54,552 nucleotides of DNA. It comes from Syntrophales bacterium. GTDB taxonomy: Bacteria; Desulfobacterota; Syntrophia; Syntrophales; UBA8958. Shown here piece by piece: positions 1 to 54,552 of this stretch. Below the pieces are notes generated by a model. That model did not search any database and was not told where the DNA came from. It was given only the letters and a program-made list of their open reading frames with translations. Each line of letters opens with the position of its first letter. Position 1 is the first letter of the stretch. The position numbers and the translations under genes were made by a program. Where the stretch lies: positions 1 to 54,552 of the forward strand of contig JAOACW010000010.1 in the NCBI GenBank assembly GCA_026417625.1, given 5' to 3'.

Positions 1-1
1 C

Positions 2-520
2 CTTTCTACGGTGTTGATGGCATGGGGTATGGATGTCAAAAAAAGTGAAGTGCATGGCATGGCGCAACGTGGTGGATGTGTTACAAGCCACGTGCGATTT
101 GGTAAAAAAGTTTATTCTCCTTTGGAGAGAAAAGGTAACGTGGATATACTCCTAGCTTTTGAGAAACTAGAGGCAATCCGGTATTTGGACTTTCTGAAAC
201 CCAACTCGAGGCTAATTTTAAATGATCTTTCCATTTACCCACCTGCAGTCAATATGGGAGAGATGGATTATCCTGCGAACATAATCGATTTTTTGAAGGG
301 GAAGTTCGAAGAAGTTGTGGTTGTCCCCGCACAGAGCCTCGCATCGCAAGCTGGTCATACGAGGTCAGAAAATGTAGTTTTACTTGGGGTTTTATCGCGG
401 TGGCTGGAACCGGAAGAGAAAGTTTGGGAGGAAATTCTACAAAGCTTTTTCCCAGATAACCTTGTGGAGGCAAACATAACTGCCTTTCGTCTGGGTAGGT
501 CCCTTTTTGATAAGTTCTGA
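2..520 (+). CDS. iorB: indolepyruvate:ferredoxin oxidoreductase, beta subunit (5' truncated)
   Basis: This is the C-terminal part of the small subunit of the enzyme that oxidatively decarboxylates aryl-pyruvates (from Trp, Phe and Tyr transamination) to aryl-acetyl-CoA with ferredoxin as acceptor. The window cuts off the N-terminus: the frame stays open to base 2, and the GTG at 11 lies inside the conserved domain, so it is not a real start. The hallmark KKSEVHGMAQRGG, typical of the gamma/beta domain of 2-oxoacid:ferredoxin oxidoreductases (PF01558), is visible at about 38-76. The alpha subunit, iorA, usually lies immediately upstream and would be outside the window. A related 2-oxoacid oxidoreductase gamma subunit is the main alternative, but the EVHGMAQRGG form favours IorB. 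The gene ends 63 bp before a dnaJ-like gene. Confidence 0.88.
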   Translation, partial: LSTVLMAWGMDVKKSEVHGMAQRGGCVTSHVRFGKKVYSPLERKGNVDILLAFEKLEAIRYLDFLKPNSRLILNDLSIYPPAVNMGEMDYPANIIDFLKGKFEEVVVVPAQSLASQAGHTRSENVVLLGVLSRWLEPEEKVWEEILQSFFPDNLVEANITAFRLGRSLFDKF

Positions 521-524
521 AGCC

Positions 525-552
525 TTGACTGAGATTCTTAAGCGCTTAAATT
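525..552 (+). promoter_or_regulatory. possible promoter of the dnaJ-like gene
   Basis: A TTGACT hexamer (525-530) and a TAAATT hexamer (547-552) are separated by 16 bp, in the gap between iorB and the dnaJ-like gene. A perfect 12-bp palindrome, TTAAGCGCTTAA (538-549), overlaps the spacer and could be an operator. It could also be chance in an AT-rich gap. Confidence 0.3.
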
Positions 553-583
553 ATTAAAAAATCTTGGACTTTTATAGGAGGTT

Positions 584-1522
584 ATGGCTGAGGACTATTA
601 CAAGATTCTAGGTGTCGACAAAAATGCCACTTTAGATGATATAAAAAAAGCCTACCGTAAACTCGCCCTAAAGTGGCATCCAGACCGTAATCCCGATAAT
701 AAAGCTCATGCTGAGGAGATGTTCAAGAAGATCTCCGAGGCATACGCGGTGTTAAGCGATCCTGAAAAGCGTGAACAGTATGACAGATTCGGTTCTGCTG
801 ATCGGTTCCGACAGGCATACACGCAGGAAGAAATTTTCAGGAATTTCGATTTGGGAGAAATACTGCGGAGTTTTGGATTTTCCTTTGGAGGAGGCAGCTT
901 CTTTACAGGAACAGGTAGGAAAAAAACTGGTACGCGCACAGGATTCGATATATTTGAAGAATTTTTCCGGGGTACTGGTGAAGACTATACTGTTCCCCAA
1001 AAAGGCCAGGATCTTCACTATAACCTTTCTATAACACTGGAAGAATCGGTTTTTGGAGTGGAAAAAAAACTAGCCATTCAAAAAGAAAATCGTGTTGAAG
1101 AAATCACTGTAAAGATCCCGCCAGGCATAAGCGCAGGGAAAAAACTCAGAGTAGCCGGCAAGGGAGGACCGGGCTACAACGGTGGTCCTCCTGGAGATCT
1201 ATACCTAAACATAAACATCTTACCGCATCCCGTTTTTGCCAGAGACGGTAACGATATTTATTTAGAAAAGACCATCACTTTTTCCCAAGCAGTTCTCGGT
1301 ACAACAATCGAGGTTCCCACAATTGATGGATCTATAAAACGCTTAAAAATACCCCCGGGAACACAGAACAACACTAAGCTCAGAATGAGGGGACTGGGTG
1401 TACCTTCACTCAAGGATGGGACAAGAGGCGATCAGTACGTAAAGATAAATGTTGAAATTCCAAGGAAATTAACAGACAAACAGTTAAAGCTGATCCGGCA
1501 ACTCCAGGAGGAAGGCCTATGA
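584..1522 (+). CDS. DnaJ-like co-chaperone (type II Hsp40, CbpA-like)
   Basis: This is a J-domain co-chaperone that would stimulate a DnaK ATPase and deliver unfolded protein in the cytoplasm. The J domain occupies residues 1-70 with the invariant HPD at 32-34. It is followed by a Gly/Phe-rich linker (about 80-130, including [12 protein letters not shown]) and the two beta-sandwich substrate-binding domains to residue 312. The CxxCxGxG zinc repeats of true DnaJ are absent, so this is a type II (CbpA/DnaJB-like) protein rather than the main DnaJ. The start is well supported: AGGAGG sits just before the ATG. No dnaK or grpE is adjacent. Confidence 0.9.
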
Positions 1523-1567
1523 GGTCAGTTATCTAAAATGTCGCATAAGAAATGTTATGTAAACTTT

Positions 1568-2311
1568 CTATAAAGCCCATTCAATTAACACATCTCCCCA
1601 CATCCCCACCGCATCACCTATTACTACAACGACACCCATAATCCCTTCTATTTTTTTCGCCTCATTCAAAGTCTTTGTTATATCCTTTCTATCCTTAACC
1701 ATGTTACCTAGATATGAAGCAACCGCATCAGCCAAAGCAGCGGACTTAGATATAACACTCACAGCGTCTGCTTTTCCAAAGCTCAGAGAATGTCCAACTG
1801 TCCCAGATGAGGTACAAACCCCCACAGGCATGTGCTCTTTTTTTATCGTTATGTTCAATCTATTGCTTAGAGGTGATTCTCCCGCATAAATACCGACTTT
1901 TGTTTCCCTCTGACAATCTATATATATATCACCACCATTCTCTACAATAACCTCTCTGCTGAACCTCCTCAGTTCTCGACCTACAAATTCTGCTATGGCA
2001 CCTGCAACTGCTGCCATAGGACCCACTGAGGCTTCAATTCCCGCTCTTAGCATAGTTCTCACAATTTCAGGCGCGATAGGGTCGTATGGCAAAGGAGACA
2101 GAGAGGTCAGAAACAACGGCTTTTCCTTTATATACTCTTCTATCTGTCTCCTGTAGAAAAAAATGGCCTCTTGAGCTTCGCTTTTCAGATAGCTCTCAGC
2201 CGCTATCCAAAGATCGGTCTCTTTCACACACGCTTCGAATGTTACAAGGTGGCTGGGTGATAAGTGCCTACGGTATATCCGTTCACGATAATCAGTGGAT
2301 GTGCGTTTCAT
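1568..2311 (-). CDS. UPF0280 family protein (ApbE-related fold)
   Basis: This is a conserved protein of unproven function, about 247 residues. The UPF0280 family is related in fold to ApbE-type flavin transferases and is common in methanogens and Desulfobacterota. Recognisable blocks are ASVGPMAAVAGAIAEFVG (about residues 94-111), VENGGDIYID (about 123-132) and CTSSGTVGHSLSFGKAD (about 166-182). There is no signal peptide, unlike typical ApbE. The ATG at 2311 is preferred over the TTG one codon upstream. The gene overlaps the 3' end of dnaE by 20 bp in another frame, so the two are probably translationally coupled. I would not assign a reaction. Confidence 0.85.
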   Translation of the reverse strand: MKRTSTDYRERIYRRHLSPSHLVTFEACVKETDLWIAAESYLKSEAQEAIFFYRRQIEEYIKEKPLFLTSLSPLPYDPIAPEIVRTMLRAGIEASVGPMAAVAGAIAEFVGRELRRFSREVIVENGGDIYIDCQRETKVGIYAGESPLSNRLNITIKKEHMPVGVCTSSGTVGHSLSFGKADAVSVISKSAALADAVASYLGNMVKDRKDITKTLNEAKKIEGIMGVVVVIGDAVGMWGDVLIEWAL

Positions 2312-5300
2312 CAAATCTCACAACAAGGTTTGAAATCTCTCCTTCAGATAAACAGTTCTTCACATGAGAAACGTCAAAATACAAACTATTACCCAGAAAA
2401 ATGACAATCTCCGTTTCGCCATTCAGAAGATGGAGATATCCGAGATAAACCCCCCCTTCTTTTTCGGAAAGATCCTTAATTTTTTTCAGTATAGCAGTGT
2501 TTACATCTGGAGCGTTAATGTAAAAGTGTACAGCTCCAACGCCTATATTCCTTAAAGCTGAAATTAATGGCATTGCTTCATCCACCACCACATGGGTTGC
2601 TTCTTCCGATACATCAAGGGTTCCTCTAACAAATAAAGGTTCATCGAGATTGAAAAGATGTCGGGATTTTCTATATACCTCCGGAAAAAATATAAGCTCA
2701 ACTGTCCCCTGGAGATCCTCAAAGCTCACATAAGCCATAACCTCCATTTTCCTTGTTGTTATCTCCCTTACATTCGCAATAATACCCACCAGACAAACTT
2801 CCTGTTTATCCTCCATAGTTTGAAGCTGAGAGGTATCGGCGTTCTTAATCAAAGGCAACCATTCTTTAAAACGAAGCAACGGATGGCCAGTAATGTAAAA
2901 ACCCAAAGTTTCCTTCTCGAAAGATAAAAGCTCTCTGTAGTCCCATTCAGGAAGATTTTCAATTTCATACAATGGATTAACCGAAGCACTTTCAGGCTGC
3001 TCATTTAGATCGTCAAAGAAGCTCACCTGTAGACCTTCCCGCGGCTTGTTATGGTTCATGTGCATGATTCTCTCATACGACGCCAGCAGTGAGCGACGAG
3101 TATACCCGAGAGAATCAAATGCCCCGCATTTAATCAAACTTTCCATTACTCTTTTATTTACCCGACGAAAATCCACGCGGGAACAAAAATCAAGGAAAGA
3201 TTCGAACTTTCCGTCACGCTCCCTTGCAGATATAATAGCCTCCACAGCGCTACTACCCACGTTTTTTACCGCTGCCAATCCAAAACGGATACTGTCACCA
3301 GAAATGGTAAAATCGATGTCCGACTCGTTTATATCAGGAGGAAGTACATTTATTCCCATTTCTTTACACTCGTTTATGTGCTTTATCATTTTATTCCTAT
3401 TGTCCTTCTCACTTGACAAAAGAGCTGCCATAAATTCAACTGGATAGTGAGCTTTTAAATAGGCGGTTTGATAAGATATCATGGCATAAGCTGTGCTATG
3501 CGATTTGTTAAATCCATACTCAGCAAACGTTTCCATTTGTTCCCATATTTTTAAAGCCTTGCTCTCAGGTATCCGGTTCCTCTTCGCTCCAGCCAGGAAA
3601 CGAGGCTTCTCTTTTTCCATCTCCTCCGGCTTTTTCTTGCTCATTACCTTTCGCAAAGTGTCAGCTTCAGCCATAGTATAGTTACCTATGGTAACAGCTA
3701 TCTGCATAACCTGCTCTTGATAAACAATTACGCCATACGTCTCCTTTAAAATGTCCTCAAGTTGGGGAACCTCATAGGTTATGGGCATCTTCCCAGATTT
3801 TCTAGCAATGAAATCCGGTACCATTTTCATCGGTCCCGGTCTGTAGAGGGCAATGAGAGCTATAAGATCCTCTATGCAATCCGGTTTCATATTCACAAGA
3901 ATCTCTTTCATTCCTGCACTTTCCAGTTGAAATATGCCATCCGTACTCCCATTCTGGAGAAGTTCGAAAGTTTTTTTATCATTCAGAGGGATCTTATCGA
4001 GATTAAGAACTATCCCCTTATTATTCTTTATGAATTCCAGTGCTTTGTTAATAACTGTCAATGTTTTCAAACCAAGAAAGTCAAATTTCGTAAGTCCTAC
4101 TGCCTGCAGATCGTTCATTGCGTACTGCGTTATAATTTCATTCTTAGAACTTCTAAAAAGGGGAACTTTTTCCACGAGTGGTACATCCGATATTACCACC
4201 CCAGCTGCATGTTTAGATGCATGTCTGTGCAATCCTTCGAGAGCCTTGGAATACTTTATGAGTTTTGCTATTTTTTCACTCTTAACCATTTCTTCACGTA
4301 GACGAGGTTCCGCCTCAATGGCTTCGTCAAGGGTTATATCAATCCTGTTGGGGATCAGTTTCGCTATCCCATCGACTTCACTATAGGGGATGTTCATCGC
4401 CCTGCCCACATCTCTAATCACAGCTCTCGCCTGCATCTTTCCAAATGTTATTATCTGCGCAACATGATCACTGCCGTATTTTTGCGTAACATAATTAATG
4501 ACCTCATCCCTGCCCTCCTGACAGAAATCGGTGTCAATATCAGGCATGCTGATGCGATCAGGATTTAGAAATCTTTCAAAAAACAACCCGTACCTGATGG
4601 GATCAATATTGGTTATACCTAAAGCATACGCTACCAGACTTCCCGCCGCTGAACCCCTCCCCGGGCCTACAGGGATTCCTCTTTTCTTCGCGTAATTTAC
4701 AAAGTCAGCCACTATTAGAAAATACCCTGAAAACCCCATATCTTTTATCATCTCAAGTTCTTCATGTAAGCGTCTTTCGTATTTTTTGCGCAAGTCAGGC
4801 TTCTCTTTAAACTCGGATTTCTCATTAAACAATCTTTCCAGTCCTTCACGGGCAAGTTTCACTAATTGCTCATCTAATGTTAACCCCTCTTCTGATTTAA
4901 ACTTTGGTAACTGGTACCTACCAAACTCTAAACTGAGATTACATCTCTCTGCAATGTAGACAGTGTTTTCCAGAGCCTCTGGACAGTACGAGAAAAGACG
5001 CTTCATTTCGTCGGGAGAACGAAAATAGAATTGATCGGTTTTGAACCTCAAACGATCTTCGTCCTCCACTGTCTTCCCCGTTTGAATGCATAAAAGGATA
5101 TCATGTGCGACAGCATCCTCTATGTTCAAATAATGACAATCATTAGTCGCCACAAGGGGTATCCCCGTTCTACGACTGATTTCAATCAACCCCTCATTAA
5201 CCTTCCTCTGTTCTGGGATACCATTCTCCATCACTTCAAGGAAAAAGCAATCATCTCCGAAAATTTCTCTGTAATATTCGGCACATGTAACAGCTTTTTC

Positions 5301-5765
5301 ATGTTCACCTTTAAGGATTAAATCAGGTATTTCTCCGTGCAAGCACGCGCTTAAAGCGATGAGACCTTCACTGTGTTTCTTTAGAAGCTCTTTGTCCACA
5401 CGGGGTTTATAGTAGAAACCTTCTAAATATGAGGCTGTTGTAAGGCGGATGAGATTTTTATATCCCTGTTGATTTTTAACCAGAACCACGAGGTGTCTCG
5501 ATGTTTCGTTCCCCTGGGGTACGTTCCTGTCAAACCTGCTTCCCGGGGCTACATAGAGCTCGCACCCAATGATAGGCTTCACACCAGCTTTGTAAGCCTG
5601 CTGATAAAAATCAATGGCACCAAAAATATTGCCATGATCTGTGATTGCACAAGCAGGCATTTGATATTCTCTGGCCCTTTGGAAGAGATCTTTAATTCTG
5701 ATCATCCCGTCCAGAAGACTGTACTGTGTATGAACATGAAGATGTACGAAGTCTGCGTGTTTCAT
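2292..5765 (-). CDS. dnaE: DNA polymerase III subunit alpha
   Basis: This is the replicative polymerase catalytic subunit, about 1157 residues, the normal DnaE length. The N-terminal PHP domain starts with HLHVHT (8-13) and continues with TDHGN, GCELY, CLHGEI and NDCHYL. The C-family catalytic centre shows GPGRGSAAGSL and PDIDTDFC with the acidic residues D409 and D411. A tandem HhH region and an OB-fold-like tail follow. The frame stays open 44 codons further upstream into guaB, but family alignment places the start at the ATG at 5765, 5 bp after the guaB stop. It forms an operon with guaB upstream and UPF0280 downstream. The complete set of PHP metal ligands suggests a working exonuclease, unlike E. 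coli DnaE. Confidence 0.97.
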   Translation of the reverse strand: MKHADFVHLHVHTQYSLLDGMIRIKDLFQRAREYQMPACAITDHGNIFGAIDFYQQAYKAGVKPIIGCELYVAPGSRFDRNVPQGNETSRHLVVLVKNQQGYKNLIRLTTASYLEGFYYKPRVDKELLKKHSEGLIALSACLHGEIPDLILKGEHEKAVTCAEYYREIFGDDCFFLEVMENGIPEQRKVNEGLIEISRRTGIPLVATNDCHYLNIEDAVAHDILLCIQTGKTVEDEDRLRFKTDQFYFRSPDEMKRLFSYCPEALENTVYIAERCNLSLEFGRYQLPKFKSEEGLTLDEQLVKLAREGLERLFNEKSEFKEKPDLRKKYERRLHEELEMIKDMGFSGYFLIVADFVNYAKKRGIPVGPGRGSAAGSLVAYALGITNIDPIRYGLFFERFLNPDRISMPDIDTDFCQEGRDEVINYVTQKYGSDHVAQIITFGKMQARAVIRDVGRAMNIPYSEVDGIAKLIPNRIDITLDEAIEAEPRLREEMVKSEKIAKLIKYSKALEGLHRHASKHAAGVVISDVPLVEKVPLFRSSKNEIITQYAMNDLQAVGLTKFDFLGLKTLTVINKALEFIKNNKGIVLNLDKIPLNDKKTFELLQNGSTDGIFQLESAGMKEILVNMKPDCIEDLIALIALYRPGPMKMVPDFIARKSGKMPITYEVPQLEDILKETYGVIVYQEQVMQIAVTIGNYTMAEADTLRKVMSKKKPEEMEKEKPRFLAGAKRNRIPESKALKIWEQMETFAEYGFNKSHSTAYAMISYQTAYLKAHYPVEFMAALLSSEKDNRNKMIKHINECKEMGINVLPPDINESDIDFTISGDSIRFGLAAVKNVGSSAVEAIISARERDGKFESFLDFCSRVDFRRVNKRVMESLIKCGAFDSLGYTRRSLLASYERIMHMNHNKPREGLQVSFFDDLNEQPESASVNPLYEIENLPEWDYRELLSFEKETLGFYITGHPLLRFKEWLPLIKNADTSQLQTMEDKQEVCLVGIIANVREITTRKMEVMAYVSFEDLQGTVELIFFPEVYRKSRHLFNLDEPLFVRGTLDVSEEATHVVVDEAMPLISALRNIGVGAVHFYINAPDVNTAILKKIKDLSEKEGGVYLGYLHLLNGETEIVIFLGNSLYFDVSHVKNCLSEGEISNLVVRFDETHIH

Positions 5766-5770
5766 ATTGA

Positions 5771-7240
<1,470 letters not shown>

Positions 7241-7250
7241 TCAAAGTTTT

Positions 7251-7721
7251 TTACTGATTTTTCTGTTTAAGATAGAAGCGTTGACCCTTTATCTGAAGAT
7301 AAAATCGATTTTCGTCCGCATCAAATTCAATGAAATTCGCTATTTGATAGTAGGCAGCTCGAGTGAACCTGGCCGGAAACTTTCCCGGACAAACCTTACA
7401 ATACAATACATTATCTTCTCCAATCTCCAGAGTTTCTGGATCGAGTGTCTCTATAGTATCGTCAGAGAGCAACACCCTAAATCCCTCAACATACCCATCC
7501 CCTTTGCCAACTTGATACACAGCCTTTACCACATACGCCGTATCCTCCACATCTATGTAACAACGATCATTAGGAAATTCAATTAAGTAGCGACCACACT
7601 CATCCATTTTGAGATGTTTGTAGAATAGGTTCACTATATCTTTCCGAAACATCTCGGCTCCTCTGTAGTACCAAACACCATCTTTATCAATTCTTATATC
7701 ACTTTTTGTAACATCCACCAT
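7251..7721 (-). CDS. DUF1285 family protein
   Basis: This is a conserved protein of unknown function, about 156 residues, soluble and without a signal peptide. The N-terminal segment DGVWYYRGAEMFRKDIV followed by LFYKHL, and the later acidic IDVEDTAYVV, match my recollection of the DUF1285 family. The start is ambiguous. An ATG at 7721 is used here, but a TTG four codons upstream (7733) overlaps the dtd stop and is also possible. It lies between dtd and guaB in the same direction with almost no spacing, so it is probably co-transcribed with them. No function is inferred. Confidence 0.7.
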   Translation of the reverse strand: MVDVTKSDIRIDKDGVWYYRGAEMFRKDIVNLFYKHLKMDECGRYLIEFPNDRCYIDVEDTAYVVKAVYQVGKGDGYVEGFRVLLSDDTIETLDPETLEIGEDNVLYCKVCPGKFPARFTRAAYYQIANFIEFDADENRFYLQIKGQRFYLKQKNQ

Positions 7722-7729
7722 TTTTCCAC

Positions 7730-8182
7730 TCAAAAACTCCTTCTGCTATCCAAAAGGATCGTGACTGGACCGTCGTTCACAACATCTATCTTCATATCTG
7801 CCTGAAACTCACCCGAACCTATCCTCCCTGGCAAACTATTCTCCGCACGTTTCAGAAAGTACTCATAGAGCCTTCGAGCAAGTTCTGGCTCCTCTGCTTT
7901 AATAAAGGATGGGCGTCTTCCCTTACTGCAATCGGCCAGCAATGTGAATTGTGATATAATCATCATTTGGCCATTCATGTCAAGGAGCGAAAGGTTCATT
8001 TTTCCACCTCTGTCTTCGAAGATCCTCAAATTCAAAATCTTCTGCAGTAAATAATCAGCATCAGTTTCTTGATCACCTTTCTCAACACCAAGAAAAACAA
8101 TAACACCCCTTCCTGTCTCGGATATCAAAGATCCGTCCACATGCACACTCACTTTATCAACTCTCTGGATAACCGCCCTCAT
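7730..8182 (-). CDS. dtd: D-aminoacyl-tRNA deacylase
   Basis: Dtd hydrolyses D-aminoacyl-tRNAs (and glycyl-tRNA-Ala), recycling mischarged tRNA in the cytoplasm. At 150 residues it has the family length. The two defining motifs are present: SQFTLLAD in the middle and NDGPVTILLDS near the C-terminus, corresponding to the SQxT and NxGPVT (Gly-cisPro) active-site elements. It is the first gene of a tight group running into DUF1285, guaB, dnaE and UPF0280, and ends with an AGAAGGAG Shine-Dalgarno-like stretch that could serve the next gene. Confidence 0.96.
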   Translation of the reverse strand: MRAVIQRVDKVSVHVDGSLISETGRGVIVFLGVEKGDQETDADYLLQKILNLRIFEDRGGKMNLSLLDMNGQMMIISQFTLLADCSKGRRPSFIKAEEPELARRLYEYFLKRAENSLPGRIGSGEFQADMKIDVVNDGPVTILLDSRRSF

Positions 8183-8259
8183 AAAGCCTTACACCTTCCA
8201 AAATTTTCTATACATGTTAGCAAATAACGTTTTCCGCATTCAAGCAACCATTAGTTCCA

Positions 8260-9222
8260 CTATTCAGTCAAGGGATAACCATCAAAGAGGGGATACCGGT
8301 AGTCTACAAGGCAGGTTACCCACACATTTGCCAGTTCGTCTTTCCATATCTCAGGTACAGATTTCTCTACGGTTTCTGTTGAACGCGCGAAAACATCATC
8401 AAACAAAGTTATTTTACCTTTTTCACTCTTTTTTATACCATATTTAAAAATGTTCCTTCTTTGGGGAGAGATCTCCATAATTGTCTCTCTTGTAGCAAAG
8501 ATTTCACTATTGTTCGCCAGATGAGACAGATAGATCACATGGCTCATAATACCTCCACTACAGTTAACATCTGATGGTAAAAAATTTCTTCCATCCAAAG
8601 AAATGTATTTTCCATGGGAAATCGCTATACCAAAAAATATATCATATCCGATTTTTTTTCCCCATTCCTCAAGGATACTCATAATGTTCTGCCTGAGAGC
8701 AAATGCACACCTCAATGTCCTCTCTACATATTCATCACTTGAAAAAAACACGGATAAAAAAGTGTGCATCATATCCTTGATAAACAGACCCCCAAAATTA
8801 GCAACTGTGCTCTCGAAACTTTTTCGCACAGTATTCATAATCGAGACATAACCCTCAGGTAATACCCTACGACAGACTTCATCTCCATTCTGTATCGCTA
8901 AACCGAGCACACAAATGTTTACCCACTCTCCCGCCAAAAAACAAGTCGATGCTTCTTTAGCCTCCCAGGGAGTTATTTTGTTGAATTTTTCCACTATTTT
9001 GTCCATAGTTAAACCTTTTCTTTTAAGGTCCCTAATCTCTTTAATGCGATCAATTACCCAAACGGGAAAATAACCAAGTCTCCTAATCTGACCATGTCCC
9101 TTCACGCATTTCCTAACGTCGGGCACCGGAACCAAACCAAACTTAATGTAATTGTTTAATGTGGACCTAGATATACCCGTAATTGCTAAGACTTCTCTGC
9201 TCGAAATAAAATATCTATCCAT
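8260..9222 (-). CDS. MerR-type HTH regulator with degenerate nucleotidyl-cyclase-like C-terminal domain
   Basis: This is a predicted transcription regulator of about 320 residues. The N-terminus (about 1-70) is a MerR-like winged HTH: SSREVLAITGISRSTLNNY followed by a recognition wing and the helix IDRIKEIRDLKRKGLTMDKI. The C-terminal half (about 125-250) resembles a class III nucleotidyl cyclase homology domain in spacing and in segments such as ERTLRCAFALRQNIM and FGIAISHGKYI. The paired catalytic aspartates are not evident, so it is probably a sensor or dimer domain. The ATG at 9222 (GGTGA 7 bp upstream) is preferred over 9267, which would overlap promoter-like and palindromic DNA. It is divergent from an M16 peptidase gene. 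Confidence 0.72.
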   Translation of the reverse strand: MDRYFISSREVLAITGISRSTLNNYIKFGLVPVPDVRKCVKGHGQIRRLGYFPVWVIDRIKEIRDLKRKGLTMDKIVEKFNKITPWEAKEASTCFLAGEWVNICVLGLAIQNGDEVCRRVLPEGYVSIMNTVRKSFESTVANFGGLFIKDMMHTFLSVFFSSDEYVERTLRCAFALRQNIMSILEEWGKKIGYDIFFGIAISHGKYISLDGRNFLPSDVNCSGGIMSHVIYLSHLANNSEIFATRETIMEISPQRRNIFKYGIKKSEKGKITLFDDVFARSTETVEKSVPEIWKDELANVWVTCLVDYRYPLFDGYPLTE

Positions 9223-9271
9223 AAATTGATCACCCAATTTGATTGTCCAATTAGAGTTTTCAAACATATTT

Positions 9272-9304
9272 TTGATTAAAAATCAATCAATTAGACTGTC
9301 TAAT
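9272..9304. promoter_or_regulatory. tandem palindromes, candidate operators between regulator and peptidase genes
   Basis: Two palindromes lie back to back. TTGATT-AAA-AATCAA (9272-9286) has 6-bp arms, and ATTAGAC-T-GTCTAAT (9290-9304) has perfect 7-bp arms. A further GTCTAAT half-site is at 9368-9374, just after the -10 of the M16 promoter, and a degenerate one (GTCCAAT) is at 9245-9251. On the minus strand, TTGATT (9290-9285) and TATGTT (9268-9263), 16 bp apart, could be the regulator's own promoter. The arrangement suggests autoregulation and control of the divergent genes, but this is inference. Confidence 0.5.
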
Positions 9305-9334
9305 CTAAGGTAATAGATGAAGAAAAAATAATTC

Positions 9335-9363
9335 TTGCTGAAGATTTGTTTCTTGTATATAAT
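9335..9363 (+). promoter_or_regulatory. sigma70-type promoter of the M16 peptidase run
   Basis: TTGCTG (9335-9340) and a perfect TATAAT (9358-9363) are separated by 17 bp, 30 bp before the first M16 start codon. A GTCTAAT half-site at 9368-9374 would lie across the transcription start, in a position suited to repression. Confidence 0.6.
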
Positions 9364-9392
9364 ATGAGTCTAATTTTCTGGATTAACCATTA

Positions 9393-10919
9393 ATGATTTC
9401 TGCCGCCCAGTTAATGACCCATTCCCGAACTGTTATAGTACTTCTTTTTTTACTATTTTTCTTACCCTCACACTCCTATGGAAATGACAGATACACGTTA
9501 AAACTTTTAGAAAACGTTGAGGTCTTCACTTTGAAGAATGGTATAAAAGTCATTCTTCTGGAACGGAATACATCTCCAACAATCTCCTTCTACATCAGGT
9601 TCAAAGCTGGAGCGGCAAACGACCCTGCGGGAAAATCAGGAATGGCGCATCTCCTTGAACACATGTTGTTCAAAGGTACAAAAAGTATAGGTACTGTAAA
9701 TTATAAAAGGGAAAGAGAGGTTCTTAAGAAAATATATAAAGTTGGGAGCGCTATCGATCGAGAACGCATGAAGGGTGAGCTGGCAGACAAAGACAAAATA
9801 GTCCTATTGCAAAGAAAACTTGAAAAATTGAATCAAAGGCACAGGAAACTCTACCGTTCAAACGAAATCGACCGAATATACACGGAGAATGGAGCCGAGC
9901 ATTACAATGCAACCACAGGCCAGGACCTCATCACTGTTCATGTCAGTCTCCCCTCTAATCGTATGGAGGTATGGGCGCGTATAGAGTCCGATCGTATGTT
10001 CAACACTGTTTTCAGAGAATTTTACCAAGAAAGGAACGTCATACTCGAGGAACGCAAACAAAGAATAGAATCACGACCAGAAGGCAAATTGATGGAAAAA
10101 TTCTACGCAGAAGCTTTCACTGTCCACCCATACAATAGGCCGATCATAGGCTACCAAAATGAAGTTGCATTCATTACACCCCACGATCTTCAAAACTTCT
10201 ACAGAGAAACCTTATCTCCAGAGAAAACGATAATCACTGTCGTAGGAAATTTCAAATCATGGGAAGCTAAAAAAATAATACACAAATACTTTGGAAACCT
10301 AAAGACGAGTTCAGTAGTGGAAAAATCAGTAATTCTGGAACCTCCCCAGAAGAGTGAGAGGAAGTTTTGCCTGAATAAAATAGATGCAAAACCCCTTCTC
10401 GTCATAGGTTATCACAAACCAAACCCACCTCACGATGATGATTGTGTTTTTGATGTAATATCGACCATACTTTCAAGGGGAAGGTCTAGTCGGTTCTTTC
10501 AGGAAATCGTAGAGAAGAGAAATCTCGCAGAATCGGTAATAGCCATAAACGGCCTGCCAGGAGAGAGATATCCAAACTTATTTGTCATCTACGCCCAACC
10601 GCGAAGTTCCACAAAAATAGATGATCTCGAGAATGCTATATACTCCATTCTAGAAGATTTAAAAAACGGAAAAATCTCACAGGAGGAACTCAACAAAGCA
10701 AAAAATTATCTCCGGGTCGATGTCCTCCGATCACAAACAACAAATGAGGAAATTGCTGACATGCTCTCGTATTATGAGGCTCAAGTAGGCGATTTCAGGT
10801 ACATCGAAAGATACCTACGTAGACTCGATTCAATTACACTAGAGGATTTGAGACGAGTTGCCCATGCTTATCTAAAGCGAGATAACAGAACAGTGGGGAT
10901 GATCGCACAACGTAACTGA
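9393..10919 (+). CDS. M16 family zinc metallopeptidase, catalytic subunit (exported)
   Basis: This is an insulinase/pitrilysin-type protease of 508 residues with a hydrophobic signal-like segment at about 14-28, so it is probably periplasmic or membrane-attached. The inverted zinc motif HLLEH is at residues 86-90, and a probable third ligand is E198 in RIESDRM. Between them is a charged, coiled-coil-like insert (about 104-165) that many M16 proteins lack. The second M16 domain follows from about residue 240. An M16 homologue without the zinc motif lies 11 bp downstream, so the two likely form an active/inactive heterodimer. The start has weak Shine-Dalgarno support; the ATG at 9414 is an alternative. 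Confidence 0.92.
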   Translation: MISAAQLMTHSRTVIVLLFLLFFLPSHSYGNDRYTLKLLENVEVFTLKNGIKVILLERNTSPTISFYIRFKAGAANDPAGKSGMAHLLEHMLFKGTKSIGTVNYKREREVLKKIYKVGSAIDRERMKGELADKDKIVLLQRKLEKLNQRHRKLYRSNEIDRIYTENGAEHYNATTGQDLITVHVSLPSNRMEVWARIESDRMFNTVFREFYQERNVILEERKQRIESRPEGKLMEKFYAEAFTVHPYNRPIIGYQNEVAFITPHDLQNFYRETLSPEKTIITVVGNFKSWEAKKIIHKYFGNLKTSSVVEKSVILEPPQKSERKFCLNKIDAKPLLVIGYHKPNPPHDDDCVFDVISTILSRGRSSRFFQEIVEKRNLAESVIAINGLPGERYPNLFVIYAQPRSSTKIDDLENAIYSILEDLKNGKISQEELNKAKNYLRVDVLRSQTTNEEIADMLSYYEAQVGDFRYIERYLRRLDSITLEDLRRVAHAYLKRDNRTVGMIAQRN

Positions 10920-10930
10920 AGAAAATCATT

Positions 10931-12361
10931 ATGACAACACGCAAGATCTTATTGATGACATTTGTGTCTGTTCTCTTCTCCCTTATTGGTACTACAGAAA
11001 CCTTCCCTTGGATGGAACAGTACCGCCATCCAGACACGTTCTCCTTCAAACCTTTGAATTTCGTCCCCCCTAAGCCACACAGGTTCGTTCTAAAAAATGG
11101 TCTTACTATTTTTGTTATGGAAGATCACACCGTACCTCTCGTAGATATTCAGATTACCATAGGTGCAGGTTCATATTTTGAGCCAATCGGCAAAGAGGGT
11201 CTAGCCGAACTTACAGCGGAGGCGATAAAAACTGGGGGAACCAAAACGTTACCTCCACGCTCAGTAGACGAATTTCTCGATTTCACTGGAAGTACTCTTA
11301 AAACATCTGTGTCATATGAGATGGTAACATTTTCACTGAACTGTCTCCGCGAGGAATGGAAAAAGGGGATTCAGTTACTCTATGATATGATGAGTGCCCC
11401 CCTTATGGATGAAACACGTATTAAACTATCAAAAGAACTAATGATAGAAGATTTACTGCGTTTAAAGGATGATCCCTGGAGATTATCGTTCCGAGAATTC
11501 ACTTGTGCACTATACGGATCAGACCCCAGGGGCAGAAAATCAACCCCAGAATCTATCAAAAACATAACGAGGGATGATCTTCTCAGTTTTCATCAGGAGT
11601 ATTTCTATCCTGAAAACATGATCATTGCCATAACAGGTGATGTGACTGTATCAGAAGTCGCTACCGAATGTGAACGTCTTTTTGGTGGTCTAAAGTTGAC
11701 AGGAAAGAGCAGAAAAGTGACTCCTCCCCCAGAAAAGACAAAACCTGGCATTTACTATGTAATAAAAGAGCTACCTCAATCAATCATAATAGCCGGTCAT
11801 ATTGCACCCGGCAAAAGTGATTCCTATTACTTCCCATTTAAGATACTCGACTTAATAGTTGGAAGTGGAGGTTTCACATCAAAGCTCACCCAAGAAATAA
11901 GAACGAGCAAAGGACTGGCTTATTCTGCTGGAAGCTTCTATAAAACCCGAGCTCATCACGGTGTATTCGCAGTATATGGCGCCACATCAAATGATAACAC
12001 AGTAAAGGTGTTGCGCCGTATTATAGACATTCTTTCAGCAATAAAAGCAGGGCAGATCTCAAAGGTCGAAGTAGAAAAAACAAAAAAAACTTTTTTAAAC
12101 AGATTTATTTTCGAGTTTCAGACTCCGAACCAGATCACTTACAGAGAATTAGTGCGAGAATTTTATGGACTTCCCGAAGATTTTTATAAAGTGTATCCCC
12201 TCCGCATTGAATCGCTGAATTTAAACGACATTATAAAAACAGCACAAGTTACAATAAAACCCACTGAATTAACAATACTCGTATTGGGTCCTGAAAGATA
12301 CCTAAAACACCTCAAGGAGATTTTTAAAAACACATATGAATGCAGGGTTGTAGTACCTTGA
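10931..12361 (+). CDS. M16 family protein, non-catalytic partner
   Basis: This 476-residue M16-fold protein has an N-terminal hydrophobic segment (about 5-22) suggesting export. At the position of the zinc motif it has GLAELTAEA (from residue 90), so the HxxEH ligands are missing and it cannot be the catalytic chain. The C-terminal half keeps the substrate-binding signature RTSKGLAYSAGSFY. The pairing with the catalytic M16 gene immediately upstream mirrors the alpha/beta organisation of mitochondrial processing peptidase and many bacterial M16B pairs. It is followed 32 bp later by an M20 peptidase. Confidence 0.9.
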   Translation: MTTRKILLMTFVSVLFSLIGTTETFPWMEQYRHPDTFSFKPLNFVPPKPHRFVLKNGLTIFVMEDHTVPLVDIQITIGAGSYFEPIGKEGLAELTAEAIKTGGTKTLPPRSVDEFLDFTGSTLKTSVSYEMVTFSLNCLREEWKKGIQLLYDMMSAPLMDETRIKLSKELMIEDLLRLKDDPWRLSFREFTCALYGSDPRGRKSTPESIKNITRDDLLSFHQEYFYPENMIIAITGDVTVSEVATECERLFGGLKLTGKSRKVTPPPEKTKPGIYYVIKELPQSIIIAGHIAPGKSDSYYFPFKILDLIVGSGGFTSKLTQEIRTSKGLAYSAGSFYKTRAHHGVFAVYGATSNDNTVKVLRRIIDILSAIKAGQISKVEVEKTKKTFLNRFIFEFQTPNQITYRELVREFYGLPEDFYKVYPLRIESLNLNDIIKTAQVTIKPTELTILVLGPERYLKHLKEIFKNTYECRVVVP

Positions 12362-12393
12362 CAAACTGAACAAAAAGAGGGTAAAAGCAAAAC

Positions 12394-13638
12394 ATGTTTG
12401 ATTACAATGTGTTCCGTAATTTATCAGAAAAAATTGAATCATACAGGAATGAAATGATCGACCTCCAAATTGCTTTGACTGCTATACCGGCTATTTCACC
12501 GGATAACGGCGGTGAGGGGGAGTATGAAAGGGGAAGGTTCATAAAACATATACTCGATACTATCCCCTTTGATCAGTGTTTTGAGATAAATGCCCCCGAT
12601 CCCAGAGCAAAAGGGGGGTACCGTCCCAACATAATCGTGCGGCATAACGGCAGAAACAAAAGAACAGTATGGATTATAACTCACATGGACGTAGTTCCTC
12701 CTGGAAACCTAGATCTTTGGAAAACTGACCCTTTCAGAGCTGTTATTCAGGATGGAAAAATCTATGGTCGGGGCGTGGAGGATAATCAGCAGGACCTCAT
12801 ATCTTCACTTTTTGCAGCTCGGGTATGCTGTGAAGAAAAAGTGACTACACCTAACGCTGTGGGTCTTATTTTTGTCTCAGATGAGGAAACGAGAAGTCTG
12901 TATGGACTGGACTACGTATTGATTAATGAGAAAAATCCTATTCAGAGTGATGATATAATATTAGTGCCCGATGCAGGAAACAGCGATGGCACACTAATAG
13001 AGGTCGCCGAAAAAAGTATCCTATGGCTGCGTATTCATACCAGTGGAAAACAGTGTCATGGGAGCACTCCCCATCAAGGAAAGAATGCACATTTGGCAGC
13101 CTCACATCTTATTGTGCGTCTTCACAATGAACTCCATAAGTGTTTTGATGAAATTAACACCCTTTTTGATCCACCGGCGAGTACGTTCGAGCCCACAAAA
13201 AAAGAAGCCAATGTACCAAACGTGAATACAATTCCTGGCGATGACGTGTTTTACATGGACTGTCGGATACTACCCCAGTACGACCTGAAAATGGTTCTGG
13301 CGAAAATAAAAGAGGTCGCAAAAGAAATCGAAACGATCTTCGGAGTCTCAATTGAGGTAGAACCAATCCAGGAACTTCAATCCCCACCACCAACTTCTAC
13401 CGATGCGCCAGTGGTAAAAGCCTTACAAAAGGCGATCCGAGAGGTGTACTCTGTTGAAGCCAAACCGCGAGGTATAGGTGCAGGAACAGTGGCTGCGTAC
13501 TTGAGGAAAAGAGAATTTCCCGTAGCTGTGTGGTCCCGCACTGAGCATACCGCTCACCAACCAAATGAGTTTTGTTTAATTGACAATATGGTAGGAAATG
13601 CAAAGGTTTTTCTCCATTTATTCCTTCAGGATTATTAG
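12394..13638 (+). CDS. M20 family metallopeptidase (ArgE/DapE-like)
   Basis: This is a cytoplasmic zinc-dependent amidohydrolase or exopeptidase of 414 residues. Metal-binding elements appear in order: THMDVVPPG (first His/Asp), [10 protein letters not shown], the Glu pair in [16 protein letters not shown], and the C-terminal HTAHQPNE. The dimerisation domain starts near [20 protein letters not shown]. The sequence fits the broad ArgE/DapE/carboxypeptidase group, and I cannot separate acetylornithine deacetylase, succinyl-DAP desuccinylase and a peptidase from sequence alone. Its position after two M16 genes favours a peptide-processing role over arginine or lysine synthesis, whose operon is elsewhere in the window. 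Confidence 0.88.
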
Positions 13639-13670
13639 AAAGGAGGGAGACTGTTACTAAAAAAGGAACT

Positions 13671-14645
13671 ATGTGTGTAGAAAAGATTGTTTTCTCTGAC
13701 CACACATTACTCAAAGTTCTATACGGTGAACACGACAAAAATCTACGTCTTATTGAAAAGCTAGATGGCGTAAGTATTGGGGTAAAAGGCAACGTTCTAT
13801 CCATAAGTGGTGACCTCCCTTCTGTAAAACTCGCCAAAAATCTCCTCATGCAACTTTATCATATAGTTTCCAGGGGTTACCCTCTTTTTCATCAGGACGT
13901 GGATTTTGCACACCGGATGCTGGCTGAAAACAGCGAGGTGAACCTTGAGCAGATATTTCTAGATAAGGTCTTTATCTCATCGAAAAAACGAATAATTACA
14001 CCCAAAAGTTTAGCACAGAAAGAGTACATTGAAGCCATACGAACCTGCGATATGGTTTTCGGAATAGGGCCAGCTGGCACTGGAAAAACTTATCTAGCTA
14101 TGGCCATGGCCGTTTCCTATCTCATGGATAAAAAAGTGGACAGGATCGTGCTCGCAAGACCTGCAGTTGAAGCGGGCGAAAAACTTGGGTTCCTTCCAGG
14201 TGACTTAGCGGAAAAGGTAAATCCATACTTGAGACCCCTTTATGATGCCCTGTACGATATGATTGACTTTGACAAGGCAACCTCTCTAATAACCAGAGGA
14301 GTTATAGAGGTAGCACCCCTTGCTTTTATGAGAGGACGAACCCTCAATGATGCTTTCGTTATACTAGACGAGGCTCAGAACACGACGTCTGAACAGATGA
14401 AAATGTTTCTGACACGCCTCGGTTTCGGATCCAAAGCTGTGATTACTGGAGATGTGACTCAGATAGATCTGCCAGTGGAGAAACAGTCAGGGCTTATAGA
14501 GGCGGAACAAATATTAAAGAACACTAAGGGGATACGCTTCGTGTACTTCACAGAGGTCGATGTAGTTCGTCATCCTTTAGTACAGGAAATAATAAAAGCT
14601 TATAACAACCTTGATAAACGGCGACGTAAACGCGACGAGGGTTAA
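13671..14645 (+). CDS. ybeZ: PhoH family ATPase (YbeZ)
   Basis: This is a PhoH-like P-loop ATPase/helicase-type protein of 324 residues, linked to rRNA maturation through its partner YbeY. The N-terminal 80 residues look like the KH-like domain common in this family. The Walker A is [11 protein letters not shown] and the Walker B is VILDEAQNT, followed by [14 protein letters not shown]. The ybeY gene begins 3 bp after its stop, the classic pairing. The HDIG-domain gene often found between phoH and ybeY in related bacteria is absent here. Confidence 0.95.
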
Positions 14646-14648
14646 TAT

Positions 14649-15113
14649 TTGGGGTCAAAAAACAATATTTTTATAGCCAATTATCAACGGAAATTCAAGC
14701 TTAACAGGCGCAAGATCCTAAAAATCATCGACCAAATCCTCAATCTACTCCAGATCAGAAATAGCGAAATAAGTGTGCTTTTCCTTGATGACGAAAAAAT
14801 AAGAGAGTTGAACAGATCATTCCTAGGTCGTGATCGACCCACAAACGTTATGGCTTTTCCTCAAAAGGAGGGCGAATCGCCGGAGACACAGTACAATCTA
14901 CTGGGCGACGTGGTCATATCCGTGGAAACGGCATCAAGAGAAGCCCATGAAGCAGAGATACCTCTTGAAGACGAGTTAACATATCTGCTGATACACGGTA
15001 TTCTACATCTTCTCGGTTATGATCACGAAAGTGGAGATGAAAAAAACGCCAAATTGATGAAGGACAAAGAATTTGAACTTTTCTATATGATCAAGGGATA
15101 CGAACTGGAATAA
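14649..15113 (+). CDS. ybeY: endoribonuclease YbeY, rRNA maturation factor
   Basis: YbeY is a zinc-dependent endoribonuclease acting in 16S rRNA 3'-end maturation and ribosome quality control. The 154-residue product carries the signature HGILHLLGYDHESGDE with the three metal-binding histidines, and the earlier LNRSFLGRDRPTNVMAFP block. The start is a TTG at 14649, supported by GAGGG 7 bp upstream and by the short gap to the phoH stop. No good ATG lies nearby. Confidence 0.95.
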   Translation: MGSKNNIFIANYQRKFKLNRRKILKIIDQILNLLQIRNSEISVLFLDDEKIRELNRSFLGRDRPTNVMAFPQKEGESPETQYNLLGDVVISVETASREAHEAEIPLEDELTYLLIHGILHLLGYDHESGDEKNAKLMKDKEFELFYMIKGYELE

Positions 15114-15163
15114 CCCACAGGATCATATCAACAATGCCTCCTAAACACTGTAATTTGGGATAA

Positions 15164-16519
15164 ATGATTGTTCAGAGCAGGTTGAATCTTGATGAAGGCC
15201 CTATCCTCCCCTTGCTTTTAAAGATGAGCTGGCCTTCCATGATGGCTATGTTGTCTCTTGCTATCTACAATATTATGGACACCATCTGGCTCTCATGGAT
15301 AAACCCTTATGCTGTTGCCGCATTTACAATCACATTCCCTTTACAGATGACCTTGGCAGCCATAGGTATTGGCACTGGAGTGGGTGCCGGCTCACTTGCG
15401 GCTCGGATGTTTGGGGCAAAAGACGAAAAAACACACATCATCGCAGGCCAAACAGTTTTTCTCTCAGTAACTATCTCATTACTTGTAATTCTAATAGTTC
15501 TCTTTTATGGAAGAGAGCTTCTAACCATATTTGGCGGTGAAGGTATAACCTTAGAGCTTTCCCTCAAATATCTTAACATAAGTATTATTGGTTCCCCATT
15601 TTTGCTTCTAATTCTAACTGGTACAAATCTTCTTCGAGCTGAAGGACGACCGGAACTAGCCATGTTTACCATTATAATCTTTACCATAACAGGGGCTGTA
15701 TGCGATCCACTGTTTATTTTCGGATTGGGCCCTTTTCCTCAAATGGGCATCGTCGGCTCTGCGCTGTCTGCCGTACTAGGACAACTCACAGGTGGACTTC
15801 TTTTGCTTTATTTTTTGTCCAACCCTACATCACGATACCAAATGCGGTTACAACATTTACGTCCCAATCTCTACTTAATCAGAGAAATTTACAAAACCGG
15901 ATTTCCCTCCGTCCTCATGAACCTGCTTGTAAGCGGGGTTATAACCGTTTATACAAACCTTCTTTCACATTACGGCCCGATGGCTCTTGCAACTCTAGGT
16001 ATATGCTTCAGGGTCAATGGTCTTCTAGTTATGATGCTCTTCGGGATAGGACATGGCGTACTGCCGATCGTGGGTTTCAATTACGGGGCTAAACTTTATA
16101 AACGGCTGGTAACAACCATAAAAGTCGCGATTATCAGCTCAACAATTTTCGCCTCCTTCACATCCTTCATCGTACTAATACTAGCTGATTACATCGTTCT
16201 TATTTTCACGCAGGAAACCACCCTTTTTGAAATGTCTCGTATCGCCCTTCGCCTGTATATCTCATCCCTTGTATTCGCAGGACCCAGCATCGTTTTGATC
16301 AACATGTTCATCGGATTAGGCAAAGGAACTACATCAATGTGGCTCATGTTCATCAGAGACGGCGTATTACTCATACCTTTCCTTTACCTGTTTCAGTTTT
16401 GGATGGGATTCTGGGGGATATGGATCGCGCAACCTGTAGCCGCTGCATTAGCTTTTTTAATCATTTACAAACGAGCAAGAATGGAATTGGAAAATTTTAA
16501 GCAAATTGCAAATCGTTAA
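15164..16519 (+). CDS. MATE family efflux transporter
   Basis: This inner-membrane multidrug/toxin extrusion-type transporter of 451 residues has about twelve hydrophobic segments arranged as two homologous halves. Recognisable family features are the N-terminal MSWPSMMAMLSLAIYNIMD, AIGIGTGVGAGSLAARMFGA, and GIGHGVLPIVGFNYGA in the second half. The substrate cannot be deduced. The gene sits at the end of the + strand run that begins with the M16 pair. Its 3' end overlaps the convergent dppF-like gene by 23 bp, leaving no room for a separate terminator. Confidence 0.93.
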   Translation: MIVQSRLNLDEGPILPLLLKMSWPSMMAMLSLAIYNIMDTIWLSWINPYAVAAFTITFPLQMTLAAIGIGTGVGAGSLAARMFGAKDEKTHIIAGQTVFLSVTISLLVILIVLFYGRELLTIFGGEGITLELSLKYLNISIIGSPFLLLILTGTNLLRAEGRPELAMFTIIIFTITGAVCDPLFIFGLGPFPQMGIVGSALSAVLGQLTGGLLLLYFLSNPTSRYQMRLQHLRPNLYLIREIYKTGFPSVLMNLLVSGVITVYTNLLSHYGPMALATLGICFRVNGLLVMMLFGIGHGVLPIVGFNYGAKLYKRLVTTIKVAIISSTIFASFTSFIVLILADYIVLIFTQETTLFEMSRIALRLYISSLVFAGPSIVLINMFIGLGKGTTSMWLMFIRDGVLLIPFLYLFQFWMGFWGIWIAQPVAAALAFLIIYKRARMELENFKQIANR

Positions 16520-17483
16520 TCTTGTGACAGGCCACATAATGCCCCTCCTGAAATTCTCTTAACGGAACCTCTATGAAAAGACAAACATCCTCTCGATAAG
16601 GACATCGATTAAAGTAAGGGCATGCAGAGCTATGCATAGCAACATCGTTGAAAAACATCTTTTCTTTTGTTCTTTTCTCCATTCTCTCCATCGAGAATGG
16701 AACAGGAACTGAATCCAAAAGTGTTTGTGTATAAGGGTGGAGGGGGTTCATAAACAGAACATCGCTTGTCGCCACTTCCACAATCCTTCCCATATACATA
16801 ACAGCTACTCTATCGCTAATGAATTTTATAACACTCAGATCGTGAGAAATAAAAAGGTATGTCAGAGAAAATTTTTCCTGAATCTCTTTCATCAAGTTAA
16901 GAATCTGCGCCCTTATAGAAACATCTAGAGATGACACAGGTTCATCGGCAATAATAACCTTTGGTTCTAGAATCAATGCCCTGCCTATACACAGCCGCTG
17001 TCTCTGTCCTCCACTGAATTCATGAGGATAACGATCCAAAATTTCTCTTGGCAATCCCAGATCTTCTAGGAGAGCATAAACGCGCTCCTTTCTTGATTTA
17101 TTATCGCCTATTTTATGGACGATTAGAGGTTCCTCTAGAGCCTGTCCGGCCGTTTTCCGAGGATTCAAAGATGCAAAAGGGTCCTGAAAAACAATTTGCA
17201 CCAACCGTCTGTATCTCTTTAACTCCTCTCCGGTCAAAGTTTCCAAATCCCGACCCTCGAATAAAATCTGACCCGAGGTAGGTTTCTCTAAAAAGGCGGC
17301 AATTCTTGCTAGTGTAGATTTACCCGAACCACTCTCACCAACTACTCCAAGAACTTCTCCCTCGAATAGTTGAATATCTACACCATTGAGGGCAAACACT
17401 TTTCCTTTTCTGCTGAAAATACCAGTGTTTAAAGGGTATATCTTCCTGAGTTTTCTAGTCTCTAGAATAGAAGAGCTGAACAT
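16497..17483 (-). CDS. oligopeptide/dipeptide ABC transporter ATP-binding protein (DppF/OppF type)
   Basis: This is a cytoplasmic ATPase subunit of a peptide-type ABC importer, about 328 residues. It has Walker A GESGSGKST, the ABC signature FSGGQRQRL, Walker B VIIADEPVSSLD and a switch histidine in LFISHDLS. The C-terminal extension contains the Cys-rich oligopeptide-transporter motif (CPYFNRCPYREDVC) typical of DppF/OppF. The frame is open to a GTG at 17534 inside dppD, but the ATG at 17483, 10 bp after the dppD stop, fits family alignments. No permease or substrate-binding gene is adjacent. Confidence 0.9.
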   Translation of the reverse strand: MFSSSILETRKLRKIYPLNTGIFSRKGKVFALNGVDIQLFEGEVLGVVGESGSGKSTLARIAAFLEKPTSGQILFEGRDLETLTGEELKRYRRLVQIVFQDPFASLNPRKTAGQALEEPLIVHKIGDNKSRKERVYALLEDLGLPREILDRYPHEFSGGQRQRLCIGRALILEPKVIIADEPVSSLDVSIRAQILNLMKEIQEKFSLTYLFISHDLSVIKFISDRVAVMYMGRIVEVATSDVLFMNPLHPYTQTLLDSVPVPFSMERMEKRTKEKMFFNDVAMHSSACPYFNRCPYREDVCLFIEVPLREFQEGHYVACHKINDLQFA

Positions 17484-17493
17484 CCCCAAGCTG

Positions 17494-18483
17494 TCAGTTT
17501 GTTTTCCAGCAACGAACCATATGCCCGTCGCCACAATCTCTAAGAACCTGATTCTCTATTTTACAAGAAAGGGTAACCATAGGGCAACGATCTTGAAAGC
17601 GACAACCAACAAACTGGCCAACAATGGACAGTACATATCCATTTATTGTTTTGAGTCGATCTCTTTTCCCATATTTTCTCGTCCAAACGGGTATGGATTC
17701 CATTAATCCTATGGTATATGGATGCTTGGGGTTCGAAAACAGTTCTTTAACCACAGCGTATTCAACAACTTCACCAGCGTACATTACTGCTACAGCATCT
17801 GCCATCTCAGCGACAATACTCAAATCGTGGGTTATAAGTATAATTCCCAGTTCGGTTTTCTTCTGTATTTCCGCAAGCAAATCTAATATCTGTGCCTGTA
17901 CAGTTACATCGAGAGCTGTAGTTGGTTCATCAGCTATGAGCATTTTAGGGGTGCATGCAATTGCCATTGCAATCATAACTCTTTGACGCATCCCCCCACT
18001 CAACTGATGGGGATAATTCTTTATTCTCTTTTCCGGCATAGAAATACCCACTCGTTTTAGTAGCTCTACGGTTATATCGGTGGCCTCCTTCGAACTTGCT
18101 CTACCATGAACTACTAATACCTCTTTTATCTGTTCTCCCACCGTTAAAACAGGATTCAACGCATTCATTGGTTCCTGAAAAATCATGGAGATCTCTTTCC
18201 CTCGTATCTCCCTCATAGACCTCTCATCCAGTCGAAGTAAATCTTTATTCTCAAAAAGAACAATTCCCGAAACTATTCTTCCGGCGGGTCTCGGGACCAG
18301 CCTGAGGATGGAGAGCGCTAACACTGTTTTTCCACAACCGGACTCTCCTACAACCGCTGTTGTTCCTCCTTTTGTTACTGCAAGATCGACCCCGTCGACA
18401 GCACGAACTACACCCCATGGGGTATCAAAATACGTCCTCAGATCATGAATTTCCAATAAAGGTGACGGAAATTCACGTCCCAT
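17494..18483 (-). CDS. oligopeptide/dipeptide ABC transporter ATP-binding protein (DppD/OppD type)
   Basis: This is the companion ATPase of the following DppF-type subunit, 329 residues. It shows Walker A GESGCGKTVL, signature LSGGMRQRVM, Walker B MLIADEPTTALDVTVQ and the C-terminal oligopeptide-transporter cysteine motif (CRFQDRCPM). Its ATG overlaps the 3' end of pepA by 11 bp in another frame, so the three genes pepA-dppD-dppF are almost certainly co-translated. Linking an aminopeptidase with peptide-import ATPases suggests peptide uptake and breakdown, but the membrane and binding subunits must be encoded elsewhere. Confidence 0.92.
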   Translation of the reverse strand: MGREFPSPLLEIHDLRTYFDTPWGVVRAVDGVDLAVTKGGTTAVVGESGCGKTVLALSILRLVPRPAGRIVSGIVLFENKDLLRLDERSMREIRGKEISMIFQEPMNALNPVLTVGEQIKEVLVVHGRASSKEATDITVELLKRVGISMPEKRIKNYPHQLSGGMRQRVMIAMAIACTPKMLIADEPTTALDVTVQAQILDLLAEIQKKTELGIILITHDLSIVAEMADAVAVMYAGEVVEYAVVKELFSNPKHPYTIGLMESIPVWTRKYGKRDRLKTINGYVLSIVGQFVGCRFQDRCPMVTLSCKIENQVLRDCGDGHMVRCWKTN

Positions 18484-19993
18484 CGGCCGCTTTTCTTTGC
18501 CACTCGGTAATTAATTCCACAAGCAAACGCACTCCTACACCTGATGCCCCTTTGGAAATATAACTTTTACCCTTTGAACGCCAAGCTGTACCCGCAATAT
18601 CAAGATGAACCCAAGGGACATCACCTACAAAATGTTTGAGAAACAACGCTGCTGTGATTGCGCCTGCTTGCCTACCCCCGGTGTTTTTGACATCTGCAAC
18701 TTCACTTTTGATGAGTTCCTCATAGGCATTCCAAAGTGGAAGTTCCCATACGAATTCACCCGTTTTTTCACCTGCCATTTTTATCCGACTTTTCAGTCTC
18801 TCATCGTTACCAAACATTCCCGTAAGGTCTTCTCCCAAAGCAACCACGCAGGCACCCGTAAGTGTCGCAATATCTATTATTGCCTGTGGTTTAAAACGAT
18901 GCGCGAATGCAATTGCATCTGCAAGTGTTAGTCTACCCTCCGCATCGGTATTTATCACTTCAATCGTCTTTCCTGATAGAGACTTAAGAATATCACCTGG
19001 TTTGAGAGCACCACCTCCCGGTAAATTTTCAGTGGCCGCTATAAGACCAACTACGTTCACAGGAAAAGACAAATCTGACAATGCTCTTATCGTTCCAAGA
19101 ACTGCGGCAGCACCTGCCATGTCTGATTTCATCTCTTCCATTTTTTCCGCCGACTTGAGAGATAATCCTCCACTGTCAAACGTAAGCCCCTTACCTATAA
19201 GGACAATTGGATCCTTATCCTCCCCCACCCCTCTATACTTAACAACTATAAGTTTTGGGGGCTCATGACTTCCCTTTGCTACACCCAAGAATGCATTCAT
19301 GCCTAATTTTTCAATCTCATCTTTCTCAAGTATCTCAACCTCAACTTCCTTTCTGGACTTAGCAAGATCAATGGCCACATCAGCTAAATCTCTCGGTTTC
19401 ATAAAATTTGCAGGCATGGACACCAAATCACGGGCAAAGTTTGTGGCTTCACATACTATTTCCGTTTTTCTTACCAGTGCTCTCAATTCGTCTAGAAAAC
19501 TTTTCGTACCTGAGTAGACTGTAAGTTCCTCAATTTCATGTGTTTTATCTTTATCAGTTGTCTTGAATCTATTGAATGAATAGAACCCTAGACAAACACC
19601 TTCAACCAAAGCGACCAAAGCTTCGGCACGGGAAAGTTTACATAGTTCCTCATCAATCTCTGTTCCAACGTTTCTCGCCTTAAGATCTCTTGCTAGATTT
19701 ACACCTTTGGCAAATACACCTCTTATCTTTTCCAGATCTATCTCGCTTTGTTTCCCCAATCCTACGAGGATTATGCGCTTTGAAAAATGCGAATCTGGCA
19801 GGTAAATCACAGCCGTTTCAAGAAACTTTCCCTGAAAATCACCCAGTTCGAGAAAATTACTTATTGAATTTGAAGTTGCATTATCGAAAAGTTTTGCAAA
19901 CCCGGAGAGAGGGAGGGGATTTTCAGGCAAAGGAATAATAAAAGCATCCACAGGCTTTTCTGGATATAGGAGTGAGGAGACATTTATATTCAT
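18473..19993 (-). CDS. pepA: leucyl aminopeptidase (M17, cytosol aminopeptidase)
   Basis: This is a cytoplasmic two-metal aminopeptidase that removes N-terminal residues from peptides, about 506 residues. The M17 signature NTDAEGRLTLADA is present, as are the metal- and bicarbonate-binding segments GKGLTFDSGGLSLK and DMAGAAAVLG. The ATG at 19993, with GAGGT five bases upstream, is preferred over the GTG at 20005. The gene lies 30 bp after a strong terminator that ends the tRNA transcript, so it needs its own promoter or read-through. It is coupled to dppD downstream. Confidence 0.96.
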   Translation of the reverse strand: MNINVSSLLYPEKPVDAFIIPLPENPLPLSGFAKLFDNATSNSISNFLELGDFQGKFLETAVIYLPDSHFSKRIILVGLGKQSEIDLEKIRGVFAKGVNLARDLKARNVGTEIDEELCKLSRAEALVALVEGVCLGFYSFNRFKTTDKDKTHEIEELTVYSGTKSFLDELRALVRKTEIVCEATNFARDLVSMPANFMKPRDLADVAIDLAKSRKEVEVEILEKDEIEKLGMNAFLGVAKGSHEPPKLIVVKYRGVGEDKDPIVLIGKGLTFDSGGLSLKSAEKMEEMKSDMAGAAAVLGTIRALSDLSFPVNVVGLIAATENLPGGGALKPGDILKSLSGKTIEVINTDAEGRLTLADAIAFAHRFKPQAIIDIATLTGACVVALGEDLTGMFGNDERLKSRIKMAGEKTGEFVWELPLWNAYEELIKSEVADVKNTGGRQAGAITAALFLKHFVGDVPWVHLDIAGTAWRSKGKSYISKGASGVGVRLLVELITEWQRKAADGT

Positions 19994-20023
19994 ACGGGAC
20001 CTCACTTTTCATAAACATAAAAT

Positions 20024-20054
20024 AAAAAAGGGTTGTTCCCTTTGGGAACAATCC
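20024..20054 (-). terminator. intrinsic terminator after the tRNA pair
   Basis: On the minus strand, GGATTGTTCCC and GGGAACAACCC form an 11-bp stem with one A-C mismatch and an AAA loop, followed directly by TTTTTT. It lies between tRNA-Cys and pepA and points the right way to end the tRNA transcript. Confidence 0.85.
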
Positions 20055-20068
20055 TCAAAATTTTCACA

Positions 20069-20144
20069 TGGAGGCGGCAACCGGATTCGAACCGGTGAAT
20101 AACGGTTTTGCAGACCGCTGCCTTAGCCGCTTGGCTATGCCGCC
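20069..20144 (-). tRNA. trnC: tRNA-Cys (GCA)
   Basis: A full cloverleaf is readable on the minus strand. The acceptor GGCGGCA pairs with TGCCGCC, the anticodon loop CTGCAAA gives GCA, the T arm is ACCGG-TTCGAAT-CCGGT, and the CCA end is encoded (20069-20071). It follows tRNA-Gly by 8 bases, so the two are co-transcribed. Confidence 0.97.
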
Positions 20145-20152
20145 CTTTTCTC

Positions 20153-20227
20153 TGGAGCGGGCGAACGGATTTGAACCGTCGACGTCCACCTTGGCAAGGT
20201 GGCACTCTACCGCTGAGTTACGCCCGC
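20153..20227 (-). tRNA. trnG: tRNA-Gly (GCC)
   Basis: The minus-strand cloverleaf has acceptor GCGGGCG pairing with CGCCCGC, a D arm with AGCGGTA, anticodon loop TTGCCAA giving GCC, the T loop TTCAAAT, and an encoded CCA. It is the first tRNA of a two-gene unit with tRNA-Cys. Confidence 0.97.
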
Positions 20228-20244
20228 TTGAAATTCAATTTTTA

Positions 20245-20271
20245 ATTATAATAGACCTTTCTCTTTGTCAA
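20245..20271 (-). promoter_or_regulatory. promoter of the tRNA-Gly/tRNA-Cys unit
   Basis: A consensus TTGACA (20271-20266) and a perfect TATAAT (20250-20245) lie just upstream of tRNA-Gly on the minus strand. The spacer is 15 bp, shorter than the usual 17. A TAATTA hexamer at 17-bp spacing is the alternative -10. Confidence 0.55.
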
Positions 20272-20298
20272 TAGGAAAAAAGTTAAGCCTTAGCAAGC

Positions 20299-21084
20299 TC
20301 AACTGCTTATTTTTTCAACGAGAGATGTCAAAGCTCTCAGATATTCCCCCATTCCGACAAAAAAGATATCATTATGATTTGCACCCATGATCTTAATCAG
20401 TACTTTGTCTAGTGCTCCACTTGCTTGAAACAGAGTCTCACCCTCCGAAAAAGGTATAATATGATCGTACTGAGCGTGAATTATCAGGGTGGGCTTCTTA
20501 AATAGGGCGATTTTCTCGGTGTGTTTGAATGGGTCTCCCAGTTTTTTTTCAAGTTCTCCCAAACCAAGAACTCGAAGTAGAGAAAAAAAATGGGCAAATC
20601 CACTCTCAACAACAAGAGCATCAACCATCTCTTGGTGAACAGAGGCGATTTCTAGTGCAGAAATCGATCCCAGTGATCTACCGTATACAATTATCTTTCT
20701 GGAAAAACTCTGTTTTTCCAGAAACTTCAATGTTTGGTTGAACACATCGTTGGAATCCCGCATCATGGAACTTACACTAGGCAATCCTCCTGACCTGCCA
20801 TAACCTCTGTAATCAATTACTAAAAGATTTGCCCCTGCCTGTTTGAACATCAAAGCAATGTCGTGATAGTCCGCGGCTATTTCACCATTTCCATGGAAAA
20901 ATAGCACTGTGGGACTCTGAGGCGAAAATATATGAAAGTACCCACAAAGTGCGACTCCGTCAGACATGGTAAACGATACCGACTGGCTTCCCTCTGGTGG
21001 TCTTAAATGAGGATATTCAGGTCGTGGATAGAATAAACGGACCAAAATCTCAGGTTTATCAAGTAGCGTGTAATTATCTTTCAC
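20299..21084 (-). CDS. alpha/beta hydrolase (ABHD13/17-like serine hydrolase)
   Basis: This is a predicted serine hydrolase of 261 residues without a clear signal peptide. It shows the oxyanion-hole segment FFHGNGE, the nucleophile elbow GRSLGS, a candidate acid in HAQYDHIIP and a candidate histidine in GANHNDIF. It resembles the Bem46/ABHD13-17 group, whose bacterial substrates are mostly unknown. The start is a GTG. It is the last gene of the long operon-like run that includes pgsA and the transaldolase, 13 bp after pgsA. No substrate is inferred. Confidence 0.85.
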   Translation of the reverse strand: MKDNYTLLDKPEILVRLFYPRPEYPHLRPPEGSQSVSFTMSDGVALCGYFHIFSPQSPTVLFFHGNGEIAADYHDIALMFKQAGANLLVIDYRGYGRSGGLPSVSSMMRDSNDVFNQTLKFLEKQSFSRKIIVYGRSLGSISALEIASVHQEMVDALVVESGFAHFFSLLRVLGLGELEKKLGDPFKHTEKIALFKKPTLIIHAQYDHIIPFSEGETLFQASGALDKVLIKIMGANHNDIFFVGMGEYLRALTSLVEKISS

Positions 21085-21097
21085 CGTCCACCAAAAC

Positions 21098-21706
21098 CTA
21101 ACGTTTCACTTTTAGCGTACTGTTCCAAAACTTAACCATATAATCAACACCGGAGTAAATGCTGAGTATCAGTGCGAGGTAAAGAATTACTGTACCAACC
21201 ACATGGGCATTTATTCCAAAAACGGGGTAGTGTATTATTAAAGCTGTTACCGCAACTACCTGACATAGTGTCTTTTTCTTACCCAGCGGACTTGCCTGAA
21301 TTGTCACTCCTTCTGAAGCGGCAAAACTACGGATCCCATCAACTGCAAAATCTCTAATTATTATGAGAGCGACGATCCAAGCTGGGATTCGCTCTATTGG
21401 GATCATAAGTATCATAGCGGTATTTATAACTAACTTATCAGCTATGGGATCAAACAACTTACCCATAGGGGTCACGATATTGTAATACCTGGCCACGTAC
21501 CCATCGAGAAAATCAGTCAGGTAAACCATTACAAACGCCAGCGCTATGAGGAGACTCGTAATCCTATCCGGAGAAGTAAGCAACAAAAAAAGAACAGGGA
21601 TAATAAAAAGTCTAAAAAGTGTTATCGCATTTGGTAGATTCAAAATCCTTCTATTTTCAGGACTTATGGGGAGACTGTCGAAATAGTTTTTAAGTCTATC
21701 AATCAT
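21098..21706 (-). CDS. pgsA: CDP-diacylglycerol--glycerol-3-phosphate 3-phosphatidyltransferase
   Basis: PgsA condenses CDP-diacylglycerol with glycerol-3-phosphate to phosphatidylglycerophosphate, the committed step to phosphatidylglycerol, in the inner membrane. The CDP-alcohol phosphotransferase signature is intact: DFLDGYVARYYN followed by GKLFDPIADK. About five to six membrane segments cover the roughly 202-residue protein. The ATG at 21706 is preferred; an in-frame upstream start at 21730 would overlap the transaldolase. Phosphatidylserine synthase-type relatives are less likely given the length and motif spacing. Confidence 0.93.
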   Translation of the reverse strand: MIDRLKNYFDSLPISPENRRILNLPNAITLFRLFIIPVLFLLLTSPDRITSLLIALAFVMVYLTDFLDGYVARYYNIVTPMGKLFDPIADKLVINTAMILMIPIERIPAWIVALIIIRDFAVDGIRSFAASEGVTIQASPLGKKKTLCQVVAVTALIIHYPVFGINAHVVGTVILYLALILSIYSGVDYMVKFWNSTLKVKR

Positions 21707-21713
21707 AAAAACA

Positions 21714-22361
21714 TCACTTCTCTGGCACACGCTTCCAATCAGTTAGAAAGGTTTCTATACCTTTATCTGTCAGAGGATGATTTGCCAATTGCATGAGAAC
21801 TTTAAATGGAATTGTTGCCACATGAGCCCCCAGTAGAGCTGCCTCCAAAACATGTTGTGGATGACGAACGCTGGAAACTATCACTTCGGTGTTATAGCCG
21901 TAACTATTAAAAATCTCTAATGTTTGTTCTACAATCAGCATACCACGATGTCCTACGTCGTCCATTCTACCCACAAAGGGACTCACGTAAGCAGCTCCTG
22001 CTTTTGCTGCAAGTAATGCCTGTAGTGGTGAAAACACTAGGGTTTGGTTAACAGGAATACCTTCAGCAGCAAATAGGCGGGTGGCCTTAAGACCTTCCGT
22101 CGTTAGTGGGACTTTAATCACCACTTGCTTGCCCATTTTGGCCAATTCTCTACCCTCTTCCAACATACCCTCCGCATCAGAACTTATAACCTCCACACTA
22201 ACCGGTCCTTCAACAAGAAGAAGAATTTCCCTGATGAGATCTTTAAAACTCTTTCCTTCCTTGGCGATTAGTGTAGGATTGGTTGTCACACCATCAATGA
22301 GACCAAGACGTAACCCCTCCTTAATTTCTTCAATATTTGCTGTGTCGAGAAAGAATTTCAT
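21714..22361 (-). CDS. tal: transaldolase, TalC/FSA-like short type
   Basis: This is a short (215-residue) class I aldolase of the transaldolase/fructose-6-phosphate aldolase family, in the non-oxidative pentose phosphate pathway. The Schiff-base lysine is K83 in VVIKVPLT. Two discriminating positions favour transaldolase over E. coli-type FSA: E57 in SVEVIS (FSA has Gln) and F129 in [11 protein letters not shown] (FSA has Tyr). It resembles Bacillus TalC along its whole length, including RHPQHV near the C-terminus. It sits between a small membrane protein gene and pgsA in a housekeeping operon. Confidence 0.94.
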
Positions 22362-22376
22362 GATTACCTCCTGTTC

Positions 22377-22652
22377 TCAAATGTTCATCAACTTTCTAAA
22401 GCTTTCAAGACAACTTAAACTACAAAAGTAGTATCTTTTACCTCCAAAATCAAAGGAGTATGCACTGCTTATAGGTAAATAAGTATGACAATACGGATCC
22501 TCAACCAGATCTTCCCCATCGGTGCTTGTCTGTATCGTATAAGGAGGGGTATAATAACTCACCCTATCATGAGGAATAGAGAAGATTAGACGGACCAACC
22601 GGTACAGAATGTATAAAAGCAAAACACCAACTATGAGACGAATAATCAACAT
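22377..22652 (-). CDS. small membrane-anchored YHS/TRASH-like cysteine protein
   Basis: This is a 91-residue protein with an N-terminal membrane helix (about 1-24) and a soluble tail holding a cysteine cluster (DPYCHTYLPI, then YYFCSLSCLESF). The pattern resembles YHS/TRASH-type metal-binding domains and the PP0621-like small proteins of other proteobacteria. Its ATG at 22652 overlaps the end of folK by 7 bp; a TTG at 22661 is the alternative start. Function is unknown. Metal binding at the inner membrane is a reasonable guess from the cysteines only. Confidence 0.72.
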   Translation of the reverse strand: MLIIRLIVGVLLLYILYRLVRLIFSIPHDRVSYYTPPYTIQTSTDGEDLVEDPYCHTYLPISSAYSFDFGGKRYYFCSLSCLESFRKLMNI

Positions 22653-23161
22653 ACTGCACAAGAACCCAGTCTTTGTACTCTCTGGGTCTCCCCAAGCTGG
22701 TCAAGCAACTCCTTTACGGTTAAACCAAATACAGGATGAACCAGTCCTGGCTCAATCTCACAGAGAGGCTCCAAAACAAATCTACGTCTGTGGCATTCAG
22801 GGTGAGGAATAACTAGTTGTTTTTCTTCAATAATGGCCCTGCCATAAAAAAGGATGTCCAGATCCATATACCGCGGACCCCATTTTATAGCCGTTCTCTC
22901 ACCAAACGATCTCTCGATTATTTTCAACATGTTAAGTAGCTCTATAGGTTTGAGAGTAGTTGAAACTTTCAATACTCCATTTATGAAATCGTTTTGAGGT
23001 ACACCTCCTACGGGCGCCGTTAAATACCATGATGACTGGGCTAAACACCTAATCTCTTCAACACGCCTAATAGTTGAAACAGCCTGTTCGCATTGCGCAA
23101 GCGGATCACCCAAGTTTGACCCTATACCTATAAACGCAATTTCCGAATCATCGTTTGCCAT
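22646..23161 (-). CDS. folK: 2-amino-4-hydroxy-6-hydroxymethyldihydropteridine diphosphokinase
   Basis: FolK transfers pyrophosphate from ATP to 6-hydroxymethyl-7,8-dihydropterin in folate synthesis. The 171-residue protein has the GIGSNLGDP start motif, the signature GPRYMDLDILFYG and HPECHRRRFVLEPL. Its partner in the next step, folP, is in another operon (40777-39566). Here folK sits directly after dapB (6 bp), an arrangement I associate with some Desulfobacterota. Confidence 0.96.
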   Translation of the reverse strand: MANDDSEIAFIGIGSNLGDPLAQCEQAVSTIRRVEEIRCLAQSSWYLTAPVGGVPQNDFINGVLKVSTTLKPIELLNMLKIIERSFGERTAIKWGPRYMDLDILFYGRAIIEEKQLVIPHPECHRRRFVLEPLCEIEPGLVHPVFGLTVKELLDQLGETQRVQRLGSCAVC

Positions 23162-23167
23162 ACTATC

Positions 23168-23977
23168 TTACCTTTGTCTCAAACCTAAAACATCCTGCAT
23201 ATCGTAAAGGCCATTTTTCTGGTTTACAACCCAGCGCGCCGCCTTTAGTGCACCACGAGCAAAATTGTCACGACTATGCGCCCTGTGAGTGAATTCCAAT
23301 CTCTCACCATTTGTTACAAACATAACGGTGTGCTCTCCAACTATATCGCCTCCCCTGATGGTCTGGATACCAATTTCCTTCTTTGTTCGCTCACCGATAA
23401 TACCCCTACGCAAATACACGGCGCATGTCTCCAGATCTCTGCTCAGACTTTTAGCAATGATCTCTGCCATTCGCATCGCCGTACCACTGGGGGCATCCTT
23501 TTTGAGGTTATGATGAGCTTCGATTATCTCCACATCATAGTCATCACCAAGTACACTTGCAACCTCGCCTAGTACCTTAAACAACAAGTTCACCCCAACA
23601 CTCATATTTGGTGAAAGCACACAAGGAACAGAATCCGAAAGCTTCCTTATTTTTTCCATTTCATCCGCGGTGAATCCTGTAGTCCCTATAACAATAGGTT
23701 TCCCCTTCTCTGCAGCAACCCCCATATGGTAGACTGAAGCCTGATGATGGGTAAAATCTATGACCACATCTCCGTCATCAATGACTTTACTGATGTCGTC
23801 CGCTACCAAAACACCCATCTTACCAAGACCAAGCGCTTCACCCACGTCTTTGCCCACAAGATGATGGTCTTTCCTTTCAACCGCCCCGGCAACCTTCATA
23901 TCATCAGACGCTGCAATGAGAGAAATTATCCTCCCCCCCATCCGTCCACCTGCACCAGTAACAATGGCCCTGATCAT
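23168..23977 (-). CDS. dapB: 4-hydroxy-tetrahydrodipicolinate reductase
   Basis: DapB reduces the DapA product with NAD(P)H in the diaminopimelate/lysine pathway. The 269-residue protein shows the nucleotide-binding GAGGRMGG at the N-terminus, IGTTGFTADE, and the catalytic block IEAHHNLKKDAPSGTA containing the conserved histidines and lysine. It lies 10 bp after dapA and 6 bp before folK. Confidence 0.97.
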   Translation of the reverse strand: MIRAIVTGAGGRMGGRIISLIAASDDMKVAGAVERKDHHLVGKDVGEALGLGKMGVLVADDISKVIDDGDVVIDFTHHQASVYHMGVAAEKGKPIVIGTTGFTADEMEKIRKLSDSVPCVLSPNMSVGVNLLFKVLGEVASVLGDDYDVEIIEAHHNLKKDAPSGTAMRMAEIIAKSLSRDLETCAVYLRRGIIGERTKKEIGIQTIRGGDIVGEHTVMFVTNGERLEFTHRAHSRDNFARGALKAARWVVNQKNGLYDMQDVLGLRQR

Positions 23978-23987
23978 CTTCTGCCTC

Positions 23988-24863
23988 CTATTTTATGAGT
24001 CCATAATTGATCATCGCCTGTCTCAACTTATCATAGTTCGCATCGGAGAGTTTGCAAAGTGGCAGGCGAATCTCGTACTCAATCTTACCCATCATCGCCA
24101 ATGCTGCCTTTACAGGCGCAGGGTTTGTCTCTATGAAAAGCATATCAATGAGGGGCACCATCTTGTAATGCAACTCTCTTGCCTTATTTATATCACCTGC
24201 CTCAAAGGCATCAATCATAGCCGCCATATCTGCGGGCGCTACGTTAGAAATCACAGATATTACGCCGTGGCCACCCAGACACAGCAAGGGGAACGTGAAA
24301 AAGTCATCACCAGAAAGAACAGAGAATTTATCCCCACAGAGGGCAATTATGTCATGCATCTGTTTAAGCGAACCTGAAGCTTCTTTCGTTCCAACTATGT
24401 TGGGAATCTTCGCCAGACGGGCGAGAGTTTCAGGTAGTAGATTTACGCCGGTTCTACCCGGTATGTTGTATATAATTATCGGTATAGGAACACGTTCGGC
24501 AATATACTTATAATGCTGATAAAGTCCCTCCTGTGTAGGACGGTTGTAATAAGGACACACCATTAACGCACCATCAGCACCTACCTCATAGGCATGCCGC
24601 GTAAGTCTCAATGCCTCCTCAGTGCTGTTGGAACCAGTTCCCGCTATTACTGGCACTCTCTTCTTAACAGCATCAACGGTAATTTCTATCACCCTATCAT
24701 GTTCTTCGTGGGAGAGCACGGAGGACTCTCCCGTCGTGCCACAGGGAACTATGCCGTCCGTACCGTTTTCGATCTGAAATTCGATGAGTTCCCTCAATCT
24801 CTCTTCGTCAATCTGTCCATTTTTAAAAGGGGTAACAATAGCTACAATAGCTCCTTTAAACAT
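23988..24863 (-). CDS. dapA: 4-hydroxy-tetrahydrodipicolinate synthase
   Basis: DapA condenses pyruvate with aspartate semialdehyde, the first dedicated step towards diaminopimelate and lysine. It has 291 residues, the normal length. Key elements are GTTGESSVLS (substrate threonines), the tyrosine in IIYNIPGRTG, and the Schiff-base lysine in VGTKEASG. It is flanked by lysA upstream and dapB downstream in one transcript. Other members of the family (N-acetylneuraminate lyase, KDG aldolase) are excluded by context and motifs. Confidence 0.97.
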   Translation of the reverse strand: MFKGAIVAIVTPFKNGQIDEERLRELIEFQIENGTDGIVPCGTTGESSVLSHEEHDRVIEITVDAVKKRVPVIAGTGSNSTEEALRLTRHAYEVGADGALMVCPYYNRPTQEGLYQHYKYIAERVPIPIIIYNIPGRTGVNLLPETLARLAKIPNIVGTKEASGSLKQMHDIIALCGDKFSVLSGDDFFTFPLLCLGGHGVISVISNVAPADMAAMIDAFEAGDINKARELHYKMVPLIDMLFIETNPAPVKAALAMMGKIEYEIRLPLCKLSDANYDKLRQAMINYGLIK

Positions 24864-24884
24864 ACTTACCCTCCTTCATTTTTT

Positions 24885-26147
24885 TCAATCTTTACCTAGA
24901 AATTTAGGGATAATCTCCCCTCTCACTACGTCCTCATAGGTCTCCCTCTTCCTTATAACGTGAAAATCACGACCAGAAACAAGCACTTCTGCAATTCGTG
25001 GTCTAGAATTGTAATTTGATGACATCGAGAATCCGTATGCCCCAGCGCTCATAATAGCCATGAGTTCATCCCTATCAAAACGAGGAATTTGTCTGTTCTT
25101 AGCTAGATAATCTGCCGATTCACAAATAGGACCAACAATGTCAGCAACTATACTCTTTCTCCTTTTTTGCACCACTGGCTGAATAGCATGATAGGCATTG
25201 TACAAACTTGGGCGCATTAGGTCATTCATACCCGCATCGACAATTATAAAATTCTTTCCCTCTTTCTCCTTCGTATACAGCACCCTTGTCACAAGAATCC
25301 CCGCGTTTCCCACAATTACCCTGCCAGGTTCAAAGATAAAAGTAACAGGAAGATCACCAGCAGTTTCAATAATAGCTTGCGCGTACTCCTCAGGATGGGG
25401 TGGTTTCTCATCTCCGTAGGTTATACCCAGTCCACCACCAAAATCGAGGAACTTTATGTCAAATCCTTCGTTTTTCAGAATCAAGATCAGCTCTTTCAAC
25501 TTTTTAAGAGCGTCAACAAAGGGAGATATCTTAACCAACTGAGAGCCGATGTGACAACTAACACCTATTATGTCTAAATTAGCCATTTTCCTAGCTTTTC
25601 TATACGCTTTAAGAGACGAAACCACATCAATGCCGAATTTGTTCTCTTTGAGGCCCGTGGATATATAGGGATGAGTTTCAGGGTCCACGTCGGGATTTAT
25701 CCTAAGGGCAATTCCGGCTTTTTTCCCCATCCTCTTTGCACAGTCATTTATAACTTCCAATTCTTGAAAAGATTCCACATTGAACATAAGAATATCTTTC
25801 TCTAACGCTAACTCAATCTCATCCACTCTTTTGCCAACTCCCGAGTAAACCACCTTCTTCGGGTCAACACCAGCCTGCAGCGCCCTATAAAGCTCACCAC
25901 CCGAAACAATGTCTACCCCACCCCCCTCCTTAATGAAAATCCTGAGGATCGCGATGTTTGAATTTGCCTTTGCAGCAAAACAAACAATATGGGGTATTTT
26001 TCTGAAAGCGTTGTCAAAAACGAGGAAATGATTTCTAAGGGTTTGATAACTGTAAAGATAAAAAGGTGTTCCTATTTCGGTTGCTATTCTCGAAACTGGC
26101 ACCTCTTCACAGTAAAGCTCTCCGTTTACATACTTGAAATCATGCAC
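24885..26147 (-). CDS. lysA: diaminopimelate decarboxylase
   Basis: LysA is a PLP enzyme that converts meso-diaminopimelate to lysine. The 420-residue product has the PLP lysine in CFAAKANSN, HIGSQL, the phosphate-binding GGGLGITYG, EPGRVIVGNAG, and the C-terminal PICESADYLA and GAYGFSMSSNYNSRPR blocks. The start is a GTG at 26147 with GGGAG about 8 bp upstream. It follows a small lipoprotein gene and precedes dapA. No dapL, dapF or dapE of the pathway is in this cluster. Confidence 0.97.
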   Translation of the reverse strand: MHDFKYVNGELYCEEVPVSRIATEIGTPFYLYSYQTLRNHFLVFDNAFRKIPHIVCFAAKANSNIAILRIFIKEGGGVDIVSGGELYRALQAGVDPKKVVYSGVGKRVDEIELALEKDILMFNVESFQELEVINDCAKRMGKKAGIALRINPDVDPETHPYISTGLKENKFGIDVVSSLKAYRKARKMANLDIIGVSCHIGSQLVKISPFVDALKKLKELILILKNEGFDIKFLDFGGGLGITYGDEKPPHPEEYAQAIIETAGDLPVTFIFEPGRVIVGNAGILVTRVLYTKEKEGKNFIIVDAGMNDLMRPSLYNAYHAIQPVVQKRRKSIVADIVGPICESADYLAKNRQIPRFDRDELMAIMSAGAYGFSMSSNYNSRPRIAEVLVSGRDFHVIRKRETYEDVVRGEIIPKFLGKD

Positions 26148-26268
26148 AGGCCAAACTCCCTGTTCAATGAGTAGTTAATCATTTTCAAAAAATCCCGATT
26201 CAACGTCCACTATGTATAAATACGTCCACCCCAATAGATCCAACACAATCATTGAGAATATTGCACAA

Positions 26269-26424
26269 CTAAAGGGCAACCCTTTGAACCTTCCCTCCGC
26301 CAACGATCTTCAACGATAATGACTTTTCCAGACCTTTCGGCACCGGATCAGCCTTTTTCCCACAGAACACCAAAAAAAACATTAACATAAATGCTAAAAT
26401 AAAAAAGAGCGTTCTTCTCTTCAT
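26269..26424 (-). CDS. small lipoprotein (LptM/YifL-like)
   Basis: This 51-residue ORF starts MKRRTLFFILAFMLMF and continues into a lipobox-like LVFC followed by GKKADPVPKG. A short lysine-rich N-terminus, a hydrophobic stretch and a cysteine followed by GKK and proline fit the small argH-lysA-linked lipoproteins seen in related bacteria, which are similar to LptM/YifL. Phe at the -1 lipobox position is unusual. The ATG overlaps the argH stop as ATGA, implying translational coupling. The stop is 121 bp before lysA. The call rests on composition and position. Confidence 0.6.
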   Translation of the reverse strand: MKRRTLFFILAFMLMFFLVFCGKKADPVPKGLEKSLSLKIVGGGKVQRVAL

Positions 26425-27800
26425 GAAAACAGCTTTCTCTCTTGTTCTTCTATGTAAATCCTCACTTCTTCCGGGGATGTTGAACCCTCGGTTACCTTTC
26501 TCCTAACTGAATCATCAGGAGAAAGATTTTTCAAAGCATCCTCATCAAAACAGTTATGGAATTCTTTAAATTCTTTCAAATCCAGTTCTGACAATGACTT
26601 TCTTTTTTCCAGACAGTAAGCCACTATTTCTCCAACAATTCTATGGGCATCACGAAAGGGCACACCCTTCATAACGAGGTATTCGGCAATGTCCGTAGCT
26701 ATTGTAAAACCATAAGCAGCCTCTTTCATCCTTTCTCTGTTTATCTTCATGCCGTTTAGCATCCCTTTTGCGTTTTTAATCGAAGATTTAACTGTATCTA
26801 CGGTGTCGAAAAGTGGTTCTTTATCCTCTTGCAGATCCCTATTGTACGTCATTGGCAAACCCTTTAGGGTAACAAGTAAAGACACCAAATTTCCGTAAAC
26901 CCTACCCGTCTTGCCACGAATTAACTCAGCCACATCAGGGTTTTTTTTCTGCGGCATCATGCTACTACCGGTAGAATAGTCGTCAGAGAATTCAACAAAT
27001 TTGAACTCATCAGTTGACCAGACGATAAGATCCTCGCAAAGGCGACTCAGATGCATCATGATCAAGGCACACGAGAATACGAACTCTACCACAAAGTCAC
27101 GATCAGCTACGGCATCCATGCTGTTTTTTGTGATTTCCGGAAACTTTAGAATTTTCGCCAGGTATCTCCTGTCAAGGGGAAGATTTGATCCTGCTATAGC
27201 CCCCGACCCCAGTGGTAGAACATTAGTCCTCTCTCTACAATTCTCAAGCCTTTCAAGATCACGTGCAAACATACAATCATAAGCCATCAGATAGTGGCTA
27301 AAAAGCACAGGTTGAGCCCTTTGCAAATGAGTATATCCCGGCATAACAGTATTCAATTCTCTCTTAGCCAGTTGAATGAGCGTCCTCCTCAAATCTTTGA
27401 GTGTAACAATGATCTCATCGATTTCTTCTCTAACAAACAAACGCAAATCGAGGGCAACCTGATCATTACGACTCCTCCCCGTATGAAGTTTTTTCCCGAC
27501 CTCACCAATACGAGCTATAAGCGCCTTCTCCACAGCCATATGTATATCTTCATCCCCTGGGTCAAAGTTGAATTTTCCCACTTCAATATCTTCAAGAATG
27601 GAATCTAACCCGGAGAGAATGATCTTCATTTCATTTTTGTCTATTAAACCCACTCTACACAGCATCTTTGCGTACGCTTTACTTCCGAGGATGTCTTGTC
27701 TGTAGAGTCGACGGTCAAAACTTAAAGAAGAGGTGAATATTTCAACCTCCCTTTGCGGTCTCTGAGTAAACCTTCCCCCCCACGGTTTATCTATCGCCAT
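26421..27800 (-). CDS. argH: argininosuccinate lyase
   Basis: ArgH cleaves argininosuccinate to arginine and fumarate, the last step of arginine synthesis. At 459 residues it has the expected length. The fumarase-superfamily signature GSSMMPQKKNPDVAEL is present, along with WGGRFTQ at the N-terminus, HTGRSRNDQVALD, and TVMPGYTHLQRAQP. It follows argG by 26 bp and is coupled (ATGA) to the small lipoprotein gene. Confidence 0.98.
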   Translation of the reverse strand: MAIDKPWGGRFTQRPQREVEIFTSSLSFDRRLYRQDILGSKAYAKMLCRVGLIDKNEMKIILSGLDSILEDIEVGKFNFDPGDEDIHMAVEKALIARIGEVGKKLHTGRSRNDQVALDLRLFVREEIDEIIVTLKDLRRTLIQLAKRELNTVMPGYTHLQRAQPVLFSHYLMAYDCMFARDLERLENCRERTNVLPLGSGAIAGSNLPLDRRYLAKILKFPEITKNSMDAVADRDFVVEFVFSCALIMMHLSRLCEDLIVWSTDEFKFVEFSDDYSTGSSMMPQKKNPDVAELIRGKTGRVYGNLVSLLVTLKGLPMTYNRDLQEDKEPLFDTVDTVKSSIKNAKGMLNGMKINRERMKEAAYGFTIATDIAEYLVMKGVPFRDAHRIVGEIVAYCLEKRKSLSELDLKEFKEFHNCFDEDALKNLSPDDSVRRKVTEGSTSPEEVRIYIEEQERKLFS

Positions 27801-27826
27801 TTTGACCTCATTATTATCATCCCATA

Positions 27827-29050
27827 TTACAACAAACCCGCCGCTTTCAAAGCCTGTATACGCAGCCGCAAAGCGTTTATTTTAATAAACCCAGAAGCAT
27901 CTCTCTGGTCATAAATTCCTGAATCTTTTTCAAAGGTAGCCACACCCTCACTGTAGAGCGAAAAAGGCGACTTCCTACCAACAACTGTACAGTTACCTTT
28001 GTACAGCTTAACCCTAACAGTCCCGGTAACGTTCTCCTGAGTTGAGTCTACGAATTGTTGCAAAACTTTCATTTCAGGGGAAAACCAGAAACCATAATAA
28101 ACAAGCTGTGCGTATTTTGGCATCAGCGTATCTTTTAAAAACATTACCTCTCTATCAAGTGTGATCGATTCCAGAGCCCTATGTGCAGTCCACAGCACCG
28201 TTCCGCCTGGTGTTTCATATACACCCCGGGATTTCATACCAACAAATCTATTCTCCACCATGTCAACTCGACCCACACCGTTTTCACCAGCTATACCGTT
28301 AAGGACATCCATCAGTTCTGCCGGGGACAATCTTTGTCCGTTTACGGCTACAGGATTTCCCCTTTCAAAATCAATTTCCAAATAAGTAGGCTTATCAGGT
28401 GCCTTTTCCGGTGCCACAGTTAGCACATAAATGTCTTCAGGAGGCTCCATCCAGGGATCTTCTAAAATACCACCCTCATGAGATATATGAAGGGCATTTC
28501 TGTCACTACTGTAAGGTTTCTCTCTGCTTACAAGGGGTACAGCTATACCGTGTTTCTCTGCGTACTCCAGTAGAGATTGTCTGGAGTCAAACTTCCAATT
28601 TGGATCTTTCCAGGCAGCGATAATCTTAATCTGTGGAGCTAAAGCTATGTACGTCAGCTCAAAACGCACCTGGTCGTTACCCTTTCCAGTAGCCCCATGA
28701 CATACAGCATCCGCCCCCTCCATCTTCGCTATCTCGATTTGCTTTTTAGCAATTAGAGGACGGGCAAGAGACGTGCCTAGTAGATACATCCCTTCATATA
28801 CCGCATTTGCTCTCATGGCGGGAAATACATAATCACGGACAAACTCTTCCCTTAAATCCTCTATGTAAACTTTACTAGCACCTGTGGCTAAGGCCCTTTC
28901 CCTTATCCCGTTGAGTTCTTCCTTCTGTCCCACATCCGCTACAAAAGCAACAACTTCACAGTCGTAAGCTTCTATAAGCCACCTGAGAATGACAGATGTG
29001 TCCAAGCCACCAGAATATGCCAGTACCACTTTCATCTTTTCATGTTTCAT
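27827..29050 (-). CDS. argG: argininosuccinate synthase
   Basis: ArgG joins citrulline and aspartate at the cost of ATP. The 407-residue protein begins with the PP-loop [12 protein letters not shown] and contains [14 protein letters not shown] and the citrulline/aspartate-binding ALHISHEGG region. Its ATG overlaps the argF stop (ATGA), indicating coupled translation. Confidence 0.98.
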
Positions 29051-29967
29051 AAATTGTCCTCCGTCAGAAGCATTTCCAGAATAGCCTTCTGCATATGCAG
29101 GCGATTCTCGGCCTGATCAAGCACCACGGAATGTCTACCATCAAGAACATCGGAGGTTATTTCTTCGCCTCTATGAGCGGGTAAACAGTGCATGATCATA
29201 ACATCCCGAGAGGCGTATGTTAGCAACTTAGAATTAACCTGGTACGACTGAAAAACCTGTATTCGTTTTTCATATTCTTCCTCTTTACCCATACTCGTCC
29301 AAACATCAGTATAAATTACATCAACATCCTGAACAGCTTCTTTAGGATCTCTACAAAGGACTATACCCTCTATAGCTTCACGTTGGGCCCTTCGAAAAAT
29401 TTCTTGATCAGGTTCATACCCTTGGGGACACGCAATCCGAACATGAATGGGCAATATCGTTGCTACATTTAACCAAGAGTTTGCCACATTGTTACCATCC
29501 CCGATAAAGGCCAACTTCAACTTTTCATATGAACCCTTTTTTTCAACAATAGTAAATACATCACTTAACACCTGACAGGGATGCAAAAGATCTGTCAAAC
29601 CGTTGATAACGGGTATGGTTGCATGTCTTGCGAATTCCTCTATAATCTCCTGAGCAAATGTTCTTATCATAATGGCATCCAAGTAGCGCGACATTACCCG
29701 CGCAGTATCAGCTATACTCTCCCCCCTTCCCATCTGAGTATCTCGACTGTTCATATAAATGGCATTTCCACCCATTTGAATCATAGCAACCTCAAAAGAC
29801 AATCTCGTTCTTGTGGATGCCTTTTCGAATATCATACCCAAAACTTTTCCCTTTAAGGGCTTATACTCCCTCTTTTCTCGAAACCACTTCTTAAGCGTTC
29901 TAGCCCTCTCCACAAGATAATCAAATTGGGCTCGATTTAAATCTCGCTCACTCAAAAGATGTTTCAT
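29047..29967 (-). CDS. argF: ornithine carbamoyltransferase
   Basis: ArgF transfers the carbamoyl group to ornithine to form citrulline. The 306-residue product shows the carbamoyl-phosphate motif STRTRLSFE, the HPCQVLSD segment, and the ornithine-binding [11 protein letters not shown]. This anabolic-type enzyme sits in an argB-D-F-G-H order. It lies 5 bp after argD. Confidence 0.98.
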
Positions 29968-29972
29968 ACCTT

Positions 29973-32056
<2,084 letters not shown>

Positions 32057-33442
32057 TTAAAGTACGTACCTGCTTAGATCCTCGTCTTCGATTATATCCG
32101 CAAGTTTCTCCTCAACGTAAGCAGCATCGATTACAATATTCTTCTCCTCGAGATCAGGTGCATTAAATGATACATCCTCAAGAAGGGTTTCCATTATGGT
32201 GTAAAGGCGCCTTGCACCTATGTTTTCCGTCCTTTCATTTACCATTGCAGCCATCTCCGCTATTTTTTCGATAGCGTCCTGAGTGAACTGAAGATTTATA
32301 CCTTCGGTGGAAAGCATCTGTACGTACTGCTTTATCAATGCATTGTGGGGTTCTGTGAGGATCCTGACAAATTCCTCCTTACCTAAAGGAGCGAGTTCCA
32401 CCCTTATAGGGAATCTACCTTGAAGCTCAGGAATGAGATCTGATGGTTTACTCGAAGTAAAGGCACCTGCGGCTATGAAAAGTATATGATCTGTTTTCAC
32501 CATACCGTACCTTGTATTTACTGTAGATCCCTCCACAATAGGCAGCAAATCCCGTTGCACACCTTCCCTAGACACATCAGGTCCATGCGGTGAATCGGAA
32601 CCAACTATTTTATCGATTTCATCAAGAAAGATAATACCAGATTGCTCCACCCGATCTATCGCCGTTTTTATAACCTTGTCCATATCCACTAGCTTCTGTA
32701 CTTCTTCCTGTGCAAGCAGTTCTAGCGCCTCAGGTACTTTCACTTTTGTTTTTTTCTTCTTTTGAGGGAAAATGTTGCCTAACATTTCTCTAATATTTAG
32801 ACCTAGATCCTCAATCCCCGCAGTGGAAAAAATCTCTATCATAGGACCAGGACGATTCTCAGTTATTTCGATTTCCACCTGACGATTATCCAGTTTCCCC
32901 TCCCTCAAAAGTTTTCTCAATTTTTCCCGAGTACTATCCTGCTGAAGCGCTCTTATGTCATCATCGTAGTGCTCCTGCTTTTGAAAACTTACAAACTCAG
33001 AAACTGATCTCTCAATAGGTTTCGGAGGAAGAAGAATGTCCAACAAACGCTCCTCTGCCAATTCTGCAGCTTTACCTTTAACTTTTTCCTGCTCTTCCGC
33101 TTTGACGATGTTAATAGCAATATCAACAAGGTCCCTTATCATGGACTCCACATCTCGCCCTACATAACCTACCTCTGTAAACTTCGAGGCTTCTACCTTG
33201 AGAAATGGGGAATTGTCTAGCTTAGCCAGTCTTCTTGCTATCTCTGTTTTTCCTACACCTGTAGGCCCTATCATAATTATGTTTTTAGGGGCAATCTCTT
33301 CGGCCATCTCCTTCGGAAGATTCTGCCTACGCCAGCGATTTCTTAGGGCAATTGCCACTGCCCTCTTAGCATCATCCTGGCCAATTATGTATTTGTCCAA
33401 CATTTCAACGATACGACGCGGCGTGAGATCCTTCGAAGACAT
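32057..33442 (-). CDS. hslU: ATP-dependent protease ATPase subunit HslU
   Basis: HslU is the AAA+ unfoldase that feeds substrates to HslV. The 461-residue protein has Walker [16 protein letters not shown], the pore region GYVGRDVE, the I-domain, Walker [12 protein letters not shown] and the C-terminal sensor [21 protein letters not shown]. It starts 2 bp after hslV, the usual pairing. Confidence 0.98.
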
Positions 33443-33444
33443 AA

Positions 33445-33981
33445 CTAGAGATCCAGTTCCTCAACCGTTATATTGTCATTGGTGTAGATGCATATTTCAG
33501 AAGCAGTTTTAACCGCCTCTTTTGCGATTTCTGGCGCGGATAGATTGGAATGACGGACAAGAGCCCTTGCAGCAGCAAGAGCATAAGGCGCCCCAGAACC
33601 TATAGCCATAACCTCATCGTCTGATTCAATAACATCACCATTACCAGAGATCATTAGAAAGTGATCTTTGTTAACTGCAATCATCAATGCCTCAAGGTGT
33701 CTCAACACCCGATCCGTCCTCCAATCCTTCGTTAACTCCACAGCAGCCCTGAGCAAATTCCCGTTGTACTGTTCTAGCTTCGCGTCGAAACGATCGAAAA
33801 GAGTAAATGCATCCGCCGTTGCACCTGCAAAACCCACGATCACCTGATTGTGATACAGACGGCGGACTTTCCTAGCCCCATGTTTCATAATTGTTACATC
33901 AAAAGTTACCTGACCATCACCAGCAACTGCCACTTTTCCACGATGGCGAACTGCAACTATTGTGGTTCCGTATATCTTCAT
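33445..33981 (-). CDS. hslV: ATP-dependent protease peptidase subunit HslV
   Basis: HslV is the proteasome-like threonine peptidase of the HslVU complex, 178 residues. The N-terminus [13 protein letters not shown] shows that the catalytic threonine would be Thr6, released by autoprocessing of a short MKIYG propeptide, whereas E. coli HslV has only the initiator Met. The other features [20 protein letters not shown] and [14 protein letters not shown] are normal. It is followed by hslU and preceded by xerC, an order seen in many bacteria. Confidence 0.97.
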
Positions 33982-33994
33982 TACAGTTTCTCCC

Positions 33995-34888
33995 TTAATG
34001 CGCCCTGGGGTGAGCCTTATCGTAAATTGACATGAGATGATCTACACTGACAGACGTGTATTTTTGCGTAGTCGAGAGCTTTTCATGGCCAAGCATTTCC
34101 TGAATTGTTCTCAGATCAGCTCCCATATCGAGCAGATGAGTGGCGAAAGAATGGCGAAACGCATGAGGGCTCACCTTTTTTTCCAGACCTCTCAATCTTA
34201 TATAACGATCAACTATACGCTGCACAGTCCTAGCACTTATACGCCTACCCCGTCCACCGACGAACAAAGGATCAGAATCTCGATTCTCTCCACTGTTCAG
34301 TACACCCCTCGCTCCAAGGTATTCATCTATTGCCCGAAGCGCAGGGCTTCCCACCGGAACAACCCTTTCTTTACCCCCCTTACCCTTAACTTTAATCATT
34401 CCTTTTGCAAAATCCACATCCCCAATGTTAAGTTCTACGAGTTCACTAAGTCTGATGCCCGATGAATACAGTAATTCCAGGAGTGCTCTATCCCGTTTAC
34501 CCATCCTGTTGTTAGGAAAAGCACCATCAAGTAAACAAAATATCTCATCAACTGAGAGCAATCTGGGAATTTTTTTTTCAACTTTTGGTGTAGTTATTGT
34601 TCCTGCGGGATCTCTGGATATTTTCCCCTTTCCATTAAGGAATCTGAAAAATGTCCTTATCGCTGCAAGTTTCCTGTTTATAGAGGCTCTTTTTAACCCC
34701 CGACGGTGTAGATCGGCAAGAAAAAACCTCACTGTTGATGTGTCCACCTTGGACAAATCTCCGATGGAATTTACCTCAAGAAACTTGAAGAACTGCCCAA
34801 CATCTGAAACATACGCCTTTAATGTGTTTCCCGAAGAATTCTTCGCCGTTTTAAGATACGTGTGGAATTCACTTAGTAAAATATCCAC
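33995..34888 (-). CDS. xerC: tyrosine recombinase XerC
   Basis: This is a site-specific recombinase, probably one half of the XerCD system that resolves chromosome dimers at dif. At 297 residues it has the core SAM-like N-domain and the catalytic residues in [12 protein letters not shown] (Arg), [11 protein letters not shown] (Lys), [14 protein letters not shown] (His, Arg), [12 protein letters not shown] (His, Tyr). The context hslVU-xerC is typical for the chromosomal XerC rather than a phage or integron integrase. No attachment site was seen nearby. Confidence 0.93.
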
Positions 34889-34917
34889 AACAGTGCACCG
34901 AAATTCAGGATTGCAAA

Positions 34918-35418
34918 CTACATTTTGTATTTTCCAAAGTCCTCAGGCGACAAATTCTCAAGAAACTCTTTCAGCTTTTCTTCTTTCATCTTTTCCAAAT
35001 CCGTTGTTTTTTCAGCAAAATCCACATTTCTCGACTTTTCAATAACAGTCTCTTCAGCGTATATGGGTGCCCCGGCACGCAGCGCTAGAGCTATAGCATC
35101 ACTTGGTCGAGCATCGATTGCTATAACCTCACCATCTTTTGACAAAAAAATGTTGGCATAAAAGGTGTTGTTTCTCAAATCGTTGATCTCTATTTTCAGA
35201 ACATTTATGCCTGTACTCTTCAATATCTCGTTCAAAAGATCATGCGTCATGGGCCTCGAAAAAGTAATTCCTTCCAGTTTAGTGGCGATGGCACTGGCTT
35301 CAAACAACCCAATCCATATGGGAAGCACTTTTTTTTCCTCAAGATCCTTCAGTATAACAATAGGTGTCCCCGTTACTGGATCCAGTGTTATTCCCGCTAC
35401 TCTCATTTCTATCATCAT
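34918..35418 (-). CDS. bifunctional nuclease family protein (DUF151)
   Basis: This 166-residue protein belongs to the DUF151/BFN family, members of which have been reported to act on DNA and RNA, though most bacterial ones are uncharacterised. Diagnostic segments are PIWIGLFEASAIA, RPMTHDLLNEIL and AIDARPSDAIALALRAGAPIY. The ATG follows GAGGAGAGAAAT. The C-terminal tail is rich in Lys and Glu. It lies between miaB and xerC in one transcript. Confidence 0.9.
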   Translation of the reverse strand: MMIEMRVAGITLDPVTGTPIVILKDLEEKKVLPIWIGLFEASAIATKLEGITFSRPMTHDLLNEILKSTGINVLKIEINDLRNNTFYANIFLSKDGEVIAIDARPSDAIALALRAGAPIYAEETVIEKSRNVDFAEKTTDLEKMKEEKLKEFLENLSPEDFGKYKM

Positions 35419-35428
35419 ATTTCTCTCC

Positions 35429-36745
35429 TCAAATAATTTCTCCTCTCAGTGAATGGAGAAACGCTTCAGTTATTCTTACATTCAACAATTTTCCCCTAAG
35501 CTGGGCGTCTCCTGGAAAGTTCACTATCTTGTTCTGCCTCGTTCTTCCCGTAACCTCTTTAGGATCGTTCTTGCTCGTACCCTCCACAAGTACTTCTACA
35601 ACACGTCCTTCCCATGCCTTATTGCGCTCCATTGTATGACTGTCCTGAAGTTTCTGAAGCATGGAAAGCCGCCTACTTTTCGCCTCCTCGGGAACTTGAT
35701 CATCCAGAGAAGCCGCAGCTGTCCCTTCCCTTCTTGAATACTTGAAAGAAAATAGGTTGTCAAACTTGATTTTTTCCATGAGGTCCAACGTAAGCTCGAA
35801 ATCTTTCTCTGTTTCTCCAGGAAACCCAACAATCACATCCGACGATATCGCAATTTCTGGGCACACATCGCGCAACCTATTAACTTTGTCCAAATAGTCC
35901 TCGCGTGTATACTTTCTATTCATCCTCTCCAGTATCCTGTTGGACCCTGACTGCACTGGGAGATGTATATGTTCGCAAAGAGGATGCAATTTACCGAAAC
36001 AGTTTATCAGCTCGGCCGAAAGATCCTTAGGATGGGATGTAGTAAACCTTAAACGTTCTAAACCTTCTACCTCGCAGATTCGCTTCAGCAAACCTACGAA
36101 GGTTTCCCTCTCCCCTAAATCACTACCGTAAGAATTCACATTCTGACCGAGAAGGGTAACCTCCTTCACTCCATGTTTGACGAGGAAACGTACTTCATCA
36201 ACTATATCCCTCCAAGGACGGCTCATTTCTCTTCCCCGCAGATACGGAACAACACAGAACGTACAGAAGTTATTGCAACCTTGCATAATTGTAACGAAGG
36301 CCGTAACTTTTCCGTCCACAGGACAAGCTACATTTCTCACAGCAGGAAGTGTGTCGTAGAGCTCCGTTTTTACCACTTTACTCTTATTTTCTTGCACCTC
36401 AGCTATCACGTCCGGCAACTTATGAATGTTTTGCGTTCCGAGGACAAAATCAAGATGGGGCATCCTTTCCAAAAAAGAATAACCAAGTTTTTGTGCGAAA
36501 CATCCACTAACCCCCACAATCAAACGATGATTTCTCTTCTTCAGATATTGAAAACGACCCAGAAGACTCAAAGCTTTTTGCTCTGCCTTTTCGCGAATGG
36601 CACATGTATTTACAATAATCAAATCCGCTCTCCTGGGATCATCAGCACACTTGTACCCCATATCTGCCAATAATGCAGCCATTTTCTCAGAATCCTGAAC
36701 GTTCATTTGACAACCAAAAGTGTGTATAAAAAAGGATCTCACCAT
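35429..36745 (-). CDS. miaB: tRNA-2-methylthio-N6-dimethylallyladenosine synthase
   Basis: MiaB is a radical-SAM methylthiotransferase that modifies A37 of tRNAs reading UNN codons. The 438-residue protein has the N-terminal UPF0004 domain with its own cluster cysteines (FGCQMN, VNTCAIREKA, SGCFAQ), the radical-SAM CNNFCTFCVVPYLRG, and a C-terminal TRAM domain. It is the first gene of the long minus-strand run, preceded by a promoter-like region. Confidence 0.96.
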   Translation of the reverse strand: MVRSFFIHTFGCQMNVQDSEKMAALLADMGYKCADDPRRADLIIVNTCAIREKAEQKALSLLGRFQYLKKRNHRLIVGVSGCFAQKLGYSFLERMPHLDFVLGTQNIHKLPDVIAEVQENKSKVVKTELYDTLPAVRNVACPVDGKVTAFVTIMQGCNNFCTFCVVPYLRGREMSRPWRDIVDEVRFLVKHGVKEVTLLGQNVNSYGSDLGERETFVGLLKRICEVEGLERLRFTTSHPKDLSAELINCFGKLHPLCEHIHLPVQSGSNRILERMNRKYTREDYLDKVNRLRDVCPEIAISSDVIVGFPGETEKDFELTLDLMEKIKFDNLFSFKYSRREGTAAASLDDQVPEEAKSRRLSMLQKLQDSHTMERNKAWEGRVVEVLVEGTSKNDPKEVTGRTRQNKIVNFPGDAQLRGKLLNVRITEAFLHSLRGEII

Positions 36746-36785
36746 AGTTCAATTAATAATAATACTTTGGATATTTTAACATACT

Positions 36786-36809
36786 ATTATAGCACTTCTT
36801 TCAAGTCAA
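36786..36809 (-). promoter_or_regulatory. promoter upstream of miaB
   Basis: On the minus strand an extended -10, TGCTATAAT (36794-36786), stands about 40 bp before the miaB ATG. A TTGACT hexamer (36809-36804) is too close for that -10 (12 bp) but lies 17 bp from the overlapping TAGTAT (36786-36781). Either reading gives a credible start for the miaB-to-hydrolase run. Confidence 0.5.
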
Positions 36810-36894
36810 TAGGTTCTATAGATGCTTAACTCGATGAGTTTTTATGACGGATCTTGTACAGATAAGTAGCTAAGAGATGGAATACCGTAATTTC

Positions 36895-37473
36895 CTAGGG
36901 CTCCCTTATTTGTAGATATCTTTTTATGTCCGCTAGTCTTTTTTCCTTTATGCCACGTATTGCAAGAAGTTCGGACATTGAAGAGAACTTTCCTTTTTTT
37001 TCTCTCATTTCTATGATCCTCTTTGCCGTTACCTCTTTAATCCCCGGGACAAGAATCAGATCTTGGTATGATACATTGTTTATATCAAGTGGAATGCCGA
37101 GAGCAAGTTTTTTAGTTGCTGACATCTCACCGATCATAACCTGTCCATTTTCCAGTGAAATGAGCGTACCGTCTCTTAAAGAAAAAGTTAGGACATTCAA
37201 GTCACACGGCCAATCCTTACATAGATCCAAGTCATTGAAAAACGTAAACAACGTCGTATTCGGATGGACACAATAAATCCCTTCCAGCTCATCAATCCCT
37301 CTTAGCTCCACAGCAACACAATTTTTGTTAAACTTTGCGTACTTGAGATCGATCCCTGAGAAATCACGCTTGAAACAAGTGTCTGCAACAACCGTAACTA
37401 TAGTACTTATAAAAAGGATATAAACCAGACCCTCAATCTGTTTATAGATAGTGATTTGACGGTTCTCTCTCAA
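36895..37473 (-). CDS. membrane-anchored ComEA-like helix-hairpin-helix protein
   Basis: This 192-residue protein has an N-terminal membrane segment (about 13-30), a middle region of no recognised family, and a C-terminal HhH module of the ComEA type ([22 protein letters not shown], then [20 protein letters not shown]). ComEA-type HhH domains bind DNA nonspecifically, and in competent bacteria receive incoming DNA. The start is probably a TTG overlapping the lysC stop (TTGA). It ends the tilS-to-lysC run. A role in DNA uptake is possible but not shown by its neighbours. Confidence 0.75.
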
Positions 37474-38693
37474 GATTCCTTATCAAGCTCGAAAGCATCA
37501 TGGAGGGCCATAACGGCAAGTTCCGTGTACTTTGCCTGTATCACACAGGAAATTTTAATCTCAGATGTGCTTATCATCAGTATGTTTATCCCTTCTTTGG
37601 CAAGTGTGGCAAACATCTTTGCCGCCACTCCAGCATGACTCACCATCCCTACCCCGATAATCGATACCTTTGCCACATTGTCGTCAATCTCAACTCCCGT
37701 GGCTCCTATATCTTTAGCCACCTCACCCACCAGACGAGCGGCTTCACGCACGTCTTTCCTGGAAACTGTAAAACTGAGATCCGTAAAGTTATCAACACTT
37801 GCATTCTGAATGATCATGTCCACAACTATATTATGCTCAGCCAGAGGGGTAAAAAGACGAGCCGCAATGCCTGGTCTGTCTGGCACATGCATTACGGTAA
37901 TTTTCGCCTGATCACGATCGTATGTAACACCAGAAACAACAACCTTCTCCATATCTTTATCCTCCTTGGTTACAAGCGTTCCTCCGTCATCGTTAAAAGA
38001 TGATTTTACATATATAGGCACCTGATACTTCTTGGCGAGTTCCACCGAGCGAGGATGAAGCACCTTTGCACCAGCTCTAGCCATTTCCAACATTTCATCG
38101 TAAGATATACGTTTGAGTCTCCTCGCTTTGTGGTAAACGTTAGGATCAGTGGTATACACCCCATCAACGTCCGTATATATGTAACACATATCCGCATGTA
38201 GGGCAGCAGCAAGAGCAACCGCACTTGTGTCCGATCCTCCCCTTCCCAGAGTGGTAATGTTGTTCTCTAAATCAACCCCCTGAAACCCTGCTACTACCAC
38301 TATTGTTCCCTTTGCCAGTTCATCACGGATTTTCTCAGTATCTATCTTGAGAATTCTTGCTTTCGAAAATGATTGGTCCGTAAGAATTTTTACCTGATAT
38401 CCGAGAAAAGATTTAGCTTTGTAACCCATATCGTTCAAAACGATGGCCAGGAGAGAAACTGCAACCTGTTCTCCTGTGGCTACCAGGCAGTCTAATTCCC
38501 TCTGATTGGGGGGATTATTGGCCGCCTGATGGGCCAAGTTTATCAGACGGTCCGTTTCACCAGCCATTGCAGATACAACAACAACAATGTCATTTCCCAA
38601 CTCTTTTTCCCTTATAACCCTTCTTGCTACATTTTTGATCCTATCGATGTCCCCAACGGAGGTTCCCCCATACTTATGAACAACAAGACCCAT
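37470..38693 (-). CDS. lysC: aspartate kinase
   Basis: LysC phosphorylates aspartate, the entry to lysine, threonine and methionine synthesis. The 407-residue product has the KYGGTSVG start, [16 protein letters not shown] and the two C-terminal ACT domains (for example [20 protein letters not shown]), so feedback control by an amino acid is expected. It is a monofunctional, class II-like enzyme. No lysine riboswitch is visible: it starts 9 bp after tsaE. Confidence 0.97.
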
Positions 38694-38702
38694 ACTTTAA
38701 CA

Positions 38703-39188
38703 TTATCCTCCTAAATAGATGTCTTGTATTAATCGCTTTACATTATCTGTTTTACCAGAGATAATCAAATCTCTGCTGTTCTCATCAATATAAATTAGCT
38801 CAACGTATATTGCATTTTCAGGGAGAATACTTATTATCTTTTCTGCCCATTCAATAACTACAACACCTTCACCATAAAAATACTCTTCATAACCTACATC
38901 TTCAAGTGCACGGTGATTATCCAGTCGGTAAACATCAAAATGATAAAGAGGTAATCTGCCAGGGTATTCGTTGATGAGGGTAAATGTAGGACTCGCAATT
39001 GGATAAATATCAGGCACGTTAAGACCTCGAGCTATACCAGACGTAAGAAGAGTCTTCCCCGTTCCAAGTTCCCCTATGAGCGCAATAATATCGCCCTTTT
39101 CCATTCTGGATCCTATTTTCTTTCCTATCTCAAATGTGTCCCCGGGACTGGCTGAGAAGATGGCTACTCTAAACTTTTCTCCAATCAT
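38703..39188 (-). CDS. tsaE: tRNA threonylcarbamoyladenosine biosynthesis ATPase TsaE
   Basis: TsaE is the P-loop ATPase that assists TsaB/TsaD in t6A37 modification of tRNA. At 161 residues it has Walker A GELGTGKTLLTSGIARGL, SPTFTLINEY, LYHFDVYRL and VVIEWAEKI, all typical. Its ATG overlaps the acpS stop by 4 bp (ATGA). In related bacteria an nnrD gene often lies between acpS and tsaE; it is absent here. Confidence 0.95.
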   Translation of the reverse strand: MIGEKFRVAIFSASPGDTFEIGKKIGSRMEKGDIIALIGELGTGKTLLTSGIARGLNVPDIYPIASPTFTLINEYPGRLPLYHFDVYRLDNHRALEDVGYEEYFYGEGVVVIEWAEKIISILPENAIYVELIYIDENSRDLIISGKTDNVKRLIQDIYLGG

Positions 39189-39562
39189 GCTTCTAGTATC
39201 ACCATTGCCACTGCAAATTCCTCTGTGTGGGTCAAACTTAAATGTATAAATGAAACACCGCTCTGCTCCACTATCATTGAAGCTCTTCCGTAAAATACAA
39301 GAAAAGGTTTACCTCTCTCATCTCTCATCACCTCAATTTCTCTCAAACTGATGCCGCTTGAGAACCCCTTTCCTAAAGCTTTCATGAAGGACTCTTTAGC
39401 TGCAAAGCGGGCTGCATAATGAACCGCAGGACGTTTTCGACTTCTGCAGTATCTTATCTCATTCTCTGTAAAAACTCTCTCAACAAATTTTTCACCCCAG
39501 TGAGCGATAATTCTATCTATTTTACGTACACTTACAATGTCTATCCCACTGCCCACTATCAT
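39185..39562 (-). CDS. acpS: holo-[acyl-carrier-protein] synthase
   Basis: AcpS attaches 4'-phosphopantetheine from CoA to acyl carrier protein. The 125-residue protein shows the GSGIDIVSVRKI N-terminus, the magnesium-binding region RFAAKESFMKALGKGF and the C-terminal HLSLTHTEEFAVA. It lies between folP (3 bp) and tsaE (overlap). It links to CoA supply by panB elsewhere in the window. Confidence 0.96.
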   Translation of the reverse strand: MIVGSGIDIVSVRKIDRIIAHWGEKFVERVFTENEIRYCRSRKRPAVHYAARFAAKESFMKALGKGFSSGISLREIEVMRDERGKPFLVFYGRASMIVEQSGVSFIHLSLTHTEEFAVAMVILEA

Positions 39563-39565
39563 AAC

Positions 39566-40777
39566 CTACGCTGCCCTTATCGCATCAGCCACACCAACAA
39601 CTCTTTTCATAAAGGCCACATCATGAACTCTTACTATGTTACACCCCTGAAGAACCGCAGCAGTTACCGATGCTGCCGTACCTTCAATCCTCTCCTCAGG
39701 CGAATCCTGCCCTGTGATCTTAGCAATAAATGATTTCCTTGATGTACCAATCATAACTGGTCTACCAAGTGACTTAAACTCCCGCAAATGTTTCAATATT
39801 TTCAGATTATCCTCCGGCTTTTTCCCAAATCCAATACCGGGATCGACTACAATGTTATCCTCTGGTACCCCAAAACCTTTTGCTTTCTCGACCGCTTCAC
39901 GAAGATACCCAAGTATTTCACCAATGAGATCGAAGTATGTAAGATCACCCTTCTGCATATCTTTGGGTCTTCCTCGCATGTGCATGAGAATCACCCCAGC
40001 TCCGGTATCATGGATAACCTTTACCATTTCTGGATCAAAATTCATGGCACTTATATCATTAACAATTTCCGCTCCTGCATCGATAGCTGCTTTCGCTACC
40101 TCACTTTTTGTAGTGTCGATAGAAATAGGAACGTTTACTTTCTTTGCTAAAGCTTCTATTATTGGCAATACTCTCCTCTTCTCTTCTTCCGCCGTAACAG
40201 GTTCCGCCCCTGGTCTTGAAGATTCGCCACCAACATCTATAATATCTGCACCCTCATCCGCCATCCTCAACCCATGACGAATTGCATTCTCAGCGCTAAG
40301 GTATTTGCCACCATCAGAGAAAGAATCTGGGGTCACGTTAAGAACACCCATTACTAGTGTCCGACAGCCAATCTGAATTTCCCTCCGTGAAGTTTTAAAA
40401 ACGAACTCTTTTCTATCAACATTCTCAAGCAACTGTTTCACTTCTTCAGCAACCCCCCTAAGAAAAGAAGGCTGCAACATAAGCTTCTCAATAAGGCGAA
40501 CCAACTGTTTTCGCGTTCCCATGATGAGACAATCGGTTTTTTCAACCTTGCAGGAAACCGATTGTCTATTAACAGCGGCATCACCGCCTATGGAGAGCAT
40601 TTCCTGTTTCAGGATGTTAGCAACATAGCAGGGAATACTCTCTATGAATATATTAAAATGGGATGTCTTAGGCATCATAGCTGATATGCCATACGAGTCG
40701 ACCCCTATACGCTCAAAAATCTGAAGGGATTCCTCTTGTGATGTAAAGAAAATCAAGCGGGAATTAAAGACTTTCAA
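39566..40777 (-). CDS. folP: dihydropteroate synthase with N-terminal extension
   Basis: FolP condenses 4-aminobenzoate with the FolK product. The catalytic TIM barrel (about residues 140-403) shows MGVLNVTPDSFSDGG, DVGGESSRPGAE, SIDTTKSEVA, ILMHMRGRPKDMQ and GTSRKSFI. About 130 residues precede it, more than in E. coli FolP (282 aa). Similar extended DHPS proteins occur in some anaerobes and the function of the extra domain is unknown. The start is probably TTG at 40777, so the exact N-terminus is uncertain. It follows ftsH by 4 bp. Confidence 0.93.
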   Translation of the reverse strand: MKVFNSRLIFFTSQEESLQIFERIGVDSYGISAMMPKTSHFNIFIESIPCYVANILKQEMLSIGGDAAVNRQSVSCKVEKTDCLIMGTRKQLVRLIEKLMLQPSFLRGVAEEVKQLLENVDRKEFVFKTSRREIQIGCRTLVMGVLNVTPDSFSDGGKYLSAENAIRHGLRMADEGADIIDVGGESSRPGAEPVTAEEEKRRVLPIIEALAKKVNVPISIDTTKSEVAKAAIDAGAEIVNDISAMNFDPEMVKVIHDTGAGVILMHMRGRPKDMQKGDLTYFDLIGEILGYLREAVEKAKGFGVPEDNIVVDPGIGFGKKPEDNLKILKHLREFKSLGRPVMIGTSRKSFIAKITGQDSPEERIEGTAASVTAAVLQGCNIVRVHDVAFMKRVVGVADAIRAA

Positions 40778-40781
40778 AATA

Positions 40782-42611
40782 TCAACTCACAAGCTGTTGT
40801 TCTCTCACTTGGTCTTGCTCATGTTTATGAGCATATATAATTCTGTCGATATCCTCCGCGTTAAGAACTTCTTTTTCAAGGAGTTCCTGGGCAAGGCGAT
40901 GAAGTACATCGATGTTTTCCTGGATAATTCGCTTTGCCTTCTCGTAACCCAAATTAACTAAACGTGTAATTTCCGCATCGATCTTCCTTGCGGTTTCTTC
41001 ACTGTAATCCTTGTGAATAGCCAGTTCTCTTCCAAGGAATATCTGCTCCTCCTTCTTGCCGAAACTAAGCGGCCCCATGACCTCACTCATACCCCATTCA
41101 CACACCATCTTACGAGCGAGATTTGTAGCCCTCTCAATATCATTACCAGCCCCGGTAGTAAAATCTTTTAGCACCAATTCTTCTGCAGCCCTACCGCCAA
41201 GGAGAATGGCAATGTTATTAAGAAGATACTCCCTTGAATATGTATGCTTCTCATCAAGGGGAAGTTGCTGTGTAAGTCCCAAAGCCCTTCCCCTGGGAAT
41301 AATTGTTACCTTATGAATAGGATCCGTACCTGGAAGTTTCCGCGCAACTAGCGCATGTCCTGATTCATGGTAAGCGGTGTTTCTCTTTTCCGTTTCATTA
41401 ATAACCATGCTCCTTCTCTCTGTCCCCATGAGAACTTTATCTTTTGCATATTCAAAGTCACTTAAGGATACTTTATCCTTGTTTTCCCTGGCCGCATGAA
41501 GCGCTGCTTCGTTTACCAGGTTTTCTATGTCAGCTCCCGAAAACCCCGGTGTGCCCCGGGCTATCAACTTTAGATCCACATCATCCGCAAGAGGAAGTTT
41601 CCTCGCATGAACTTCAAGGATCTTTTCTCTACCCTTTACATCAGGCAGTGGAACAACTATCTGGCGATCGAAACGCCCTGGGCGTAGTAAAGCGGGATCC
41701 AACACATCCGGTCTGTTTGTAGCTGCGATTACAATTATGCCTTCATTTGACTCAAATCCATCCATTTCCACAAGGAGCTGATTCAAAGTCTGTTCTCTTT
41801 CGTCATGCCCACCCCCAAGACCTGCACCTCTCTGCCTACCGACAGCGTCTATCTCGTCGATAAAAATGATACATGGTGCGTTTTTTTTCCCCTGGTTAAA
41901 AAGATCACGAACACGAGAAGCACCCACACCCACGAACATCTCTACAAAGTCAGACCCACTTATCGATAGAAACGGAACATTCGCCTCCCCTGCAATAGCA
42001 CGGGCAAGCAGTGTCTTTCCCGTACCCGGAGGCCCAACGAGAAGCAGACCTTTTGGAATTCTCCCTCCAAGACGGGTAAATTTCCTGGGGTCTCTAAGAA
42101 ACTCAATAACCTCTTCCAGTTCGGCCTTTGCTTCATCAATACCGGCCACATCGTCAAAGGTAACCTTTTTTGACTTGTCTACTAACAACCGAGCACGACT
42201 CTTCCCAAAAGCCATCGCTTTGCTTCCACCACTTTGCATCTGTTTCATGAAGAAGATCCAAACCCCAATGAGGAGCAACATAGGAAACCAAGAAATTAGG
42301 ATTGTCATGTACCAGGGGGAATCCTCTGCAGGTTTCGCTGCGATACGGACTTTCTTATCCAAAAGGGTCGGTATAAGATCAGCATCGCGGGGCATAAAGG
42401 TTTTGAAATTCCGTCCATCGATAAGTTTGCCAGAAATATTTTCCCCTTGAATGGTTACTTCCCTGACCTGACCTCTTTCAACAAAGGCAAGAAAATCGCT
42501 GTAAACAAGGTTTTCCACCTTTTTCCTCGGTTGACTAAACATGTGATAGATGAGCACGAACACGAGACTAATGACCAACCAGAGAGCTATATTCTTTTGC
42601 AAGGTATTCAC
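40782..42611 (-). CDS. ftsH: ATP-dependent zinc metalloprotease FtsH
   Basis: FtsH is an inner-membrane AAA+ protease that degrades misfolded membrane and regulatory proteins. About 609 residues: two membrane helices (about 7-24 and 97-117) flank a periplasmic domain, followed by Walker [12 protein letters not shown], Walker [10 protein letters not shown], the second region of homology [19 protein letters not shown] and the zinc site [14 protein letters not shown] at 42611, with GGGAG six bases upstream, is preferred to the TTG at 42626 and gives the usual N-terminus. It lies between tilS and folP, a common order. Confidence 0.97.
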
Positions 42612-42671
42612 CTTTTTCTCCCTCAAAAATTTATTACAAATATGATTTACTACAACAAACCAAGCAATTAT

Positions 42672-44081
42672 TCAAATAATTTCTGCTTTAAGTACGTTCT
42701 GTGTGGTATCACGGATACGAACTCTTTCATCAATTCTTAGTCCCCCCACCCATACTATACCTTTCATATCTGTTAACAACGGAATAAAGTTTCTCTGCAG
42801 CTTATCTATTTTCTCATCTATAAAAAAATCTTTTAGCTTTTTTCGCCCTTCCATACCCAGAGGATGAAATACATCTCCGGGTCTTCTATTCCTCACTTTT
42901 AGAGGTGGGTCTATTGAATCAAGATCCATATAGGCCAACCTTTTGTCTCTTTTCATTTCCTCCGCTGAAACTTTTCCCTTAAATATTCTAAGACTCATTT
43001 TTACATTTGCTTCAGGTATAAAAATCTCGCAGGGTAAGTCTACAGAGTATTCGTAAGGTAAACACTCACCTTTAAATTCCTGTCCTGGAGGTATAAAAAC
43101 TAGTGAACCACGGCGCTTTTCCACCGTAATACCATGAGGCATGTTCAGAAATCCGCTACATTTTTCTGCTAAGGCAAGTTTCTTAACAGAATTCACATGA
43201 ATCCAATAAATACCCTTACCTCCTGGGCTCATATTTTCGAGAATCAGACGAATCACACCTCCTTGAATAGCCTCGTGAAGCTTAGCCAGTCCCTCAGTTG
43301 ATATAATTATGGCTGATTCTTCTGTTTTCACACGTACTTTCTCGAGTGCCTCCAGAGAACAACTCCTGATAAAATCATCCTGGGATGCTGCTATTCGGGA
43401 AAGTCTATAAAGCGCTTCTTCTATTCTGGGGTTGATATTCTGTTTCATCACCGGTATTAGTACATTTCTTATACGATTCCGTGTGTATCTCATATCTCTA
43501 TTCGAGGAATCAATCATGTAAGAGATACCGAGAGACTCAAGATAACGTTGGATCTCCATTTTTGTGCAAAAGATTAAGGGACGTATGATCATTCCATCCC
43601 GAACGGGCTGGATACCTCTCAAACCCTCTATACCACTCCCCCTCGTCAAATTAAGTAGTATGGTCTCAACGTGATCATTCTGGTTGTGACCGAGAGCTAT
43701 TTTGCTGGCACCGTAACGAGAAGCAAGCGCCAGCAAAAATCGATACCTGAGTTCTCGTCCCGCCATCTCCACGGACAATCCATGATCCTTCGCATAACTT
43801 ATTACATTTACCCTTTCGACCTCATAGGGGAGCTCTAGAGAACGTGCAAGGTTACGAACAAAATCTTCTTCTACTTCAGACTCTTTACGAATCCCATGGT
43901 TCAGGTGTCCCACGATGAGGAACAAATTCCAGTCGCTTGAAAATTCGTACAGAATCCGCAGAAGAGCCACTGAATCACACCCCCCCGAAACGGCCACAAT
44001 TATTCGATCGTTTTTCTGCAACATCGAGTACTTTTCTATCGTTTTCCGGACTTTTATCGGCAACTTCACTGAATCAACCAC
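42672..44081 (-). CDS. tilS: tRNA(Ile)-lysidine synthase
   Basis: TilS converts C34 of the CAU anticodon of tRNA-Ile2 to lysidine. The 469-residue enzyme has the PP-loop AVSGGCDSVALL, GHLNHGIR, ALGHNQNDHVETILLNLTRG and a C-terminal TilS domain (RNRRPGDVFHPLGM). The GTG start at 44081 has GGAG seven bases upstream and overlaps the upstream HAD phosphatase gene by 16 bp. It is followed by ftsH, a common neighbour. Confidence 0.95.
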   Translation of the reverse strand: MVDSVKLPIKVRKTIEKYSMLQKNDRIIVAVSGGCDSVALLRILYEFSSDWNLFLIVGHLNHGIRKESEVEEDFVRNLARSLELPYEVERVNVISYAKDHGLSVEMAGRELRYRFLLALASRYGASKIALGHNQNDHVETILLNLTRGSGIEGLRGIQPVRDGMIIRPLIFCTKMEIQRYLESLGISYMIDSSNRDMRYTRNRIRNVLIPVMKQNINPRIEEALYRLSRIAASQDDFIRSCSLEALEKVRVKTEESAIIISTEGLAKLHEAIQGGVIRLILENMSPGGKGIYWIHVNSVKKLALAEKCSGFLNMPHGITVEKRRGSLVFIPPGQEFKGECLPYEYSVDLPCEIFIPEANVKMSLRIFKGKVSAEEMKRDKRLAYMDLDSIDPPLKVRNRRPGDVFHPLGMEGRKKLKDFFIDEKIDKLQRNFIPLLTDMKGIVWVGGLRIDERVRIRDTTQNVLKAEII

Positions 44082-44710
44082 CGTAACTCTCCAAGATTTT
44101 CACACGTAATATCTGGATCTAAAGAAAGCAAATCCTCCCTTTTTGTTAGCCCATTCAAAAAAGCACAACACAACACTCCGGCATTTTTTGCCGCAATAAT
44201 GTCATTGGGACCATCACCAATAATGATGGCCTTTTTTGGCTCAATTTTGAACTTTGCCAGAATGTACTCAACAACACGAGGATCAGGTTTTCTGTAGGGG
44301 AAAGTATCACCACCTATAACATCATCAAAAAAACTTTTTATCCCCAACCCTGCTATAACCCTATCAATAAAAGACACATCTTTATTGCTTAATATCACCT
44401 TTATCTTATCCCTGAAAAACTCCAAACACTCCCTCGCTCCAGGCGTAAGAACAGTACTGTCAAGAAGATGTTCAGAATAATAACCTTTAAATATACGCAA
44501 GGCTTCATCGAGAAAATGGATGTGTTCTTCCGTCAGTGAACGAAGCAACAGATTACGCACACCATTTCCGACGAAGCTCAAGATCTTTTCCTCTTCTATC
44601 TCCCTTAAGCCCAGTGATCGTAGCGTGTAATTAACACTCTTCGCTATGTCCCTCCCTGTATATGCAAGGGTTCCATCTAAATCAAAAATAAGAAGATCCA
44701 CAGACCTCAT
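44066..44710 (-). CDS. HAD hydrolase, phosphoglycolate phosphatase-like
   Basis: This is a haloacid dehalogenase-superfamily phosphatase of 214 residues. Motif I is FDLDGTLAYTG, motif II is VILSNKDVSF, the motif III lysine is in PYRKPDPR, and motif IV is IGDGPNDIIAAKNAG. It resembles Gph and pyrophosphatase PpaX-like members, and the natural substrate cannot be decided. It is the first gene of the tilS-ftsH-folP run and diverges from the DUF2520-panB pair. Confidence 0.87.
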   Translation of the reverse strand: MRSVDLLIFDLDGTLAYTGRDIAKSVNYTLRSLGLREIEEEKILSFVGNGVRNLLLRSLTEEHIHFLDEALRIFKGYYSEHLLDSTVLTPGARECLEFFRDKIKVILSNKDVSFIDRVIAGLGIKSFFDDVIGGDTFPYRKPDPRVVEYILAKFKIEPKKAIIIGDGPNDIIAAKNAGVLCCAFLNGLTKREDLLSLDPDITCENLGELRWLIQ

Positions 44711-44809
44711 ATTTGAATTGTTTTAAAGTTTTCTTTACTGTATATACAAATAGCATTTCAATTGGAAGCTAGTAAATAGCTGATCCAAAGTCGTTATTTG
44801 GATACAAAG

Positions 44810-45706
44810 GTGAATACGAACACTTCTAAAAAAGAATTAATTTCCATCATAGGTTTGGGTAAAGTAGGACCTGCAATGGGTTTTCTCTTGAGAAATGCCG
44901 GGTACGAAATTGCAGCTGTCTACAGTAGATCAACCCAATCGGTAATGAAGGCCCTGCCCTACACCGGTGGAACGGTTGCCACAAGCGCTGCCGAGGCCGC
45001 AAGTCGCGGGGAAGTTGTAATTATTGCCACACCTGACGATGAAATCGAAGGGGTATGTAAAAAAATCTCATCCTCAGGCGCAATAGGCAAAGGTAATAAG
45101 GTTATACATCTAAGTGGTGCTGGATCTCTATCCCTTCTACAAACAGCAAAAAACAGTGGTGCAGATATAGCTTGCATCCATCCACTTCAGGCATTTGCAG
45201 ATGTAGAAACAGCGATAGCTAACCTGCCTGGAAGCACTTTTGGAATAACTTGTGAAGAACATCTCAAACTGTGGGCAGAGGCGTTCGTTAAGGATCTGGG
45301 AGGGGTACCTTTCTACGTATCCGATGAAAACAAACCACTGTACCACGCTGCTGCATGCATGGTGTCCAATTTTCTCGTAACGTTAATGCATGTGGGAGAG
45401 AGCATATATAAAAAGCTGGGTTTAACAGAGGAAGAGGCTCTGCGTGCTTTCTGGCCCCTTGTTAGGGGGACTGTAAAGAACATAGAGACATGGGGAACTG
45501 TTAAGGCCCTCACTGGACCAATTGCCCGTGGTGATACAGGTACCGTAGATAGGCATATTAGGGCGCTTCAGGAAAAATTGCCGGCTTTCCTAGAAATTTA
45601 TCGGATTCTTGGGGAGCAAACAGTTGATGTGGCACTCAAAAAGGGGTCTATCTCTCAAGAGAAGGCCACCCTTTTGAAAAGAAAACTAAAAGGAGAGGTA
45701 CTATGA
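44810..45706 (+). CDS. Rossmann-fold/DUF2520 protein, candidate ketopantoate reductase
   Basis: This is a predicted NAD(P)-dependent oxidoreductase of about 298 residues. The N-terminal nucleotide-binding motif [12 protein letters not shown] and the following [11 protein letters not shown] and [11 protein letters not shown] belong to a Rossmann-like domain. The second half contains [10 protein letters not shown] and a helical DUF2520 domain ([19 protein letters not shown]). The stop overlaps the panB ATG (ATGA), so the two are translationally coupled, and a missing ketopantoate reductase (PanE) role is attractive. The GTG at 44810 is used; TTG at 44798 is the alternative. Pyrroline-5-carboxylate reductase-like or prephenate-dehydrogenase-like roles are not excluded. 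Confidence 0.8.
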
Positions 45707-46521
45707 GTACACAAGCTAAAATCACAAGGGTAACTACGGCCACAGTACGGGAGATGAAGAGAAAAGGTGAAAAAATCACCATGCTTACAGCTTACGACTA
45801 TCCAACTGCCGTGGTGCTCGATGAAGCCGGCATAGATATACTCCTTGTAGGTGACTCACTCGCAATGGTGGTACTCGGTTACGATAGCACCTTACCTGTT
45901 ACAATGGACGAGATGATACATCATACAAAGGCAGTTGTCAGAGGGACCAAGCGTGCTATGGTTGTGGGTGATATGCCTTTTATGTCTTACCAGGCTTCCG
46001 TTGAAGACGCTGTTCGCAACGCCGGTCGTTTTTTACAGGAAGGTGGTGCTCAGGCGGTAAAACTCGAGGGGGGCAGAGAGGTGGCGGAAACGGTACTCAA
46101 GATCACCCAAGCGGGCATACCCGTCATGGCTCATCTGGGTTTGACACCCCAGTCAGTACATCAGCTGGGGGGATATAAAGTACAGGGCAAAGAGGAGAAA
46201 GTGGCGAAAAAAATCATGGAGGATGCTAAGATACTTGAAGAAGCGGGCGCATTCTCCCTCGTCCTGGAATGTGTGCCAAAGGGATTGGCAGAAGAGATTA
46301 CGAAAAATATCGGCATCCCCACAATTGGCATAGGTGCGGGCGTTCACTGCGATGGGCAGGTTCTCGTTGTCCATGACATGTTAGGGTTGTTTGAAAGGTT
46401 TACACCAAAATTCGTTAAAAAATATGCCAATTTGAATATCCAGATAAAAGAAGCGGTGAAAACATACATCGATGAGGTAAAAAGGGGGACATTTCCGGAT
46501 GATGCCCACTCATTTCTGTAA
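45703..46521 (+). CDS. panB: 3-methyl-2-oxobutanoate hydroxymethyltransferase
   Basis: PanB makes ketopantoate from 2-ketoisovalerate and methylene-tetrahydrofolate, the first step of pantothenate and CoA synthesis. At 272 residues it shows [59 protein letters not shown] and [26 protein letters not shown] precedes the ATG. panC and panD are not downstream. Confidence 0.97.
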
Positions 46522-46626
46522 ATGATTAACCACTATTGTTTCTTGTGCGCTTTTGGAGTGAATGATTATCTCTCCATAGAAAAAGGGTAACAGAACTTTC
46601 AGTTACAGGGCAATGGATGGGGGTGT

Positions 46627-47631
46627 ATGAGGGTTATACCCTCTTACAAAATCTTTATATTTATTTTCTGTTCCATTTTTGTCATCCTGCTTTTCTATCT
46701 CTTATACTCACTGGGCAAAGTGAAGTTCAAACCCGCTCCTGTTACAACTACCAACGAGTATGTTCGACACCTTCACATATACCGTCATGTGAGTGTCCTC
46801 GCGGAAAAAATAGGTTCTAGGAGCGTTTATGAATACGAAAAACTATGTCAAACCAGAGATTACATCACCAAAGAACTCGAACTTATGGGCTATAAGGTTG
46901 AATTGCAGACTTTTTATTACAACGAATTGCCTTTTAGCAACATCATAGCAACAATACCTGGGACGGTTTTCAGAGATGAAACTGTTATCTTCGGTACTCA
47001 TTACGATACCGTATACGGTACCCCCGGGGCTGATGATAACGCCAGTGGTGTGGCGGTTCTCCTGGAGATATGCCGTCTTCTCAAGGGATTCTCACCCAAA
47101 AGAACCTTAAACTTCGTATTCTTTGCCCTCGAGGAACCTCCTGTTTTTCGGTCCGAGCATATGGGCAGCTTCATCTACGCGAAAAGCCTAAAGGAACGTG
47201 GAGAAAACGTAATAGCAATGATTTGTCTGGAAATGGTGGGCTATTTTCGTGACGATAAAGGTGGTCAAAGTTTCCCTCTTCCTTTCATGTCCTATTTTTA
47301 TCCTTCTGAACCCAATTTTATCGCTGTTGTCGGTAATCTTAAATCTCGTCTGCTAGTTGAAACAGTAAGTAACCTTTTAGAAGAGAGGAAAACACTGCCC
47401 GTAGCAACATTAAGTACATTGAGCATCATACCGGGGGTTGACTTCTCGGACCACCGTTCGTTCTGGAAGTTCGGATATCCCGCATGCATGATAACGGACA
47501 CAGCCTTCTATCGGAACCCCTATTACCACACGCCCGGTGATCGGATAGAAACGCTTGACTTTTTCAGGATGGAGGTACTGCTTCATAACCTGGTACACCT
47601 GGTCAAGAGGCTTTCAGAATCCTTTCGATGA
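46627..47631 (+). CDS. membrane-anchored M28 family zinc peptidase
   Basis: This 334-residue predicted aminopeptidase or amidase has an N-terminal hydrophobic anchor (about 8-28), so its catalytic domain should be extracytoplasmic. Zinc ligands expected for M28 are present in THYDTVYG (His), GADDNASGVA (bridging Asp), ALEEPP (catalytic Glu pair), LEMVGYF, and YYHTPGD (last His). The substrate is unknown. The gene is 105 bp after panB, so it may be separately expressed. Its 3' end overlaps the convergent hydrolase gene by 29 bp. Confidence 0.9.
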   Translation: MRVIPSYKIFIFIFCSIFVILLFYLLYSLGKVKFKPAPVTTTNEYVRHLHIYRHVSVLAEKIGSRSVYEYEKLCQTRDYITKELELMGYKVELQTFYYNELPFSNIIATIPGTVFRDETVIFGTHYDTVYGTPGADDNASGVAVLLEICRLLKGFSPKRTLNFVFFALEEPPVFRSEHMGSFIYAKSLKERGENVIAMICLEMVGYFRDDKGGQSFPLPFMSYFYPSEPNFIAVVGNLKSRLLVETVSNLLEERKTLPVATLSTLSIIPGVDFSDHRSFWKFGYPACMITDTAFYRNPYYHTPGDRIETLDFFRMEVLLHNLVHLVKRLSESFR

Positions 47632-48403
47632 AGCCACACATAGCATTAAGAACTATATCTCTAGCTTCGAAATGGGGAATATGCCCACACCCACCTATTA
47701 GCAATGGTTCCGCCATTCCGGATACCCCTCGGACAATTGCCTCTACCTGAGAAGGTGAACCGTATTGATCATCCCTTCCCTGAATTACGAGAAGAGGAGC
47801 TTTTATACTTCTAAGGAAATTCTCAATATTCCAATCACGAAAATCAGAGGACAACCAGGTTTCCGACCAACCACGGAAGACTACCTCTGCTTTCTCTCCG
47901 TGATACTTAGCAAGTTTCTTCTTTAAATCCGTTTTCTCATAGATCTTAACCGCCTCTCTTATTCCATTAAGGGTTACTTCCTCCACGAAAACATGGGCAG
48001 CTTCCGTGATTACACCCTTTACAGCATCAGGATAAACCCCACTGTAAATAAGTGCAATAGAACCACCATCACTGTGACCTATAAGGATGGGCTTTTCGAT
48101 GTTCACTCTATTAAGCACAACGGGTAGAAAGTCGATCGCTTCTCTGTGAAGATAATCTACCGTTCGGGGTGCCGGACAGTACGAGGATTTCCCGTATCCC
48201 CACCGGTCATAAACAAAACCGGGAAGACCTGTTTTTTCACAAAGCTGATCAGGGAAATCCTTCCACTGACCAACACTACCCAGTCCTTCATGGAGAAAAA
48301 CTAAAAATGTCTTTTTCTCGTAGCTGAGATCATCTTCCGGTAACAGAAATTCACCGTAAAGCTCAATCTCATTTACCGAGAATCTCAGTGCTTTCCTTCT
48401 CAT
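47603..48403 (-). CDS. alpha/beta hydrolase
   Basis: This is a cytoplasmic alpha/beta hydrolase of 266 residues. The oxyanion segment FLHEGLGSVGQW, the YDRWGYGKSS strand-turn, the nucleophile elbow GHSDGGS and the terminal GGCGHIPHFEA histidine resemble MhpC/menaquinone-type (MenH-like) hydrolases. The ATG overlaps the stop of the GMP synthetase gene (ATGA), so the two are coupled. There is no evident functional link between them, and the substrate is unknown. Confidence 0.87.
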   Translation of the reverse strand: MRRKALRFSVNEIELYGEFLLPEDDLSYEKKTFLVFLHEGLGSVGQWKDFPDQLCEKTGLPGFVYDRWGYGKSSYCPAPRTVDYLHREAIDFLPVVLNRVNIEKPILIGHSDGGSIALIYSGVYPDAVKGVITEAAHVFVEEVTLNGIREAVKIYEKTDLKKKLAKYHGEKAEVVFRGWSETWLSSDFRDWNIENFLRSIKAPLLVIQGRDDQYGSPSQVEAIVRGVSGMAEPLLIGGCGHIPHFEARDIVLNAMCGFIERILKAS

Positions 48404-49362
48404 ACCGCTTCAATGGTGGATGGTGGTTTCGGGGCAATGTTGTAGGTCACACTCACAACCCCAGGTATACTGCAAATAATCTCTGAAGCTACTTTCTCAA
48501 GTAAATCAAAAGATAGTCGAGTGGGGTTCGCCACCCTAGCATCTAAACTGTCCCAGCAACGGACTTCTATCTGATACCCGAATTCTCTCTTACCATTGAT
48601 CATACCTGTTACCTTGTCCTCATGAAGGATGGCCATGTACTGAAAAGCTTTGGTCTCTCGGAGTATACTCTCAACAATGGCCGTTGCTTTTCTTACTATC
48701 TCTACCCTTTCCGGTGTGACCTCTCCTATGATCCTCGCCGCAAGGGCTGGGCCTGGGAAAGGTATCCTCTCAAAAATGTCCGGTGGAAGTCCGAGGGCCC
48801 TACCTACTTTTCTAACACCATCCTTTCTAAGTTGAATCAGAGGTTCTATTATTCTATATCCAAATTCCTCTTCTGGATTTATACCCAATTGTTCAAAAAC
48901 GTTGTGCTGTCTCTTGATGCCCGCCACAGTTTCCTCCACATCAGTCAAGATCGTGCCCTGAAGAAGAAATTTTGCCCCGGATTCTCTTACAATTTTCCCA
49001 AAAACTCGACGATAAAAAGTTTGGGTTATCGCCTCTCTCTTTTCTTCTGGATCCTTAATGCCTCGAAGTGCGTCAAAGAATTTGTTTTTTGCTTCCACAA
49101 CTTCAACATTAACGCCTAATGCTGAAAAGAGTTGGACAACTCTCTCACTTTCGCCTTCCCTCATTAAGCCGTTTTCAATGAACACCGTCCGCAATTGACT
49201 CCCCAGAGCTCGATGACCAAGAAGGGTAACCACCGATGAATCCACTCCACCTGAAAGGGCGTTTATTGCCATTTCATTACCCACAACAGCTCTGATTTCC
49301 TCAATTTTCTCCTTTATAAACTTTTGAGGATCAAGTCTATCTGCTGATATCTCGGTTATCAT
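48400..49362 (-). CDS. guaA: GMP synthase, ATP-pyrophosphatase/dimerisation part only (GuaAb-like)
   Basis: This protein would convert XMP to GMP through an adenylyl-XMP intermediate. The 320-residue chain starts directly with the ATP-PPase domain (DPQKFIKEKI, LSGGVDSSVVTLLGH) and ends with the GMP-synthase C-terminal domain (FPGPALAARIIGEVTPER, ARVANPTRLSFDLL, KPPSTIEAV). The roughly 200-residue N-terminal glutaminase domain of usual bacterial GuaA is missing, and no glutaminase ORF lies upstream. It resembles the archaeal two-subunit form, and a separate GuaAa or direct ammonia use is expected. The usual final Trp-Glu is replaced by Ala-Val. It is coupled to an alpha/beta hydrolase gene downstream. 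Confidence 0.92.
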   Translation of the reverse strand: MITEISADRLDPQKFIKEKIEEIRAVVGNEMAINALSGGVDSSVVTLLGHRALGSQLRTVFIENGLMREGESERVVQLFSALGVNVEVVEAKNKFFDALRGIKDPEEKREAITQTFYRRVFGKIVRESGAKFLLQGTILTDVEETVAGIKRQHNVFEQLGINPEEEFGYRIIEPLIQLRKDGVRKVGRALGLPPDIFERIPFPGPALAARIIGEVTPERVEIVRKATAIVESILRETKAFQYMAILHEDKVTGMINGKREFGYQIEVRCWDSLDARVANPTRLSFDLLEKVASEIICSIPGVVSVTYNIAPKPPSTIEAV

Positions 49363-49471
49363 TTCTGTTTTTTTCCTCCGTAGTCGTACTTCACTTCATA
49401 CACATGGGATACACTTAAAGAAGTTTTAAAAGTATGGCAAGATAAAAAAAAGTTTAGTCCACTGCATTATA

Positions 49472-49530
49472 TCCCCTACTCACAACTCTCCCGAAACCCT
49501 ACTTGTGATGAGGCACGATTTCCCCTACTC
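49472..49530. repeat. direct 10-mer repeat TCCCCTACTC
   Basis: TCCCCTACTC occurs at 49472-49481 and again at 49521-49530. A related CCCTACTTGTGA lies between them. The copies sit in non-coding DNA and could be part of a mobile-element end, a protein binding site or an RNA structure. Confidence 0.45.
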
Positions 49531-49689
49531 TGGTTTTTCCCACACAGCGCAGTAACTCGTTGTCGTGATTGACACCTAAACACGCACATGACACTAGCAA
49601 GCATTAATCACAAAGAGCAACACAGTATTATTTCTGCAAATGTTCTACGTATGATACATTCTCAAAAAATTAAAATCCCCACCATTTTT

Positions 49690-49718
49690 TTGCTTTTTTC
49701 ACTCGCATTTGCTATTCT
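49690..49718 (+). promoter_or_regulatory. possible promoter of the CoA transferase-GNAT gene
   Basis: TTGCTT (49690-49695) and TATTCT (49713-49718) are 17 bp apart, with a TG one base before the -10 (extended -10 form). The start codon lies 34 bp further on. Confidence 0.45.
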
Positions 49719-49752
49719 TACACTAGATTAGCTTCATTCGGGAGTATTGATC

Positions 49753-51633
49753 ATGCCGATGGATTACTGGCGAAAAGTCTATCCCCACAAATTTGCCAGT
49801 GAGGATGAAATATTCAGTCATATACGCAGGGGTAATACTATATTTATAGGTTCGGCCTGTGCAGAACCCCAATACCTCGTTAATCGCTTGGTAAGTTATG
49901 TAGAGTCTAAACCGAAAGCTATTTTTGATGCCGAGGTTATCCACGTTCGTACCCTTGGTGTAGCACCGTACACACAGGAAAAATTTAAAGCGAACTTTCG
50001 CCACAACTCCTTTTTCATAGGAGATACTACCCGGGAAGCTGTTAACCGAGGGTTAGCCGATTATACCCCCATTTTTCTCCATCAGGTTACAAGTTTGATC
50101 TATCAAGATCTGCTTAGAATTGACGTGGCCTTAATTCAAACTTCCCCTCCAGACTTTCATGGATACATGAGTTTGGGGATAAGCGTGGATATAGTAATGG
50201 CTGCCGTGGAAAAGGCCAAACTCGTCATTGCACAGGTCAATTCTCGTATGCCTCGGATTCATGGAAATACATTTATCCACATAAACGATGTGGATTTCAT
50301 TGTCCCTCATGATGAAGAGCTCCTCGAATACTCCCCAAAAGTTGAAACAGAAGTGGTGCAAAGGATAGGCAAGCATATCGCAAAGCTCGTTGAAGATGGT
50401 GACACTCTACAAATAGGCTATGGAAGTCTGACAAATGCCATACTAACAAATCTTACCGATAAGAAACACCTGGGAATTCACTCCGAGCTAATTAGCGACG
50501 GTGTAGTAGAGTTAATGAAAATGGGTGTTATAGACAACTCCCGTAAAACAATCGATCGCGGAAAAACAGTGGCAACGTTCTGTATGGGTAAACGTTCCAC
50601 GTATGATTTCCTGCACGACAACCCCGCCGTTGAGTTCCACCCGATTGATTACACAAACAACCCACTAATTATAGCTCAGCAGGAGAGAATGGTGGCCATA
50701 AATGCCGCTTTGGAGATTGATCTCACGGGACAGGCAACGGCCGAATCTATAGGAAAAGTGTTTTACAGCGGTATTGGAGGACAGGCGGATTTCATGCGCG
50801 GTGCCACTATGGCTAAAAAAGGAAAAAGTATTCTCGCCATTCAATCTACAGCAGCAGACGGTAGTGTGTCTCGCATCGTTCCCTACCTAAAGGAGGGGGC
50901 AGGTGTGACATTGATCCGGGGAGATATTCATTACGTAGTTACAGAATTTGGTATTGCCTATCTACACGGTAAAAATATCAGAGAAAGGGCGATGGAACTC
51001 ATCGCCATAGCCCATCCCAAATTTCGTCCATGGCTCATTGCAGAGGCAAAGAAAGCCGGTCTAATATTCCGTGATCAAGCATTCATCCCTGGAAAAAGGG
51101 GGATGTACCCAGAGGAGCTGGAAACTTACAGAACAACTAAGACGGGTTTAACACTGTTCTTCAGACCCATAAAGATAAGCGATGAACCCCTTTTAAAGGA
51201 CTTTATTCATTCCCTTTCTGATCTGAGCCTCTACCGGAGATTTATGACAGCAAGATACGACATGCCCCATGAGAGATTACAAGATTTGGTAGTCATAGAT
51301 TACACACGGGAAATGGCAATCTTGGCCGTTATAGGTGAAACGGGGAAAGAAAAAATCGTTGGTGTGGGCAGATATTACATTGACGAGGAAACCCACACAG
51401 CAGAAGTAGCCTTCGCAGTAAGAGATGATTACCAGAACCAGGGCATCGGGACAGAATTACTCTCCTATCTTACTTATCTGGCAAAAAGACAGGGTTTGTT
51501 GGGTTTCACAGCCGAGGTATTCTCCGACAATCTGCCAATGTTGCACGTCTTCGAGAAGGGCGGGTTCATAATTGAGCGCAGAACCATGGCGGGCATAACA
51601 GAACTTAAAATGATGTTCAGAGATCAGCAGTAA
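49753..51633 (+). CDS. acetyl-CoA hydrolase/transferase family protein fused to a GNAT acetyltransferase
   Basis: This is a two-domain protein of about 626 residues. Residues 1 to about 440 are an acyl-CoA:carboxylate CoA-transferase/hydrolase of the acetate or 4-hydroxybutyrate CoA-transferase group, with the probable catalytic glutamate in GQATAESIG, the CoA-binding SGIGGQADFMRGA and VTEFGIAYLHGKNIRERA. Residues from about 465 are a GNAT domain with the acetyl-CoA motif RDDYQNQGIGTELL. The fusion occurs in other Desulfobacterota. The ATG at 49753 has GGAG eight bases upstream; the frame also allows TTG at 49747. An ADP-forming acyl-CoA synthetase lies 929 bp downstream, suggesting acyl-CoA metabolism. 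Substrates are unknown. Confidence 0.92.
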   Translation: MPMDYWRKVYPHKFASEDEIFSHIRRGNTIFIGSACAEPQYLVNRLVSYVESKPKAIFDAEVIHVRTLGVAPYTQEKFKANFRHNSFFIGDTTREAVNRGLADYTPIFLHQVTSLIYQDLLRIDVALIQTSPPDFHGYMSLGISVDIVMAAVEKAKLVIAQVNSRMPRIHGNTFIHINDVDFIVPHDEELLEYSPKVETEVVQRIGKHIAKLVEDGDTLQIGYGSLTNAILTNLTDKKHLGIHSELISDGVVELMKMGVIDNSRKTIDRGKTVATFCMGKRSTYDFLHDNPAVEFHPIDYTNNPLIIAQQERMVAINAALEIDLTGQATAESIGKVFYSGIGGQADFMRGATMAKKGKSILAIQSTAADGSVSRIVPYLKEGAGVTLIRGDIHYVVTEFGIAYLHGKNIRERAMELIAIAHPKFRPWLIAEAKKAGLIFRDQAFIPGKRGMYPEELETYRTTKTGLTLFFRPIKISDEPLLKDFIHSLSDLSLYRRFMTARYDMPHERLQDLVVIDYTREMAILAVIGETGKEKIVGVGRYYIDEETHTAEVAFAVRDDYQNQGIGTELLSYLTYLAKRQGLLGFTAEVFSDNLPMLHVFEKGGFIIERRTMAGITELKMMFRDQQ

Positions 51634-51637
51634 AAAA

Positions 51638-51670
51638 TAAAAAAGAAACCGCTATGGGTACTGCGGTTTC
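51638..51670 (-). terminator. intrinsic terminator of the cytidylate kinase-like gene
   Basis: On the minus strand GAAACCGC (51670-51663) and GCGGTTTC (51652-51645) form an 8-bp stem around a 10-base loop, followed by TTTTTTATTTTTT. It lies just after the kinase-like stop codon. The A-rich side may give weak bidirectional activity for the + gene. Confidence 0.75.
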
Positions 51671-51694
51671 TCGAATACAAACTCTAAAACATCA

Positions 51695-52399
51695 TCACTT
51701 TCTTAGGTTATAATTGTACCACTGACGGGAATTATAAGCCTCTTTGATTACCTTGACCGCCGCATCGAGCTGCAGGTTTTCCGTGTTAACTACAAGATCG
51801 TAGTTCGTTGGTTCTGTCATCTCAGCATTAAAATATTTCCTTATAAAAGCTCTGCGATTAGCCTCCGTTCTTAAAACTTCCCTCCTGGCTTCGGCCTCGG
51901 ATACATTATATTTTCTCATTACATTTTCAATACGAACGGAGAGTGGCGCTACGACCAAAACCCGGAGACACACCTCTTTCGGTAGGATAAAACTTGCCCC
52001 GCGCCCCATGATTAAGGCATAACCATGCGTTCCAATGCTGTTGACTACCCTAGTTAATTGATCGAAATATTCATCGGACCACAGGTGTCTCTCACTGAGG
52101 GCATGGATCCACTCGTCAAAGATCGAGCGATCTTGCTCGTCAAGTGTGCGCACAATTTTCTCACTCACCTGGGCGTTCTTGGCTATCATTTCCACAATTT
52201 CGCTATCAAAAAAATCTATTTTTAAATCTTCTACCAGGAGTTTAGCTATGTTTTGCGCTCCCGCACCTGGAAGTCTTGACATAGTAATGACTGGTCTTAT
52301 GGGTTTCTTGTATTTTTTCTTCTGCTCCACCTGCCATCTCTTTACCTGTTCTTCTACAATCTTTTCCAGGGAACGTGCGGCTGAATGGATTCTCTCCAT
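51695..52399 (-). CDS. cytidylate kinase-like family protein
   Basis: This P-loop protein of about 234 residues belongs to the cytidylate kinase-like family (PF13189-type), which is distinct from the housekeeping Cmk. The nucleotide-binding segment is ITMSRLPGAGAQNIAKLL, a non-standard P-loop usual for this family, and YALIMGRGASFILP and RVLVVAPLSVRIENVM follow. The start is clear: AGGAGG six bases before the ATG at 52399, with family-unlike residues upstream. A good promoter precedes it and a terminator follows, so it is monocistronic. It is divergent from the ADP-forming acyl-CoA synthetase. Substrate unknown. Confidence 0.85.
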   Translation of the reverse strand: MERIHSAARSLEKIVEEQVKRWQVEQKKKYKKPIRPVITMSRLPGAGAQNIAKLLVEDLKIDFFDSEIVEMIAKNAQVSEKIVRTLDEQDRSIFDEWIHALSERHLWSDEYFDQLTRVVNSIGTHGYALIMGRGASFILPKEVCLRVLVVAPLSVRIENVMRKYNVSEAEARREVLRTEANRRAFIRKYFNAEMTEPTNYDLVVNTENLQLDAAVKVIKEAYNSRQWYNYNLRK

Positions 52400-52442
52400 T
52401 TTAAACCTCCTCTTGCATATAATAAATCGCCATCTGGGCGTC

Positions 52443-52471
52443 TCTATATACCAGCTCAGTGCGAAAAGCAA
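52443..52471 (-). promoter_or_regulatory. promoter of the cytidylate kinase-like gene
   Basis: On the minus strand TTGCTT (52471-52466) and TATAGA (52448-52443) are 17 bp apart. The -10 ends 43 bp before the ATG, and an AGGAGG ribosome binding site lies between. Confidence 0.5.
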
Positions 52472-52561
52472 AAAGAAAAAGATTTTGGTAGACCTGAATA
52501 TCGTTTGCATGATAAAAAAATCTTGCTTTTGAAGAATCCTTTTTATGCTTTGGTTATTTCC

Positions 52562-54533
52562 GTGAATAGCGATATTAGATTTTTATTCGAACCGAGAAAT
52601 GTAGCGATAATTGGTGCATCACGATCAAGAGGAAAGATCGGTTACAATCTCGTAAGGAATATTTTGTCAGGGGGTTTTAGAGGTAAAGTTTTTCCTGTTA
52701 ACCCCGCTGGGGGGACACTTCAGGGAATTAAGATGTTCAAAACAATTGAGGATATTGAAGAGGAAATAGATCTTGCATGCATTTGCATTCCTGCACCTAA
52801 AGTTTTCAATGCCATTCAAAGCTGTGCCAGAAAAAAGGTCAAATTCGTAGCCATAATAACATCAGGGTTTTCTGAAATCGGAAACACAAAAGAAGAGGAA
52901 AAAATTGTTTCCTTCGCCAAAGATCATGGCATGGGGATACTTGGTCCCAATATTTTTGGTCTCTACTCAGCCGCATCCTCTCTCAACTGCACATTCGGTT
53001 TTGAACATATCACTCCCGGAAGTGTAGGTATCATCACCCAAAGCGGTGCAATCGGGCTTGCTATTAGTGGTAAAGCGGCCTCTGAAAATATGGGGCTTTC
53101 TGCGATGGTTTCCATCGGTAACAAAGCCGATATAGATGAAGCAGATCTTTTGGAGTATCTCATATACCAGGATCAGACAAAAGTGGTTTTAATGTATATC
53201 GAAGGTATAAAGAATGGAGAAAAGTTTATTCAAAAGGTGAAACGGGCTACTCTAATAAAACCGATTATAGTTATAAAATCAGGCCGCTCTAAAAAAGGTG
53301 CAATTGCTGCAGCCTCTCATACCGGTTCCCTTGCCGGTTCCGATGAAGTTTTTAACTGTATAACAAGGCAATGTGGTATTTTGCGCGCCGAGAGCATCAA
53401 AGATGCGTTTTCGTGGTGTAATTTCTTCTCACATAATCCTCTCCCCAAAGGGGAAAACACGTTAATCGTCACGAATGGCGGTGGCATTGGTGTGCTTGCC
53501 GCCGATGCCTGCGAAAAATACGGAGTGCACCTCTATGATAACCCTAAAGTCCTCAGAGAGGCGTTTTCTACCATAGTTCCTCCTTACGGTTCCACAAAAA
53601 ACCCCATTGACTTGACTGCAGAAGCAAAATCTAAAGACTACGACGCCGCATTTGAAAAAGGAAAAAGCCTCGAAGAAATTCATGCCATTATAGGACTTTA
53701 TTGTGAAACTGCTGTTTTCGACAAAGAGAATCTCGCAGATATGATTCTATCCAATGTTACACAAACTAGATCAGCGGGAAAACCTATGACTTTCGCCTTA
53801 CTGGGAGGAGAAAGTACGGCACGCGACATCAGCACCTTAAAAAGAAGAGGGATTGCGGTTTATGACGATGCGTACGAAGCTGTAGCACCCCTTGGAGCGA
53901 TGTTCTCCTATTGTCGCCATCGTGGTGATCCACCTGGTACAGATGACATAAAAGAAATAGATGTTAAAGCTATAGAAAATTTATGTTTCGATGCAAACAA
54001 AAGAAAAGGTTCATTACTTTTACCGGTAGAATCCCGGGAAATTATGAACATAGTGGGCATAGACATCCCTCAGAGTTTCGTTGCCCGGAACATCGAGGAA
54101 GCCGTAAAATACGCCGATTTGATAGGTTATCCTGTTGTTTTAAAAGTTATATCCCGCGACATCATTCACAAAAGTGATGTAGGAGGCGTTGCCCTCGACC
54201 TGCAGAATGCTCAAGAGGTAATAAATGGTTATGAAGCCATCATGAGAAACTGTCTGTATATAGAACCTCAGGCTATTATTGAAGGGATAGAGGTCACCAA
54301 GATGGTAAGGCAAGGCATCGAGATGATTGTGGGAGCTCGGAGGGATAAAATTTTTGGTCCAATAGTTATGTGTGGTCTGGGTGGTATCTATGTGGAAACA
54401 ATACGGGACATTAGCTTCAGATCTTTTCCGGCAAATAAGAAAGAAATCATCCGCATGATAAGAGAGTTGAAGTCTTACCCTCTTTTGCTCGGTGTTCGCG
54501 GGGAAAAAACAAAGGATATAGACACATTAGTAG
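52562..54533 (+). CDS. acetate/acyl-CoA ligase (ADP-forming), fused alpha-beta type (3' truncated)
   Basis: This enzyme converts acyl-CoA, ADP and phosphate to the free acid, CoA and ATP, an energy-conserving step in fermentation. The open frame runs from a probable GTG at 52562 through the window end without a stop. In order it has a CoA-binding domain (NVAIIGASRSRGKIG), the succinyl-CoA ligase-like domain (IITQSGAIGLAISG) with the phospho-histidine motif SHTGSLAGSDEVF, then an ATP-grasp domain (VVLKVISRDIIHKSDVGGVA, GARRDKIFGPIVMCGLGG). The C-terminus is missing. The start has no strong ribosome binding site, so a TTG 12 bp upstream is possible. The last few codons before the end come from adapter DNA. 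Confidence 0.93.
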
Positions 54534-54552
54534 CTGTCTCTTATACACATCT
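54534..54552. other. Tn5/Nextera mosaic-end adapter at the window end
   Basis: The final 19 bases, CTGTCTCTTATACACATCT, are the exact reverse complement of the 19-bp hyperactive Tn5 mosaic end used in Nextera libraries. The match begins abruptly at 54534 and runs to the last base. It is best read as untrimmed adapter at a contig end, not genomic sequence. Confidence 0.95.

Follow-up and report, generated by a model that had tools for sequence, protein, structure and literature searches.

A reduced MerR-HTH/cyclase-like gene of a Syntrophales bacterium and its conserved, predicted self-directed operator

The mycobacterial Mclx proteins carry a class III cyclase domain together with a LuxR-type HTH (Mclx1 is Rv0386); two of these three LuxR-cyclase proteins, Mclx2 and Mclx3, no longer have their catalytic residues, and a role as transcription regulators was proposed for them (PMC4452763). 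The protein described here is encoded in a window of 54,552 nucleotides, the whole stretch of Syntrophales DNA that was analysed, and likewise joins a cyclase domain to a DNA-binding HTH. Its family differs from Mclx in that the HTH is N-terminal and MerR-type rather than LuxR-type (Pfam returned no LuxR HTH match in the window protein), in the PAS-like middle domain of the intact members, in a conserved self-directed operator and in its occurrence in other phyla. With the MerR family it shares the N-terminal winged HTH, a near-palindromic operator and, as predicted here, autoregulation. Unlike that family, it has a cyclase fold as effector domain. A long dimerisation helix did not appear in the model of the window protein, a monomer model with low confidence at residues 84-94. 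Furthermore, MerR-family operators lie in a 19-20 bp spacer, whereas those of the present relatives flank the -35 element or overlap the -10, with a -35 to -10-like arm spacing of 14-17 bp (as read in the promoters of relatives). The fold is that of the class III cyclases Cya2, CyaB and CyaC (Z about 19-20); unlike these, it comes with a DNA-binding head, and the window member is without five of the six catalytic residues. The middle domain of relatives bears a weak likeness to the PAS-like ligand-binding domain of MmyB-like (MltR) proteins (PF17765; PMC3406030); the window protein lacks this domain. Among the open-access papers searched, none was found to describe a MerR-HTH/cyclase family or its operator.

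The features of the locus are collected in Table 1. The first in-frame ATG of the regulator, at 9267, would give an ORF of 335 aa (8260-9267) and has no Shine-Dalgarno sequence. The product from the ATG at 9222 begins MDRYFISSREV..., in agreement with the N-termini of relatives, in which the HTH starts about 10 aa past the start codon in the alignment. Because of the Shine-Dalgarno sequence GGGTGATC and this comparison with relatives, translation likely starts at 9222 rather than at 9267.

Table 1. Features of the regulator locus (positions in the window;., no strand)
Feature	Position	Strand	Basis or remark
Regulator gene	8260..9222	-	ORF; Shine-Dalgarno; alignment with relatives; 320 aa from likely start 9222
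MerR-type winged HTH	8983..9204	-	Pfam MerR_1, E 2.6e-5
Class III cyclase-like domain without catalytic residues	8284..8943	-	AlphaFold2; structure comparison; catalytic columns
Shine-Dalgarno GGGTGATC	9228-9235	-	Read from sequence; serves start 9222
Second, weaker operator-like site	9235..9253	.	9.4 bits; in the leader given start 9222
TTGATT-AAA-AATCAA inverted repeat	9272..9286	.	In 1/91 family upstreams (window only)
Main operator (predicted)	9288..9306	.	20.3 bits; core palindrome ATTAGACTGTCTAAT at 9290-9304
Possible M16-run promoter, TTGCTG-17 bp-TATAAT	9335..9363	+	Read by eye
GTCTAAT half-site	9368..9374	+	7-mer occurs 6 times in window
Divergent run M16, M16, M20, PhoH, YbeY	9393..15113	+	ORFs, domain matches
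Dtd	7730-8182	-	Downstream of regulator
DUF1285	7251-7733	-	Downstream of regulator
GuaB	5771-7231	-	Named from sequence and synteny
DnaE	2292-5897	-	Named from sequence and synteny

MerR_1 (PF13411) was the sole Pfam domain above its curated cut-off in the regulator (24.7 bits, cut-off 21.6). The HTH part showed 38-56% identity to order-level relatives and was far better preserved than the cyclase part, and its residues SR-T-NNYI were conserved. To the C-terminal domain the sequence-only reading had assigned a likeness to cyclases, to be checked by structure prediction. An AlphaFold2 monomer model built with 49 relatives (mean pLDDT 87) superposed over residues 94-313 on the class III cyclases Cya2 and CyaB with a Z of 20.6 (against 2w01, Z 20.6 over 188 residues with an rmsd of 3.1; against 3r5g, Z 20.6), and Foldseek matched it to class III cyclases with an E of about 1e-9. 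The input alignment included intact cyclases and may thus favour a cyclase fold; the sequence profiles agreed with the fold. A class III cyclase fold was hence confirmed at the level of the model. Only two short helices (73-81 and 85-91) followed the HTH. Because the catalytic columns Asp-Lys-Asp-Thr-Asn-Arg read A-K-H-N-S-Y in the window protein, class III catalysis as known is, judged from these columns and on present knowledge, ruled out for it; the two metal aspartates are absent, as are the Asn and Arg of the transition state, and the substrate-pocket Lys is present. Pfam, the model and the catalytic columns agree with the earlier description of a MerR-type HTH joined to a cyclase-like domain without evident catalytic aspartates.

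A search across 100 relatives gave matches in 21 genomes, and a scan of GTDB representatives with the family alignment gave 271 relatives, the best 80 of which belonged for the most part to Desulfobacterota with related 'deltaproteobacterial' MAGs and to Beta-, Alpha- and Gammaproteobacteria. The members mostly have 500-580 aa (about 530), arranged as HTH, PAS-like middle domain and class III cyclase. Guanylate_cyc was matched in all 41 full-length relatives and MerR_1 in 38 of them (at E 0.1); PF17765 (MLTR_LBD) was matched weakly in seven (best E 6.4e-5), and the middle domain was modelled with a strand-helix-strand arrangement. The window protein carries both parts of the family signature, an SR(A/S)TLNNYIK HTH and a TTAKACWGTMTAA operator upstream. 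It is very divergent (end branch of 7.28 in the family tree); no relatives were returned when it was the sole query in a scan of genome contigs, and no close relative for measuring selection on it was found. Elsewhere, intact members were found beside PAS-HD-GYP, cNMP-binding-EAL, PAS-GGDEF-EAL and GAF-cyclase genes (observed at L094:5140-6456, L126:8575-10350, L085:8777-9892 and L076:1598-4198), as expected of a second-messenger enzyme.

In intact relatives the catalytic set is Asp-Lys-Asp-(Thr/Ala/Val)-Asn-Arg. After removal of duplicates and fragments, Asp-Lys-Asp-Asn-Arg was kept in 78 of the 81 members that have the middle domain and in none of the nine that lack it, the window protein being among the nine (Fisher 3e-10, uncorrected for phylogeny). 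When domain loss and catalytic loss were compared in independent pairs, all pointed in one direction, with just 3-6 pairs, too few for significance. The window protein, L036, L043, L044 and others form long branches in the family tree, which makes it uncertain where they belong and how many losses occurred independently. A single locus, between the divergent run and dtd-guaB-dnaE, holds intact forms (L040, L042, L046, L065), eroded forms (L036, L045, L049, L050, L052, L054 and the window) and an HTH-only form (L044, in which the HTH and a stub of the cyclase domain are followed by dtd). Because these forms share one locus, the series was read as reduction in situ; the guaB-linked members cluster in the tree, a grouping not demonstrated as one clade. 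The operator was kept in all nine members without the middle domain (best site at least 16 bits), and two sites in L044 score 21.7 and 13.3 bits. That the decay came from a loss of cyclase signalling was rejected, since four further Guanylate_cyc loci are present in the home genome. Also in this genome, two class III cyclase domains lie side by side at G000:C5:20892-25114, in reading frames of about 770 codons.

The operator was visible in plain k-mer counts over 96 upstream regions: ACTGTCTAA occurred in 53 of them, whereas shuffled sequences gave 0, and 50 contained ACTGTATAA. With the palindromic matrix TATTTAKACWGTMTAAATA and a threshold of 8 bits, a site was found in 88 of 91 non-identical family upstreams against 1.5% of Markov-shuffled ones, and the genes bearing it belong to Desulfobacterota and to Beta-, Alpha- and Gammaproteobacteria. 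The motif was refined on the very upstreams where it was counted; the k-mer counts and a leave-out test are independent of that refinement, the main operator scoring 20.1 bits with a matrix that excluded the window and 20.0 bits with one from proteobacterial loci only. Its score was reached by none of 2.18 million shuffled positions in 40 shuffled windows. The proposal that the ATTAGACTGTCTAAT palindrome is a regulatory site, conserved upstream of orthologues, was thereby upheld. A genome-wide search, also proposed in that reading, returned ATTAGACTGTCTAAT without mismatch only at the regulator in the 1.79 Mb home genome, and TTADACWGTHTAA likewise occurred once, at the regulator; with a single perfect site, a wider regulon in this genome was rejected.

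The link between motif and gene was nearly exclusive. The 1.3 Mb of loci contained 199 strong sites, of which 188 stood in front of a family gene. Across 20 genomes with the gene, 21 of 26 sites were at the gene by hand count (three of the 21 inside the coding region), and the other five were fewer than the 17 of a reversed-pattern control; 20 genomes without a detected copy gave 14 sites against a control of 21, which is background. In three relatives a strong operator-like palindrome of 19-22 bits lies about 200 bp inside the coding region of the regulator (L046:9180-9198, L047:9385-9403 and L052:9055-9073), over codons for I-R-L-Y-K or similar; these may be internal operators or a coincidence. 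In Desulfobulbaceae-like genomes the regulator is flanked by CofD-like or PAS-HD-GYP genes, and operator sites lie in front of these too (L080:4291, L077:2110, L090:8564), which makes them possible second local targets.

Family members mostly have 2-3 copies of the operator (full-length members on average about 2.5), and the window has one strong site only. In 40 loci TTGACW follows a palindrome centre by 12-16 bp, and 34 loci have a further palindrome whose right arm lies 14-17 bp past TTGACW, coinciding with the -10 position; in relatives, as read from their promoter sequences, this layout is that of an autorepressor. Because the operator was equally present with a divergent and with a co-directional upstream neighbour (39 of 40 in each case), its target is most likely the family gene itself. 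In the window, a consensus scan found no good sigma-70 promoter for the regulator at the place expected from the operator, so the case for repression via an overlapped promoter is weaker for the window than for its relatives.

The remaining elements of the intergenic DNA fared less well. The TTGATT-AAA-AATCAA palindrome is present as described and was rejected as an operator on account of its lack of conservation, and the extra GTCTAAT is there too, at a chance level of occurrence. The strong M16 promoter of the sequence-only reading can be made out by eye, and the consensus scan did not return it; the main palindrome does not sit on this promoter, and about 73 bp separate it from the likely M16 start point downstream. 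The divergent run, which is continued by a MATE gene, was present as claimed. Its M16 pair was considered as YfmF/YfmH and rejected, with 51-73 bits against NCBIfam equivalog cut-offs of 250-285.

Taken together, we consider it probable that the gene belongs, in reduced form, to a widespread and uncharacterised family of DNA-binding cyclases that regulate their own genes, and that after losing sensing and catalysis it survives as a local autoregulator. In the simplest model, an intact member would be a sensor cyclase repressing its own gene, since binding to operators that flank the -35 or overlap the -10 should repress the family gene itself. The window lineage would have lost the sensory domain and catalysis and kept the HTH and the operator. 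Its protein most likely binds the main operator, and weakly the second site, as a dimer, with the dead cyclase fold now serving as a dimerisation or allosteric scaffold; it would thus limit its own transcription, repression being the only part left of the family model. Effects on the neighbours (dtd-DUF1285-guaB-dnaE downstream, the M16 run upstream), if any, would be local.

It is possible, if somewhat doubtful, that the reduced protein was instead kept because it controls the flanking operons, either the M16 run, as the sequence-only reading had it, or dtd-DUF1285-guaB-dnaE or both. The palindrome has outlasted the enzyme, and a regulated output of some kind should therefore be of importance; the main operator sits in the 170-bp intergenic region common to the regulator and the M16 run, dtd begins after a gap of 77 bp, and both flanks recur. 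In Syntrophales-like relatives the gene stands ahead of dtd, DUF1285, guaB and dnaE, and a similar divergent order was seen in L046, L052 and L055 and partly in L039 and L053. However, the opposite run in these relatives is usually led by a radical SAM gene, followed by M16, M16, M20, phoH and ybeY, and where the divergent M16 operon is kept, other genes, usually this B12-binding radical SAM, separate M16 from the regulator. As the home genome's B12-binding radical SAM gene sits on another contig (G000:C5:117818-119140; L162, L163), the M16-regulator adjacency is probably recent and peculiar to the home genome, not a family trait; no strong operator was found near the relocated gene, the best score in the surrounding 19 kb being about 8 bits. 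The operator goes with the gene irrespective of what lies next to it, and there is no overlap between it and the likely M16 promoter. The switch for peptide export or processing suggested in the sequence-only reading is therefore not supported.

A dead cyclase domain that still binds a (cyclic) nucleotide without turnover, and so controls DNA binding, appears unlikely. The fold and the substrate-pocket Lys are kept, the proposal for Mclx2 and Mclx3 is a precedent (PMC4452763), and the other Guanylate_cyc loci of the home genome fit such a role, but neither metal aspartate remains, nor does the transition-state Asn or Arg, and the degenerate relatives have no set of pocket residues in common. 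With the middle sensor-like domain gone and the nucleotide site destroyed, the ligand sensing suggested earlier is doubtful. Least probable of all would be a pseudogene in the making after catalytic loss, with the HTH and the operator as leftovers. The very long branch, the lost domain and catalytic residues, the truncation of L044 and the many relatives of the order in which no copy was detected would suit decay; against it, the reading frame is uninterrupted, the fold is confident, the HTH has been preserved far better than the cyclase part, and the operator has been retained in the nine loci without the middle domain and in L044.

For the family as a whole, we tentatively suggest, at a little less than even confidence, that self-repressing DNA-binding cyclases (adenylyl or guanylyl), acting through one dedicated operator, were repeatedly reduced at one locus, from enzyme-regulator to dead cyclase to bare HTH. 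An unstudied family in several bacterial classes is here tied to a precise, testable predicted DNA operator, which points to a direct coupling of second-messenger enzymes to the control of their own genes. The intact members beside c-di-GMP and cyclic-nucleotide genes suggest a second-messenger circuit not found in the searchable literature. With such a graded series at a single locus, experiments can address what role the DNA-binding half plays after the enzyme has been lost.
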